Source: Ignavibacteria bacterium
GTDB lineage: Bacteria > Bacteroidota > Ignavibacteria > Ignavibacteriales > Melioribacteraceae
Direction of reading: 5' to 3'
Length of the DNA stretch: 64,000 nt
NCBI GenBank assembly: GCA_009773205.1
Contig: WPAE01000006.1
Location: forward strand, 1-64,000
Part shown: one piece after another, positions 1 through 64,000 of the stretch
How the letters are laid out: the number at the start of each line of letters is the position of its first letter
Numbering within the stretch: the first letter of the stretch is position 1
The notes under the pieces: generated by a model
Database searches by the model: none
What the model saw: the letters and a program-made list of their open reading frames with translations, nothing else
Told to the model about the DNA's origin: nothing
Translations under genes and position numbers: made by a program

Positions 1-54
1 TAGGGACTTTCTAAAAATCCTTTGATTTTATTCTGAAAACGAACAAACCCGATT

Positions 55-96
55 ACTCTGGATCAGAAGAGTTCAGGTTCGACCCCTGACGGGGCA
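55..96 (+). other. 3' half of a tRNA-Gln(CTG)-like gene (attachment-site remnant)
   Basis: CTCTGGA anticodon loop, TCAGA 3' stem, AGAGT variable loop, TCAGG-TTCGACC-CCTGA T-arm, CGGGGCA acceptor. The upstream sequence (GATTA) does not form the 5' anticodon stem, so only the 3' half is present. Repeated at 5141. Confidence 0.7.
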
Positions 97-104
97 GCAA
101 AAAA

Positions 105-140
105 AGCCCAGAAACGAATTGTTTCGGGGCTTTTTGTTTT
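105..140 (+). terminator. Rho-independent terminator downstream of tRNA fragment
   Basis: AGCCCaGAAAC-gaatt-GTTTCgGGGCT followed by TTTTGTTTTT. Confidence 0.65.
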
Positions 141-884
141 TCCCCGTCAAATAAACCCGATGACTTTCCAGAATTTAAAGTAGGGACTGAGTAGGGACTT
201 TTCGATTTCCTATCTTTTATTCTACCGAACATTATTTTGTATGAATAACAAATAAAGAAAGTTATGGATACCGAACCATTAAAAACTTTGTAGTTCTGTC
301 ATTTCAACATAATGTTGGCTTATATAAACTCGGCACTCGCCCCGTTTAGTCTTCTTAATTTTTCTGAACATCTTCATCATAACAATATTTATTTTTCTTT
401 ACATATTATTATCAATTATACTAAACGGGGCTTTACCTAATCGCCTCATCTTACATTTTCAAAACTTTCATCTGGTCATGATATTATTCATGTTCACCTT
501 ACATAAATTCCATTCGAGGGCGGCTCGCGCTCTCGACACGCCCACTCATTAAATAAGTCGAAATATTTTCTTTCATACATCACCAATTAAATATCGCTCG
601 TTGAGTTTATCCCGTTTTTATAACGAGATGTCGCCGAGTCCGGCACACATGGAATTTGCCTCGGGGGGCTCGCTCCATAAGAAAAAAGATTCTCCAAGAG
701 CCTGTCCTGAACGTAATGAAGGAAGGAGAATAAAAGATGGGGTCATAACCTTGTATTTGTGATCAATCTCATTTCACATGTTTATTTCGTTTTACTGAAA
801 ACAAACGAAAACAAATCATAAACATTGCGCATTGTAAAGCCCTTTAGTTAAACATATTTTTATAGAGGAAAGAATTTTTATGAA

Positions 885-1175
885 ATGAAAAATCACCTGC
901 TAAATATAGATGGGCTTCTTTCAGATCCTGATCTTAAAGTGCTCTATGATCTCGGCTTCATAGATGAAATTGCTGTGCGCAATCACATCATAAATTCTGA
1001 ATTCAAGCAGTTAAGAAAGACACAGTCACAAATTGAATCTATTTTTCTTCTTTCCCAAAAGTACCATCTTGCTTTCAGAACTATTAACTCAATTATCTTC
1101 CGTAGAAGATCGAGAAAATCTCTGCAACTGGAGAAATTATTGCAAGGTTTCAGCAAGCCCGCATCAAGTATATAA
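885..1175 (+). CDS. Small hypothetical protein (96 aa), possible HTH-like element protein
   Basis: ORF track; charged N-terminal region; no firm family. Confidence 0.4.
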   Translation: MKNHLLNIDGLLSDPDLKVLYDLGFIDEIAVRNHIINSEFKQLRKTQSQIESIFLLSQKYHLAFRTINSIIFRRRSRKSLQLEKLLQGFSKPASSI

Positions 1176-1326
1176 CAAGTATCTGTTAAGCCATCGGATT
1201 TTCGTCTATCAGCATTAATTATTAACTATGGTCATACTTGGTTACTCGCAGAAATGTACAGTGATTCGAATTATAGCCTTAACTAAAATTGACACCGTAA
1301 TTAATAATATCAAAGGAGTACTTACA

Positions 1327-2010
1327 ATGGCTATACTATCGGGTAATGTAATTGGCAATATGAAAGGAAAACTTGGTAACCTTTCGGCAAGAACAGTCGA
1401 GGGGAGAACTATCATGGCAGCTCGCCCATATAGTTTCAATGCGAGGCAAGACCCGGCTTCTCTCGAAGTCCGTGCAAAGTTTGCAGTTACTGCAAACTTC
1501 TCAAAGAGCGTTATATTTTTATCGACTCTATCTGCAATCTGGAATAAAGTGAAGTCTTCCGGCATTTCCGCTTTCAATGCAATCTTCAAAGCTAACTTTG
1601 CTTTTTCCGCTATTGACAAACCTACCGAGCATAATGTTCTAACTCCGGAAGGATTTCCTCTGCTGATTGCAGTTGTTGCAGTAGCCGCAGACAAGATTAC
1701 CGCAACCATTCCTATTCTGAATGCTGCTTCGGTATTCGGTGCTGATGAAGTCAATTTTTCTGCAAACGCTCTTGTCTGTTACTATGATCCAGCGAATGTG
1801 GAAGATGAGCCGTTCAAGATCATTTCTCTTTCAAAAGAAGTTGCTGCACACAACTTCGCTCAGACATACGATTTAGAAATCGATCTGAATGCAACTCAGA
1901 AAATCATTGCAGCGAAGTATCAGCACAGCATTTTGTACGTGTGTGTCGTAACCAAAACCGCTGATGGAAAGGTCGTTCAGAACTCTTCCACCTTCACTAA
2001 AATCAACTAA
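1327..2010 (+). CDS. DUF6266-like hypothetical protein
   Basis: ATG at 1327 preceded by AAAGGAGT; N-terminus GNVIGNMKGKLGNLSARTVEGRTIMAARP and a following RAKF motif resemble DUF6266. The track's start at 1228 is probably too early. Confidence 0.5.
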   Translation: MAILSGNVIGNMKGKLGNLSARTVEGRTIMAARPYSFNARQDPASLEVRAKFAVTANFSKSVIFLSTLSAIWNKVKSSGISAFNAIFKANFAFSAIDKPTEHNVLTPEGFPLLIAVVAVAADKITATIPILNAASVFGADEVNFSANALVCYYDPANVEDEPFKIISLSKEVAAHNFAQTYDLEIDLNATQKIIAAKYQHSILYVCVVTKTADGKVVQNSSTFTKIN

Positions 2011-2164
2011 CTTACATCAAGAATGGGTTACCCTACGCGATAACCCATTCGCATCTCTCAAACACCCCACAAACGGACGGCTTGCCCGGCGCACTCTGAC
2101 GGGCTCAGTCACGGGTTTCGAATGTGTCATGCTTTTTGCAATAAAGGTGTGTAATTTTTTCTTA

Positions 2165-2199
2165 CCCGCCTTGACTCGACTTCAATTCGAGGCAGGACG
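2165..2199. repeat. Short palindromic repeat, family P1 (CCCGCCTTGnC..CGAC...TCGAGGCAGG)
   Basis: cccgccttgactcgacttcaattcgaggcaggacg; related copies at 2517, 2694, 3231 and 3300. Confidence 0.6.
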
Positions 2200-2516
2200 C
2201 CACAACAAAAAATAATCGTTCCACTGCTTATTATTCGTTCCTCTCATTGACTTCGCCTTACTCACAAAAAGCAAAACGTTTCACTATTTCTTGTCTCGGC
2301 TAAAAAAATTATCTCAACTTTGCCAAAAATCCCGCCATGAACAAAACTCGCGCCTTCGCCTCACTCTACTGAATTCTACTTTCAGTTCGGTCAATAATTT
2401 TTCACCAAGTACGTTCAAAAATATCTCCCTCATAAAAGAATGAAGCAAATTATTCGTCTCGCTTTGCGGGACTCATAAATTGCTTTTACCATCTTTCCGA
2501 ATTGTATGCTTCACTT

Positions 2517-2540
2517 CCTGCCTCGACGGCAAGACGGGCG
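2517..2540. repeat. Short palindromic repeat, family P1
   Basis: cctgcctcgacggcaagacgggcg, reverse-complement type of the 2165 copy. Confidence 0.5.
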
Positions 2541-2693
2541 TTCAGCCAATCAAAGCATCATTTTGCCCGCCGATAAACAAGCTTAGTGTTATTCGAATCT
2601 TGTCAGTTGGTCAGGGCAAGGGTGTTTGAAACTCACCCGCTAATTATTTTGAAAATGTTTTGGTAAATCGGATTTCGTCCTTGCCTTGAATTA

Positions 2694-2725
2694 CCCGCCT
2701 AGACTCGACGTCTAGGCGAGGCTGG
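2694..2725. repeat. Short palindromic repeat, family P1
   Basis: cccgcctagactcgacgtctaggcgaggctgg. Confidence 0.6.
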
Positions 2726-2822
2726 TCATCTTTTCTCACACAATCATAGTAACAAACCATTTTTTTGCAAAACATCATCTAAGCGGGGAAAATATGTTTT
2801 TCAACAGCATAAAAGGTGTGTC

Positions 2823-3011
2823 GTGGCATCGGTTATTGTTAACTATTCTAAAAGGCATAAGGGTTTTCTTATTCGGCTAATTCAGTCAAAAGAAAAATTC
2901 TTTGTAAATGTATTTACAGGCAAAGGCGCTTTGCGCTCGTTGAGTTTTTCCTCACTCACCGCTGCTCAAAATTTCTTAAACAGTTTTATTAAATCAATCA
3001 ACAAATTCTAA
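2823..3011 (+). CDS. Small basic hypothetical protein (62 aa)
   Basis: ORF track; GTG start; no recognised family. Confidence 0.35.
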   Translation: MASVIVNYSKRHKGFLIRLIQSKEKFFVNVFTGKGALRSLSFSSLTAAQNFLNSFIKSINKF

Positions 3012-3043
3012 AGTAGTTATAGCCATGTTATCAAAAGAACAAA

Positions 3044-3066
3044 CCTGTCGTGAGCGAAGTCGAAGG
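3044..3066. repeat. Short repeat CCTGTCGTGAGCGAAGTCGAAGG within coding sequence
   Basis: Encodes TCRERSRR in the 3025 ORF; partial GAAGTCGAAGG-type motif also near 7927. Confidence 0.45.
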
Positions 3067-3230
3067 AAACAGCAAATGAAACAAGACAAAAAAGAAAAGA
3101 TCATTCGTATTCGGAAAACACTTTCAGAAATGTCTGAAGAACACCGCCAAGCAGTAGCTGACAAATTCGGCATCGTTACAGTCGAAGGGCATTTATTAAC
3201 ACCTAATAATCAATGCTTTTTAGTTGCTCA

Positions 3231-3264
3231 ACTCGCCTCGCTTGACGCAAGTCGAAGCGGGTCA
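3231..3264. repeat. Family P1 palindrome inside coding sequence
   Basis: actcgcctcgcttgacgcaagtcgaagcgggtca (CGCTTGAC/GTCGAAGCG); translates as LASLDASRSGS between ArdC motifs. Confidence 0.6.
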
Positions 3265-3299
3265 GAAATCAATTTTACAGTAGTAGGTGGGTTTCAACA

Positions 3300-3329
3300 C
3301 CTGCCTCGACTTGCGTCGGGCAAGGCGGG
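3300..3329. repeat. Family P1 palindrome inside coding sequence
   Basis: cctgcctcgacttgcgtcgggcaaggcggg; shares GACGCAAGTCGA(A/G)GC core (reverse complement) with 3231 copy. Confidence 0.6.
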
Positions 3330-3653
3330 ATGGAAAAAACCGGTAGGATTGTTCGCAAAGGCGAACACGGTTTCTTGATCTTGGTCCCTTCAAAGACTCA
3401 AAAGGAAGAAAATTCAGAAACATTCATCGATGATGAAACCAAATTTTATTCTGCTACTGTGTTTAATATTTCGCAAACTGAAGTAATTAACAAGCAAAAT
3501 GAAGCGGCATATGCAGCTTCTCTAAATCGCTTACAAAAGTTCCATCTTTACCCTGTAATCATCTTAATCGAATTTTGTTTGACAAATTGCAGCAAAGAAC
3601 ATATTTTGCCTCCAGAATTGTTCATTACTATTGAACAATATCGTTCATTTCTA

Positions 3654-4889
3654 ATGACTAAGGATGTCAAAATGATACTTAAAGAAACATTGCAAGAGAT
3701 AGTGAATTTCCAGAAACGCGATTTATCAGACTCTAATAAAACTATTCCAAGAAGATTGCTGGATCAAATAACACTTGCAACCAATCACGCATTAATAATC
3801 TCCGGCATAAGAAGGTGTGGAAAAAGTACACTCCTTAAACAAATTATGAATGATATTAATGAATATCACTACTTCAATTTTGAGGATATCCGTGCGACTA
3901 ATTTCGAAGTGAATGACTTTAATAAGCTCAATGAAGTATTCACAGAGAATAACAAAAAATGTTCTAACTATTTTTTTGATGAGATACAAAATGTTGAGCA
4001 TTGGGAAAGATTTGTTCGTTCATTATTAGATCAAAAAAAGCAAATCTGCATAACTGGGTCAAATGCTTCTTTGCTTAGTAAAGAACTTGGTACAAAACTT
4101 ACCGGGAGACATGTACGATATGAGTTATTTCCATTCTCATATAAAGAGATGCTTCTATTTACAAATAAAAAAGCGGGTGTTGAATCATTCAAGGAATATT
4201 TTACTTTCGGCGGATTGCCTGAATATCTCAAACAAAAGAATACAAGAATCCTCCAAGAATTGTTCAATGATATTATAACTCGTGACATTATAGTTCGTCA
4301 TGGAATAAGAAATGCTAAAACTGTCAAAGAACTTGCTCTCTATCTGCTTTCAAATGTTGGTAAAGAATATTCGTATACTAATCTTAAAAAGGATTTTCAA
4401 CTTGGTTCAGTAAATACCGTAATATCATTTGTTTCATATTTCGAAGACAGCTATTTATTATTCGGTGTTCCTAAGTTTGAATATTCTTACAGAAAACAAT
4501 TAGTCAACCCTAAAAAGATTTATGCGATCGATAATGGTTTAATAAATTGTAATACTGTTTCATTTAGTAAAGATGATGGAAGGTTACTCGAAAACGCTGT
4601 ATTTGTTGAACTGAAAAGACAAGGGAAGAATCTATTCTACTTTCGAAGCAAAAACGAATGTGATTTTGTAATAGAAGAAAAAAGAAAAATTACTGGAGCA
4701 TATCAAGTATGTTATCAATTGACTGAAGATAATAAAACGAGAGAGATAAACGGATTGATGGAGGTCTTAAATGAAAGCAAACTTGATGAAGGTTGTATTC
4801 TTACATTTAATCAAGAAGATAAATTTGAAATAGAGGGAAGAACAATAAAAGTAATTCCAGTTTGGAAATGGATGAATGATTTTGAATAA
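3654..4889 (+). CDS. ATP-binding protein, AAA_14 / DUF4143 type
   Basis: Walker A GIRRCGKSTLLKQI, FDEIQNVEHWERFVRSLLD, ITGSNASLLSKELGTKLTGRHV, C-terminal ENAVFVELKRQGKNLFYFRSKNECDFVI. Fused in the track to the upstream ArdC-like remnant (ORF 3330-4889). Confidence 0.85.
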   Translation: MTKDVKMILKETLQEIVNFQKRDLSDSNKTIPRRLLDQITLATNHALIISGIRRCGKSTLLKQIMNDINEYHYFNFEDIRATNFEVNDFNKLNEVFTENNKKCSNYFFDEIQNVEHWERFVRSLLDQKKQICITGSNASLLSKELGTKLTGRHVRYELFPFSYKEMLLFTNKKAGVESFKEYFTFGGLPEYLKQKNTRILQELFNDIITRDIIVRHGIRNAKTVKELALYLLSNVGKEYSYTNLKKDFQLGSVNTVISFVSYFEDSYLLFGVPKFEYSYRKQLVNPKKIYAIDNGLINCNTVSFSKDDGRLLENAVFVELKRQGKNLFYFRSKNECDFVIEEKRKITGAYQVCYQLTEDNKTREINGLMEVLNESKLDEGCILTFNQEDKFEIEGRTIKVIPVWKWMNDFE

Positions 4890-5140
4890 TACACTCCAAG
4901 CGTATTCGCCGGTTGCGAATTGTTGGGGAACCTTTTTGTTAGCATTGCAATATTTCACCCTGCGGTTTAGCAAATTTATTTTCTCTTTCTAAGCTAATTT
5001 GTAAATTGAGTTAGAAGAAATTTATACTTACTAATTTATATCGCAAAAAATTTTGCGATTAACAAAAAATACTGTAAGAATGTGTAGGTAGTACCTACCT
5101 AAAAGTTTTGTTTATAGCTTGTATTCAACGATTCGTTATG

Positions 5141-5348
5141 ACTCTGGATCAGAAGAGTTCAGGTTCGACACCTGACGGGGCTTTTTTTGTTTTTCCCCGT
5201 CAAATAAACCCGATGACTTTCCAGAATTTAAAATAGGGAGTGAGTAGGGACTTTTCGATTTCCTATCTTTTATTCTACCGAACATTATTTTGTATGAATA
5301 ACAAATAAAGAAAGTTATGGATGCCGAACCATTAAAAACTTTGTAGTT
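5141..5348 (+). repeat. Direct repeat copy 2 (att-like, tRNA-Gln 3' end plus flank)
   Basis: Near-identical to 55-295 minus the terminator hairpin segment. Confidence 0.9.
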
Positions 5349-5403
5349 ATTCACTGAACAAATTATTGCTTCCAAACTGCTTAGAACTTTTTTCATTTCC
5401 AAT

Positions 5404-5655
5404 CACTACTAACCGACTAATTGTTTTCAAAAACAATAAATCGCTTGTTATTACTATCGTTTATTCGTTTTAACAGATAGATGAGGTGCTTAATCAAATC
5501 AAAAAAATGGAACTTGCCTGCGGCTGGCAGGCGCAGATTTTTTATGACCCCGAGCATTCGGGGTGATTTTCGCTGATAATCAAATCTTAACAAATCATAA
5601 TAATCAGTGTCCGTTAGCTAACGGATCAGTTCTATCTTTTAGTCGGTTAGTAGTG
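5404..5655. mobile_element. MITE-like element with 17-bp terminal inverted repeats
   Basis: cactactaaccgactaa (5404-5420) and ttagtcggttagtagtg (5639-5655) are perfect inverted repeats ~250 bp apart. Confidence 0.55.
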
Positions 5656-5668
5656 AAAAACAATATTT

Positions 5669-5848
5669 TTTGAAGAGTTTAAAACCGATAATAAAAAAGA
5701 ATCTCAATGGAAAGCATTCTTAAATAAAAGTAAAATTCTCTCTGATAAATCCTTTCTGGATATAGTAAATAATATCGAAAAATTCATAGAACCAATTTCC
5801 TCTAAAAAGAAATTAAGATGGAATCCACAGAAGCTTATTTGGGAATAA
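5669..5848 (+). pseudogene. C-terminal remnant of AbiEii-like nucleotidyltransferase toxin
   Basis: Frame read by hand: FEEFKTDNKKESQWKAFLNKSKILSDKSFLDIVNNIEKFIEPISSKKKLRWNPQKLIWE*, resembling the AbiEii C-terminus (QW.AFL.K......FL.P...W). Confidence 0.5.
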
Positions 5849-5983
5849 GTTTGTAGTGAACGGTTACTAACCGTTCCGATCTTGCAATTGAAATAAGAAG
5901 TGCTGGTAAGATAATCTTACACATACTTGACTGATAACCTAACATTGTTTATTTTTGCAACAGCCAATAGAAAGGTATAAATA

Positions 5984-6775
5984 ATGTCTAATATCAATAA
6001 AATAATCGGTCAAAAAATTAGTCGGCTTAGAGCAGCTAAAGACTTAAGCCAGCAAAAGCTTGCTGATTATCTCGGTGTCTCTCGCCCAACAGTCACTCAA
6101 ATCGAAAAAGGTGAACGATATTTAACACCGGAAGAAATTCTAAAACTTTCGGAATTCTTCAATGTTTCTCCGAACGAATTAATAAATCCAAAACTGAAAA
6201 GCGAGGTGATACTTCACGAAGATGAATTGGAATCTCATACTGAAGAATCAATTCGAATTTCTGTCCCACAAAAAAATCTGAAGAAATTCAAAGAAGTTCT
6301 TCTTTACATTCTCAACAAAGTAGGTGCTAAACCAAATATTGGTGAAACAGTTCTCTATAAACTTCTTTTTTATATGGATTTTGATTATTACGAAAGATAT
6401 GAGGAGCAGTTAATCGGTGCCACGTATATTAAAAACCATTTCGGACCTACTCCCAAAGAGTTTGTTAAGATAGTTGAGAAGATGGAAAACGATGGAGAAC
6501 TTATTCGAGTTAAAGACAAATATTTCAGCCATCCGCAGACAAAATATCTTCCCCTGCGTGAACCTGATCTTTCAATTGTTACCGGAAGGGAAATGGAATT
6601 GATTGATGAAGTTATTCATAAACTATCTGATATGAATTCAAATCAGATTAGTGATTATTCGCATCACGATGTACCCTGGCTTACGACTGATGAGGGGAAA
6701 GTAATTCCTTACGAATCAGTATTTTACCGTACACTGCCATATTCAGTAAGGAATTATTCCAACCAGCCGGAGTAA
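5984..6775 (+). CDS. XRE-HTH / Panacea (DUF4065) antitoxin
   Basis: HTH IGQKISRLRAAKDLSQQKLADYLGVSRPTVTQIEKGER; DUF4065 core LLYILNKVGAKPNIGETVLYKLLFYMDFDYYERYEEQLIGATYIKNHFGPTPKEF. Confidence 0.85.
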   Translation: MSNINKIIGQKISRLRAAKDLSQQKLADYLGVSRPTVTQIEKGERYLTPEEILKLSEFFNVSPNELINPKLKSEVILHEDELESHTEESIRISVPQKNLKKFKEVLLYILNKVGAKPNIGETVLYKLLFYMDFDYYERYEEQLIGATYIKNHFGPTPKEFVKIVEKMENDGELIRVKDKYFSHPQTKYLPLREPDLSIVTGREMELIDEVIHKLSDMNSNQISDYSHHDVPWLTTDEGKVIPYESVFYRTLPYSVRNYSNQPE

Positions 6776-6782
6776 AGCACGA

Positions 6783-7154
6783 TTGAGCAAACTATTCAAA
6801 GATATTATCTACCTGCCTGAATTTGAGAAAGACAAAAAGAAGTTATTAAAACGATTTCGGACACTTGATGAGGACTTAGAAACCTTCATCAATATTCAGT
6901 TAAGACTATTTCACAAACTTGGAATAGACAATAATGCTGTTGAACATATAAGTGATTTGGGAATCACTGAACCCAAGATTTACAAGGTAAAAAAATTTGC
7001 TTGTAAGTCTCTTAAAGGAAAGGGTGTCCTATCCGGTATAAGAATAATTTACTCATATTCTCTTGATCACGACAAAATCGAATTCGTAGAAATCTATTAC
7101 AAAGGGGATAAACAAAACGAAGACCGTGAAAGGATTAACAAATTGTATAAATGA
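6783..7154 (+). CDS. RelE/ParE-superfamily toxin partner
   Basis: Starts 7 nt after the antitoxin stop (TTG start); IYKVKKFACKSLKGKGVLSGIRIIYSYS...IEFVEIYYKGDKQNEDRERI. Confidence 0.75.
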   Translation: MSKLFKDIIYLPEFEKDKKKLLKRFRTLDEDLETFINIQLRLFHKLGIDNNAVEHISDLGITEPKIYKVKKFACKSLKGKGVLSGIRIIYSYSLDHDKIEFVEIYYKGDKQNEDRERINKLYK

Positions 7155-7285
7155 GCCGAATCTAACCCGCCTGCCTCTTTAGACCAAACATGGTGGTCAG
7201 GAAAGGTTAGTTTGACAATTTCTGGTTACGATTTCCTGCCCGCCAAGATTAGACTGATGAGGCAGGCGGGTTAGATTCGGCTCAT
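7151..7285. mobile_element. MITE-like inverted-repeat element (27-bp perfect terminal inverted repeats)
   Basis: ATGAGCCGAATCTAACCCGCCTGCCTC at 7151-7177; exact reverse complement at 7259-7285; half copies at 31793 and 52603. Confidence 0.75.
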
Positions 7286-7523
7286 AAATGAACAATTAAA
7301 ACTGGTTAATGATTTTTTGTGGCAGTTAGGTGTATTTGCATATAACTTATCGGTTATGCTCAGATACAAGATAAAGAAATACCGGAAAGAAGAACGCAAT
7401 ACATTTAGAGATTGGTTTATTGAACTGTTGGAAAAAATTCTTATAGGCGGCAGACAAATAAAAATATACGAAAGCTATTACTATCTAAATGATTGTGAGT
7501 ATCTTGCTTATCTGGCTGAGTGA
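7275..7523 (+). pseudogene. C-terminal remnant of IS1380-type transposase
   Basis: LVNDFLWQLGVFAYNLSVMLRYK...NTFRDWFIELLEKILIGGRQIKIYESYYY resembles the IS1380-family C-terminus; no N-terminal part present. Confidence 0.65.
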
Positions 7524-7978
7524 AGCCAAACAGGCAATAGAGAATTAATTGCTTAAAATAAAATTCTACAATATCATTTATGGGAGAGCTACGTACAAGA
7601 ATCACAGATGGGCTTGCTAAAATAATATCAAGAATAAAACAGCTTCCATCGGGACTATTATAATTTTAATAGACAATTAATGCTCTTGAAATAATACGTG
7701 AAGCATAATTGCTTTAGCAATCACTTTGTTTTAGAAATTTAAGTACTATATTTTCTTTCGTCCCCGGTCAGTTTTTATACCGGTTGGATCTTGCCTAAGA
7801 AAGAAACAAGAATTGGAATAAGTACTGACATATTAAAAGAGCTATTACAAGAAACATCTGAATAATTAATCTATTGTCACACTGAGTCAGTCGCCCGCCT
7901 GATGAGCTGACGCAACGTCCGCCTCGGCAAGTCGAAGGCGAGACGGGAGACAGGAAGTGTGGCAATTTCGTTTTTAGT

Positions 7979-8005
7979 GTCATGGTTCGACAAGCTCACC
8001 ATGAC
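7979..8005. repeat. Short palindrome GTCATGGT-tcgacaagctc-ACCATGAC
   Basis: 8-bp perfect inverted repeat next to a P1-like GC-rich repeat cluster at 7891-7955. Confidence 0.45.
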
Positions 8006-8036
8006 TTAGCGTAAATATTTCAGATGTTTCTACAAA

Positions 8037-8516
8037 TTACTCGCTTTTCTTTCGGTTCTGCTTATCTGCTAATTTTTCTCTCACTTCACGGCGGAAGCGC
8101 TCTTCAAAAGTCATTAATTGCAGCACTTGCTTTGGCGAAATTAGGTTAGACAACGACTTGTAGTAATGTCTTTTTTCTTTAAATATTTTTGCCTCAAGCT
8201 CAAAAACTTCTTCAACTTTATCATTAAATTTTTTTTGATTTTCACTTTCATCCTCTTTTAGTAAATCTTGAGTAGAGTCTATAAAGTCGCGGCGTTTTTG
8301 AAGAAGCTCGTGCATCTTTTGTAAGTATTCTTTTCTTCTCGCAAAAAACCGGATTGATTGTTCTTCGCTAAGGTCTAACAACTTTATCAGCCTTGCGTTT
8401 TCCATCTGCTCAATTTTTTCGAGTGTTGCTGGGTCTGCCTGCCTTCGCATTCCTTGAGCATTAATAAAAACAAGTGGAATAAATAAGAAAAATAAAACAC
8501 GTACGATTTTCATCAT
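8037..8516 (-). CDS. Spy/CpxP-like periplasmic protein
   Basis: Signal peptide; coiled, charged LSEEQ...RRKEYL...KRRDFID pattern. Confidence 0.6.
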   Translation of the reverse strand: MMKIVRVLFFLFIPLVFINAQGMRRQADPATLEKIEQMENARLIKLLDLSEEQSIRFFARRKEYLQKMHELLQKRRDFIDSTQDLLKEDESENQKKFNDKVEEVFELEAKIFKEKRHYYKSLSNLISPKQVLQLMTFEERFRREVREKLADKQNRKKSE

Positions 8517-8526
8517 ACACTCCTAA

Positions 8527-9129
8527 TTAATAATTCTTTTGTACAATTTTAGAGTAAATATTTGCCAATTCTTCATTAGATAGTTGCTGAGCAGAAAGCA
8601 TTTCATCATTTACCGGGTAATCATAAACTGCTAAGATTCTATTTTTAGTCGGCTCATCATAATTAAGTTCTTGGCTTTCATATTTACCGTTAAGTGTTTT
8701 GAATATACTGTTTACATCAAGATCAAGATCTGTAATATATTTAGAAGATAATATTTCATCATCTATGTTATTAACTATTTCATTTAGCATATCAGAGTTT
8801 GATTTGTCTGTGTTAAAACCAGATTTTACGAAGACAATACCTGCAATAACAACTGCGGCAATAGTTGGCAGACCAAAAGCCAAACGTGGCAGAAGTTTAC
8901 TTTTTACAGGTTTTGCAATTCGGCTTCTTACTTTTGGTAGAAGCAGGCTAAAATATCTTTCATCTACTTCAGTATCAGCAATTGTAAAATCGTTTAACTT
9001 ATCTCTAAGTAAGTTAAGTTCACTCGTTAAATAAGAATTTGTTTTTAACTCTCTTTCAAAATCACTTTTGTCCTTCTCATCCATTAAGTCAGAAAGATAC
9101 TTCATGATTCTTTCGCTATTGGCGTTCAT
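8527..9129 (-). CDS. Anti-sigma factor-like protein
   Basis: Single TM segment (LAFGLPTIAAVVIAGIVFV), overlaps the ECF sigma gene by 14 nt. Confidence 0.6.
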   Translation of the reverse strand: MNANSERIMKYLSDLMDEKDKSDFERELKTNSYLTSELNLLRDKLNDFTIADTEVDERYFSLLLPKVRSRIAKPVKSKLLPRLAFGLPTIAAVVIAGIVFVKSGFNTDKSNSDMLNEIVNNIDDEILSSKYITDLDLDVNSIFKTLNGKYESQELNYDEPTKNRILAVYDYPVNDEMLSAQQLSNEELANIYSKIVQKNY

Positions 9130-9700
9130 TAGTTTTCTCCAGCACCTTTTTTATAGCATGAAAATAATTTGCTTTTAAACCGCCTACACTTTTGCCTGTA
9201 ATTTCAGAAATTTCTTCGTAAGATAACTGCTCAAAATTCCGCATCACAAAAACCTGCCGTTGTTTAACAGGCAAAGTATCTAAAACTTTTCTTACCTTTT
9301 CAAGTTTTTCTTTATTTACCAAATCATTAACTATATCAACATTGCTTCGTATTTCAATTTCATTTTCTTCATCATTAACCGAAAAGAAATTTTTAACTTT
9401 TCTTTTTCTAATTTGGTTCAAACTTCTTGTAGTAACAATTCTATAAATCCAAGTAAACAAATTAGATTGAAAATTGAAACTCTTCAGTTTTTTGTACATA
9501 ACAATAAGAACTTCCTGTGTAACTTCATCCGCATCCAAATGATTTCCAAGCATCTGCCGCGCGTGCCAATAAATCCTTTTCTGATATCTTCTGACAATCT
9601 CGTTGAATGCTTGTTCTGAGCCTCCAAGAAATTGTTTGACCAGATCATAATCTGCGTCTTGAACCATAATCCTATTTTCTCTTATTGGATTGACAGGCAA
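9116..9700 (-). CDS. RNA polymerase ECF sigma factor
   Basis: FNEIVRRYQKRIYWHARQMLGNHLDADEVTQEVLIVMYKKL...LPVKQRQVFVMRNFEQLSYEEISEITGKSVGGLK. Confidence 0.93.
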   Translation of the reverse strand: MPVNPIRENRIMVQDADYDLVKQFLGGSEQAFNEIVRRYQKRIYWHARQMLGNHLDADEVTQEVLIVMYKKLKSFNFQSNLFTWIYRIVTTRSLNQIRKRKVKNFFSVNDEENEIEIRSNVDIVNDLVNKEKLEKVRKVLDTLPVKQRQVFVMRNFEQLSYEEISEITGKSVGGLKANYFHAIKKVLEKTNERQ

Positions 9701-9853
9701 ACAAGTTAAATGGTTTAAAAACTCTTTGTGCTGAGAATTAATTGCTATTTGTAAAACTTATGTGCTTCACAGATAATTTAAACCAAGACAAATAAGACGA
9801 TGTCAAATTAGCAAAAGATCAAAACAAACAGTACATAAACAAAGAGGATATAA

Positions 9854-10384
9854 ATGAAAAAAGTTGCTTTATTATTTGCTGCGTTTGTGTTTTTGGCACA
9901 AACCGTTTCTGCTAAAAACTTAGACAAGCCATGCGCGCGCAAAGAAGGTAAAGGCATTGTAAAAGCTCTAAAGCTTACATCTGATCAAGAAAAGAAATTT
10001 GATGACATCAATATAAATCATCAAAAAGCAATGGTTGATGTTAGAGCAAAAATCGAAAAAAATCAAATTGAACTCAAGAGCATGTTAAAAGAGGGCAATA
10101 TTGATGAGAAAAAACTGCTTCAGCTTACAAACGAAAACAGCAAGATGAAAGCAGAGATGAAAGAAGCCGGTATTGAGAAATGGATTGAGATTAATAAGAT
10201 GTTGGATAAAGATCAGAAAGAAGTTTGGGCTAAGCATTTAGCAAAATTTGCAGGCAGCGCCAAAATGATGAAAGATAAAATTAAAGCTGAAGCCAAATAT
10301 TTTTTCAAGAAACAGGGCGTGCGTAAAAAAATGATGGAGCATAAAGATTCGTGCTGCGAATTGACGAAAGAGAGCTCAAAATAA
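9854..10384 (+). CDS. Spy/CpxP-like periplasmic protein
   Basis: Signal peptide, LKLTSDQEKKFDDININHQKAMVDVRAKIEKNQIELKSMLKE. Confidence 0.6.
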   Translation: MKKVALLFAAFVFLAQTVSAKNLDKPCARKEGKGIVKALKLTSDQEKKFDDININHQKAMVDVRAKIEKNQIELKSMLKEGNIDEKKLLQLTNENSKMKAEMKEAGIEKWIEINKMLDKDQKEVWAKHLAKFAGSAKMMKDKIKAEAKYFFKKQGVRKKMMEHKDSCCELTKESSK

Positions 10385-10405
10385 TCTTCTTATGTATTTA
10401 AAAAC

Positions 10406-10437
10406 AAAAGCCCCGCTTGTTCAGCAGGGCTTTTTTA
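10406..10437 (+). terminator. Rho-independent terminator
   Basis: AAAAGCCCcGC-ttgttca-GCaGGGCTTTTTT between convergent genes. Confidence 0.7.
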
Positions 10438-10457
10438 ATTTCCACCGTAAAACAAAA

Positions 10458-12320
10458 TTACTTCAACAACAACATCTTTCTTGTTTGGTTAAAGCTGCCT
10501 GCTTCTATTCTGTAGAAGTAAACACCGCTGCTTAAATTAGATGCGTTCCAATCAAAAGAATATGAGCCAGCTTTCAACTGCTTGTTTACAAGTGTTGCTA
10601 CTTCTTGTCCCAATACGTTGAAAACTTTTAAGCTGACATTTTCATCTGCAGGAATAGCAAATTTAATCTTTGTTGTTGGGTTAAACGGATTCGGATAATT
10701 TTGATCCAAAGAGAACTTAGTTGGAATTCCCGTTTCAAGTTCTTGAATATTTGTTGGATTATATCCAGTCGGGAATGTTTCAACTTGATCAGATTTATCT
10801 GCTTTAGGTGTCCATTTATCAAGTGGAGCCGTGTAAGGTTGAACGAATTTGTTTTTACCTGTCATTGCTATAAATCTTACACGGTAAGCATTTTTACCAA
10901 ATGAAGAAGGTTCCTCACCCCAACTTTTGTCTGCTGCTCTTAAAAATCTGTAACGATACTCAAAAGCATTAAAGCCTGGAGTCTTAACAGTAAGAGTACC
11001 TTCATAAATTCTATCGCCGTCTGGATCTGTTAATTCAAAGTTTGTTTGATCGTCTGTATCTCTCCATCCCATAAGCTTTGTAAATAATGGCTGCTCGGAA
11101 ATCCAGTACAACTTATCGGCAGCCTTCATTGGGGTACCTTCTTTTGTTGGATCGAAAGCATCCCTCATATCTACACGGAATCTGATTGAAACCGGCGCTG
11201 TAAGAACATAACCTGGATAAACATCATCGTAAAATACTTTAGGTGTTTCCTGATTACCAATACCTCTATAAGTGAATTCGCGGTTACCGCCGCCTGTAGA
11301 GAGTGGTCTCTCCCATCCATCGGTCCAGCCTGCAGTATCTTTTTTAGCAACAAAGAATTTGTATGAGTTAATGGAGTTTACTTCGTATTTAACAAAGCCA
11401 ACAGGTAAGAACCAGAATGTTGGTAGTAAGAAATCTTGAATCATTACAGAACGGTCTTTATCAGAATCGCTCCATCCGTTAAACCCGCCGCGTACTTGAA
11501 GACCATCAACAGCAGGGTTGTAAACTTTTAGCTGTTCTAGAACAGACATATCTACATAGAAGGAAACTGTTCCATCTTTAAGTTGAACGTTCGGATTAAC
11601 ATCGTTGAAAAATCTTTCAACTTTGTTAGTTCCATCAAGAATTACTGCGGTTTTGTTAGGATCGCCTTCCCAAGTTGTTCCGTTGGCTTTATTTCCGTAT
11701 AAGAATTTGTAGTTGATTTTAATAGCGGATTTAATTGTATCAATAGTTGCTGTGTAGATCGAATCGCCATCAGCATCTGTTAACTCGGTTAAAGTTGTGC
11801 TCCAACCATTAAAATCTCCGGCAACAAAAACTTTTCCGGGAAGAGGAACCTTTAACAGGTCGCCTTGCTTCAAAGGCAATTTCATATTTGCACGGAACTC
11901 AACAACAGATTTTACACCTGTAGCAACTTGATCATTATACCAAAACTCTTCCGTTTTATTTGTTGCAGGCGCAACATACTTACGGTCGGTAGATTCATCT
12001 TTCCCATCCCAGCCTGTTCCAATATTAAACTTGAAGAAATACTCTTTTCCAGCATCAAGTTCCAGCGTTTTACTATACCATTCTTTATTGGCATCGGCTG
12101 TTAAAATTTTTGTAGTGTTTGCAGGCGGCTCGTTAAGCCAATTATGAAATGAGCCGGGTATTGATACTACATCTTTTGCAGGGTCAAATTTGCCTAAAAG
12201 TGTTTGTACTTTCATATTCACCTTGAAAGTAATTTGTACTTTTTGAGCAAGTATTGGTGTTACAAAAAATGCTGTTAAAAGAACTAGTAAACCTAGTTTT
12301 TTCATGTGTGCCTCCATCAT
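10458..12320 (-). CDS. T9SS type A sorting domain protein with repeated starch-binding-like E-set/CBM domains
   Basis: Repeated VSIPGSFHNWLNEP / VFVAGDFNGWSTTLTEL modules and C-terminal FSLDQNYPNPFNPTTKIKFAIP...GVYFYRIEAGSFNQTRKMLLLK. Confidence 0.88.
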   Translation of the reverse strand: MMEAHMKKLGLLVLLTAFFVTPILAQKVQITFKVNMKVQTLLGKFDPAKDVVSIPGSFHNWLNEPPANTTKILTADANKEWYSKTLELDAGKEYFFKFNIGTGWDGKDESTDRKYVAPATNKTEEFWYNDQVATGVKSVVEFRANMKLPLKQGDLLKVPLPGKVFVAGDFNGWSTTLTELTDADGDSIYTATIDTIKSAIKINYKFLYGNKANGTTWEGDPNKTAVILDGTNKVERFFNDVNPNVQLKDGTVSFYVDMSVLEQLKVYNPAVDGLQVRGGFNGWSDSDKDRSVMIQDFLLPTFWFLPVGFVKYEVNSINSYKFFVAKKDTAGWTDGWERPLSTGGGNREFTYRGIGNQETPKVFYDDVYPGYVLTAPVSIRFRVDMRDAFDPTKEGTPMKAADKLYWISEQPLFTKLMGWRDTDDQTNFELTDPDGDRIYEGTLTVKTPGFNAFEYRYRFLRAADKSWGEEPSSFGKNAYRVRFIAMTGKNKFVQPYTAPLDKWTPKADKSDQVETFPTGYNPTNIQELETGIPTKFSLDQNYPNPFNPTTKIKFAIPADENVSLKVFNVLGQEVATLVNKQLKAGSYSFDWNASNLSSGVYFYRIEAGSFNQTRKMLLLK

Positions 12321-12376
12321 TTTGTTTGTTATGGAATATTATTTATTGTGGTGGAAAATATCATTTTTATCCTTAA

Positions 12377-13399
12377 TTAAAAACCTAACATTACACCAAA
12401 ACTGTGCATGTTATCTAAGTACTTCAACTTTTGATAAGCGTAATCAACCGAAATTCTAAAGAAGCCAAGTCCATCATATTTAATTCCGGCTCCTAAAGTT
12501 AAGCCTTCTTGTGTATCTTTTAAGAAAAGAGTTTTATAACCGCCTCTAAGAGAAATCAGATTATTAAACATAGAAATCTCGCCGCCAACATTTACCCACT
12601 GGTTATTATCATTTGGATGAATTGCATCAACTGCAATAGTAAATCTGTGCTCATCCAAAATAGAAAAATCGCGTGCAATGCCAACTTGCAGGCGCAGCGG
12701 CAATTCAAATTGATCTGTTTTATAGTATGCATCAATTGTTTGGTTATTGCCTGCTCTTGTTGGGTCGGGATCGTGGCGGATGAGTAAGTCATCGCCTGCC
12801 ATCTGCATTTTAGAACCATAGTTAGAAATGCTTGAGGCAAATTTAATACCATAGAAAGGCGTGTTGAAAACAGTTCCAATATCAAAGCCAATACCATCGG
12901 CAGATGAATTAAAAATATCTTCGCGGATATATTTTATATTGAAGCCTACAGCAAAGTCTTGAGTTATAAAACGTGAATACGTTAAAGTAAAAGCATAACT
13001 GCCGGCATCAAATTTTTCGCCTGTTCCATCCGGAAAGTACTCGGAAGTTACATCCATCTCTCCAATATTTAAAGAAGTTACACTGGCTCCAAATGTTCCT
13101 ATACTTCCAGCAGGGAAAACAATTCCAAAATAGTTTACGTTTATATCGGCAAACATTCTTGTGTAAGTAAACAAAGTTTGCACTTCGTTTACATTAGCAA
13201 TGCCTGCAGGATTCCAGTACATAGCAGAAACATCGTTAGCAGATGCGGCATAAGCGCCGCCCATTGCATTAGCTCTTGGACCAACTCCAATGCTAAGAAA
13301 TTTGGCTGCAGTAGTGCCTGTTTTAGTAACTTGCTGAGCCAGAATTGGCTGCAGTAAAGCAGCAGCCAACAAGACCATTATTATTTTTTTATTTAACAC
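12377..13399 (-). CDS. PorV/PorQ-like outer-membrane protein
   Basis: TAAKFLSIGVGPRANAMGGAYAASANDVSAMYWNPAGIANV... Confidence 0.85.
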   Translation of the reverse strand: MLNKKIIMVLLAAALLQPILAQQVTKTGTTAAKFLSIGVGPRANAMGGAYAASANDVSAMYWNPAGIANVNEVQTLFTYTRMFADINVNYFGIVFPAGSIGTFGASVTSLNIGEMDVTSEYFPDGTGEKFDAGSYAFTLTYSRFITQDFAVGFNIKYIREDIFNSSADGIGFDIGTVFNTPFYGIKFASSISNYGSKMQMAGDDLLIRHDPDPTRAGNNQTIDAYYKTDQFELPLRLQVGIARDFSILDEHRFTIAVDAIHPNDNNQWVNVGGEISMFNNLISLRGGYKTLFLKDTQEGLTLGAGIKYDGLGFFRISVDYAYQKLKYLDNMHSFGVMLGF

Positions 13400-13432
13400 G
13401 ATTTGCTCCTTAAAATTTTTCGTCCATTTACA

Positions 13433-16400
13433 TTATTTAATTATTGCAAACTTTCCAATTTTCTCACCAATACCTGGAGCCGTTATGTGATAAACATAAA
13501 TTCCGTATGCAACATTTAACTTATCCTTTGTTAACATTTTCCACTCTGCCGCACCTTCATTAAACGGACTGTCGTGCTCAATTACATCAACTAATTCACC
13601 ATTTATCGTAAATATTCTTATAGTACACTTACTTGGTAAGTGAGTAAAGTGGAGCGAGCGAGGACCTCTTCCGCTGGCGTAAGGGTTTTTTGGTTCCCAG
13701 AGTGCGCTTGCAACGTATGGATTTGGAACAACTTTAATTTTATCCATATCTTTTTTTGCTTTATCAACATCTATGAACGCTTTCTTTGCAGCAAACCTAA
13801 ACTTATCGGAAGACAAGAATGGTTTTTTCAGTTTAAGTTCTATCTTATCGCCTTTAGCTGGTAAGCGAGTTCCCGCAGTTGGATCTGGTGTATCAAACAA
13901 ATAGAACCACCAAGTAAAGACAAGCGCGCCTTTGTTATCCGGTTCTAGAAAAACAATTCTATCTCGGCGGGCGCCATTAACAGAAAATATTCCGTCTGTT
14001 CCATCAACTTCTAAAAATGCAAAATCAATAAACTTTTGGGTACTAATATTGAACACCTTAAAGTTTACAGGCTTAGCAGGAAACGTATTAGCGCCAAGTT
14101 TAATTTCTTTAGAAGTACCGAAGCCAACATCGCCAAATTCTATTCTATAATCATTAGGTCGTTCCTCGCCTAAAAATCCACCAGTTGCTTGAAATTTCTC
14201 AAAACGATAATCAACAATTTTGGGGTCATTCCAAACGGCAGTTGTTCTATCTAATTCTACTCTTGCTTCATTTCTAAATTTAAGTCTAAAGCCATCAACT
14301 AATGGCTGCTCAAAATCTGCGGCTAAGTTCTTACTCTTATTAATTATAGTCTTGTTTGATGTAGAGTCTCTTAAAGTCCAATTTTTTGTTGTAAGAGTAT
14401 CTGGCTGTCCAACTCGTTTTGAAACTTTAATTGTATCTTCAAAAGTGATGTGATAAACATGACCTTCTTTAATTTTGTTCAAATCAATTATTTCGTAAGC
14501 AATATTGCCGCTTGTAGTTCCTTGAACTAATTGAACTTTTCCTAAAGTAGGACCAACGAAACCTGCTGCCGGAGCTTCAGGCTTAACGCGTGCTACATTT
14601 TGTCCAAGCTTAACAGAACCGTCAGGCAGTAATGATAATCTGATTGGAGACTCAGACGGTGCAATATTACCTGCTTTATAACCAAAATCGTAAGCTACAA
14701 CAGCATAATAATAAGTAAATCCGTTCTGCACAGTAGAATCAACAAAAGTATGTTTTAATCCGGTATCATCACCTAAATAATATTTTACGCCATCAATTCC
14801 AACAGGATCGAAGCCGGTAATTCCATTTTTCAAATCGAATTGAGCTATAGGAGTTTTAAACTGTTTAACTCCAAAGCCGTTTGTAATATTTTCTGCATCT
14901 CTAAAAGCGGCATCGGAAGCTCTGTAGATTTTATAACCTTCAAAGTCTTTACCAATACCTCCAATTGCGTCAATGTACTGGTCGAACGAACTTTCGGCTA
15001 CATCATCCCAGTATAAAGTAACGCGGTTATTTCCTGGTACGGCTGTTAGAGTAGGTGTTAACGGAGCATTAGCAAAACGATAATCGTTATTGTAAGTTTC
15101 TTGAGCACGCACTCTTTTACGCAATATTTCATTCTTTCTGTACGTTCCATTTGGGTCAGGTACGGGTCCGTTAGAAAACAAAACAGCAATAGAGATAGGT
15201 TCTGATTGCCCTGCCCTAAGCGGAAACAGTCCGCATGAAACAAACAGATCGTACTCGCCAGCAACAACTTCTTGTGGATCGTAAAATTTACCTGGTATCA
15301 TAAAATCGAACCACATTTGAGCATCGCTGTTAATATTTAAACCGCCTGCAGGAACATAATCTGCATTAGTAATACCAATTTGATCTGTTTCGTAAACATC
15401 TGTAACATCAATGTTAGGCTCACCTGGTAAACCAAATCTAGCTCCGCTTGTTGGCTTGCCATCGTTCTCACCTTCATCGCCAGTATCAGGAACTCCATCA
15501 AGTCCAACATCATCGCGTAACGGATCCCAATCATAATCATTATCAATTCCATCATCTCTTGCTTCATCAATCATAACATCTATGCCTTCATCAATATCTT
15601 CATCTATTGCGCCGTCATTATTGTTATCAATTCCGTCTGCATACTTTTTGCCTAAAGAAGCCGCTGTAAGGTTGTACAGCACAATTTTTTCATTCACTCT
15701 ATATCGGTAGAAAGGGGCATCTTTAGCTGCTTGATCAATCATAGCTTGAGTTACTACAGGAGAGCCAGTTTCTCCATCTCCATCATTGTCAATACCATCT
15801 TTAAATGGTAAACCTAAATCATCGGCACCAACACCAATCAAATGTACCTGCCCTTTTTGAAAAGCATCAAGCGGCGGCCATATATTCCATTTATTACCTG
15901 TCTTTGAAGCTATATCTACCATTTCTTGAGTTACTAAAGGAGAATTCTTTTCTACTTCAAATCTAGGACGTTTAGAAGTCCACGCAGCAGATACAGGTTG
16001 AGCAATTCTGTCTGCGTAAGTAACTCCTCTTTGCGTGCCAAAAGGAATATGCGTTTCATTTTCGTCAATCAATCCATTACCATTGTCATCAACACCGTTA
16101 TCGGGAATCTCACCTTCAATCATGGCTTTAGTTACCAATGGACCTGCTTCAGGAGAATCGCCATCGTTGTCAATTCTGTCAAGTGCATTTCCAGGAGTTT
16201 CCAAAAAAGCCACAGCAACCATACCAACCGGGTCGCTTCCAAAATCTGGAGCGCGGTGATCGCTGTCTCTTGACCATGCAATATCCTGTATCAGATCGAA
16301 CTCAGAAATATCATCTTGCGAATCTCCGTTGCCGCCAACAAAATCTGCATACCAAAGAGTAACACCAACTTTATTAATGTCTTTTGTTCCATCGTTCTTA

Positions 16401-17107
16401 ATTGTATGCAAGAAAAAGAGAGCGTCTTCAACAAGAACTTGAGACCACGCAAGCGCTCTTACATCCATTAAAATACCTAATCCTTTTCGTGATAAATCAG
16501 TATCATCGGGAAAGTAATTTACGTAGCGGTCATATCTATCATCAGAAGTTCTGTAAAACATTTCTTGATCGGCATTAAAAATATTTTTGCCGAAGTAACC
16601 ATTCCAAGATCCTTTCCAGCCTGGGTCAACTTCATCAGTCATTCTATCAGGCCACGAACTTGGCCAAGTATCTTTATCCACACTTGTAGCAATTTGGTTT
16701 TCGTTAGTCCTCATGTTAGGAATGCTGTATCCAGGAGTCGGTTCAAAATTCCAAGATTTTCCTTCTGGGGATCTTCGATAGTTAGGCACAACAATTGGGT
16801 GCTGAATTTCATTTTTGTTATCAGTTACTTCTCCGCCAACTAACACTCCCAATAAAGCAAGGTAAACTTGCCCGGTGTTTTTGGGCCACTCATACGGGGT
16901 TTGAATCGCAATAGGAAAACTACCGGATTCTCTGCCTGATAAACCAAAATTGAAAACCGAAGTTCTAATTTTGTTTCCCTCCATTTGCCCTTTAGCGCGT
17001 TTTGCAGGGTCGCCCCTTTCTTTGCCAGGCTTATATTGAGCATCAACATTAGCCGTCATTATCATCGCGATGAAAATTATCATCAACATTTTTAATGCTC
17101 TATTCAT
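13433..17107 (-). CDS. Large secreted protein with D-rich Ca-binding-like repeats and T9SS-like C-terminus
   Basis: Repeats DNDGDGETG, DNNNDGAIDEDIDEG; C-terminal VVPNPYVAS...IFTINGELVDVIEHD...GIYVYHI. Confidence 0.8.
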   Translation of the reverse strand: MNRALKMLMIIFIAMIMTANVDAQYKPGKERGDPAKRAKGQMEGNKIRTSVFNFGLSGRESGSFPIAIQTPYEWPKNTGQVYLALLGVLVGGEVTDNKNEIQHPIVVPNYRRSPEGKSWNFEPTPGYSIPNMRTNENQIATSVDKDTWPSSWPDRMTDEVDPGWKGSWNGYFGKNIFNADQEMFYRTSDDRYDRYVNYFPDDTDLSRKGLGILMDVRALAWSQVLVEDALFFLHTIKNDGTKDINKVGVTLWYADFVGGNGDSQDDISEFDLIQDIAWSRDSDHRAPDFGSDPVGMVAVAFLETPGNALDRIDNDGDSPEAGPLVTKAMIEGEIPDNGVDDNGNGLIDENETHIPFGTQRGVTYADRIAQPVSAAWTSKRPRFEVEKNSPLVTQEMVDIASKTGNKWNIWPPLDAFQKGQVHLIGVGADDLGLPFKDGIDNDGDGETGSPVVTQAMIDQAAKDAPFYRYRVNEKIVLYNLTAASLGKKYADGIDNNNDGAIDEDIDEGIDVMIDEARDDGIDNDYDWDPLRDDVGLDGVPDTGDEGENDGKPTSGARFGLPGEPNIDVTDVYETDQIGITNADYVPAGGLNINSDAQMWFDFMIPGKFYDPQEVVAGEYDLFVSCGLFPLRAGQSEPISIAVLFSNGPVPDPNGTYRKNEILRKRVRAQETYNNDYRFANAPLTPTLTAVPGNNRVTLYWDDVAESSFDQYIDAIGGIGKDFEGYKIYRASDAAFRDAENITNGFGVKQFKTPIAQFDLKNGITGFDPVGIDGVKYYLGDDTGLKHTFVDSTVQNGFTYYYAVVAYDFGYKAGNIAPSESPIRLSLLPDGSVKLGQNVARVKPEAPAAGFVGPTLGKVQLVQGTTSGNIAYEIIDLNKIKEGHVYHITFEDTIKVSKRVGQPDTLTTKNWTLRDSTSNKTIINKSKNLAADFEQPLVDGFRLKFRNEARVELDRTTAVWNDPKIVDYRFEKFQATGGFLGEERPNDYRIEFGDVGFGTSKEIKLGANTFPAKPVNFKVFNISTQKFIDFAFLEVDGTDGIFSVNGARRDRIVFLEPDNKGALVFTWWFYLFDTPDPTAGTRLPAKGDKIELKLKKPFLSSDKFRFAAKKAFIDVDKAKKDMDKIKVVPNPYVASALWEPKNPYASGRGPRSLHFTHLPSKCTIRIFTINGELVDVIEHDSPFNEGAAEWKMLTKDKLNVAYGIYVYHITAPGIGEKIGKFAIIK

Positions 17108-17173
17108 TTATTTCTCCTCTTTATAATCTCTTGTTTTAGTCCGCAGAAAAAATTTTCTAATAGCGGAAACCAC

Positions 17174-19855
17174 TTAGAACGAGAACTCAAAACCAAATTC
17201 TACTCTTCTCGGTTCGCCGTAATTCCATGGATAACGAAGCCATTCTTCAACAGTGTTTGGTCTGTTAGGATCGTAACCAATGTTCTTGCCTTCTGTTGTA
17301 TATTCGGGCTTTCCGGTATCACCAAATACGTTAACCGCAATTTTGCTATCAAGTAAATTGAATACTCTCAAAAATGTAGTAACATTAAGACCAAAAACAT
17401 CTAAAGTTTTATGCATTCTCATATCAAGTGAGAATTGAGTTGGTCTTCTTCTGCTGTTGCGCTGCAAACCGCTTGTAATTCCTCTATCGGCAGTGTACTG
17501 TGTTATTGAAGGAGAATAAGGCAGTCCCGTTCCATACCTTGCAATTGTAGAAATTCCCCAGTCTTTATCTCCAACAAACATCGAGAAGTTGAGTAAATGC
17601 CTCTGATCCCAATCGAGTGGAATTAAGTAAAGAGTTGGTTCGTTGTTACCGAGCTGCGCAAAGAATTCATCCTCTGGGTTAGAATTACTTCCTTCAGCAA
17701 CTTGGTAAGTATAATTCAAATCAAGTGAATAATAATTAGTAAACCTCTTGTTAAGATTTAGAGTAATACCTTTTACGTTAGAATAATCTTTGTTAATAAA
17801 TGTAGAATATGTAACAAGATTTCTTGTAGTAATAAGTGGACCTGCGGTAATCCAGTTTCTGATATCGCGGTAGAAACCGGTAAGATCAATAGAAAAATAT
17901 TCGAAGAATTGCTGTTTGAAGCCAATCTCGTACATTGTTGTTGTTTGTGGTTTCAAATCAGGGTTGCCGTAAGGACCGTAACCAGAACCGGTTTCGGGTA
18001 CATAGTAAGGTCCGCGGTTGAATAAATATTGGAATGAAGGAACTTGTAAAAACTGTCCGTAAGAGAAGTGCAAAACGCCTTGATCGCTGATAGGATACGC
18101 AATTCCAAAGCGAGGACCAACAGACCATTTTGGCTCAGCTTTTTTGTAAAAATACTGCTCACGCTCAGCTAAACTCAGCTTTTGAAGCTCGCTCCTAAGA
18201 GGAAGATTAATATTCGGGTCAGAAGGGTCAACTAAAATATTTCCTTTAGAATCGAAGTAGTCTAAACGAAGACCAATATTAATAATCACATTATCAAACT
18301 CAATCTTGTCTTGTAAATAAGCAGAAAATTCTATCGGTTCAGAATCATACTTTGTTCTGTTAGGCGTATTTGGGTCTGGAATTGAGGGAACAAAAGGTTC
18401 TACAGGCACTCCATTTACTCTCATCGGTTCAAGGTTAAAATCATCGAAAGAAAGACTATGTCTTCTTCCTTCTAAGCCAAACTTAATCATGTGATTTTCA
18501 TTTACTTGACTTGTATAATCAAGTTTTGCAATCAAAGTATTAGTCTTTCTGAAAAATCTGTGGTTATTTGTTCCTTTTGTAACAAAAGCATAACCAACTG
18601 TACGTAAGGAATCTGGGTGAACATACCGAGCATCAAAAGGATCTTCATACAAGTATTCGTTAAAGTCTTTGTAGAAATCTGAAATCTTTAATGTATAGAA
18701 TGCAGAACTGGAAATAGTGTGAGTCATTGTAAAAGTAGCGTTGTAGCTGTTTGCAAATTTGTTTACATCGCCGCTTGGGTTCCATTTGAAAAAGTGGCTG
18801 TAATCTCTAAATTTTTCATTAGAGAATAATACTTCTGCGTTAAACTTAATTGAACCGGAAGCCATCCAGCTTAAATTAGCCTGACCAATTAGTCTCTTAT
18901 TCCAATTCATAGCAGTTAAAGCGCCATTGGCAGAATCGCCAAGAGTAGTAAATTTGTTATAGCCGTACAAGTAGCCATCATCATAAACGTAGCGTAAGTT
19001 TCCAAAGAAATTTGCTTTGCTGTCTGTAAATGGAATTGGTCCGCTTAAACTACCCTGAATATTGTAATTAGCAACAGGGCTGTATTTGTCAATTCCCACA
19101 AAATAATCTTTGAAGTTACTTGCGTAATCACTTCCGTATAATTTGAAATCGCCTTTGTAACTTCTTCCTCCTTCTTTAGTAACGGTATTAATAATGCCAG
19201 AAAGCGCCTGTCCATACTCAGCATTGAAAGTACCACTTATAACTTGTAACTCTTGAACGCTTGAGTTGTCAATTTCAATGCCACGGCTGTTATCGAAAGC
19301 ATCTGTAATTGAAATACCGTTTACCCAATAAGCAATTTCGGAAGAACGACCGCCACGAATGTGGAATTCGCCGCCGGCACCTCTTGTAACACCAGCTTGT
19401 AATTGTAAGACATCCGAAAGTTCTGCTACAGGCAGGTTTCTAATTTCTTCTGAAGTTACTCTTGCCTGGCTGGAAGTAACATCTCTTTGAATTTTATCAA
19501 CATTACCTTGAACAACAATTGCCTGCATTTCAACAGCTGTTTCCTCAAGAGCAGCATCTTGAGTTGTTGTTAAATCAATAGAGATTTGTATGTTTTGGAT
19601 AACTACTGATTGGTATCCAACGTATTGATACTTAACACTATATCTTCCGGGCGGAATATTTAGTATTGTATATTTTCCATCAAGGTCTGTCGCTGCGCCA
19701 AGTGGTGTGCCATCAATTACAACATTAACAAAGGGCAGCGGCTCGCCAGTTTTTTTATCGGTTACTTTTCCTGTCAGCTTTCCGGTGGTTCCGGCTAAAA
19801 GGCAGTAAGGTACCAAAGCAACCAATAATAGTAACTTGGTAACTATTTTTTTCAT
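17174..19855 (-). CDS. TonB-dependent receptor with carboxypeptidase-regulatory-like N-terminus
   Basis: GKVTDKKTGEPLPFVNVVIDGTPLGAATDLDGKYTILNIPPGRYSVKYQYVGYQ; plug VAELSDVLQLQAGVTRGAGGEFHIRGGRSSEIAYWVNGI. Confidence 0.92.
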   Translation of the reverse strand: MKKIVTKLLLLVALVPYCLLAGTTGKLTGKVTDKKTGEPLPFVNVVIDGTPLGAATDLDGKYTILNIPPGRYSVKYQYVGYQSVVIQNIQISIDLTTTQDAALEETAVEMQAIVVQGNVDKIQRDVTSSQARVTSEEIRNLPVAELSDVLQLQAGVTRGAGGEFHIRGGRSSEIAYWVNGISITDAFDNSRGIEIDNSSVQELQVISGTFNAEYGQALSGIINTVTKEGGRSYKGDFKLYGSDYASNFKDYFVGIDKYSPVANYNIQGSLSGPIPFTDSKANFFGNLRYVYDDGYLYGYNKFTTLGDSANGALTAMNWNKRLIGQANLSWMASGSIKFNAEVLFSNEKFRDYSHFFKWNPSGDVNKFANSYNATFTMTHTISSSAFYTLKISDFYKDFNEYLYEDPFDARYVHPDSLRTVGYAFVTKGTNNHRFFRKTNTLIAKLDYTSQVNENHMIKFGLEGRRHSLSFDDFNLEPMRVNGVPVEPFVPSIPDPNTPNRTKYDSEPIEFSAYLQDKIEFDNVIINIGLRLDYFDSKGNILVDPSDPNINLPLRSELQKLSLAEREQYFYKKAEPKWSVGPRFGIAYPISDQGVLHFSYGQFLQVPSFQYLFNRGPYYVPETGSGYGPYGNPDLKPQTTTMYEIGFKQQFFEYFSIDLTGFYRDIRNWITAGPLITTRNLVTYSTFINKDYSNVKGITLNLNKRFTNYYSLDLNYTYQVAEGSNSNPEDEFFAQLGNNEPTLYLIPLDWDQRHLLNFSMFVGDKDWGISTIARYGTGLPYSPSITQYTADRGITSGLQRNSRRRPTQFSLDMRMHKTLDVFGLNVTTFLRVFNLLDSKIAVNVFGDTGKPEYTTEGKNIGYDPNRPNTVEEWLRYPWNYGEPRRVEFGFEFSF

Positions 19856-19901
19856 AGTGCGCTCCTATATTCAAACAATAAATAATACAAATAAATTACT
19901 G

Positions 19902-21593
19902 TTAGTCTATTGTTAAAGACCCTAACAGTTCATCATTCCACTTTACAATAGTTTTCTTTCTAAGTCCAGTAATGTACTCCTCCATTATCGGTTTCGATTT
20001 TTCTTTTCGTAAAAGTTTTTCAGCTAATTCTTTCACTTCATCAAAGCTTTTAATTCCGCCCTCTTTTTTCCCTAGGAGTTTAAAAATTCCAAACATCTCT
20101 TGAATCTTTAAAGGACCAATAATATTTCCAATTTCTGCATTTGCTAATGTATCTTTCAAACCGCCAAATTTGGAAATTTCAGAAAAGCCCATTTCTCCTT
20201 TGTTTTTAGCAGACCAAGTTCTTAGAGAGTACTTTGCCGCCAAATCACCAAAATCTGAACCGGATTTTATTCTTCCAATTAATGAATCTGCTAAAGTTTT
20301 TCTGCTAACAATAATTTCTTGAACATTTATTTGGTCTTCGCTCTTAAAATAAATCGGATTATCATTATAAAATTTTTCTACTTCGTTTAGATTAAAAATT
20401 TTAGTTTCGGCAACCTGGGCGCGTTTATATTTTAGGAAAATATTGTTGTTATACTTTTTGATTGTCTTTTGTACTTCGTCTGCTTTATTATAACCTTTCT
20501 TTACTGCTAAACCTAACAAAATATCTTGAAGCACAAAACCCTTAATTACAGCTTCAAAGTTCTTTTCTGTATCAACTTTTTCTCTATGAAAGAATGGCAT
20601 TTCGTTTATTCTATTTAAAATATCTTTTTGCAAATAATTTTTTCTTTGATATTTAACAAAAACACCCGGCAAAAAATCTCTGGTATTCAACTCTACCAAA
20701 TTCACTGTTGAATATGTTAAATTCTCTAATGTTTTGCTAAGTATTTTTTTGTCCACTATAACGTTATGCGGATTAAAATATTTCTTTACGAAATCTGCTT
20801 CAGCTACACTGCGGTTTCTCATTCTCACAGTTCGTTCGATATGCCTTTTATTCTTAATAAACTCTGTTTCTGTTAATAAAGGATTTGGCACTCTTTCCTC
20901 AACTTTAATGATGCTGTAACCAAACTTAGTTTTAATTGGTTTCGAGATTTCTCCCGGATTTAATGAGTACGCAGCATCTTCAAAAGCCGGGTCCATATCG
21001 CCCCATGAAAAGAAACCTAAATAACCTCCATTGTTTTGCAGCGTAGAATCTGTAAAAACTTGTTTGGCTAAAGTGTAAAAATCCTCTCCGGTTTGAAGCA
21101 ACTGATATAAACTGTTTGCCTCTTCTTCTGTTTCTGCATGTAAATGTCTTGCAGAAATTTTGAGGTTGGTTTTGTAAAAAGCATCTCTCAACTCAGCTTC
21201 GGAAACTTTCATTTTTGCATAAATATCTCTATCCTTAAGAAATGCTAAAACAGTTTGCTTCTCTGCCCATTTAAGTTCTTTCTTGTATTCAATGTTATCA
21301 AAAATGCTTTTGTTGTCATCGTACTGAAGAAGAAGAGTTTCGTTGATTAAATTGTTGAGGATTGCCCGGCGCGTTACAATATTGTCTTTAATGCCGGATG
21401 CGAAGATGTAATCGGAATAACGTGTAAGAAAATCTGATGTGTAAATCTTAGTTGGGCCGACTTCTGCAATTACATTTTTAGGTAGCGCTAACTGTTGCGA
21501 TTGGAAAACTTGGTTGTTTAGTAAAGTAAGGATGCAAATTAACGTGAATACAGTTTTGTACTGTTTAATCATTTTACCGTTACAAAAAACCAA
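19902..21593 (-). CDS. Peptidylprolyl isomerase (PpiC/SurA-like)
   Basis: Two parvulin-type modules: SARHLHAETEEEANSLYQLL...GGYLGFFSWGDMDPAFEDAAYSLNPGEIS and INVQEIIVSRKTLADSL...GDLAAKYS. Confidence 0.88.
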   Translation of the reverse strand: MVFCNGKMIKQYKTVFTLICILTLLNNQVFQSQQLALPKNVIAEVGPTKIYTSDFLTRYSDYIFASGIKDNIVTRRAILNNLINETLLLQYDDNKSIFDNIEYKKELKWAEKQTVLAFLKDRDIYAKMKVSEAELRDAFYKTNLKISARHLHAETEEEANSLYQLLQTGEDFYTLAKQVFTDSTLQNNGGYLGFFSWGDMDPAFEDAAYSLNPGEISKPIKTKFGYSIIKVEERVPNPLLTETEFIKNKRHIERTVRMRNRSVAEADFVKKYFNPHNVIVDKKILSKTLENLTYSTVNLVELNTRDFLPGVFVKYQRKNYLQKDILNRINEMPFFHREKVDTEKNFEAVIKGFVLQDILLGLAVKKGYNKADEVQKTIKKYNNNIFLKYKRAQVAETKIFNLNEVEKFYNDNPIYFKSEDQINVQEIIVSRKTLADSLIGRIKSGSDFGDLAAKYSLRTWSAKNKGEMGFSEISKFGGLKDTLANAEIGNIIGPLKIQEMFGIFKLLGKKEGGIKSFDEVKELAEKLLRKEKSKPIMEEYITGLRKKTIVKWNDELLGSLTID

Positions 21594-21873
21594 ATAACAA
21601 TGTTTTGAAAGGACGAATTTTTTTTGATTACTTGTTACAAAATACTAAAAGCTGCTCTTTAAAATCAAATATATAAATGGATTATTAAAGTCTTTGTTCT
21701 TTCATTGTCCCGCATTGTGAGGTTAAAATTTTTAAAATACTAATTTTTAGAGGTGCCCTAAATTGATAACTTTTGAGCAGTTTGCAGACTTTAAAGCACT
21801 AATTGCTTAGACATTATTTCCTTATATTAACACGTAAATTTATAGAAATGAATTACTTAGCTCATAGAACAAG

Positions 21874-22941
21874 GTGGTAATCTTTTTGAAAAGGAAGAGC
21901 ACAAAAACCGATTATAGCACAAAGCTTATTACTCTTAATGATATTGCAGCTAAATTAGGAGTATCTACCATTACTGTTTCAAAAGCTTTGCGGGGTCATC
22001 CGGATATTTCCAAAACAACTGCCGAGTTAATTAAGAAAACCGCCGATGAATTAGGCTACTCTCCTAACTTTATGGCTCGCAGTTTAGCTGCTAGAAAATC
22101 CAATACTATTGGCGTTGTTCTTCCACAGATCGATCATCACTTTTTCAGCTCTGTTATAGATCATATTTACAATTTTGCGCTAGATCACCAATACCATGCT
22201 TTTTTAACAGTTTCTCATGAAAATGCAGAATTGCAGAAAAAGCAAATTCAATCTCTGCTTTCCATGCGCGTTGACGGTATAATTATTTCAGTTTCTCAAG
22301 ACACAAAAGATTTTGAAATTTTTGAAACTGCAAAGAAACGACGAGTTCCACTTGTTTTTATGGACCGAATACCGGATTTGGCAGATTGCAACACAGTAGC
22401 GGTAGATGACAAAGGCGCATCTTACAAGGCTATCGAACATGCTATAAATCTTGGTTATAGAAGAATTGCTCACTTTGCCGGGCATACTAACATCAGCATT
22501 GGCAGAGAGCGCATGCTTGGTTTTCACAAAGCTATGAAGGATAATGGATTAAATGTAAACCCAGACTGGGTAATTGAGGGCGATTTTGATGAAAAAAGCG
22601 GCTACGATTCATTTATGAAACTTTACCGCGAAAAGAACCTGCCCGATTTTATTCTTGCCGTTACATATCCCACAGCAATTGGAATTTATACTGCCGCTCA
22701 AGAAGTTGGTTTAACAATTCCAGATGATATTGATTTGATTTGCTTCGGCAACTCAGAAGTACAAAACTTTTTATCTCCTCCACTTAGCTGTGTTAATCAA
22801 CCTACAGACCAATTAGCCTCTAAATCTATGAACCTGCTTATTGACAACATTAACAATATAGATAATTTCAAGTGCAAGAAGATTGTAATAGATACTGAGT
22901 TGATCTTAAGAGGAACTTGCATTAAATATAATCGTAGTTAG
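21874..22941 (+). CDS. LacI family transcriptional regulator
   Basis: ITLNDIAAKLGVSTITVSKALRGHPDISKTTAELIKKTADELGYSPN. Confidence 0.93.
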   Translation: MVIFLKRKSTKTDYSTKLITLNDIAAKLGVSTITVSKALRGHPDISKTTAELIKKTADELGYSPNFMARSLAARKSNTIGVVLPQIDHHFFSSVIDHIYNFALDHQYHAFLTVSHENAELQKKQIQSLLSMRVDGIIISVSQDTKDFEIFETAKKRRVPLVFMDRIPDLADCNTVAVDDKGASYKAIEHAINLGYRRIAHFAGHTNISIGRERMLGFHKAMKDNGLNVNPDWVIEGDFDEKSGYDSFMKLYREKNLPDFILAVTYPTAIGIYTAAQEVGLTIPDDIDLICFGNSEVQNFLSPPLSCVNQPTDQLASKSMNLLIDNINNIDNFKCKKIVIDTELILRGTCIKYNRS

Positions 22942-22980
22942 CAAACTTAATTCTCTCATAACTTTCTCATCTAAGACTCA

Positions 22981-23883
22981 ATGCTAAAAGAAAAAGCTAT
23001 TTCAAAAATAAACGAACTTAAAAAAAATATTGACAACTCCGGTTTAACTTCCACTTCTATCATTCAGAAAAATTACCATTATGAGTTTGATGCCATTCAA
23101 GATGGAAAGAAGATTAAAATCTTACTCTACTTTGGGAAAAAAGGATTAAACCTTGTTATTCAAGGAGATCAAAAATCAACACTTTACAGCACAGTAAACA
23201 ATTTAGTTAACGAAGAGCCTGTGCTTGGTCTAACGGAAGCAAAAGTTGAAGAACCAAATTCATACATAGGAACTGACGAAGCTGGCAAAGGGGACATTTT
23301 TGGTCCATTGGTTATAGCTGCAGTTTTTGTTGATAAAGATTCGAAAAAAGAATTGTTAAGAATTGGCGTTCGGGATAGCAAAGCACTTAGCGATCCGCAG
23401 ATTGATTTTCTCGCAGCAAAAATCAAAAATATTTGTAAAGGCTATTATTCGATTATTGAGCTTAGACCGGAACTTTATAACAGAAAATATGAAGAGTATA
23501 AAAACTTAAACAAGCTCTTAAGCTTTGGGCATTCTAAAGCAATAAAGATTTTACTCGATGATATAGATGCTAAAACTGTTATCTCGGATAAATTTAGCAC
23601 TCAAGGTCTCGAGATTCACAGAGATAAGTCTTTTTCGCATGTAGAATTTATTGATACTGAAAAAGCAGAACGCTTTATTGCTGTTGCAGCTGCTTCAATA
23701 CTTGCGCGCAATACTTTTAATAAGTGGTTCTACGAACTTGAGTATAAAGGACTGGATTTTCCAAAAGGCTCAAGTGAAAAAGCCAAGAGTTTTCTTAAAA
23801 GATTCTTAAAGCAAAATGAATATTCTACACTAATAAATTTTGCCAAATTACATTTTAAGACTATCAAAGAATCATTGAAGTAA
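22981..23883 (+). CDS. rnhC: Ribonuclease HIII
   Basis: YIGTDEAGKGDIFGPLVIAAVFV plus N-terminal TBP-like domain. Confidence 0.88.
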   Translation: MLKEKAISKINELKKNIDNSGLTSTSIIQKNYHYEFDAIQDGKKIKILLYFGKKGLNLVIQGDQKSTLYSTVNNLVNEEPVLGLTEAKVEEPNSYIGTDEAGKGDIFGPLVIAAVFVDKDSKKELLRIGVRDSKALSDPQIDFLAAKIKNICKGYYSIIELRPELYNRKYEEYKNLNKLLSFGHSKAIKILLDDIDAKTVISDKFSTQGLEIHRDKSFSHVEFIDTEKAERFIAVAAASILARNTFNKWFYELEYKGLDFPKGSSEKAKSFLKRFLKQNEYSTLINFAKLHFKTIKESLK

Positions 23884-23900
23884 AAATATATGGAGCCTAA

Positions 23901-25001
23901 GTGAAAACGAAAATTAAGAGAATTGGCATTCTTACTGGCGGCGGTGATTGTCCCGGCTTAAACGCAGTTATACGCGGAGTTACAAAGCCTGCTCACGATA
24001 ATGGCATTTCCGTTTTCGGAATATTAGATGGATTTGAAGGTTTAGTAAATGGAAAGACAATTGAGCTATACAACAAAGACGTATCTGGTATTTTGGGAAA
24101 AGGAGGAACAATACTTGGATCATCAAATAAAGGCGATCCATTTCATTGGCCTGAAGAAACTAACGGAAAAATTAAAATTGTGGACCGATCAAAAGAAGCA
24201 TTAAAAAACTATGATGGCTGGGGACTTGATGCATTAGTTGCTATTGGCGGAGATGGTACAATGAACATTGCACATAAGATGAGTTTGATGGGAATGAATA
24301 TAGTTGGTGTTCCTAAAACAATAGATAACGACCTTGAAGCTACAGATTTAACATTCGGACACGATTCTGCAGTTTATGTTGTATCTGAAGCATTGGATCG
24401 GCTTCACACTACTGCATCGGCTCATCATCGTGTAATGGTTTGCGAAGTTATGGGGAGATATGCAGGCTGGATTGCACTAAACGGTGGAATTGCCGGCGGT
24501 GCAGATATTATTCTTATTCCGGAAATACCGTTCAACTGGAATACAGTTTATGAAAAAGTTTTACAAAGGAATATGCGCGGCAAACGTTTCAGTCTTGTTT
24601 GTGTTGCAGAGGGCGCAAGACCTAAAAATGGCTCTTTAATTACAAAAGCCAAAGACAAAAGGAGAACCGATCCTATTCAGCTTGGTGGTATTGGAGAATA
24701 TGTTGCCAAGATGATTAGCAGCAATACCGGTTTGGAAACAAGAACTACTGTACTCGGGCATTTGCAGAGAGGCGGAAGCCCAACTCCTTTTGATAGAATT
24801 CTTTCAACCAAATTTGGTACAAATGCCATACAGTTAGTTATGAAAAGACAATTTGGAAGAATGGTGGCTTTGAAAGGATCGGAAATAATTAGCGTTAAGC
24901 TTGCAAATGCCATATCTAAGCAAAAACTAGTTAAACAAAAAGACCAGGCTGTGCTTGCAGCTTTATCGGTTGGTGTAAGTTTTGGCAGCGAAAAGTTATA
25001 A
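23901..25001 (+). CDS. pfkA: 6-phosphofructokinase
   Basis: RIGILTGGGDCPGLNAVIRGV, ALVAIGGDGTMNIA, GVPKTIDND. Confidence 0.92.
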   Translation: MKTKIKRIGILTGGGDCPGLNAVIRGVTKPAHDNGISVFGILDGFEGLVNGKTIELYNKDVSGILGKGGTILGSSNKGDPFHWPEETNGKIKIVDRSKEALKNYDGWGLDALVAIGGDGTMNIAHKMSLMGMNIVGVPKTIDNDLEATDLTFGHDSAVYVVSEALDRLHTTASAHHRVMVCEVMGRYAGWIALNGGIAGGADIILIPEIPFNWNTVYEKVLQRNMRGKRFSLVCVAEGARPKNGSLITKAKDKRRTDPIQLGGIGEYVAKMISSNTGLETRTTVLGHLQRGGSPTPFDRILSTKFGTNAIQLVMKRQFGRMVALKGSEIISVKLANAISKQKLVKQKDQAVLAALSVGVSFGSEKL

Positions 25002-25092
25002 CATTTCTTGCATTGGATTGGTAAGAATCATTATTTTCGCACACGTTATTTGAAAAGCTGTTTAATATAGTAAGATCATGCAGATAAACTTT

Positions 25093-25184
25093 GCTCAGAG
25101 TGGTTAGAACGCAGCGAATTGAGTTTTGAGTTTAATGTATTTGGGTCGTAGTTCAGCCTGTCCGCCTTTGGCGGATTGGTTAGA
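25093..25184 (+). repeat. Degenerate partial duplications of the tRNA-Asp 5' half and upstream region
   Basis: aattgagttttgagtttaatgtatttgggtcgtagttcag (25117-25156) repeats as 25185-25226; ttggttagaa repeated; interrupted by palindrome 25157-25175. Confidence 0.8.
25157..25175. repeat. Palindrome CCTGTCCGCCTTTGGCGGA inserted in duplicated tRNA-Asp D-loop
   Basis: TCCGCC-ttt-GGCGGA flanked by ...GTAGTTCAG and TTGGTTAGAA, contiguous in the intact tRNA-Asp. Related to TCCGCCagaGGCGGA in the 99-bp repeat. Confidence 0.75.
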
Positions 25185-25210
25185 AATTGAGTTTTGAGTT
25201 TAATGTATTT

Positions 25211-25287
25211 GGGGTCGTAGTTCAGTTGGTTAGAACGCCTGCCTGTCACGCAGGAGGTCGCGAGTTCGAGTCTCGTCGGCCCCGCCA
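25211..25287 (+). tRNA. tRNA-Asp(GTC)
   Basis: Cloverleaf by hand: GGGGTCG/CGGCCCC acceptor, anticodon arm CCTGC-CTGTCAC-GCAGG, T-arm GCGAG-TTCGAGT-CTCGT, encoded CCA. Confidence 0.97.
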
Positions 25288-25312
25288 AAAAAAACGGGTA
25301 AACCCGCTCTTA

Positions 25313-25350
25313 AAAGCCCCGATTCTTAGCGAATCGGGGCTTTTTGTTTT
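25313..25350 (+). terminator. Terminator downstream of tRNA-Asp
   Basis: AAAAGCCCCGATTC-ttagc-GAATCGGGGCTTTT. Confidence 0.85.
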
Positions 25351-25651
25351 TATGACTTCATTTAATGCTTTATAGGGTTGCTAAAAGGGTTGCTGATTTT
25401 GGGATGTTGCCAATTTTGTCAAGCGAATGCGGAATATTTGTTCATGGCGCCAGTCTCTCCCATCAAGTCTTGGTAGGTTCTGGCTGTTTTTAGGTCAGCC
25501 TTCAACTGAGTGCCTTCGGAAGTAGCGAGGGTTTATGAAAAAGTAAAAGGGGTAAGGATTTTTATCATGATCCAAAATTATTGTGAAGCATAAAAAAACC
25601 CACTTTAGCAGCGGGTTTAAATTCTAAAAAGCCTATGAATAAAATATAGTT

Positions 25652-26212
25652 TTAAACTTCCATAATTTCTTTTTCTTTGTGCTTAATTAGTTCGTCAATT
25701 TTTGTAATGTGTTCGTCAGTAAGTTTCTGCGTTTCTTTTTCGGCTTCTTTCAATTCGTCTTCAGTAAGTTTCTTTTCTTTTTCCTGTTTTTTCAAATGGT
25801 CATTGGCATCGCGGCGTACATTACGCAAAGCAATTTTAGATTCTTCTCCAAATTTCTTTACTAGCTTAACTAATTCTTTTCTTCTTTCTTCGTTAAGCGG
25901 GGGAATGGGAATTTTGAGATTTGTTCCATCACTAATGGGATTTAGACCTAACCCTGCAGACATAATAGCTTTATCAATAGCCTGCACCATAGATTTATCC
26001 CAAGGAGTAATTCCAATTGTATGGGCATCAATAACGCTAACATTGCCCACTTGATTAAGTGGACTCATAGTTCCGTAGTAATCTACTTTAATGCCATCAA
26101 GCAATGCAGTAGTTGCTTTACCAGTTCTTATTTTAACAATTTCACTTCTAAAAGCTTCTACGGTTTTGTCCATTCTTAGTTTTGCGTCTTTAATAACTTC
26201 GTTATTCATCAT
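25652..26212 (-). CDS. frr: Ribosome recycling factor
   Basis: AKLRMDKTVEAFRSEIVKIRTGKATTALLDGIKVDYYG...RRDANDHLKK. Confidence 0.96.
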   Translation of the reverse strand: MMNNEVIKDAKLRMDKTVEAFRSEIVKIRTGKATTALLDGIKVDYYGTMSPLNQVGNVSVIDAHTIGITPWDKSMVQAIDKAIMSAGLGLNPISDGTNLKIPIPPLNEERRKELVKLVKKFGEESKIALRNVRRDANDHLKKQEKEKKLTEDELKEAEKETQKLTDEHITKIDELIKHKEKEIMEV

Positions 26213-26224
26213 TTTTCCTCGAAA

Positions 26225-26962
26225 TTAATTCTTACTTACTGCAAAATTTCCAACCGAAGTTCCAATACTTTCGCCTGTACAGAGTTTTAGCAAGTTATCC
26301 GGTTTATCCATATTAAATACAATTATAGGCAAGTTATTTTCTTTGCAAAGCGAAATAGCTGTCATATCCATTACGCGTAAGTTTTTCTGAATTACATCTA
26401 AATATGAAATTTCGTTAAACATACTCGCTTCTGGGTTTTTTTCCGGATCGGCATCATAAACACCGTCAACTCTTGTTCCTTTAATAATCGCATCTGCCTC
26501 AATTTCAACAGCGCGTAAAGAAGCTGCAGTATCTGTGCTAAAATACGGATGCCCTGTTCCCGCACCAAAAATTACAATTCTCTTTTTCTCAAGATGGCGT
26601 ATTGCTCTTCTTCGAATGTAAGGCTCAGCTATTGCACTCATATTGATTGCTGTCATCAAACGTGTAAACATTCCATTGTTTTCTAATGTGTTTTGCAATG
26701 CCAATGAGTTAATCATTGTTGCAAGCATACCCATTTGATCGCCGGTTACTCGGTCTATACCTTGTCCTTCGGCATTTAATCCGCGGTAAATATTCCCTCC
26801 GCCAATTACAATTCCAACCTGTACGCCAAGTTCATAAATTTTCTTGATCTCCTTAGCAAAAAAAGTTAGAATCTGTGGATCAATGCCAAATTCGCCTTCT
26901 CCGGCAAGCGACTCGCCAGAAAGCTTTAGCAAAATTCTTTTGTACTTAAGGTTATTATTCAT
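26225..26962 (-). CDS. pyrH: UMP kinase
   Basis: [23 protein letters not shown]...[13 protein letters not shown]. Confidence 0.96.
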
Positions 26963-26982
26963 CGTGATTCCAATATAAAAAA

Positions 26983-27010
26983 AAAGGTCTTATTGTAAAA
27001 TAAGACCTTT
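26983..27010 (-). terminator. Hairpin terminator/attenuator between tsf and pyrH
   Basis: AAAGGTCTTATT-gtaa-AATAAGACCTTT perfect 12-bp stem with A-run on + strand (U-run on the minus transcript). Confidence 0.7.
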
Positions 27011-27017
27011 CCGCGTT

Positions 27018-27887
27018 TTACTTCTTTTCATCGCTAAGATGAAAACGTTTGAACTGAATTAACTTTGCCTTTGTAGCGTGCTTCTGGTTAAACTCTTCGA
27101 TAAGAGTAGAAACTTTCTTCGAGTTATCCTTAACAAAAGCCTGCTCAAACAAACAATTTTCTTCATAATACTTATTTAGCTTGCCAGCAGCAATCTTTTC
27201 TAAGATTTGTTCCGGCTTGCCTTCTTTGCGAGCTAATTCTTTATAGATTTCCATTTCTTTTTCGATCAAAGTTTTATCAACCTCTTCGCGGTAAACAGAA
27301 ATTGGTCTCATAGCTGCAACTTGCATTGCAAAATCTTTTAATATAGGTGTAAACTCTGCTGCTTTATCACCCTGAATATTTTCTGCAGAAATTAAAACAC
27401 CAAGTTTACTGCCATGATGAATATAATCTACAATAACACCATTATCCGCTTTTTCTATTGTAAAACGGGAAACTTGAATCTTTTCACCAATCTTTCCTAT
27501 TAAAGAGTTTAATTCATCAGATAAATTTTTTCCATTAACAGATAATGTCATTAATGCTTCAACATCTGCCGGTTGATTAGTTATTACTGCTTCTAAAGCT
27601 AAATTTGCAAAACTAGCAAAGTCTTCATTCTTAGCTACAAAATCTGTTTCGCAATTAACTTCAATCATTACGGCAGATTTTCCATCATCGAAAATCTTAG
27701 TTAAAACAACTCCTTCGTTAGCTGCTCTTTCAGCACGTTTTGCAGCAACAGCAGCTCCTTTCTTTCTTAAAATATCAATAGCAACTTCTAAATCACCGTT
27801 AGAATCTTCAAGCGCTTTTTTACAGTCAATCATTCCTGCGCCGGTTTTATCTCTTAATTCTTTCACTTGTTGTGCACTAACTGCCAT
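27018..27887 (-). CDS. tsf: Elongation factor Ts
   Basis: VKELRDKTGAGMIDCKKALEDSNGDLEVAIDILRKKG. Confidence 0.97.
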   Translation of the reverse strand: MAVSAQQVKELRDKTGAGMIDCKKALEDSNGDLEVAIDILRKKGAAVAAKRAERAANEGVVLTKIFDDGKSAVMIEVNCETDFVAKNEDFASFANLALEAVITNQPADVEALMTLSVNGKNLSDELNSLIGKIGEKIQVSRFTIEKADNGVIVDYIHHGSKLGVLISAENIQGDKAAEFTPILKDFAMQVAAMRPISVYREEVDKTLIEKEMEIYKELARKEGKPEQILEKIAAGKLNKYYEENCLFEQAFVKDNSKKVSTLIEEFNQKHATKAKLIQFKRFHLSDEKK

Positions 27888-28007
27888 AAAACTAATTCCT
27901 TGTAATTACTATGTTAATAAATCTAATCTCTTTTAGAGAGAAATATTCGCAACTAATTTGCTTTCTACAAGCACATGATAATTTGTTACTCGTCTGCCAA
28001 AAGCGGC

Positions 28008-28940
28008 TTAATTTTCTGATTTCTTTTCTGTTGGTTTTTCTTCATGTTTTACTTCAGGTACTGCTGCCGGTTTAGATTCGCTCTTATGAAAAGGTTTTCT
28101 ATCTGTTCTGGGTTTTCTATCTCCGCTTCCTCGTCTGTCATCACGACCTTCAAACTTAACGCGGCGAACTTTTCCTTTACCATCTTTCTTATCAACTTCT
28201 TCTTCAATTTTATTAGTCTTTTCACCTTCGGCAATTTCGTGTGCTTTTAATTCTTTAGCTTTAGCAGCACCTTCAATAACAGCATCTGCTATAACTCTTC
28301 CAATAATTTCTACTGCACGAGCTGCATCATCATTAGCCGGAATTACATAATCAATAGGATTAGGATCGCAGTTAGTATCCACAATTGCAAATACCGGAAT
28401 GTTTAATCTCTTTGCTTCATTTACTGCAATAGATTCCTTTTTAACATCAACAATAAACAATGCGCCTGGAAGTTTACCCATTGTTTCTACGCCATCAAGT
28501 AGTTTTCTTAGTTTATCTCTTTCGCGCGATTTTAACAAACGCTCTTTTTTTGTAATCTTCTCGAACGTACCGTCACTTTCCATTTTATCAATCAATTGCA
28601 AACGTTTAATGCTTTTGCGTATTGTTGAAAAATTTGTTAGCATTCCGCCAAGCCAGCGTTCGCTAACCCAATTGCTATCGCTTCTTTTAGCCTCTTGCGC
28701 AATTACTCCTTTTGCCTGTTTCTTTGTGCCAACAAAAAGAATTCTTTTACCTTGAGAAACAATTTCTGTCATTGCATCTGCTGCTGCGTCAATAGCGTCG
28801 GAAGTTTTCTTTAGATCAATTATATGAATTCCATTCTTCTCCATAAAAATGAATGGTTTCATTTTGGGGTTCCATCTGCGAGTTAAGTGCCCGAAATGTG
28901 CACCTGATTCGATGAGTTCGGTGAGTTGTACTCTTGCCAT
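28008..28940 (-). CDS. rpsB: 30S ribosomal protein S2
   Basis: LIESGAHFGHLTRRWNPKMKPFIFMEKNGIHIIDL; basic C-terminal extension. Confidence 0.97.
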   Translation of the reverse strand: MARVQLTELIESGAHFGHLTRRWNPKMKPFIFMEKNGIHIIDLKKTSDAIDAAADAMTEIVSQGKRILFVGTKKQAKGVIAQEAKRSDSNWVSERWLGGMLTNFSTIRKSIKRLQLIDKMESDGTFEKITKKERLLKSRERDKLRKLLDGVETMGKLPGALFIVDVKKESIAVNEAKRLNIPVFAIVDTNCDPNPIDYVIPANDDAARAVEIIGRVIADAVIEGAAKAKELKAHEIAEGEKTNKIEEEVDKKDGKGKVRRVKFEGRDDRRGSGDRKPRTDRKPFHKSESKPAAVPEVKHEEKPTEKKSEN

Positions 28941-29050
28941 TATTACTCCTGTTTAACTTCTACTCTCTTCAACTTTGCCCTTAATCCATTTTCTAGTAGG
29001 ACACAGGAGGCAAATCCGAGAGTATGAATGATTTTATATAAATAAGTTGA

Positions 29051-29437
29051 TTATCTCTTTGAGAATTGGAAGCGTTTACGCGCTTTTTTCTGTCCATATT
29101 TTTTACGCTCAACCATTCTAGGATCTCTTTTAAGTAATCCTTCAGATTTTAGCGCTGGGCGGAAATCAGCGTTCATTTCTTCTAAAGCTCTTGCAATACC
29201 TAAACGGATAGCATCTGATTGACCGTTAGTGCCGCCTCCATTAGTGTTTGCAAAAACATCATACTTTCCACTTGTTTCTGTAACTACAAATGGCATAAGA
29301 ACATTGTCTCTTTGCTCTTTCATCGGGAAGTAGTTTTCAAATGCTCTATCGTTAATTGTAACTTTTCCGGAGCCTGTTCTTAAATAGACTCTGGCTACAG
29401 CATCTTTTCTTCTACCAACATAAATTTTATCTATCAT
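29051..29437 (-). CDS. rpsI: 30S ribosomal protein S9
   Basis: [24 protein letters not shown]...[17 protein letters not shown]. Confidence 0.97.
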
Positions 29438-29449
29438 TAAAAAGCTCCA

Positions 29450-29890
29450 TTAAAAACTTAATACTTCAGGCATTTGTGCGCTGTGCGGATGAGAATCACC
29501 GGCATATACTTTTAACTTCTTGCCTAATCTTTTTCCGAGTTTAGTTTTTGGCAGCATGCCCTTTACAGCATTTTCTACAACCCAAGATGGGTTTTTTGCC
29601 ATAACTTCGGAGTAAGAGCGAAATTTAGCACCGCCGGGATACATAGAATGAGAGAAATACTCTTTTTGAGTTTCTCTTTTTCCTGTCATGCGTATTTTAT
29701 CTGCGTTGATAACTACAACAAAATCTCCAGCATCCATGTTAGGTGTAAAAAACGGTTTGTTTTTCCCGCGTATTACGCGTGCAACCTGTGCGGCTAAGCG
29801 TCCTAAAACCTGATCTTTTGCATCAACCACGTACCATTTCTGATTGGCATCTTCCGGTTTGATGAATCTTGTAATTCTTTCTTGCTTCAA
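29450..29890 (-). CDS. rplM: 50S ribosomal protein L13
   Basis: KWYVVDAKDQVLGRLAAQVARVIRGKNKPFFTPNMDAGDFVVVINA; likely TTG start at 29890 after GGAGGA (track start 29908). Confidence 0.9.
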   Translation of the reverse strand: MKQERITRFIKPEDANQKWYVVDAKDQVLGRLAAQVARVIRGKNKPFFTPNMDAGDFVVVINADKIRMTGKRETQKEYFSHSMYPGGAKFRSYSEVMAKNPSWVVENAVKGMLPKTKLGKRLGKKLKVYAGDSHPHSAQMPEVLSF

Positions 29891-30176
29891 AACTTCCTCC
29901 AAACACAAAATAACTATTTTTCAAGGGGTGTAAATATATTGGCACGAAGTTAGAATGTCAAGAAATGCAGACATTTTATTTTTAAGCTCTGTTTTGATGC
30001 TTGATACTGGATAAAACTAAACTGCATGACTTAAGCGTAGGAAAATGACGACTAAATTTTAATTGCCATAAGCTAATAAGCGAGCCATAGAAAACGCAAA
30101 TCCTGCAAAGCCTTGATATTTTTTAGAAGCTCTCGAAACCATTTTTGCTTAACTTTGCGGCAAATATTGGCAAAAA

Positions 30177-31211
30177 ATGAAAATACTTGTTACTGGTGGC
30201 TCGGGATTCCTTGGAATTAACCTAATCAGATTCTTGCTTAACAGAAATCACGAAATCGTTTCGCTCGATATAGCGGATTTCGATTACCCGGAAAAAGATA
30301 AAATCAAAATAATAAGAGGAGACATTCGTGATAAACAAAAGGTAGAAGAAGCTGTTTCGATAGTTGAAATTATTATTCATGCTGCGGCTGCTTTACCTCT
30401 TTACACACCTGATGATATTCACACAACAGATGTTATAGGAACAAAAAACCTTCTTGAGGCGGCAGAAAAGTACGAAGCCAAGCGATTTATTCACATTTCT
30501 TCCACTGCTGTTTACGGAATTCCAGATCATCATCCTATCTACGAAACCGACAAACTTGATGGCGTTGGTGCTTACGGGAAAGCGAAAATTGAAGCCGAGA
30601 ATGTTTGTCTTGAGTTTCGGGTAAAAGGAATGTGCGTTCCAATTCTCCGCCCAAAATCTTTTATTGGACCAGAACGGCTTGGAGTGTTTGCACTTTTTTA
30701 TGATTGGGCAAAAGATGGAAAAGGTTTTCCTATGATTGGTGAAGGCAACAATCGTTATCAATTGTTGGATGTTGAAGACTTATGTGAATCAATTTATCAG
30801 TGCATTGTGTTAGATTGCCAAAAAGTGAATAACACATTTAATATCGGGGCAAAAGAATTCGCGACAATGAAGGAAGATTATCAAGCTGTTTTGGATTATG
30901 CAGGCTTCGGAAAAAAGATTGCTCCTCTTCCGGAAAAACCGATAATTGCAACACTAAAATTGCTCGAAACGATGAAACTTTCTCCTCTTTACAAATGGGT
31001 TTACGAAACTGCTTCAAAAGATTCTTTCGTTTCCATAGAAAAAGCAGAAAGAGTTTTGGGTTTTTCTCCAAAGCATTCTAACAAAGATGCTTTGATAAGA
31101 AATTTCAAATGGTATTTAGAACATCTTGATTCATTTAAAAGGCAAAGTGGAATTAGCCACCGCGTTCCTTGGAAACAAGGTATTTTAAAACTTGCCAAGA
31201 GGTTTTTCTAA
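30177..31211 (+). CDS. NAD-dependent epimerase/dehydratase
   Basis: ILVTGGSGFLGINLIRFLLNRNHEIVSLDIAD...STAVYG...YGKAKIEAE. Confidence 0.9.
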   Translation: MKILVTGGSGFLGINLIRFLLNRNHEIVSLDIADFDYPEKDKIKIIRGDIRDKQKVEEAVSIVEIIIHAAAALPLYTPDDIHTTDVIGTKNLLEAAEKYEAKRFIHISSTAVYGIPDHHPIYETDKLDGVGAYGKAKIEAENVCLEFRVKGMCVPILRPKSFIGPERLGVFALFYDWAKDGKGFPMIGEGNNRYQLLDVEDLCESIYQCIVLDCQKVNNTFNIGAKEFATMKEDYQAVLDYAGFGKKIAPLPEKPIIATLKLLETMKLSPLYKWVYETASKDSFVSIEKAERVLGFSPKHSNKDALIRNFKWYLEHLDSFKRQSGISHRVPWKQGILKLAKRFF

Positions 31212-31213
31212 TA

Positions 31214-31744
31214 ATGGAAACAAATATTACAATTCGTAAATGGAACGAGAATGATGCAGAAGCTGTTCGCAATGTTTTGCAGCAATCTTGGCAAGACACT
31301 TATTCATCATTCATTCCTAAAAATGATTTGGATTTTTATCTTGATAAAACTTACTCTGTAGATTTGCTAAAACAAGCAAATGAAAATCTTGCTTTTACCT
31401 GTTTCGTATCTGAAGCAAATAATAAAGTGTGCGGCTGGCTTAAACTTTACGACTGCATAGAAGAAAAGCGATTCTATCTTTCTTCGATTTATGTTTTGCC
31501 GGAATATCAAAAATTAAAAATTGGAATAAAGTTTTTTGAATTGGCTTGTAGTACAGCAATAGAAAAACATTATAAAGAAATTTACATAGGAGTAATGGTG
31601 CATAATGAGCGGGTTTTAAACTGGTATAAAAAACTCGGGTTCGTCTTCATCGAAGAAAAGCCGTTTAGTATGGGAGATACTTTTGTTCCTCATTTAATCG
31701 GTAAGAAAATTTTAGATAAATTAGCCTACTCTAAAAAGCCATGA
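31214..31744 (+). CDS. GNAT family N-acetyltransferase
   Basis: ITIRKWNENDAEAVRNVLQQSW...LSSIYVLPEYQKLKIGIKFFELA...GVMVHNERVLNWYKKLGF. Confidence 0.88.
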   Translation: METNITIRKWNENDAEAVRNVLQQSWQDTYSSFIPKNDLDFYLDKTYSVDLLKQANENLAFTCFVSEANNKVCGWLKLYDCIEEKRFYLSSIYVLPEYQKLKIGIKFFELACSTAIEKHYKEIYIGVMVHNERVLNWYKKLGFVFIEEKPFSMGDTFVPHLIGKKILDKLAYSKKP

Positions 31745-31792
31745 TTATTAAAAAATGTTGTTTTCGACTTATCCGCCCAACCCTCATAAAAC

Positions 31793-31820
31793 GGCAGGCG
31801 GGTTTGATTCGGCTCATAAA
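31793..31820. repeat. Half copy of the 7151 inverted-repeat element
   Basis: ggcaggcgggtttgattcggctcataaa; one mismatch to GGCAGGCGGGTTAGATTCGGCTCATAAA. Confidence 0.75.
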
Positions 31821-31857
31821 TAATTTTTATCTTTGCGCACAAAAAAAGGAGAAATAA

Positions 31858-32886
31858 ATGGCAACGAAACAAGATTATCTTAAAGAAGTGATTAAACATA
31901 TAGACATTAAAGAGCACAATGTTATTAAACTTGTAGATTCAATGGAAGCGATGGCATTTAGCGCACGCGATTTAAACCGCGCAGCTCAGATTTACGATAT
32001 GATGTTAAAGGATAAAGACTGCGCAATTATTTTAACATTAGCAGGCAGCTTATTTAGTGCCGGTTTAAAAAAAGTAGTTTTTGACTTAGTTAACAACAAT
32101 ATGGTTGATGCTATTGTTTCTACAGGCGCAATTATGGTTGATCAAGATTTCTTTGAAGCGCTTGGTTTTAAGCATTACATTGGTACACCGTTTGTTGATG
32201 ATAACGAAATGCGTGATTTACACATTGACCGCATTTACGATACTTTTATTGATGAAGACGAATTGCGCATTTGTGATGATACAACAGCAATAATTTTCGA
32301 TTCACTCGAACCGCGTCCATATTCATCACGCGAATTGCTTTGGCATTTTGGTAAATACTTAGAAGATAACGGCGGACCAAAAGTTGATGATAGTGTTGTT
32401 TACACTGCATACAAAAAGAATGTGCCGATTTTTGTTCCGGCATTTTCTGATTGCTCTGCCGGCTTTGGTATTGTAATGCATCAAGTAAAAAATCCCGATA
32501 AGCATGTTTCTATAGACAGCGGAAAAGATTTTCTTGAATTAACACAAGTAAAGCTTAAGAACAAAGAAACCGGAATCTTTATGATAGGCGGCGGCGTTCC
32601 GAAAAACTTTACTCAAGATATTGTTGTTGCGGCGGATCTATTACAAGAAGATGCCCCAATGCACAAATACGCTATTCAAATTACTGTTGCAGATGTTCGT
32701 GATGGCGCTCTTTCTTCTTCAACACTTAAAGAAGCAAGTTCTTGGGGCAAGGTAGAAACAACATTTGAGCAGATGGTTTATAGCGAAGCAACGCTGGCAA
32801 TGCCATTAATTGCAGGTTATGGTTATCATAAAGGCAGCTGGAAAAACAGAACTGCAAAAGAATTAACAAAGATTTACGCTAAGTAA
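31858..32886 (+). CDS. Deoxyhypusine synthase-family protein
   Basis: LAGSLFSAGLKKVV..., FMIGGGVPKNFTQD, LKEASSWGKVETTFEQMVYSEATLAMPLIAG. Confidence 0.88.
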   Translation: MATKQDYLKEVIKHIDIKEHNVIKLVDSMEAMAFSARDLNRAAQIYDMMLKDKDCAIILTLAGSLFSAGLKKVVFDLVNNNMVDAIVSTGAIMVDQDFFEALGFKHYIGTPFVDDNEMRDLHIDRIYDTFIDEDELRICDDTTAIIFDSLEPRPYSSRELLWHFGKYLEDNGGPKVDDSVVYTAYKKNVPIFVPAFSDCSAGFGIVMHQVKNPDKHVSIDSGKDFLELTQVKLKNKETGIFMIGGGVPKNFTQDIVVAADLLQEDAPMHKYAIQITVADVRDGALSSSTLKEASSWGKVETTFEQMVYSEATLAMPLIAGYGYHKGSWKNRTAKELTKIYAK

Positions 32887-32897
32887 TTTTTTCTTGT

Positions 32898-32936
32898 AAA
32901 ACAAGAGCCGCTTTTATTAAGCGGCTCTTGTTTTTA
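32898..32936 (+). terminator. Rho-independent terminator
   Basis: AAAACAAGAGCCGCTT-ttatt-AAGCGGCTCTTGTTTT perfect 16-bp stem. Confidence 0.9.
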
Positions 32937-33003
32937 GCAAAGGCTGATTAGGGATTTGCTAAATTTTTTGTTTCACAAAACAGAGTTACAAACGACAGAA
33001 TAA

Positions 33004-33708
33004 TTATAACTCGCCTGTAATTGGATTTAGCACAATCTCTTCTGCAACAAGGTTGGTTTTCTCTTCGTAGATTCTAAAAATTAACTTAGCAATTGCTTCG
33101 GCATTCATCATTTTTTCAGAATATTTTGCCAAAGTTTTTTCGGGCCAAATTTCTGTTGCTGTGGCTCCGGGAGAAACATTTATCACTCTAATATTTTTAT
33201 CGCGCAGCTCTTCTCTAACTACTTTTGCAAAAGCTAATAATCCCGATTTTGAAGCCGAGTAAGCGCTGCTGCCTGTAAATATTTTTTGTGTAACTACAGA
33301 AAGAATGTTAATGATTGTTCCACTTTGTCTTTCGATCATTTCTGGTAAGACACTTTTGGTTGTGTAAACTGAACCAAGAAGATTTGTTTGAATTATTTGC
33401 TCAATAGAATCAAGTGAATCATCAACAATTTTTTTGAACGAAGTTATACCTGCATTGTTGATAAGGGTTACTATTTCATATTCTTGAGAAAGTTTTTTAT
33501 AAACTTCTTCTACGTTGGATTTATCCGAGACATCCATTTTGATTGGGAGAAAAAGTACACCTAATTTTTCAGTAAGTTCATTCAGCAAATCAATTCTTCT
33601 CGAAGAGCCGGCGACCAAAATACCGTTAGCAACAAACACTTCTGCAATTGCTTTTCCAATACCGGAGCTTGCGCCGGTAAGCCAAACAATTTTTTTCTTT
33701 TCTGTCAT
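33004..33708 (-). CDS. SDR family oxidoreductase (sepiapterin reductase-like candidate)
   Basis: TGASSGIGKAIAEVF, LINNAGITSF, YSASKSG; overlaps folE by 1 nt (TAATG). Confidence 0.85.
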   Translation of the reverse strand: MTEKKKIVWLTGASSGIGKAIAEVFVANGILVAGSSRRIDLLNELTEKLGVLFLPIKMDVSDKSNVEEVYKKLSQEYEIVTLINNAGITSFKKIVDDSLDSIEQIIQTNLLGSVYTTKSVLPEMIERQSGTIINILSVVTQKIFTGSSAYSASKSGLLAFAKVVREELRDKNIRVINVSPGATATEIWPEKTLAKYSEKMMNAEAIAKLIFRIYEEKTNLVAEEIVLNPITGEL

Positions 33709-34271
33709 TAGATTCTCTTTGCAATTAGATCTAAGAACTCGCTTCTTGTTCTTGCATCTGATTTAAATATTCCGTGCATCGCGCTTGTTGTAGTAATGGA
33801 ATTTTGTTTTTGAACTCCGCGCATCATCATGCACATGTGATAACCTTCTGCAACAACAGCTACGCCGCGCGGCAGAAGATATTTCTCAACAGTATCGGCT
33901 ATTTCTTGTGTCATTCTTTCTTGAACTTGAAGTCTTCTTGCAAAAACATCAACTATGCGTGGAATTTTACTCAAACCAATAATCTTGCCTTTTGGAATAT
34001 AAGCAATGTGAATTTTACCGTAAAAGGGAAGCAGGTGATGCTCGCACAAACTGTAAAAATCAATGTCTTTTACTATAACCATTTCATCATACTTCTCTCT
34101 AAAAATGGCATCGTTCAAAATCTCGTCTATATTTTTAGAATATCCGTCAGTAAGAAATTCAAAAGATTTAGCCACACGCGATGGGGTTTTTAGCAGCCCT
34201 TCTCTTTTTGAATCTTCTCCAATCTCTTCTAAAATAGTTTTTATGCACTCTTCAACCTTTGAGTAATTCAT
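33708..34271 (-). CDS. folE: GTP cyclohydrolase I
   Basis: [32 protein letters not shown]...[22 protein letters not shown]. Confidence 0.96.
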
Positions 34272-34684
34272 TAACTAACCTTCCCTTTGTATTCTACAAA
34301 ATTGTTTTCAGTCTCTTTTAGTTTTACAGAAAAAAGATTTCCATTTGGAATTTTGTTTTCCAGCTCTTCCCAAATTGAGATGGCAATGTTTTCCGCAGTT
34401 GGAATTTTGCCTGTTAAAAAATTAACGTCAAGATTCAAATTTTTGTGGTCAACTTTGCTAATCACATTATCTATAATAATTTGTTTGAGCAGTTTTAGAT
34501 CCATTAAATAACCGGTTTTAGAATCAACTTCACCGCAAATTGTAATTTCGAGTACATAATTGTGCCCATGTCCGTTTTCGTTACTGCATTTTCCAAACAA
34601 TGAATAGTTTTCTTCTTCTGTAAGATTTGGATTGAACAAACGGTGTGATGCAGAAAAAACTTCTCTTCGAGTTACATAAACCAT
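34271..34684 (-). CDS. 6-pyruvoyltetrahydropterin synthase (PTPS) family
   Basis: FSASHRL..., [49 protein letters not shown]-x5-HGH spacing. Confidence 0.9.
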
Positions 34685-34688
34685 ATTA

Positions 34689-35148
34689 TTATCCTTTAAT
34701 TACTTTTAAAACTTCTTCTACGTGTCCGCTTACTTTCACTTTAGAAAAAATGTGCAGAATCTTTTCTTCTTCATCTATCACAAAGGTAGTTCTTTCAATT
34801 CCCATATATTTTTTGCCATACATGCTTTTCTCTTTCCATACTTTATATCTATTTAAAATTTTTTTGCTTTCATCGCTTAGTAAAATAAATGGCAGGCTAT
34901 ACTTTTCGATAAACTTTTTGTGGATGCTCGCTGAATCAGCGTTTACACCAATTATAACGGCATTCAACTTGCTGAAATCTGGAAACGCATCACGGAAATT
35001 GCATGCTTCTTGTGAGCAGCCGGAAGTCATATCCTTTGGATAGAAATATAGAATTACTTTTTTCCCTCTGAAATCTCTTAAAGAAACATTTCTTCCGTTT
35101 GAGTCTGCAAGATTAAATGCGGGAGCTTTCTTTCCAACTTCGAGCATA
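34689..35148 (-). CDS. Peroxiredoxin (BCP/PrxQ type)
   Basis: VGKKAPAFNLADSNGRNVSLRDFRGKKVILYFYPKDMTSGCSQEACNFRD; start likely near 35148 rather than the track's 35246. Confidence 0.88.
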
Positions 35149-35205
35149 AATTCCTCTTTTAATTTCTCAACACAACACGTTGAGTTTTTAGTTCCGTTTA
35201 AAATA

Positions 35206-35236
35206 AAAAAGGAGACGTAAATAGTCTCCTTTTTCT
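35206..35236 (-). terminator. Hairpin terminator between peroxiredoxin genes
   Basis: AAAAAGGAGAC-gtaaata-GTCTCCTTTTT. Confidence 0.65.
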
Positions 35237-35252
35237 TTTCAAACAAAACAGA

Positions 35253-35732
35253 TTAGTTTAGATTTTTTAAGCATTCTTGAACTGCGGCATAGTTTGGTTC
35301 TTCGCCGGCGCTTTCAAGAATTTCTGCATATTGAACAAGTCCTTGTTTATCAATTACAAATGCTGAACGTTTAGCAACTCCTTTGAGATCCCACTTGCCT
35401 GCAAGCCACACATCGTAGAAAGCGCCGTAAGCAGGTGAAACTTCTTTGTTGAAATCGCTCAACAAAGGGAAATTGAATTGATACTTATCAACCCAAAGTT
35501 TTTGTGCGAACGGTCCATCAACGCTAATGCCTAAAACTTGTGCATTGAGACCTTCATAATCTTTCATACTGTCTCTTGTAGAGCATAATTCTTTTTCACA
35601 AACACCAGTTCCAACTGCGGGAAAGAATAACAACACAACATTCTTTCCTTTATAATCCGAAAGATTATGCGTTTGGTTTGATGTATCTTTTAATGAAAAA
35701 TTTGGTGCTGCATCTCCAACTTTAATTGCCAT
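35253..35732 (-). CDS. Peroxiredoxin (redoxin domain)
   Basis: VGDAAPNFSLKDTSNQTHNLSDYKGKNVVLLFFPAVGTGVCEKELCSTRD. Confidence 0.9.
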   Translation of the reverse strand: MAIKVGDAAPNFSLKDTSNQTHNLSDYKGKNVVLLFFPAVGTGVCEKELCSTRDSMKDYEGLNAQVLGISVDGPFAQKLWVDKYQFNFPLLSDFNKEVSPAYGAFYDVWLAGKWDLKGVAKRSAFVIDKQGLVQYAEILESAGEEPNYAAVQECLKNLN

Positions 35733-35742
35733 TTTTAACTCC

Positions 35743-35946
35743 TTAGTCTTTTAGTTTTCTGCCAATTTTTACTTTAACCTGAAACTCAACTTTTCCTTCA
35801 GAGGTAACTCTTCCTCGTTGTTCAAGAACTTCAAACCAGCCAACTTTTTTTTCTGAATTAGCTTCTAAAACCACTTCGCGAACTGCATCTGCAATGCTTT
35901 CTGTTGATATTCCAACGCGTTCTACAACTTCGAATGTCTTTGACAT
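35743..35946 (-). CDS. Dodecin family protein
   Basis: 67 aa, VERVGISTESIADAVREVVLEANSEKKVGWFEVLEQRGRV. Confidence 0.88.
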   Translation of the reverse strand: MSKTFEVVERVGISTESIADAVREVVLEANSEKKVGWFEVLEQRGRVTSEGKVEFQVKVKIGRKLKD

Positions 35947-36052
35947 AATAACTCCATTGTTATATTGAAAAGTTCACTTGTTACAGGCTAAAATAGCTGT
36001 TTATATCCTAACATAAAACAGAAGTAAATTAGTTCGATTGGCGCTAACTTTA

Positions 36053-36151
36053 TTAATCCGCCAGAGGCGGACGAGGGTCAAATTCCCCGCCTCTTGAGGC
36101 GAATAAATAAAATTTGTTTTCAGAAACCTCGCTGCCCCGCCTGCCAAAGCA
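36053..36151. repeat. 99-bp palindrome-containing repeat, intergenic copy
   Basis: 98/99 identical to 55704-55802; contains TCCGCCagaGGCGGA and CCGCCTCttGAGGCG inverted repeats. Confidence 0.92.
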
Positions 36152-36346
36152 ATCAATATTAGTTGCCCCGTTTGCGAGATGAAATTTTTTAAGACAACAG
36201 TTTTTAGAGACGCTCTTAAGTGAACTTAGAAAAGCCATGTTTGTTAATGAGATAGCAACATCCGCCAGATCGAAATAAACTTGGTTGGTTTTGATGAATC
36301 GCTTAATTTGCCAAACAAATTCCAACAATCATTACGAGAGGATACA

Positions 36347-38140
36347 ATGAAAAGAATTTCGATTCTTTTACTTATTGCTGTTTCATTTATTTGGGCACAG
36401 GATAAGAGCAGCAATCCAGAAATTACAGCAGACGAAATAAAAGCACATATAAATTACCTTGCTTCAGATGCTATGAAAGGACGTTTTACCGGTTCGCCTG
36501 AAGAGCGCTTAGCCGGGAATTATATACAAGCTCAATTTGAATCTTACGGATTAAAACCAGCTTTCAACGGAAAGTGGTTTCAAGAATTTCCGTTTATCGA
36601 AAAAGTTGAGCTGACCAAAAATAACTCACTCAATTTTAGTGTTGAAGGAAAAAGAAAAAGTCTTACTCTTAAAAAAGATTTTACAACAATTGGATTTTCA
36701 GGTAAATCAAAAGTGAGTGGAGAAATTTTTTTTGTGGGCTATGGAATTTCTGCTTCCAAGCTAAATTATGATGACTATGATGGTATTGATGTAACCGGTA
36801 AAATTGTTTTACTGATGAGAAATCATCCGGAGCATGACAGCTCACGATCAGAGTTTGAGCGTTTTTCAACCCTTCGAAACAAAGCCAGTAATGCAAAAGA
36901 TAAAGGCGCTGCCGGATTAATAATTGTGAACGGCTGGCTTCCAAAGAATGATGATATTTTACCTGAACCACGTTACGATGGCGCGCCTGGAATGAAAGAT
37001 TTTCCGGTGTTGCAAGTTTCCCGCTCTGTTGTAGATGAGATTCTAAAAAAGCAAGGTGTTTCTTTTGCAGATGTTCAAAAACAAATTGATGATTCAAAAA
37101 AACCAAAATCATTCTTACTAAAAAATGCAAATGTGCAGCTTGTTTCAGAAGCAGTTGAAGTACAAAAAATTGCCAGAAACGTGGGTGGTGTTCTTGAAGG
37201 TAACAATCCAGCCCTTAAGAATGAATACATTGTTATAGGCGGGCATTATGATCATCTTGGAATTGATCATCTTAAAGAGGCTTCGATGTACAAAGGTGCA
37301 GATAAGCAAATTCATAATGGCGCTGATGATAATGCTTCCGGTACAACAGGAGTAATGGAAACGGCAGAAAAATTTGCATCAATAAAAAACGAATTAAAGC
37401 GCAGTATAATTTTCTTAGCTTTTTCCGGCGAAGAATTAGGCATTCTTGGTTCTACTTACTATACAAACAATCCATCTGTTGAAATTGGAAATATTACAGC
37501 TATGATAAACCTGGATATGGTTGGACGCTTGAACGAAGAAAACAATTTGACAATAATTGGAACCGGAACTTCATCAAGATGGAAAGAAATTCTAAACGAA
37601 AAGAACAGTTACGGATTTAAGTTAGCAATGAGTGATGGCGGCTCAGGCGGAAGCGATCATCAAGCATTTTCTAACAAAAGTATTCCAGTTCTATTCTTCT
37701 TCAGCGGTACGCACTCGGATTATCATAAGCCTTCTGACGATATAGATAAAATAAACTTTGCCGGGCAAGAAAAAATATTAAAATATGTATTTGATGTTGC
37801 CAATGTGATTCAGAAAGCCGAGAAAAGATTGGATTACGTTAAAGTTCAAGAAGCTGCGCAAAGACCAACTGGCAGGGCAAGAGTTACAGTTGGAAGTGTG
37901 CCGGAATTTGGTTATTCTGGAAACGGCTATAAACTTTCGGGCACTACAGAAGGAAGCCCGGCCGCAAAAGCTGGTATGAAAGCTGGAGATATTATAATTA
38001 AGTTTGGTACTAAGGAAGTAGGTAACATTTACGATTTTATGTACGCAGTACAAGATTACAAAGCCGGCGATAAAGTTAATGTTGTTGCATTAAGAGATGG
38101 TAAGGAAATGGCATTTACACTTGAATTAATTGCTAAATGA
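36347..38140 (+). CDS. M28 family metallopeptidase with PDZ domain
   Basis: IGGHYDHLGI, NGADDNASGTTGVME, AFSGEELGILGS; C-terminal PDZ GSPAAKAGMKAGDIIIKFG; signal peptide. Confidence 0.92.
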   Translation: MKRISILLLIAVSFIWAQDKSSNPEITADEIKAHINYLASDAMKGRFTGSPEERLAGNYIQAQFESYGLKPAFNGKWFQEFPFIEKVELTKNNSLNFSVEGKRKSLTLKKDFTTIGFSGKSKVSGEIFFVGYGISASKLNYDDYDGIDVTGKIVLLMRNHPEHDSSRSEFERFSTLRNKASNAKDKGAAGLIIVNGWLPKNDDILPEPRYDGAPGMKDFPVLQVSRSVVDEILKKQGVSFADVQKQIDDSKKPKSFLLKNANVQLVSEAVEVQKIARNVGGVLEGNNPALKNEYIVIGGHYDHLGIDHLKEASMYKGADKQIHNGADDNASGTTGVMETAEKFASIKNELKRSIIFLAFSGEELGILGSTYYTNNPSVEIGNITAMINLDMVGRLNEENNLTIIGTGTSSRWKEILNEKNSYGFKLAMSDGGSGGSDHQAFSNKSIPVLFFFSGTHSDYHKPSDDIDKINFAGQEKILKYVFDVANVIQKAEKRLDYVKVQEAAQRPTGRARVTVGSVPEFGYSGNGYKLSGTTEGSPAAKAGMKAGDIIIKFGTKEVGNIYDFMYAVQDYKAGDKVNVVALRDGKEMAFTLELIAK

Positions 38141-38857
38141 AAATTGCATATGCCCAGAAACAATGCGTTTCGGGACTTTTACTGATGCCATACAAGGTCA
38201 TTGAGTCAACCTAATTTTTTGTAAATGAATTCTTCAGAACATAATATGTTATGAAATATTTTGGCTCATCATAAAAATTCGTACTTCTTTTAATGTAACC
38301 AGTAGATATTTTTTGGATAAACCACACGCTTCTCCCGTAGGGAAGTATTTGACGCGCGCGGGAGTATAATTTGGGTAACATAAACTATTTGTTAGCATTT
38401 AATGCAATACGCGATTGCAAAAGTTATTCAACTGATAAATGAAGTAGCCGTATATTGGGCAAATAAGAATTCGTTGCTAAAGCCGAAATTAGTATGGTAA
38501 ATAAGTACTTTGCTGTATCTGTGAGTTAATCAACGCTCAATGAAGTTCGGATTTAATAATTATGGCTGAAGACCTAATCCAAAGGCATGTGTTGCGCCAC
38601 GATAAAACGTGGTGTTAATTTCTGAGGTATGCCTTCAGAACAAAAAAAAGACTACTTGACTTAATATAATCTTCTCACTACTTTGAACGCATTAAAATTA
38701 GTCCTATTCATTCCGAGATTAGTTAAATCAAATTTAAAAGTGTTGGCTGATGTTTCAATAATACTGAAGACTATTCTTAACACAGTTAAGGCAGTCTGGC
38801 AAACGCACAGCAGAAAGCTAAAAGATTTTTTTCACAAATAAGTTTTGAAAGGAACAG

Positions 38858-39613
38858 ATGGAGAACTCGAAGTTTAACAGCGGCAAATTGAATGCAGTCA
38901 TTGTTGATGATGAACTTCACGGAAGAGAAAATCTGAAAATGATTTTGGAAAATTATTGTATTGAAGTCGAAGTTATTGGAACAGCTGACTCCGTTAAAGA
39001 AGCCAAAAAACTTGTTAATTCTCTTAAACCAGATGTAGTGTTTCTTGATATTAATATGCCCGTGCTCGACGGCTTTGATTTTATAGCTGAATATGACGAG
39101 TTAAATTTTATGGTTGTGTTTGTTAGTGCTTACGAAGAGTTTGGTATCAAGGCTGTAAAAGCGGGTGCAGTAGATTATTTACTTAAGCCAATTAATATTA
39201 AAGAACTCAAACAAACTATTAAAAAACTACTAGCACTTAAAACTAAAGAGTGGAAGACTGAGTCTTCATCAGAATCAGAGAAGCTATTGTTGCCTGCTTC
39301 GTATGGATTTGAAGTAATGCTGACTGATAATATTATTCAGTTAGAAGCGGAAGGTTGTTATACGAAAGTAGTTCTGTTGGATGGGAAAAAGAAAATCATC
39401 ACCCGCACATTAAAAGATTTTGAGAATTCACTTTCAGATAAATTCTTTTTTAGAACTCATAAATCTCATATGATCAACTTGAAGCATATCAAAGATTACT
39501 CAAAATTAAGCGGCGGTTATGCAACAATGATTGATGGAAGCAAAGTGGAAATCTCGCGAAGAAAAGCTCCAGAATTTTTAAAGAAAGTAAAATCTTTACT
39601 TAGCGCTGTTTGA
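38858..39613 (+). CDS. LytTR-family response regulator
   Basis: Receiver NAVIVDDELHGRENLKMIL...DVVFLDINMPVLDGF and C-terminal LytTR DNIIQLEAEGCYTKVVL. Confidence 0.93.
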   Translation: MENSKFNSGKLNAVIVDDELHGRENLKMILENYCIEVEVIGTADSVKEAKKLVNSLKPDVVFLDINMPVLDGFDFIAEYDELNFMVVFVSAYEEFGIKAVKAGAVDYLLKPINIKELKQTIKKLLALKTKEWKTESSSESEKLLLPASYGFEVMLTDNIIQLEAEGCYTKVVLLDGKKKIITRTLKDFENSLSDKFFFRTHKSHMINLKHIKDYSKLSGGYATMIDGSKVEISRRKAPEFLKKVKSLLSAV

Positions 39614-42600
39614 TGGTAAAACAGATTCTGAAAAGAGTTACTCAAAAAGAAATTGTGAAAAATAACTTCTATGTTATTTGGGTTAAGCTTTACAAAAGAA
39701 TCTTTACACTTGTAATACTTTTTTCTCTCACATTTATTGCTTCTATTTACTCACAAACTCCTTCGTATTATCATTACAAATCAACAGATGGACTTGCATC
39801 TGCAACAGTGTTTGAGATTATACAGGACAAAGAAGGATTTATCTGGCTCGCTACACAAAGTGGTGTAAGTAGGTTTGATGGAAAACGTTTTACTACTTAC
39901 ACAGTTGAAGACGGACTAAATTCAAACATGATAACTTCGTTAACGTTAGGAATTAAAGGAGAGATTTTCTTTGCCACTTATGAAAAAGGAATTAATATTC
40001 TTAAAAATGGACACATCAAAAGCTATTACGATCATACTAAAGGAAAGTTAGACCATATTACCTTTTTAATAAATGTTCCATCAGCAAATAATAACAAGTT
40101 ACTTGCTAATACAAGAGGTAGTTACATTAACGCCCTTGAAAAGAATAATACAGGGAAACTAGTGAACAAGGTAGTTTATCTTGAGCAATTTATTTTAAAT
40201 AAAATAGACACACTAACAGATGGCAGAATAATTGCTCTAACTAAAAAAGGGCTATTTGAAATAAAGAATGATGCAGCAAGAAAAATAAACATTGAGGGAA
40301 ATCCAAGTATAGAATCTTACTCTTTGGCAAATTCAAGTGATGGAAGTTTCTACATTGGTTCAAAAGGAAATATTTATAGCATAAAAAACAATAAGGTTAT
40401 TTATACATACAAAGTAAATGTTGGCGGGAATAATGAAGTATCTAACTTGCTGAAAGATAAAAAAGGAAATCTTTGGTTCTCTGTTATGAATAAAGGGTTT
40501 TTTAAAATTCCGTACGACTCGAAGGAAATTATTAATATTGGGAAAAAAATGAATCTTCAGACAACAAACGTGAATCATTTGTTTGAAGATAAAGAAGGAA
40601 ACATTTGGCTTGGAACTTATGGCAAAGGTGCTTATTGTCTTACTAATTTTCATTTATCAAGTTATACAGAAGAAGATGGCTTAAGCAATAACAGTGTCCA
40701 TTCAATAACCAAAGATAAATCTGGTAAAGTTTTTATCGGTACATACAACGGAGTAAATTTATTTTATAAAAATAAATTCGAGCATATAAAGAAAGACCCG
40801 GTTAGCCCGTTAACCGAATACATTCATAATGTCAAGGTACTGAATGATGGCGTTTATATTGCAGGTGGTTTTCCGAATACTGATAGAGAGCGGGTTGTTT
40901 ATAAAGGAGTAAATTATAATTTTCACAACCGTCCAACTTTTATTCGAACAAAAAACGGCTTGAATATATTTGGAACAACCGGAAATCATATAAAAATACA
41001 TCGTAATTTCTTTTTAGCTAATAGATTTGCATTTCAAGACTTCAGCATTTTGGGTGATAGTTTAATATCTAACCGAATAAATGATTTGTATGAAGACACA
41101 GATGGAAACATTTGGGTTGGCTCAACTTTTGGCTTATGCCAATTATCCAATTTTACAGAAACTTCTGGTAAAGTAAATTGGGATAAAACTTATTTCCCTT
41201 CTTACCCGGTTTTAAATTCAAAAATAAGATCAATTTATCAAGACAGTAATGGTAAAGTATGGTTTGCTGGTGATTTAGGTATTGCAAATTACGATCTTCG
41301 CAGCGGTTCTATTTCAGAGTATAAAAGTATTAATGGTTACGATCTTTCTTTCTCCACTTCAATTTCGTCTGATAAAAAGGGTAGAATTTGGATTGGAACT
41401 ATGCGTGGACTTTATTTATTAAACGGCGCTGAAATAATTTACTTGAACAGTAAAACTGGACTACCGACAGATGAAGTGCTTTCACTTTTTTATGATGAAG
41501 AAAAAAACATTTTATACGTTGGAACAAGCAGCGGCATCTCTTTGCTGGATATTAAATTGTTCGATGAGTTTCTTCCGCTTCCTCCGGCGATAAAATTAAT
41601 TAGCATTCAAGCCGGCGATTCAATCTATACTGAAAATCAAAAATTGGTTTTTGAACACGAAGCAAATAATATTTACATCGAATTTGCCGGATTGAATTTT
41701 TCTTCACCTGGCGCAATGAAATACAAATACAAGTTAAATAACGAGTGGATAGAAACTGATTACAATTTTCTAAACTTCACTTCGTTAAAGCATGGAGAAT
41801 ATAATATTGCTATCTCTGCAAAAGCACAAAATACAAGCTGGGGTAAGCCAATTACTGTTTCATTTATAGTTCTTCCCCGTTTTGTTGAAACAGTTTGGTT
41901 TATTCTGCTAATCTTCGGCTTAATTCTTTTACTTGTATTGGCTGTTGTTGTATGGAGGATTAAACTTCTATCGAAAAAGAATAAAGATAAATTAGAATTA
42001 ACAGAAAGAATAAATGAACTTAAGCATCAAGCGTTATCTGCTATGATGAATCCGCATTTTATTTTCAACTCTTTAAACTCAGTACAGTATCTTATTAATC
42101 ACCAAAAAAATGAAGAAGCGAATAATTACATTGCAATGATGGCAAAGCTAATCAGAAAAAACCTTGATACTGCCGGGAGCGGATTTATTAGTTTATCCGA
42201 AGAGATTAACAGATTAAAACTCTACCTCGACCTAGAAAAGTTGAGGTTCCAAGAAAAGTTTTCTTATGAGATTATTTTGGGTAACAATGTTGAATCTGAT
42301 TCTCTTCTGATTCCAAATATGATAATTCAGCCGTTTGTAGAAAATTCTTTGTGGCATGGAATAATAAATTCTGGTGCAACTGGGCAGCTAACAGTTTCCT
42401 TTTTATTTGAGTATGTAGAGATTGATTCTCTTGTTAGTAAATCGTTGGTAATAAGAGTAACGGATAATGGAGTTGGAATTAAAGAAGCATCGAGGAAGAA
42501 AAAAGAAGACCATATTTCAAAAGGGATTCAAATTATTGAAGAGCGCTTAAAGCTGCTGAGTGCCAAAATGGAATTACCGAAGCCAATTATACTAGAAGAT

Positions 42601-42687
42601 TTGAGTGAACGAAATAATAACTCGCAAGGAACAGAAGTAATAATTTCTCTTTCATCACCTATGTATAAACACATTTCTAACAATTAA
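39613..42687 (+). CDS. LytS-type sensor histidine kinase with beta-propeller sensor domain
   Basis: GFIWLATQSGVSRFDGKRFTTYTVEDGL repeats; ALSAMMNPHFIFNSLNSVQYLIN; 1-nt overlap with the response regulator. Confidence 0.93.
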   Translation: MVKQILKRVTQKEIVKNNFYVIWVKLYKRIFTLVILFSLTFIASIYSQTPSYYHYKSTDGLASATVFEIIQDKEGFIWLATQSGVSRFDGKRFTTYTVEDGLNSNMITSLTLGIKGEIFFATYEKGINILKNGHIKSYYDHTKGKLDHITFLINVPSANNNKLLANTRGSYINALEKNNTGKLVNKVVYLEQFILNKIDTLTDGRIIALTKKGLFEIKNDAARKINIEGNPSIESYSLANSSDGSFYIGSKGNIYSIKNNKVIYTYKVNVGGNNEVSNLLKDKKGNLWFSVMNKGFFKIPYDSKEIINIGKKMNLQTTNVNHLFEDKEGNIWLGTYGKGAYCLTNFHLSSYTEEDGLSNNSVHSITKDKSGKVFIGTYNGVNLFYKNKFEHIKKDPVSPLTEYIHNVKVLNDGVYIAGGFPNTDRERVVYKGVNYNFHNRPTFIRTKNGLNIFGTTGNHIKIHRNFFLANRFAFQDFSILGDSLISNRINDLYEDTDGNIWVGSTFGLCQLSNFTETSGKVNWDKTYFPSYPVLNSKIRSIYQDSNGKVWFAGDLGIANYDLRSGSISEYKSINGYDLSFSTSISSDKKGRIWIGTMRGLYLLNGAEIIYLNSKTGLPTDEVLSLFYDEEKNILYVGTSSGISLLDIKLFDEFLPLPPAIKLISIQAGDSIYTENQKLVFEHEANNIYIEFAGLNFSSPGAMKYKYKLNNEWIETDYNFLNFTSLKHGEYNIAISAKAQNTSWGKPITVSFIVLPRFVETVWFILLIFGLILLLVLAVVVWRIKLLSKKNKDKLELTERINELKHQALSAMMNPHFIFNSLNSVQYLINHQKNEEANNYIAMMAKLIRKNLDTAGSGFISLSEEINRLKLYLDLEKLRFQEKFSYEIILGNNVESDSLLIPNMIIQPFVENSLWHGIINSGATGQLTVSFLFEYVEIDSLVSKSLVIRVTDNGVGIKEASRKKKEDHISKGIQIIEERLKLLSAKMELPKPIILEDLSERNNNSQGTEVIISLSSPMYKHISNN

Positions 42688-42782
42688 TCTAAGTGCAGCT
42701 AAAAATATTTACATATAAAAATTAGCAGATCTAAGTTGTTACTAAGCAAGTAATAAGTAAAATGCACGGCTTTCTTTTCTTC

Positions 42783-44249
42783 TTATCGAAACTTTGAGTT
42801 GTTTTTACTCCACACAAAGTAAACGGGAATTCCGAGAGCAACTATTAATAATCCGGGCCAAGTATAATTTGGTTTGTAGATTAAAAGAATTATGGATATT
42901 GAAGCAGCGAGCAATATGTAAATAATAGGTAAATAAGGATAGCCAAAAGCTTTGTAAGGGCGCTCGGCATTAGGCATTCTCATTCTTAGTATAAAAATGC
43001 CTGCAATAGTGAGTATGTAAAATATCAAAACTGTGCAGACAACATAATCGAGCAGCTGCCCATAAGTTCCGGAAAGACATAGTAAACTTGTCCATGCAGC
43101 TTGAATCCATAATGCTTTTGCCGGAACCGATTTACAGTTAAGTTCTTTAGCAAATTTAAAGAACAGATTATCTTTGGACATAGCATAAAACACTCTTGCG
43201 CCAGCAAGAATTAATCCGTTATTGCAGCCAAATGTAGAGATCATAATTAGTATTGCCATTACTACAACAGCTACATCACCAAAAATAAAATGCGCTGCTG
43301 CTGTTCCCACTCTGTCTTCAGATGCAAATTGAATTCCCAAACCGGTAACATCTTTAGCTGAAGGATTGCCTTGAAGTGGAAGTACAACAAGGTAGGCAAT
43401 ATTTACAATAATGTATAAAACTGTTACAATCATAGTTCCCAAGAACAAGCTCCAAGGAATTACTTTCTTTGGGTCTTTCACTTCGGCAGCAATAAAAGTT
43501 ATGTTTTCCCACGCAACGCTCGAAAAGAGAGAACCAACCATAGATGTTCCAATTGCTGCAACAACTGCAAATCCGGCAAGCGGTTCTATTACATCAATCA
43601 ATCCATTTTTAAGATGAACTTGTTTAGCGCTCCACATATCGGCAAAGTTGGAGGTAATAACTTCAGCATTTGAACCAATAACAAAACCAAGCACAATCAA
43701 TCCAAATAGTGCAATTGTTTTAGAGAATGTAAAAACATTTTGAACTGTTCTTCCTTCTTTAACGCCGCGAACATTTACAAACGTTAAAAAGACAACGCTT
43801 GCAATAGCCAATAATTGTGCTGCCGAAATCCTTAAAGCGGATAACTCAAGCAAGACATTGTTTGTGCTAAACCAAGGAATAATTACACCGGTAAATTTTG
43901 CAAATGCAACTGCAACCGCCGCAATTGTCCCGGTTTGAACTACAAGAAATAAAGTCCAGCCATATAAAAATCCAACTAATGGATTATATGCTTCTCGAAT
44001 GTAAACATACTGTCCGCCTGCAAAAGGCATCATAGATGCAAGCTCGCCGTAACTTAGCGCGCCAATTAATGTAATCACCCCGGTAATAAGCCAGACTAAA
44101 ATCAATAATCCGCTTGAACCTACAGTACGCGCAATATCTGCGCTAACAATAAAAATTCCGGATCCAATCATTGAACCAACTACAATCATCGTTGAATCGA
44201 ATAGTCCGAGTTCTCTTTTGAATTCTAATGAACTTTCTTGCTGAGACAT
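42783..44249 (-). CDS. APC family amino acid permease
   Basis: LGLFDSTMIVVGSMIGSGIFIVSADIAR...LSYGELASMMPFAGGQYVYIREAY. Confidence 0.92.
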   Translation of the reverse strand: MSQQESSLEFKRELGLFDSTMIVVGSMIGSGIFIVSADIARTVGSSGLLILVWLITGVITLIGALSYGELASMMPFAGGQYVYIREAYNPLVGFLYGWTLFLVVQTGTIAAVAVAFAKFTGVIIPWFSTNNVLLELSALRISAAQLLAIASVVFLTFVNVRGVKEGRTVQNVFTFSKTIALFGLIVLGFVIGSNAEVITSNFADMWSAKQVHLKNGLIDVIEPLAGFAVVAAIGTSMVGSLFSSVAWENITFIAAEVKDPKKVIPWSLFLGTMIVTVLYIIVNIAYLVVLPLQGNPSAKDVTGLGIQFASEDRVGTAAAHFIFGDVAVVVMAILIMISTFGCNNGLILAGARVFYAMSKDNLFFKFAKELNCKSVPAKALWIQAAWTSLLCLSGTYGQLLDYVVCTVLIFYILTIAGIFILRMRMPNAERPYKAFGYPYLPIIYILLAASISIILLIYKPNYTWPGLLIVALGIPVYFVWSKNNSKFR

Positions 44250-44388
44250 TTTACCTCTGCAAACAATTAATGGTTTTAGTCTAAATAAAGTTGTTTATCT
44301 CGCAGCAAATAATTTTTTTATTTCCAGTTTTATACAAATCCAATCTAAAGAGTATATTGCATATCATCAATAAGAAATTTGGAAAACC

Positions 44389-45267
44389 ATGGAATTCAAA
44401 ATGTCTCGTTTTTCGCTTGGCTTCTGGCGATCGAAAGAATGGAATTACAATTCACAACAGCTTAAAGATTTTGTTAATCAATCAATTGAGCTTGGAATAA
44501 CAACAATTGATCATGCAGATATCTACGGACAATATTCTTGCGAAGATATCTTCGGAAGTATTTTAAAAGAAGAACCATCTCTACGGCAAAAGCTTCAGCT
44601 TATTACTAAGTGCGGAATAAAAATTGTAACTAAACGCTTTCCAGAGTTTAATATTCACTCGTACGATACATCAAAAGCGCATATAATTTGGTCGGCAGAA
44701 AATTCTTTGCGTAACATGAATACGGATTACTTAGATGTTCTTCTCATTCACCGGCCAGATCCATTAATGAACGCCGATGAAGTTGCAGAAGCAATGATAG
44801 AGCTTAAACAATGCGGCAAGGTTTTGAATTTTGGTGTGTCAAATTTTCTCCCGCGCCAATTTAATTTATTGCAATCGAGATTGGATTTTCCGCTTGTAAC
44901 AAATCAAATAGAAGCTTCTGTTCTTTGTACAGAACATTTTAATAACGGCAATATAGATTTTCTTCAAGAGAAACGAATATCGCCAATGGTGTGGTCACCT
45001 TTTGCAGGCGGAAGAATTTTTCATGATAACACAGAACAGGCAAATAGAGTAAGAAGCATTTTGTTTGAACTTGCATACAAGTATCAAGTAGAAATTGACG
45101 CTGTTGCCGCTTCGTGGCTGCTTATTCATCCTGTTAATTTTGTTATTGTACTTGGTACAAGAAAGATTGATAGAATTAAAACGGCAATGAAAGGATTAAC
45201 TGTTAATTTGACGCGTGAGGAATGGTTTAAAATCTGGGTCGCATCACATGGTCGCGATATTCCTTGA
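44389..45267 (+). CDS. Aldo/keto reductase
   Basis: IELGITTIDHADIYGQYSCEDIFG, YLDVLLIHRPDPLMNADEVAEAM, VSNFLPRQF. Confidence 0.9.
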   Translation: MEFKMSRFSLGFWRSKEWNYNSQQLKDFVNQSIELGITTIDHADIYGQYSCEDIFGSILKEEPSLRQKLQLITKCGIKIVTKRFPEFNIHSYDTSKAHIIWSAENSLRNMNTDYLDVLLIHRPDPLMNADEVAEAMIELKQCGKVLNFGVSNFLPRQFNLLQSRLDFPLVTNQIEASVLCTEHFNNGNIDFLQEKRISPMVWSPFAGGRIFHDNTEQANRVRSILFELAYKYQVEIDAVAASWLLIHPVNFVIVLGTRKIDRIKTAMKGLTVNLTREEWFKIWVASHGRDIP

Positions 45268-45307
45268 TGCTTAGTATTAAAGGCATTTCTATTACATTGT
45301 ATTTTGT

Positions 45308-45997
45308 TCATTGCTTGAACGAAATGGGAATTGTAATCTGAACTTTAATTGGTTTTCCATTTTTTTTACCGGGACGAAAGCGTGCGTTTTTTACAACCCA
45401 CATAGCTTCTTCGTCGCAGCCGTAGCCGAGTCCTTTTACAATCTCAGTACGTGTTACCTCACCATTTTCATTAACAAAAGCTTTAACCAAAACTCTGCCC
45501 ACAATACTTTCTTTTTTCGCTTCTTCAGGGTAATTAACATTCTGCTGTAACTTTTCCAACCCGCCAAACGGTTCCGGCATAATATCAACGGCAACGTAAT
45601 ATGTTTCATCAACAGGCTCTGGTTTTTTCTCTGCTAGTTTTGCTTCTTCAACTTTAATGTTTTCAACAGGGGATGAAGTATTGGGAATTTCAAACTCGCT
45701 TGTCTCTTCACCTTTTTTTGCAATCTTTAAATTGCCAAAAGTTGATTTAGCAGAAGAAACGGCATCTGTCTGTTGATCCGGAATTATTGATGGCGGCGGA
45801 CCTAAATCCACGTAAGTTACTATCTGTAATTTTGCTGAGGATTTTTTTTCTTCAACTTTTGGAAAAGACAAAAAATAGAATACAATAATTACCAAATGAA
45901 TAACTACCGCTCCTGCAACACCAATGGAATAGTTCTTAGGGTAAATTCGCTTTAATTCAAAAAAGCCATAGACATTATTTTTTGCTTTATGTTTCAT
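45308..45997 (-). CDS. TonB-like energy transducer
   Basis: Single N-terminal TM, C-terminal YPEEAKKESIVGRVLVKAFVNENGEVTRTEIVKGLGYGCDEEAMWVVKNARFRPGKKNGKP. Confidence 0.9.
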   Translation of the reverse strand: MKHKAKNNVYGFFELKRIYPKNYSIGVAGAVVIHLVIIVFYFLSFPKVEEKKSSAKLQIVTYVDLGPPPSIIPDQQTDAVSSAKSTFGNLKIAKKGEETSEFEIPNTSSPVENIKVEEAKLAEKKPEPVDETYYVAVDIMPEPFGGLEKLQQNVNYPEEAKKESIVGRVLVKAFVNENGEVTRTEIVKGLGYGCDEEAMWVVKNARFRPGKKNGKPIKVQITIPISFKQ

Positions 45998-46251
45998 TAA
46001 ACATTTTTTTACCCAAAGTTAGCTTAAAGTGATCTTTAATGTGATAAATAATTGAGGGTGAATGAACATCCACTCCGCAACCTGTACGTCGCTTTGCTTT
46101 ATCAGGCATGGCAATGGGAATTTAATCCATAGTGATTAAGTAAACAAGTTGAGTGTCAATTTAACAATTCCGGTTTCCCGCCACCCGAAACTTTTCGTGT
46201 AAATTTTCTGTATGAGCAGTAAATTAAAGCATAAAATTTGTGAGAGTAATT

Positions 46252-48870
46252 ATGGCATTCAATTTAAATAAGTTTACAGTTAAAGCCCAAGAGCTTGTTC
46301 AAAACTCTATAGAGATTGCTCAGAACTATAACAATCAAATTGTAGAGCCAGAGCATATACTTGCCTCTCTTCTCCAAGATCAAAATAGTGTTGCAGGTTC
46401 TTTACTTCAAAAAGTTGGCGCAAACTTAAATCAAATGAAAATTAAAACCGGTGAACTTTTGGAAAAACTTCCTAAGGTAACCGGTGCTGGAATCGGCAAT
46501 CAACAGCTTTCTCTCAATAGCGCAAAACTTTTTGATCAGTCCGTGGAAGAAGCAAAAATGCTTAAGGATGAATATGTTTCTGTTGAACATATACTTTTGG
46601 CTTTGAGCGAAGAAAAGGGAATTATTGGAAAAATGTTTACTGAGAATGGAATCAGTAAAAAAGTTCTTCTATTTGCATTAAAAGATATTCGCGGAAACCA
46701 AAGAGTTACAAATCAGAACCCGGAAGAAACTTACCAGGCGCTTCAAAAATATGGACGCGATTTAAATGATCTCGCTAAATCTAATAAACTGGATCCGGTA
46801 ATTGGAAGAGATGAAGAAATCCGCAGGGTTCTTCAAGTTCTTTCCCGGAGAACAAAAAATAACCCTGTATTGATAGGCGAGCCCGGCGTAGGCAAAACAG
46901 CAATAGCCGAAGGAATAGCGCACAGAATTATTGCAGGCGACGTGCCGGAGCCTTTGAAGACAAAAAGAATTATAGCGCTTGATTTGAGCGCGCTTGTTGC
47001 TGGCGCTCAATACCGCGGACAGTTTGAAGAAAGATTAAAAGCGGTAGTAAAGGAAGTTCAAGAATCTGAAGGTGAAATAATATTATTTATTGATGAACTT
47101 CATCTTTTAGTTGGCGCTGGAAAAACCGATGGCGCTATGGATGCAGCTAATATTCTAAAGCCGGCGCTTGCCCGCGGCGAGCTTCACGCAATTGGCGCTA
47201 CTACTTTAGATGAGTTTAGAAAGTACATCGAAAAAGATGCGGCACTCGAAAGAAGATTTCAGCCTGTTCTTGTTGTAGAACCAAGCGAGGAAGATTCCGT
47301 TTCGATCTTGCGCGGATTAAAAGAACGATATGAAATTCATCACGGCGTTCGTATAACAGACAGCGCAATAGTTGCTGCTGTTCAGCTTTCAAACAGATAC
47401 ATAGCCGATAGATTTTTACCAGATAAAGCAATTGACTTGATTGACGAATCCGCTTCTAAACTAAGAATAGAAATTGATTCTATGCCGGAAGAATTAGACG
47501 CAATTGAAAGAAAAGTTAAACAGCTAGAAATCGAAAAGGAAGCTTTGAAAAGAGAAAGCGATCCGGAATCTGCGGCAAGATTAACCGAGCTTCAAAAAGA
47601 GTTAAACGAAATTCTTGACAGCAGAACAAGTTTGCGCGCGCATTGGCAATTAGAGAAAGATAAGATTAATAAAATACGCGCGATGAAAAGCGATATTGAA
47701 AAAGTAAAAAAAGAAGCAGACCGTTTTGAGCGCGATGGAAACTTGGGCAAGGTAGCAGAAATTCGTTATGGCGTAATCAATCAACTCGAAAGAAATATTA
47801 AAAAGGAAAGTGAAGAATTAGAAGCAATTCAAAAAAACAACAAAATGCTTAAAGAAGAAGTTGATGCAGAAGACATTGCCGAAGTTGTTGCTAAATGGAC
47901 TGGAATTCCAGTTAGCAGAATGTTAGAAAGTGAAAGAATTAAATTACTTCGCTTAGAAGAAGAGCTGCACAAAAGAGTTGTTGGGCAAGATGATGCAGTT
48001 GCAGCAGTTGCAAACGCAATTAGAAGATCGCGTGCGGGGCTGCAAGATACCCAAAAACCAATTGGCTCTTTTATTTTTATTGGAACTACCGGCGTTGGAA
48101 AAACAGAACTTGCTCGCGCTTTAGCAGATTATTTGTTCAACGATGAGCATGCTATGATTCGCATTGATATGAGCGAGTATATGGAAAAATTTTCTGTAAC
48201 CAGATTAATTGGCGCGCCTCCAGGTTATGTTGGTTATGATGAAGGCGGACAGCTTACTGAAGCCGTGCGCCGAAAACCATACTCTGTTCTGCTTCTTGAT
48301 GAAATTGAAAAAGCGCATCCAGATGTTTTTAATGTTCTGCTTCAAGTGCTTGATGACGGGCGTTTAACAGATAATCAAGGAAGAACTGTTGATTTCAAAA
48401 ACACAATTATAATAATGACTTCAAACTTGGGTTCACATTTAATTCAAGAGAAATTGATTGAGCTTAACGAAAACAATTTTGAAAGCATTATTGGAGAAAT
48501 GCGCGTAACCCTAAGCGAACTTTTACGCGCAGCTATTCGTCCAGAATTTTTAAACCGCATTGATGAGATTGTTCTATTTAAACCGTTGTTAAGTAACGAG
48601 CTTAAGAAAATAATTGATATACAACTTCAAAAAGTTGGCAAAATGCTGGCAGAAAAAAATTTAACACTCGAAATAAACGAAGATGCAAAAGATTTTCTGC
48701 TTCGGCTTGGCTTCGATGTAACTTTTGGTGCGCGTCCATTGAAGCGGACAATTCAAAAATATTTAATCAATGTGCTTTCGGCTGAACTTTTGATGAACAG
48801 GTTTGAAAGTGGAGACAAAATTTATGTTTGCTGCCCAAAAGGCGATAAACTCAAATTCGAGAAGCATTAA
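46252..48870 (+). CDS. clpB: ATP-dependent chaperone ClpB
   Basis: Two AAA+ modules (GEPGVGKTAIAEG; IGTTGVGKTELARALADYLF), middle coiled-coil, N-terminal Clp repeats. Confidence 0.96.
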   Translation: MAFNLNKFTVKAQELVQNSIEIAQNYNNQIVEPEHILASLLQDQNSVAGSLLQKVGANLNQMKIKTGELLEKLPKVTGAGIGNQQLSLNSAKLFDQSVEEAKMLKDEYVSVEHILLALSEEKGIIGKMFTENGISKKVLLFALKDIRGNQRVTNQNPEETYQALQKYGRDLNDLAKSNKLDPVIGRDEEIRRVLQVLSRRTKNNPVLIGEPGVGKTAIAEGIAHRIIAGDVPEPLKTKRIIALDLSALVAGAQYRGQFEERLKAVVKEVQESEGEIILFIDELHLLVGAGKTDGAMDAANILKPALARGELHAIGATTLDEFRKYIEKDAALERRFQPVLVVEPSEEDSVSILRGLKERYEIHHGVRITDSAIVAAVQLSNRYIADRFLPDKAIDLIDESASKLRIEIDSMPEELDAIERKVKQLEIEKEALKRESDPESAARLTELQKELNEILDSRTSLRAHWQLEKDKINKIRAMKSDIEKVKKEADRFERDGNLGKVAEIRYGVINQLERNIKKESEELEAIQKNNKMLKEEVDAEDIAEVVAKWTGIPVSRMLESERIKLLRLEEELHKRVVGQDDAVAAVANAIRRSRAGLQDTQKPIGSFIFIGTTGVGKTELARALADYLFNDEHAMIRIDMSEYMEKFSVTRLIGAPPGYVGYDEGGQLTEAVRRKPYSVLLLDEIEKAHPDVFNVLLQVLDDGRLTDNQGRTVDFKNTIIIMTSNLGSHLIQEKLIELNENNFESIIGEMRVTLSELLRAAIRPEFLNRIDEIVLFKPLLSNELKKIIDIQLQKVGKMLAEKNLTLEINEDAKDFLLRLGFDVTFGARPLKRTIQKYLINVLSAELLMNRFESGDKIYVCCPKGDKLKFEKH

Positions 48871-49166
48871 CAACTGAGCAGATAATTTTTAAGATGCAAT
48901 AGTAAAATGTCTTTTTTATTTTTCAAACAGAATATTGTATGGCTTCAAAAGAGAAACGTTCTTATAATTTTATGTTTGTTTGCATCAAGACATGAAATTG
49001 CAGCTTTTAAAACCGCTGTATTGATGGAAAGCTGTTTCGAAATTTTGATGTTAACGTAGTTCTGTTTATAAGCTTCTATTCGTTCTTCCATGCAAGCCAG
49101 GTTTCGGGGCTAATGCAATTTAGATGATCGAAAGTACAAGCAACCAAATTTTTGATAGGACTTGCA

Positions 49167-50288
49167 ATGAAAAAAATATTTATTACGGCAATTTTGTCTT
49201 TATACTTGATTGCGGATGTTGAAGCTCAAAACAACAAGCCAAACGAAAAAAACAATTTTCCGGATGTAACAATCTTTGAAGATGCTATCGGCCACTTTAA
49301 CGATTCGCTCGCATTGAAATTCAAGTTTGAGAGATACAAACAAACTCAAGTTAAAGAGATTGCATGGAATTTAGTTAAATATCAAAACAAGGATGGCGGC
49401 TGGCCCAAAAACATTGATTGGCTTGCAATTATTGAGCCGGATTCGGTTAAAAACCTATTGAGCGCTCTTTACAAAACCAGCACTCTTGATAACCGCAACA
49501 CTTATAGTCAAGCTGAATATTTAGCACAAGCTTATTTAATAACCAAAGAAGAGAAGTTTAGAAAAAGCTCAGAACGCGCAATAGATTTTGTTCTTAATAC
49601 TCAAAAATCTTCCGGCGGCTGGCGCGGCTGGGATGTTGACGCCATCACTTATAACGATGAAGTTATGACTGGCGCTATGAAATTGCTGTTAGATATTAAA
49701 GAAGAAAAAGAATATTTCTGGTGGATAAACAAGGAGCGTAAATTAAAAGCAGAAGCAGCACTTCAAAAGGCAATTGATATAACTCTTAAATGCCAAATAG
49801 TTGTTGATGGCAATAAAACCGGCTGGGGGCAGCAGCATGATCACAACACCTTGCAGGCGGTTAAAGCAAGAGCTTATGAACTTCCAGGTATCTCTTCGCT
49901 TGAATCCGCTGCGATTGTAAAATTTTTAATGCTAATAAAGAATCCATCGCCAGAAATTATAAGTGCAATTAATTCTGCCGTTGATTGGATGCAGAAATCG
50001 AAATTGTATGAAATTCGTATTGTTGCCGATAAAGAAGATTCGTTAAAAACATTTTATAACTCACGAAGACCAGATAGAAAATTGATTAAAGATGAAACGG
50101 CGCCGCCAATTTGGGCACGTTATTATGAAATTGAGACGAATAGACCATTCTTTTGCAACCGAGATGGAATAAAAGTTTACTCACTCTCGGAAGTATTACC
50201 AGAAAGAAGGCGCGGCTATGCTTGGTATGGCTATTGGCCTTCCGATGTCTTAAACTTACATACCAAATGGAAGAAGAATTTGAAATAA
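49167..50288 (+). CDS. Pectate lyase (PL10-like, secreted)
   Basis: Signal peptide; NLVKYQNKDGGWPKNIDW, SSGGWRGWDVDAITYNDEVMTGAMKLL, WGQQHDHNTLQAVKARAYELPGISSLESA. Confidence 0.85.
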   Translation: MKKIFITAILSLYLIADVEAQNNKPNEKNNFPDVTIFEDAIGHFNDSLALKFKFERYKQTQVKEIAWNLVKYQNKDGGWPKNIDWLAIIEPDSVKNLLSALYKTSTLDNRNTYSQAEYLAQAYLITKEEKFRKSSERAIDFVLNTQKSSGGWRGWDVDAITYNDEVMTGAMKLLLDIKEEKEYFWWINKERKLKAEAALQKAIDITLKCQIVVDGNKTGWGQQHDHNTLQAVKARAYELPGISSLESAAIVKFLMLIKNPSPEIISAINSAVDWMQKSKLYEIRIVADKEDSLKTFYNSRRPDRKLIKDETAPPIWARYYEIETNRPFFCNRDGIKVYSLSEVLPERRRGYAWYGYWPSDVLNLHTKWKKNLK

Positions 50289-50407
50289 ACAAATTATTGT
50301 GTGAAGAATATAAGTTGAATCTGCATGATTTTTTTATAAAAATTACTTCACAAATATTAATTTTCATAAAAGGTTATATCAATTAATTATTTAAGAAGGA
50401 AAAAAAA

Positions 50408-51391
50408 TTGAATGAATTATTACTAAATGGTTTTTCAAATCTAAATAACCCGGCTATACTTTTTTTTGTTCTTGGGTTTATTGCTTCAATAATACGCTCT
50501 GATATTAAAATTCCCGAGTCTATTGTTAAGATATTGTCTATCTACTTGATGATATCTATCGGTTACAAAGGGGGATTTGAAATTTCGCACAGCGGCATGA
50601 GCGATGATTTGCTCAAATCTTTTTTCATTTCTTTGGTTATAAGTGTTACTACTACAACAATAGTGTTTATAACTATTTATCACTTATTAAAAAAAGATTT
50701 TCTAAACGCCGGCGCTATTGCGGCTCATTACGGCTCTGTAAGTGTTGTAACTTTTATAACAGCGGTTTCTTTTCTAGATAAAATTGGAGTGGAATACAAT
50801 AGCTATATAGTTGGTATGCTTGCCATAATGGAATCGCCCGCTATTTTAATTGCCCTACTGCTTGTTAAGTTTTTTAACAAAAGTAATTCTAACACCGAAG
50901 TAACAAACATAAAAGAAATATTTAAGGAAGCCTTATTTAATGGAAGCATAGTGCTGCTTTTTGGAAGTTTACTAATTGGATTTGTAACCGGCTCAAAAGG
51001 ATATAATTTAATCTCTCCTTTTTTTGTTACTCCTTTTCAAGGCGTTCTTACTTTGTTTTTATTGGAAATGGGAATGATTGCCGGCAAAAGAATAGAAGAG
51101 TTTAAAAAAGTTGGACTAAAGTTAGGCATTGTTGCAGTTTTTTTTCCAATCATAAACGGTATTATTGGAGTTTTGTTAGCTTCATTTATCGGCTTAAATT
51201 TAGGAACTACAACTTTATTTGGAGTGCTTGCTGCCAGTTCTTCATATATTGCTGCGCCCGCCGCCGTCCGATTAGCTCTGCCGCAAGCAAACCCAATTTA
51301 TTATATCACAATGTCCCTTGCAATTACTTTCCCTTTTAACATAATATTGGGCATTCCTCTTTATTACTCTCTATCATCTATGTTACAATAA
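50408..51391 (+). CDS. SbtA-like sodium-dependent bicarbonate transporter
   Basis: NNPAILFFVLGFIASIIRSDIKIPESI...YLMISIGYKGG...AAHYGSVSVVTF; followed by a PII-like gene. Confidence 0.85.
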   Translation: MNELLLNGFSNLNNPAILFFVLGFIASIIRSDIKIPESIVKILSIYLMISIGYKGGFEISHSGMSDDLLKSFFISLVISVTTTTIVFITIYHLLKKDFLNAGAIAAHYGSVSVVTFITAVSFLDKIGVEYNSYIVGMLAIMESPAILIALLLVKFFNKSNSNTEVTNIKEIFKEALFNGSIVLLFGSLLIGFVTGSKGYNLISPFFVTPFQGVLTLFLLEMGMIAGKRIEEFKKVGLKLGIVAVFFPIINGIIGVLLASFIGLNLGTTTLFGVLAASSSYIAAPAAVRLALPQANPIYYITMSLAITFPFNIILGIPLYYSLSSMLQ

Positions 51392-51405
51392 TTTTTAGGA
51401 TAATT

Positions 51406-51687
51406 ATGAAAAAACTCGAAATAATAATCGAATCTGTTGAACTCAATAACATGAGAACTATAATTGAAAAAATTGGCGTTAGCGGATATACCATTGTAAA
51501 AGATGTTGCTGGTATGGGAAAACATGGGAAAAGTGTTTCTACTTCGTTAGTTGATGTTGGAGAATATCATTTATTAATTATAGTTGATAACGAAAATATT
51601 ATCAACCACGTTGTTGAAAATTTAAAACCTTTGTTCAAAAACTACTCGGGCGTTATGTTTCTTTCTGATGTTGTAAAAATTACTTGA
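51406..51687 (+). CDS. PII-like (SbtB-type) regulatory protein
   Basis: 93 aa, KKLEIIIESVELNNMRTIIEKIGVSGYTIVKDVAGMGKHG; directly downstream of the SbtA-like gene. Confidence 0.75.
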   Translation: MKKLEIIIESVELNNMRTIIEKIGVSGYTIVKDVAGMGKHGKSVSTSLVDVGEYHLLIIVDNENIINHVVENLKPLFKNYSGVMFLSDVVKIT

Positions 51688-51896
51688 TCCAAATTTTCAT
51701 TTAGGAATCCGCTTTTGATAATACCATAGGCAGACGCGTGAACTTAGCTATTCATCGTAATGACTTTGGTAAAAAAATTTCAGTAACCAAGATTAATAAA
51801 ATCTTATCCCGCATTGCGGTACTTTTCGGGGTTAACGGTTTATAATTGCAAGCGGTTAACTTGAGTTATAAAAATTCGATTAACGAGTAAAGGGAT

Positions 51897-52529
51897 TTAC
51901 TCAAATATTTTTAAGATTTTCCCGTGTTCAGAAAGCCGCTTATAAAATTGCCTGGCTGTTAATAAGCAAAAAGTATTGATTTTAAAACCCGCTGCTTTAA
52001 TTGCCTGGGCTGCCCAAGTATTACAAGTTCGGAACATATGATATTTGTCTTTAGACTTAAAAAATATTATAGGTTGTCCCTCAACCTTTTTAGAAATGAT
52101 GTAATTACCGGTGTCATCGTATTTAAGAGAGTTTTTAATAAAGGTTATAAACTTTATAAATGAATCTCTTGGTAATCTGAATAGAATGGCAAATTCTCTC
52201 CACTTAATAACTTCTTCCATTGGAAAGCGATAGCCGTCAATCCTAATTACAGTTGGAGTTGGAATGAGTATGGCTTTTGCAGCATAATATAAATTAAAAT
52301 CTTCAGCTTGATAAAAATCTTCATCTCCCCATCCAATATCTACATATTGATAATCAGCATAAAGTTTCAGTAATGGCAGTTGTTCTATTGTAAATTCACT
52401 AACCTCAAACATTAAACCAGTATGCCAATTTTCCTTTACACAATAAACATTTATTGAATCTGGCAAAATGGATTGAGCTGGTTTAATTTCAGTCAGAACA
52501 AAAAAACTAATTAAAAATAAAATGAGCAT
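51897..52529 (-). CDS. DUF2459 family protein
   Basis: NVYCVKENWHTGLMFEV...DIGWGDEDFYQ...FRTCNTWAAQAIKAAGF. Confidence 0.75.
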   Translation of the reverse strand: MLILFLISFFVLTEIKPAQSILPDSINVYCVKENWHTGLMFEVSEFTIEQLPLLKLYADYQYVDIGWGDEDFYQAEDFNLYYAAKAILIPTPTVIRIDGYRFPMEEVIKWREFAILFRLPRDSFIKFITFIKNSLKYDDTGNYIISKKVEGQPIIFFKSKDKYHMFRTCNTWAAQAIKAAGFKINTFCLLTARQFYKRLSEHGKILKIFE

Positions 52530-52602
52530 AATATTTTAAAATACTCTAAAATTCTGCCATAATATACGTATCGAAAAAAATGAATTGCAACAGTATTTAT
52601 AA

Positions 52603-52632
52603 ATGAGCCGAATCTAACCAGCCTGCCTCTTT
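52603..52632. repeat. Half copy of the 7151 inverted-repeat element
   Basis: atgagccgaatctaaccagcctgcctcttt; one mismatch to the 7151 arm. Confidence 0.8.
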
Positions 52633-53229
52633 ATACCGTTACCACAAGAGTAAAGAAGTTTTTTCTTGTTAAGCATTACACGTTCAGTTATCTCATCAGA
52701 AAAGTAGGTGGAATATTTGTGTAATGTAATGCTTCAGATGAAAATGGAATTTCCTAAATTACCATTATGTAAAACTAAAGGAGAATTTTATTCGGCAAAG
52801 AAAACATTATAAAGCTAACAAAAAGTAATTATTTGTTTCGTCTGCTTAAATCTCTATACCAAAGCTGTTTACTTCAAAACAAAGAGCGCTGAACAAATAA
52901 AAACAGCTTGATTTTCAAGTATACATTAAAAACCAAACACAAAGCTGAAAAATCTTCGAGAGCTAATTGTAAATCATTCAAAAATTTTAACGCGGAGTGC
53001 ATTAAAAAAACGTAAAAGTTGTTAATACGATTTTACGTAATAAATACAAAGTGCTGTTAATTACAAAACAACTTTTGACATAGATACATCCATGTAAAAT
53101 GCACTGGACAGTTCTGGCGCGTCTCTACAGAGCAGTGTTTTTTCTACAGATTAACACAGAAGTATTTACGCTTGTTGAGTAAATGTGATTTTAAATACCG
53201 ACAAATGCAGACACAATAAAAAGGAAGTT

Positions 53230-53883
53230 ATGAAGAGAATAGTTTTACAAACTCAAGAAAAGTATTTAGAAAAAATGCGCGCTAAGCAAGAAGATTTAAC
53301 CTTGAAAATGGAAGCATACGCGCAAGATAATTTAGTCCCGATTTTAAATTGGAATGCTGCGGATTTTTTAGAGGTTATGATTCGAGCTTATAAACCAAAG
53401 AGAGTTTTAGAAATTGGGATGGCAATTGGCTATTCTTCAATACGTATTGCTAGGCAGTTAAAAGCAAAATCTGTTCTGCATGCAATCGAAAAAAGTAATG
53501 CAAACATAAAACTTGCTGCTCAGTATATAAATAAAGCAGGGCTTGATGATAAAATAAAAATATTTCAAGGCGATGCTTTAGAAATAATTCCTGACCTTAA
53601 AAAGAAGTATGATTTCATTTTTCTTGATGCCGATAAGCAAGATTATGAAAAACTTTTCAATCTATTGCTGCCGATATTAAAAAAGAATGGGATTATATTT
53701 ATAGATAATCTACTGTGGCATGGTTATGCAGCTGCAAGAAAAGTACCGGCTAAAGAAAATAAATCCGCTCAAGTTATCCGCAGTTTTAACAAGTTATTTA
53801 TGAACTCGCCTTTAGTAAAAAGCATAATTATACCAGTTGGCGATGGAATTGGGATAGGAGTAAAGGTTAAAAATGATTGCTGA
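53230..53883 (+). CDS. Class I SAM-dependent O-methyltransferase
   Basis: KPKRVLEIGMAIGYSSIRIARQL...YDFIFLDADKQDYEKLF...GIIFIDNLLWHG. Confidence 0.88.
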   Translation: MKRIVLQTQEKYLEKMRAKQEDLTLKMEAYAQDNLVPILNWNAADFLEVMIRAYKPKRVLEIGMAIGYSSIRIARQLKAKSVLHAIEKSNANIKLAAQYINKAGLDDKIKIFQGDALEIIPDLKKKYDFIFLDADKQDYEKLFNLLLPILKKNGIIFIDNLLWHGYAAARKVPAKENKSAQVIRSFNKLFMNSPLVKSIIIPVGDGIGIGVKVKNDC

Positions 53884-54304
53884 TTCTGTTGAAAAAATAA
53901 TACGCCAAGTAGAAGAAGCATCAGGGCAAATATTAAAATCGAAAGAGGATTTCCGGTTAATAGTAGAAGCTGCTTTGTCTTCCCAAAAAATTGATGAATT
54001 GAACGAGCTTGCATTTCATGCAAAATTTGTTTTTGGTCTTTTGAGCGTTATTAAAAAAAGAGAAGCTGTAGTTGATGAAGAATACTTCAAAAAAGTTGGC
54101 GAAGAGTTTAGTCAGTCTTATGAAATAATTAGAAAGTTGATTCAAATAATATTGGGAAATTCATCCGGTTTTGTTAAAAACATTTTTAGTGAAAAGTATT
54201 TTCAACTTTCCCAAACTTCTCTTCAAAACCTAAACAAACTATGCGAAGATTTCGCACAATTAAAACTTTACCTAAACGATTTAAAACAAAAAAAGGATTC
54301 GTAA
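53873..54304 (+). CDS. Hypothetical protein
   Basis: ORF overlaps the methyltransferase end by 11 nt, followed by a terminator; no recognised family. Confidence 0.55.
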   Translation: MIADSVEKIIRQVEEASGQILKSKEDFRLIVEAALSSQKIDELNELAFHAKFVFGLLSVIKKREAVVDEEYFKKVGEEFSQSYEIIRKLIQIILGNSSGFVKNIFSEKYFQLSQTSLQNLNKLCEDFAQLKLYLNDLKQKKDS

Positions 54305-54322
54305 TAAATCACGAATCCTTTT
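54290..54322. terminator. Bidirectional hairpin terminator
   Basis: AAAAGGATTCGT-aataaatc-ACGAATCCTTTT between convergent genes. Confidence 0.75.
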
Positions 54323-54337
54323 TGGCAGAACAATTCT

Positions 54338-54769
54338 TTATTGCTTGCTTTTTCTCAACGTCTCCGCATATTTTTCTGCTACATCTTGAACCGATTTACT
54401 AGAGATCAAATTGTAAATTCTATTCCTAAGCTCCGCCCATTCATCATGCAGCGGGCAGGGGTTTTCATCCTGGCATTCTTTGAGACCTGTTACACATTTT
54501 AAATTAATAACAGGACCTTCAACTCTTTCCACAATTTCTAAAATAGAACTTTTCTTTGCTAACTCAGTAATTTTAAATCCGCCGCCTCTTCCTTTAAAAG
54601 AATCTACGTATCCGTATTTAGCCATTCTTTGCAAAATTTTGGCTAGATAATGTGCTGGAATATCTTCACTTTTTGCAATATCAGAAGACATAATTAAAGC
54701 GTCTTTTTGCTGGCGTGCCAAAAAGAGTATTGCTCTTATTGCATATTCGCCGGTTTTAGTGTAAATCAT
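54338..54769 (-). CDS. Rrf2 family transcriptional regulator
   Basis: MIYTKTGEYAIRAILFLARQ...IPAHYLAKILQRMAKYGYVDSFKGRGGGF; C-x5-C-x5-C cluster. Confidence 0.92.
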   Translation of the reverse strand: MIYTKTGEYAIRAILFLARQQKDALIMSSDIAKSEDIPAHYLAKILQRMAKYGYVDSFKGRGGGFKITELAKKSSILEIVERVEGPVINLKCVTGLKECQDENPCPLHDEWAELRNRIYNLISSKSVQDVAEKYAETLRKSKQ

Positions 54770-54865
54770 GCTTCCCTCGTTTAATTTGGAAACTTCTAAT
54801 AAAGATTTATAGGAGCTACTTATCTTTTATTAAAATTAAGTAAATAGGAACTTTATGTCAAGAAT

Positions 54866-55537
54866 TTAACCCTGTTTAATGAAATTTGAAGATAAATACA
54901 TAAACTCGTCCAAAGGTTGTATTTGAACCTTATTCTGCGCTGCTGCTAATAACTCGTTAGTGAATGACTTATAAAATGTAGGGCGGATAAAGCAAACCAA
55001 CTTAGCTTTTGTGTCAAAATCGTTCTTGAAAATTAACAACTTAAATTTCGAAACAAAATGATGAACAGTTTTACTAAAAGCAAAATCATAAGTTATTTCA
55101 ATTTTATTGTACAATTCTTTTTCTTCAATTACAGAGCTGCTTAAACACTGGAAAGTTGAATTGTAGTAAACTTTACCTAATAGCCCTACACCAAGTTTTG
55201 TACCGCCATAATAACGAATTACAACAGAAATCAAGTTTGTTGCTTCAAAATAGTTCTGAGCATTGTAAATTCTAATTCCTGCTGTTCCGCTTGGTTCGCC
55301 GTCATCGGAGTATTTGAAACTTCCGTTCTGTAACTTGAATGAGTAACAATGATGTGTCGCATCATAGTACTGTTTCCGAATCCGTGTAAGAAAGTTTAGT
55401 GCTTCTTCTTCGCTTTCACATGGTTCAGTAATACAAATAAAAAGCGAACCTTTTTCTTTTTGCTTGAACTCGAATGAATTACTAATAGTTTTAATCGAGG
55501 GTAACAAGTAGTTGTTATTAATCATATCAGTTGCCAA
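54866..55537 (-). CDS. YigZ/IMPACT family protein
   Basis: FICITEPCESEEEALNFLTRIRKQYYDATHHCYSF...YSDDGEPSGTAG...VVIRYYGGTKLGVGLLGK. Confidence 0.92.
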   Translation of the reverse strand: MATDMINNNYLLPSIKTISNSFEFKQKEKGSLFICITEPCESEEEALNFLTRIRKQYYDATHHCYSFKLQNGSFKYSDDGEPSGTAGIRIYNAQNYFEATNLISVVIRYYGGTKLGVGLLGKVYYNSTFQCLSSSVIEEKELYNKIEITYDFAFSKTVHHFVSKFKLLIFKNDFDTKAKLVCFIRPTFYKSFTNELLAAAQNKVQIQPLDEFMYLSSNFIKQG

Positions 55538-55678
55538 ACGTCTTTATTACACTTTTTGCTTATTTTAGAAAAGAAAATATACTTTCATTTTTACGATTTT
55601 GAGTTTTACTTTTCAACTGAAACAAAATGATTGTACTTTTCTTTTAATAATTCTAATTTCAACACTCGGATTATTGTA

Positions 55679-56752
55679 ATGAAAAATAATAACGAACACA
55701 AGTTTAATCCGCCAGAGGCGGACGAGGGTCAAATTTCCCGCCTCTTGAGGCGAATAAATAAAATTTGTTTTCAGAAACCTCGCTGCCCCGCCTGCCAAAG
55801 CATTACTGTTATTGAAAAAAATACTTTCTATTTCTATAATCCTGTGTTTCAAGAAAAATATGAAAGCTACATTAATTCTTTGACAGAGACTTTGTTAGTT
55901 CTTAAAAATAAAGTGGAGACACAAGGATTAAAAAAAGAAATATTTGAAAACTTATTGAAAGAAAAGGAAAATGGTCTTAAGGCTCTATTAGCCTTGACTG
56001 GCTTTGCAAATGAATCGTTAAAAAGATTAGTTACAGTTTTACGAGTTTCAGAAAATAAAGAACTTTCAACTCTCTTATACAAAAGTAAATGGGCTGAAGA
56101 AGGGAATAACGCTGAAATAATTGAATGGACAGACACAAAAATTGCTAAATTATTAGCTGATAATGTTTACTTCCGGAAGGGAATTATCAATCTATTTTTT
56201 GAAGGTTCCACCATTCCTTATTTAACCAATACACTTCCTCTTTTTGAACTTAAAAAACTAAGTATCTCTAAGCTCCAGTTCAATACTCACTCTTTACTAG
56301 ACACTTTAGTTCGTTATAAAGAAAAAGGTTCCTATTCTGGGAAAGCCGACAATAACCCAGAAAAATTAATTTCATCACTAATTAAAGATTGTGAATTGAC
56401 TTCTGAAAAAGGTGATTTAACTGAACTATTTAAGAAAGAAAAAATTTCAAAACGAACGATGGATTTTATTATACCAAATAAAATTAATCCTAAAGTAATT
56501 ATTGAAAGTTCGTTTCTTGTTACAACTTCTTCCGGACAAGGTGATAAATCAAAAACAGAAGGGACAATTAAAAGATTAATTAGAAAATATTATCCCAAAG
56601 CAAAGTTTATCGGATTTGTTGATGGAATCGGATGGTACGTTCGGAAAGGAGATTTAGCAAGAATGGTAAGTGCTTACGATGATGTATTTACTTTTCATAA
56701 AGATGAGGTTGAAAGATTTAAACAATTTCTCAAGAGTGAATTTCAAGTATGA
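55679..56752 (+). CDS. DpnII-like type II restriction endonuclease with repeat-derived N-terminal segment
   Basis: GLKALLALTGFANESLKRLV; FLVTTSSGQGDKSKTEGTIKRLIRKYYPKAKFIGFVDGIGWYVRKGDLARMV...DDVFTFHKDE. Confidence 0.82.
   Translation: MKNNNEHKFNPPEADEGQISRLLRRINKICFQKPRCPACQSITVIEKNTFYFYNPVFQEKYESYINSLTETLLVLKNKVETQGLKKEIFENLLKEKENGLKALLALTGFANESLKRLVTVLRVSENKELSTLLYKSKWAEEGNNAEIIEWTDTKIAKLLADNVYFRKGIINLFFEGSTIPYLTNTLPLFELKKLSISKLQFNTHSLLDTLVRYKEKGSYSGKADNNPEKLISSLIKDCELTSEKGDLTELFKKEKISKRTMDFIIPNKINPKVIIESSFLVTTSSGQGDKSKTEGTIKRLIRKYYPKAKFIGFVDGIGWYVRKGDLARMVSAYDDVFTFHKDEVERFKQFLKSEFQV
55704..55802. repeat. 99-bp palindrome-containing repeat inside the DpnII-like CDS
   Basis: 98/99 identical to 36053-36151; 33 codons, reads through in-frame as FNPPEADEGQISRLLRRINKICFQKPRCPACQS. 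Confidence 0.92.
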
Positions 56753-57861
56753 TTGAAAAATATTTAAATAAAATTATTTCAGGCGATTGCTTACAGCTAC
56801 TCAAGAAGTTACCCGATAATTCGGTTGATGTTACATTTGCAGATCCGCCTTTTAATTTGAAAAAGAGTTATAACAGTTACAAGGACAGCTTGAGCTTGCA
56901 AGAATACTTAAACTGGTGTGAACAGTGGATAACAGAACTAGTTCGAATAACAAAACCAACGGGTTCAATATTTATTCATAATATTCCCAAGTGGTTGACC
57001 TATTATGCAGCTTTTCTAAACAGACAAGCAGATTTTAAGCATTGGATAAGCTGGGATGCGCCAACTGCTCCTATGGGAAAATCGCTTCAACCGGGTCATT
57101 ATGGAATATTATTTTATGCGAAGGATTCCAAAAGATTGAAATATTATGAAATTCGACATCCTCACAAGAGAACAAGAAAAACCGGTTTGCTTGCTAAAGA
57201 TTACGGAGGCAAAAAATCATTACTTCATCCTTTTGGTCCATTAGTATCTGATGTCTGGACAGATATTCATAGGATAAAACACAACAAGTTTAGGGATGAG
57301 CATCCATGCCAATTACCAATTCATTTACTCGAAAGAATTATTTTAATGAGTACTGATGAAGGAGATATCGTACTTGATCCATTTATGGGCACAGGTACTA
57401 CTGCAATTGCTGCAAAACGATTAGGCAGACAGTTTATTGGTTTTGATTTAGATGAACATTATGTAAAAATTACTCAACGGAAGTTAGATTTTGAAGAGCC
57501 AAACACAAAAATTGGTAACGCTTGGGTTAGTTTTTATCTTGATGAAGTTGTTACTCTTCGAAATGCCGATTGGGATTACTTAAAAAATTATTTTCACATT
57601 CCGCCTACTGCTGAGCAAATTGATACGACTAAGATAGTACTTAAAAAAGGAAGTAAAGTTTATTCAACATTGAATGATTTATCTGTTCTGAAGTACAAGA
57701 ATAATGGGTCTAAACAACCTCATCTTTCATTGTTTGAACCGAATGTTTTGTATCACCCAAGTAATAAAAGGAAGGAAAGCAAATTGAATGAATCGGAAAA
57801 AAAGAAGTCCACTATTAAGAATTACCAATCAATGAAAAACAAAAAAACTAAGAAAAATTAA
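56749..57861 (+). CDS. Beta-class DNA adenine/cytosine-N4 methyltransferase
   Basis: ADPPFNLKKSYNSYKD (motif IV) precedes DPFMGTGTTAIAAKRLGRQFIGFD (motif I); overlaps the endonuclease by 4 nt. Confidence 0.9.
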   Translation: MIEKYLNKIISGDCLQLLKKLPDNSVDVTFADPPFNLKKSYNSYKDSLSLQEYLNWCEQWITELVRITKPTGSIFIHNIPKWLTYYAAFLNRQADFKHWISWDAPTAPMGKSLQPGHYGILFYAKDSKRLKYYEIRHPHKRTRKTGLLAKDYGGKKSLLHPFGPLVSDVWTDIHRIKHNKFRDEHPCQLPIHLLERIILMSTDEGDIVLDPFMGTGTTAIAAKRLGRQFIGFDLDEHYVKITQRKLDFEEPNTKIGNAWVSFYLDEVVTLRNADWDYLKNYFHIPPTAEQIDTTKIVLKKGSKVYSTLNDLSVLKYKNNGSKQPHLSLFEPNVLYHPSNKRKESKLNESEKKKSTIKNYQSMKNKKTKKN

Positions 57862-58022
57862 TTCTAATCTTTCCAAAAGTATTATCAAGAAATTTTTAAC
57901 TGTAATGGTGAGCCACATATTGGGCTTACCTTTTTGTAGAGTTATTCCATAAACTTAAAAATAATTGCTTTTCGTTTTTACTTTGTCTAAAATAACTGTT
58001 CAAACTTTGGTAAAAAACATTA

Positions 58023-60854
58023 ATGGAATCAAAAGTTGTAATTAGGGGTGCACGCGAACATAATCTTAAAAATATAGATCTGGAAATCCCTCGCGATTCG
58101 TTTGTGGTTATTACGGGGCTTTCTGGCTCAGGCAAATCTTCACTCGCATTCGATACAATCTATGCAGAAGGGCAAAGAAGATACATCGAATCGCTTTCTT
58201 CCTATGCGCGACAGTTTTTAGATCAACTTGAAAAACCGGATGTTGATTTGATAGAAGGTTTAAGCCCGGCAATTTCTATTGAGCAAAAATCAACTCATGG
58301 AAATCCTCGCTCTACTGTTGGAACAGTAACTGAGATTTACGATTACCTACGGTTGCTATTTGCAAGAGTTGGACATGTAAACTGTTACAACTGCGGCAGA
58401 CCAGTAGTTAAGCAATCTTCAGATCAAATAACTGAAACTGTTCTAAAAGAGTTTGCTGACAAACGAATTATCGTTCTCGCACCTGTAATTCGTGGCAGAA
58501 AAGGGCATTACCGCGAACTGTTCCAAGAAATTCTAAGAGATGGCTTTATTCGTGCGCGTATTGATGGTGAAATAATTGAGATTACTGATGAGTTTAAAGT
58601 TGATCGTTATAAAACACATGATATAGAAATAGTTGTTGATAGATTAAAATTGAGTGAGAAAGCAAGCTCGCGTGTAACTGAATCAATTGGAGTTGCTCTC
58701 AATTATGGAAATGGAAATGTAATTGTAAATGATGGAACTAAGGATTTTGTTTACAGCCGAAACTTTGCTTGTCTTGATTGCGGAATTGGTTTTGCAGAAT
58801 TAGCTCCAAATTCTTTTTCATTTAATTCGCCTTATGGTTCCTGTCCAGATTGCGATGGGCTTGGCGAGAAACGTGAACTTGATGTTAATCTTATTATTCC
58901 GGATTGGTATAAAACAATTAATGAAGAGGGAATTGCTGCAATAGGCAAGCCGCGTAGCACTTGGTTTTTTAATCAACTTAAAATTATTGCAGAAAAGTTT
59001 GGCTTTACATACGATACAAAGCTTAGCGATTTTACTAAAGAGCAATTGGATGTACTGCTAAACGGCACTAAAGAAAAAATTGCGTTTTCATATACTTACG
59101 GTGGTGGAAAGCAGGTTACTTACATGCATAAGTTCAATGGCGTAATGAATTATATAAACCATTATTATCAAAATACCTCTTCCAACAAAATTCGTGAGTG
59201 GGCAGAAGCATATATGGAAATAATGACTTGCTCGGCATGCAAAGGCGGAAGGCTTAAGAAAGAATCTCTTTCTGTAACTTTGAATGGATTAAACATAGCC
59301 CAAGTTTCTGCTCAATCTATTGACAAGGCTAAAAGATTTTTTAATACTCTGAAACTTACTGAACGGGAAAAATTAATCGCTGCACAAATTCTAAAAGAAA
59401 TTACTTCACGTTTAGATTTCTTATTGAATGTTGGATTAGATTATTTAACTCTTTCCCGCTCTGCAAGAACTCTTTCTGGCGGCGAATCTCAAAGAATTAG
59501 ACTTGCAACTCAAATTGGCTCTCAATTGGCAGGCGTTCTTTATATACTTGATGAACCAAGTATCGGGCTACATCAATCTGATAATGTTAAGCTCATTAAT
59601 TCGCTTAAAAATTTACGCGATCTTGGGAATACTGTAATAGTTGTTGAACACGATAGAGAAACAATTGAAAGTTCGGATTACATTGTAGATCTTGGACCCA
59701 AAGCTGGCGTGCATGGCGGTGAGGTTGTTTTACAAGGTAGGACAATAAACATTCTTAAATCTAAAAATGGGAACCATTCTCTAACTCTTGAATATTTGAA
59801 AAACAATAAACAAATAGAGTTTAACTCGAAAAGAAGAAGTGGAAGTGGAAAGTTTATAGAGCTTAAGAAAGCAAACGGAAACAATCTTAAAAATGTTAAT
59901 CTCAAAATTCCTCTTAGCACATTTATTGCAGTTACAGGTGTAAGCGGCTCAGGAAAATCTTCTTTGATCAATGAAACTCTTGTGAAAATCCTTACCAAGA
60001 AAATTTACAATTCTAAAGTTGTTCCGCTAGCTTACAAAGAAATTATTGGTCTCGAACATGTTGATAAAGTTATCGAAATTGATCAATCGCCCATTGGAAG
60101 AACTCCGAGATCAAACCCGGCAACTTATACTGGATTGTTCACTCATATTAGAGATTTGTTTGCTCAGCTTCCAGAATCGAAAATGCGCGGATACTCTCCA
60201 GGCCGTTTCAGTTTTAATGTTAACGGCGGCAGGTGCGAAGAATGCGAAGGAGACGGCTTAAAGAAAATAGAAATGAATTTTCTTCCAAATGTTTATGTAC
60301 TCTGCGAGGTTTGCAACGGTAAAAGATACAACAGAGAAACTTTAGAAATACTATACAAGACAAAATCTGTTGCTGATATTCTTGATATGACTGTTGAAGA
60401 ATCAGTCGGTTTCTTTGAAGACTATCCAGCGCTCCAGCGAAAAGTAAAAGCGTTAAATGATGTTGGTCTTAGTTACATTAAACTTGGGCAGCAAGCAACT
60501 ACTTTAAGCGGAGGCGAAGCACAACGTGTGAAACTTGCCACTGAATTGAGCAAAGTTCAAACAGGCAGCACAATTTATATTTTGGATGAACCTACAACAG
60601 GGCTTCATTTTGAAGATGTAAATATTCTTCTAAAAGTTTTGAATCAATTAGTTGAAAAGGGGAATACAGTTATTGTAGTTGAACACAATTTAGATGTCAT
60701 TAAAGTTGCTGATCATGTTGTAGATCTTGGTCCCGGCGGCGGTGAATATGGAGGAAATATAATTGCTGAAGGAACGCCGGAACAAATTGCAAATAATGCC
60801 GAAAGCATAACAGGCAGGTTTTTACTAAAAGAATTAGAAAGGAAGCAAATATGA
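58023..60854 (+). CDS. uvrA: Excinuclease ABC subunit A
   Basis: [46 protein letters not shown]; zinc fingers; [12 protein letters not shown]. Confidence 0.97.
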
Positions 60855-61225
60855 AAACTACAGTTAATGAGTTTAGAACTTACCGCTCTGAAATGAACGA
60901 GAGAATATTAAATTCGGGTTTTCGCGATTTCAACAAATTTTTTGCACTTGATAACAAAGCTTATGTTAGCGGCGCTTTAAACTCTAAAACAAAAGAATTG
61001 ATGGGGCTAGTTGCTTCAATGGTTCTTCGCTGCAACGACTGCATTCTTTATCATGTTGACCGCTCAATACATGAAGGCGCAACTGAACAAGAAATGTACG
61101 AATCATTTAACATAGCTTTAGTTGTTGGCGGTTCAATTGTAATTCCGCATCTCCGCTATGCGATTGAAAAAATGGATGAACTTTTTGCAGAGAAAAAGAA
61201 TGAAAGCCAAACTAATAATTCCTAA
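60851..61225 (+). CDS. Carboxymuconolactone decarboxylase (AhpD-like) family
   Basis: ALNSKTKELMGLVASMVLRCNDCILYHVDRSIHEGATEQEMYESFNIALVVGG. Confidence 0.88.
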   Translation: MKTTVNEFRTYRSEMNERILNSGFRDFNKFFALDNKAYVSGALNSKTKELMGLVASMVLRCNDCILYHVDRSIHEGATEQEMYESFNIALVVGGSIVIPHLRYAIEKMDELFAEKKNESQTNNS

Positions 61226-62537
61226 ACAAGTAGTTACTGTTAATAATAACAACGATGTTTTTGTAAATCACGCTGTTGAAATTTCCAACGGTGTTATAAC
61301 CAAGATTGAACCCGTTCAAAATTTTGTTCTTTCTGAGTATGAAGTCCTGAACTATCAGAATTATGTTTTAATTCCCGGCTTTGTTCAAACACATATTCAT
61401 TTATGCCAAACACTTTTCCGGGGTTTTGCAGATGATCTCGAACTGCTCGATTGGCTTCAGAAAAGAATCTTTCCTTTTGAAAACTCACATAACAAAAATT
61501 CATTAAGAATTTCTGTTCAACTTGGGATAAACGATTTGTTAGCCGGCGGAACAACAACTTTGCTTGATATGGGAACTCTCCGTCATCAGGAAGTGATTTT
61601 TGAAGAGCTGATTTATTCTGGTATGCGTGCTTTTGCCGGAAACTGTATGATTGATCAAAACAACTTATTCTCTACTTTTTCCGAAACTACTGATTGGAAT
61701 TTGAAGGCAAGCTATGATTGGGCAAAGTCGTTCCATAATTTGTGTAGCGGAAAAATTAAGTATGGATTTGCGCCGCGCTTTGTTCTTTCTTGCTCCGAAA
61801 AACTTCTCAAAGAAACCAAAGAAATGATGAAAGATTTTCCCGGCTCTGTTTTACACACTCATTCTTCAGAAAATAAAAATGAAGTTGAAACCGTTAGAGA
61901 TTTAACCGGCAAAGAAAATGTTGAATACTTTGATTCCATTGGTTTACTTGATGATCATACAGTATTAGCTCATTGTATTCATTTGAACGAAAACGAAATT
62001 AAATCTCTTAAGAACAACAAAGTTAAAATTTCTCACTGTCCTTCTTCTAATCTGAAACTCGGCTCAGGTGTTGCAAACGTTCCGCGTTTTATAAAAGAAG
62101 GAATCTCGGTTTCACTTGGCGCAGACGGTGCGCCTTGCAACAATAGCCTAAGCGCTTTTACAGAAATGAGGCACGCAGGGTTGATTCAAAAACCAATTTA
62201 TGGTCCAACAGCGATGGATGCGCTTACAGTTTTTCGTCTTGCAACTATGGAAGGCGCAAAAGCTCTACATCTCGAAAAAGAAGTTGGAAGTATAGAAGTT
62301 GGAAAGAAAGCAGATTTTGTTCTGTTAGATTTGGATAAAGCAGACCAGCCCATACAAATGAATGAACAAAGCATTTATTCCAGTATTGTTTACTCTGCCA
62401 CTAAAGAAAATGTAAAAGCGGTATTTGTAGATGGAGAGTTGAAAGTAGAAAGCGGGAAATCGGTTATTTATGATGAACAAAAGCTGACAGCTAATGGTAA
62501 AAATCAATTTGAAGAATTATTAAAGAGGGTTAATTGA
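61200..62537 (+). CDS. Amidohydrolase (MTA/SAH deaminase-like)
   Basis: LIPGFVQTHIHLCQTLFRGFADDLELLDWLQKRIFPFE...LHTHSSENKNEVE...SLGADGAPCNNSLSAFTEMR; overlaps the upstream gene, ATG at 61200. Confidence 0.9.
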   Translation: MKAKLIIPKQVVTVNNNNDVFVNHAVEISNGVITKIEPVQNFVLSEYEVLNYQNYVLIPGFVQTHIHLCQTLFRGFADDLELLDWLQKRIFPFENSHNKNSLRISVQLGINDLLAGGTTTLLDMGTLRHQEVIFEELIYSGMRAFAGNCMIDQNNLFSTFSETTDWNLKASYDWAKSFHNLCSGKIKYGFAPRFVLSCSEKLLKETKEMMKDFPGSVLHTHSSENKNEVETVRDLTGKENVEYFDSIGLLDDHTVLAHCIHLNENEIKSLKNNKVKISHCPSSNLKLGSGVANVPRFIKEGISVSLGADGAPCNNSLSAFTEMRHAGLIQKPIYGPTAMDALTVFRLATMEGAKALHLEKEVGSIEVGKKADFVLLDLDKADQPIQMNEQSIYSSIVYSATKENVKAVFVDGELKVESGKSVIYDEQKLTANGKNQFEELLKRVN

Positions 62538-63124
62538 AAATTATTTTTGCAACTCAGAACCAAGGAAAAGCAAAAGAAGTAAAAAATCTTTTCGAGAGGA
62601 CCAAAATTAAAATTGTTTCACTTGCAGATTTAGGAAACGATATTGACATAGAAGAAACCGGAACAACTTTTTATGAGAATGCATTTATAAAAGCAAAAGC
62701 TATTTATGATATTTATAAAACGCCGGTAATCTCAGATGATTCGGGGTTAGAAATTGAACAACTTGATGGCAGACCTGGAGTTTATAGTGCACGTTATGCC
62801 GGAGAAAGTTGCAGCTTTGATGACAACAACAGAAAAGTAATTGCAGAATTGAAGGACTTCTCACATCCGCATAGAGCAAAGTTTATTTCTCAAGCTTTAT
62901 ATTACGATGGGGGCGAAGCAATTGCTTTTGTTGGAGAATTACACGGCAGAATTATTGATAAACCAAGGGGCAGTTTTGGATTTGGGTACGATCCAATTTT
63001 CATACCCGATGGTTTTGCAAACACTTTAGCTGAATTAATGATAGAAGAAAAAAACACAATCAGCCATCGCGCAAAATCTTTTGAGCAGCTTCGGGCAAAG
63101 ATTTTAGCGAAAGCTCAGGTGTAG
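62534..63124 (+). CDS. rdgB: XTP/dITP diphosphatase (RdgB/HAM1)
   Basis: IIFATQNQGKAKEVKNLF, SDDSGLEIEQLDGRPGVYSARYAGE, PRGSFGFGYDPIFIPDG. Confidence 0.95.
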   Translation: MKIIFATQNQGKAKEVKNLFERTKIKIVSLADLGNDIDIEETGTTFYENAFIKAKAIYDIYKTPVISDDSGLEIEQLDGRPGVYSARYAGESCSFDDNNRKVIAELKDFSHPHRAKFISQALYYDGGEAIAFVGELHGRIIDKPRGSFGFGYDPIFIPDGFANTLAELMIEEKNTISHRAKSFEQLRAKILAKAQV

Positions 63125-63190
63125 CGAATAACAATGCAATACTAATAATACATCGAGAGAATTCTTTACTACATAGACGAGGAAAACTTA

Positions 63191-64000
63191 ATGGAACTTA
63201 TTCTACTTATCGGTTGGTTGATGATTATCAATGGCGCTTTAGGCGGGCAATATATTCTGAAATGGATGGGTAACCAACCTGAATTTGTTGGCAATCAACC
63301 TGTTGGTGTTTCTCCAGGAGTTATGACATGGTGGAGAGAACTTTCAAAACTTATTTGGGCTGTAATTGCTGTTATTATTGAAGTTATACGAGGGAAAGAA
63401 TTAAAATATTTGATGCCAGGTGCTGCCTCTATGATAACTATTATGATCTGTGCGTTCACAGGTGTTATCGAAAACATAGGATTTTTTTATCTCCCTAAAT
63501 ATTATTCGCCTCATCTCTATGCTCCTTATGTAAATGTTTATCTTGTAATGCTTCCATTTTTTGGTAAGATATTATTTAATGCTTCTATTAGAAAAGAACA
63601 TTGGATTGGTATCTCACTTGTTGTTATTGGGCTTGCTGTTCCACACATACCAAGAATTTTAGGGGATAGCATAAGTGCAAGCGAAACCTTGGATTTTACA
63701 GCAATAATTTGGGTAATTATTATTAACTGTTGTTTGTGCTCACAGCAAGTATTGAATAACAAAACAGTTCAACTTGCTGTAAAGGGAGTTGGTCCAAACG
63801 CACTTGTTATGTGGCGCGAAATCTGGAAAATGACTTTCATTTGGTCTGCGTTAATAATTTTTCCATTAATTGGCAGCATTATAGATATTAACTTTCCACA
63901 AAATGTTTCTGTAGAAAAATTTGAAAGAAGAGTTCTTTCATTTGTTAACGAGAGCGATAAAACATTTTTGCTTTCTTACTACGAAAAATCTGGCGATGAA
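63191..64000 (+). CDS. Multi-TM membrane protein (EamA/DMT-like), truncated by window end
   Basis: Continuous frame from ATG 63191 to the window end: MELILLIGWLMIINGALGGQYILKWMGNQPEF...WWRELSKLIWAVIAVIIEVIRG. Absent from the ORF track because no stop occurs in the window. Confidence 0.7.
   Translation, partial: MELILLIGWLMIINGALGGQYILKWMGNQPEFVGNQPVGVSPGVMTWWRELSKLIWAVIAVIIEVIRGKELKYLMPGAASMITIMICAFTGVIENIGFFYLPKYYSPHLYAPYVNVYLVMLPFFGKILFNASIRKEHWIGISLVVIGLAVPHIPRILGDSISASETLDFTAIIWVIIINCCLCSQQVLNNKTVQLAVKGVGPNALVMWREIWKMTFIWSALIIFPLIGSIIDINFPQNVSVEKFERRVLSFVNESDKTFLLSYYEKSGDE

What the first reader, a model, noticed from the sequence alone, without database searches (positions are those of the whole stretch)
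55679..56752. Restriction endonuclease whose N-terminus is encoded by the mobile 99-bp repeat
The repeat supplies 33 residues (FNPPEADEGQISRLLRRINKICFQKPRCPACQS) with no stop, creating a CPAC motif and a basic helix-like segment in a DpnII-like enzyme. This is a second case of a palindromic repeat read through in-frame in this window, and it may alter or inactivate the nuclease.
Basis: partly seen in the sequence, partly recalled or inferred. Interest (0 to 1): 0.72.

Follow-up and report, generated by a model that had tools for sequence, protein, structure and literature searches.

The report
Mobile repeat spliced into restriction enzyme
A short jumping DNA repeat, present about 65 times in this bacterium's genome, has landed in frame just after the start of a DNA-cutting enzyme gene and adds about 33 probably floppy residues; the same repeat also re-wrote the tail of an unrelated protein (HslU), so it is a clear bacterial case of mobile DNA being turned into protein.

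Summary
A 99-bp repeat (55704-55802) lies in frame inside a 357-aa type II restriction endonuclease ORF (55679-56752), nine codons after its ATG. All 70 homologues with an ATG start 7-13 residues before the conserved TVI..NTFYFYN block; the window protein starts 42 before it. None has the insert, and the native N-terminus is conserved on both sides of it. AlphaFold gives pLDDT below 50 for residues 9-42 and a folded nuclease core behind them. The window protein has no deviation at 129 conserved positions, so decay is not visible. The repeat is a 3'-truncated copy of a ~134-bp nested-palindrome, MITE-like element with about 65 places in this Ignavibacteria genome, recently amplified. The R-M pair is an islet between yigZ and uvrA, adjacent in congeners. 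The same element frame also replaces the HslU C-terminus (KYIL* becomes KC-LLRRINKICFQKPRCPACQSKAAGRLRRGDSF*), and the reverse frame that of a DUF4956-like protein. This works like Rickettsia palindromic elements and enterobacterial RU fusions: a known kind in a new lineage. 'DpnII-like' is weakly supported, inactivation unsupported, and CPAC has no tested role.

The parts
55679..56752 (+). type II restriction endonuclease ORF, 357 aa, PD-(D/E)XK-like C-terminal core
   Evidence: Pfam DpnII 24.9 bits (cut-off 23) and BanI 27.6 bits (cut-off 28) over residues 229-354; best PDB fold BstEII, E 2.9e-4; 137 tblastn relatives in genome contigs
55679..55705 (+). native start: ATG and first codons (MKNNNEHKF), conserved in homologues as M..xxxKF(K)TVI
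   Evidence: homologue N-termini
55704..55802 (+). 3'-truncated copy (consensus 1-100 of ~134) of the mobile palindromic element, read in frame as residues ~10-42
   Evidence: absent from all homologues; pLDDT <50 at 9-42
55745..55747 (+). TTG inside the repeat: the only in-frame ATG/GTG/TTG between the ATG and the conserved TVI block; an alternative start would still give an element-encoded N-terminus
55805..56749 (+). conserved endonuclease body (TVIEKNTFYFYNP ... KSEFQV)
   Evidence: about 47-81% identity to homologues in the same phylum and beyond
56749..57861 (+). cognate N6/N4 DNA methyltransferase, 370 aa, overlapping the R stop (ATGA)
   Evidence: Pfam N6_N4_Mtase 1.7e-52; PADLOC MTase_II 4e-74; 65-79% identical M gene directly after R in homologous loci
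36053..36151 (+). second copy of the same truncated element in the window, intergenic

Best explanation
A horizontally acquired type II R-M pair sits between yigZ and uvrA. After its acquisition, a recent copy of a lineage-specific, non-autonomous palindromic (MITE-like) element of about 134 bp inserted, in 3'-truncated form, right after codon 9 of the endonuclease gene. It landed in one of its two stop-free frames with a net gain of 32-33 codons, so the frame is kept. The original ATG is still used, and the protein carries an element-encoded, mostly disordered linker between the first nine residues and the folded enzyme. The N-terminal tip is variable and short in homologues, so the insertion was probably tolerated and the nuclease is probably still active. 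The element spreads through intergenic DNA and survives in genes mainly at their ends; the same peptide has also replaced the last residues of HslU. Shown here: insertion, frame, absence in homologues, copy number, disorder prediction, intact core. Inferred: translation from the ATG, tolerance and activity, mechanism of mobility.
For: Exact repeat in ORF; about 65 element places. 70/70 homologues with an ATG start 7-13 residues before TVI against 42 here, and the alignment shows a 32-column gap exactly at the insert. The nearest relatives (81% over the core) read MANKNIVKFK-TVIDKNTFYFYN and MENKNDKNFK-TVIDKNTFYFYN. pLDDT <50 at 9-42 with a folded core. No deviation at 129 columns conserved at >=95%. 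yigZ and uvrA are adjacent without R-M in congeners; R GC 0.30 against window 0.36. Copies differ by about 1-3 mostly private changes, i.e. recent. The same peptide is at the HslU C-terminus, where 5/5 congeners end DLSKYIL*.
Against: No expression or proteomic data. A TTG inside the repeat (55745) could serve as start. A relative-rate comparison shows more unique amino-acid changes on the window branch than on its nearest relatives, compatible with mild relaxation or simply a longer branch. No transposase could be tied to the element: three Y1 transposases exist, with no clear element ends nearby.
Confidence: 0.82

Rival explanations
1. Translation starts inside or after the repeat (TTG 55745, GTG 55844 or TTG 55880/55892), so the repeat is mostly 5' untranslated sequence and the enzyme is normal or slightly truncated.
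For: A TTG lies in frame in the repeat and GTG/TTG codons follow. No ribosome-binding-site evidence was tested.
Against: The ATG and the codons before the repeat match the homologous N-terminus. There is no ATG after the first one until residue 261. Starts after the repeat would delete the TVI..NTFYFYN block, including invariant N48 and T49. A TTG start would still leave about 20 element-encoded residues.
Confidence: 0.12
2. The insertion has inactivated or is inactivating the nuclease, leaving an orphan methyltransferase.
For: The insertion is recent (copies nearly identical), so decay might not yet show; excess of unique substitutions on the window branch.
Against: The ORF is open, 0/129 conserved positions are changed, the frame is preserved, and the insert is confined to a predicted disordered tip.
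Confidence: 0.2
3. Assembly chimera at a repeat: short-read assembly joined two unrelated stretches through the repeat.
For: 476-contig assembly with about 65 near-identical repeats; the HslU and DUF4956 junctions lost the native gene end and no downstream synteny with congeners was found there.
Against: In the R gene both sides of the repeat belong to the same conserved protein and stay in frame, which a random join would not give; neighbouring yigZ, Rrf2 and uvrA are syntenic with congeners.
Confidence: 0.05

Closest known systems
Rickettsia palindromic elements (RPE), as reviewed in PMC10969869
   Same: About 100-150-bp palindromic, non-autonomous repeats with stop-free frames, found in frame in unrelated protein genes; here identical peptides in non-homologous proteins (R and HslU)
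   Different: Different lineage (Ignavibacteria); nearly all copies intergenic; the coding cases sit at gene ends; copies truncated within their hairpins; no evidence of a conserved selected peptide; sequence homology to RPEs not tested
Enterobacterial RU-1/RU-2/RU-3 intragenic repeats, PMC2759123
   Same: MITE-like 103-168-bp repeats, mostly intergenic, some fused in frame to genes
   Different: Other lineage; here about 80 homologues without the insert and a structure prediction are available
REP/BIME palindromes and REP-associated Y1 transposases (RAYT)
   Same: GC-rich palindromes in high copy; three Y1 transposase genes in the genome
   Different: No element ends clearly flank those transposases; element longer and mosaic
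Type II restriction endonucleases of the PD-(D/E)XK fold (BstEII, BbvCI; Pfam DpnII/BanI)
   Same: Fold match to BstEII and weak Pfam DpnII/BanI matches in the C-terminal core; adjacent N6/N4 methyltransferase
   Different: No PDB sequence relative; recognition site unknown; low TM-scores (0.29-0.33)

Membership tests
MITE-like / palindromic repetitive element (RPE- or RU-like) | dispersed multi-copy family | tested here: met
   about 65 places in own genome
MITE-like / palindromic repetitive element (RPE- or RU-like) | strong palindromic secondary structure | tested here: met
   full element -57.4 kcal/mol as RNA, z -4.58; truncated 99-mer as DNA z -2.79
MITE-like / palindromic repetitive element (RPE- or RU-like) | in-frame presence in unrelated protein genes, absent in orthologues | tested here: met
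   R N-terminus; HslU and DUF4956-like C-termini
MITE-like / palindromic repetitive element (RPE- or RU-like) | terminal inverted repeats and target-site duplication tied to a transposase | tested here: inconclusive
   5' end TTTAATCC and 3' end AGATTCATT are recurrent, but no clear TIR or TSD by eye; no partner transposase found
Rickettsia palindromic elements | sequence homology to RPE families | not tested
   no RPE sequence library on hand; Rfam gave no hit on the repeat
Type II restriction endonuclease, DpnII family (PF04556) | score over Pfam cut-off | tested here: met
   24.9 bits against 23, profile 173-269 of 278 only
Type II restriction endonuclease, DpnII family (PF04556) | full-length homology and GATC specificity | tested here: inconclusive
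   only the C-terminal third matches; no PDB sequence relative; specificity not testable here
Type II R-M system | cognate methyltransferase adjacent and conserved as a pair | tested here: met
   M gene overlapping R in the window and directly after R in 14 homologous loci

The most novel reading that the evidence does not exclude
The element family acts as a disperser of one stop-free peptide that is fitted onto the ends of unrelated proteins in this lineage. The HslU copy, whose conserved HslV-activating C-terminal tail is replaced, would rewire or switch off the HslUV protease, making mobile-element peptides a standing source of new protein termini outside Rickettsiales and enterobacteria.
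Probability: 0.12. Interest if true: 0.75.

Novelty: new member of a known kind. Interest (0 to 1): 0.47.

Why it matters
It is a clean, recent and checkable case of a mobile palindrome becoming protein sequence in Ignavibacteria, with about 80 insert-free homologues as reference. With HslU it gives two unrelated proteins sharing an identical element-encoded peptide, so how bacteria tolerate repeat-derived residues can be tested directly; automatic annotation would miss both.

Tried and rejected
DpnII membership as a firm label: only a weak C-terminal Pfam match. Zinc or metal role of CPAC: disordered prediction, sequence simply dictated by the DNA repeat, no evidence. Y1 transposase as the mobiliser: three genes found, no element ends clearly beside them. 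Rfam: no match to the repeat. tRNA at L012: the sequence beside the element looks like a tRNA lacking its 5' strand, and ARAGORN finds none. Plasmid collection: no R relative. In-frame fusions in 76 other genomes of the family: related elements there mostly carry stops in this frame.

Full report
OBSERVATION. The ORF 55679-56752 and the in-frame 99-bp repeat 55704-55802 are real. The other copy in the window (36053-36151) differs at one base. The genome in which the window lies (4.14 Mb, 476 contigs) holds about 65 places matching the element (merged).

THE ELEMENT. Full copies run TTTAATCCGCCAGAGG ... CCTGCCAAAGCAAAGCGGCGGGCAGGTTGCGGCGAGGAGATTCATT, about 134 bp. Of 50 distinct copies examined, 23 are full, 15 are 3'-truncated and 12 are 5'-truncated or internally deleted. 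Many of the 3'-truncated copies, the window's included, stop in the apical loop CCAAAG|CA of the large 3' hairpin. The full element folds strongly (-57.4 kcal/mol, z -4.58). Other genera of the same family carry a ~112-bp relative without the inner hairpin (L079-L082), and one genome has the inner hairpin alone (L097), so the element is a nest of palindromes. Copies differ from the window copy by about one to three mostly private changes, which points to a recent burst. Two of six frames are stop-free; for a sequence this short that is about what chance gives, so it is not evidence of selection for coding (inference).

HOMOLOGUES LACK THE INSERT. A phylum search with the whole protein found intact relatives that align, with few exceptions, only from residue 42-43; a class search with the part after the repeat found more. 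The genome-contig scan gave 80 loci; of 70 with an ATG, the ATG lies 7-13 residues before the conserved TVI block (10 in 30 cases, 9 in 23, 13 in 11). In the window it lies 42 before. The nearest relatives (81% over the core) begin MANKNIVKFKTVIDKNTFYFYN and MENKNDKNFKTVIDKNTFYFYN; the window begins MKNNNEHKF-[33 aa]-TVIEKNTFYFYN. The insertion therefore lies between two parts of one conserved N-terminus, and the ATG at 55679 corresponds to the ancestral start. The first cannot be wholly excluded, because a TTG at 55745 lies inside the repeat; but any ATG/GTG/TTG start after the repeat would cut the conserved NT block.

CONSEQUENCE FOR THE PROTEIN. AlphaFold with 50 sequences gives pLDDT below 50 at residues 9-42, and a folded helical domain plus a PD-(D/E)XK-like core behind it (mean 75). 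The best solved fold is BstEII (E 2.9e-4, low TM-score), then BbvCI. Pfam gives DpnII just above and BanI just below cut-off in the C-terminal third. The window protein changes none of 129 positions conserved at 95% or more in the others, and the methyltransferase that overlaps its stop is 65-79% identical to the M gene in the same place in 14 homologous loci. The simplest reading is a tolerated N-terminal insertion in an enzyme that was under constraint until very recently; activity itself is untested.

ORDER OF EVENTS. In congeners yigZ and uvrA are direct neighbours with no R-M genes between them, while the flanking genes are syntenic. The R gene is AT-richer than the window. The R-M pair was thus probably gained in this lineage, and the element came in afterwards (inference), since full-length copies were not found in congeners.

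OTHER CODING COPIES. HslU (contig C214) ends KNRDLSKC-LLRRINKICFQKPRCPACQSKAAGRLRRGDSF*, where five of five congeners end KNRDLSKYIL*; hslV upstream is intact and syntenic, while no downstream synteny was found. The aromatic residue third from the C-terminus of HslU matters for HslV activation in E. coli and Trypanosoma brucei (PMC4106860), so this copy may impair HslUV (inference). A DUF4956-like protein (C155; name recalled, not scanned) lost about 19 C-terminal residues to the reverse frame of a copy. Apart from R and HslU, the search with the forward-frame element peptide gave no other open frame of 150 aa or more.

KNOWN OR NEW. In-frame fusions of small palindromic elements are known from Rickettsia (RPE; reviewed in PMC10969869) and from enterobacterial RU elements (PMC2759123). 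This works like them. It differs in lineage, preference for gene ends, and truncation within hairpins. I file it as a new member of a known kind.

Noticed in passing
L138 / L257 6935-8404 (own genome C214:24937-26403): HslU C-terminus: conserved YIL* replaced by an element-encoded tail of about 33 residues; adjacent hslV intact.
   Followed up: partly
L017 (own genome C155:27681-28406): DUF4956-like protein whose last ~19 residues are replaced by the reverse frame of the element (PLCFGRRGSEVSENKFYLFASRGGEFDPRPPLAD*).
   Followed up: partly
L145 (own genome C315:1-252): Nucleotidyltransferase-like ORF broken by the element after about 40 residues, at a contig start.
   Followed up: no
L012 around 1600-1690 (C459:5789-5990): Element abuts a tRNA-like sequence with CAT anticodon whose 5' acceptor strand is missing; ARAGORN finds no tRNA.
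   Followed up: partly
L265 (C457 near 13315) and L277 (C436 near 20600): Element inserted at the very 3' end of a PriA-like gene and of a histidine-kinase-like gene, overlapping the stop codon.
   Followed up: no
window 7137-7285 and 52589-52637: Different inverted/direct repeat (ATGAGCCGAATCTAACCCGCCTGCCTC); it supplies the last codons and stop of ORF 6783-7154.
   Followed up: no
window 55679-57861: R-M pair is an islet between yigZ and uvrA, which are adjacent in congeners.
   Followed up: yes
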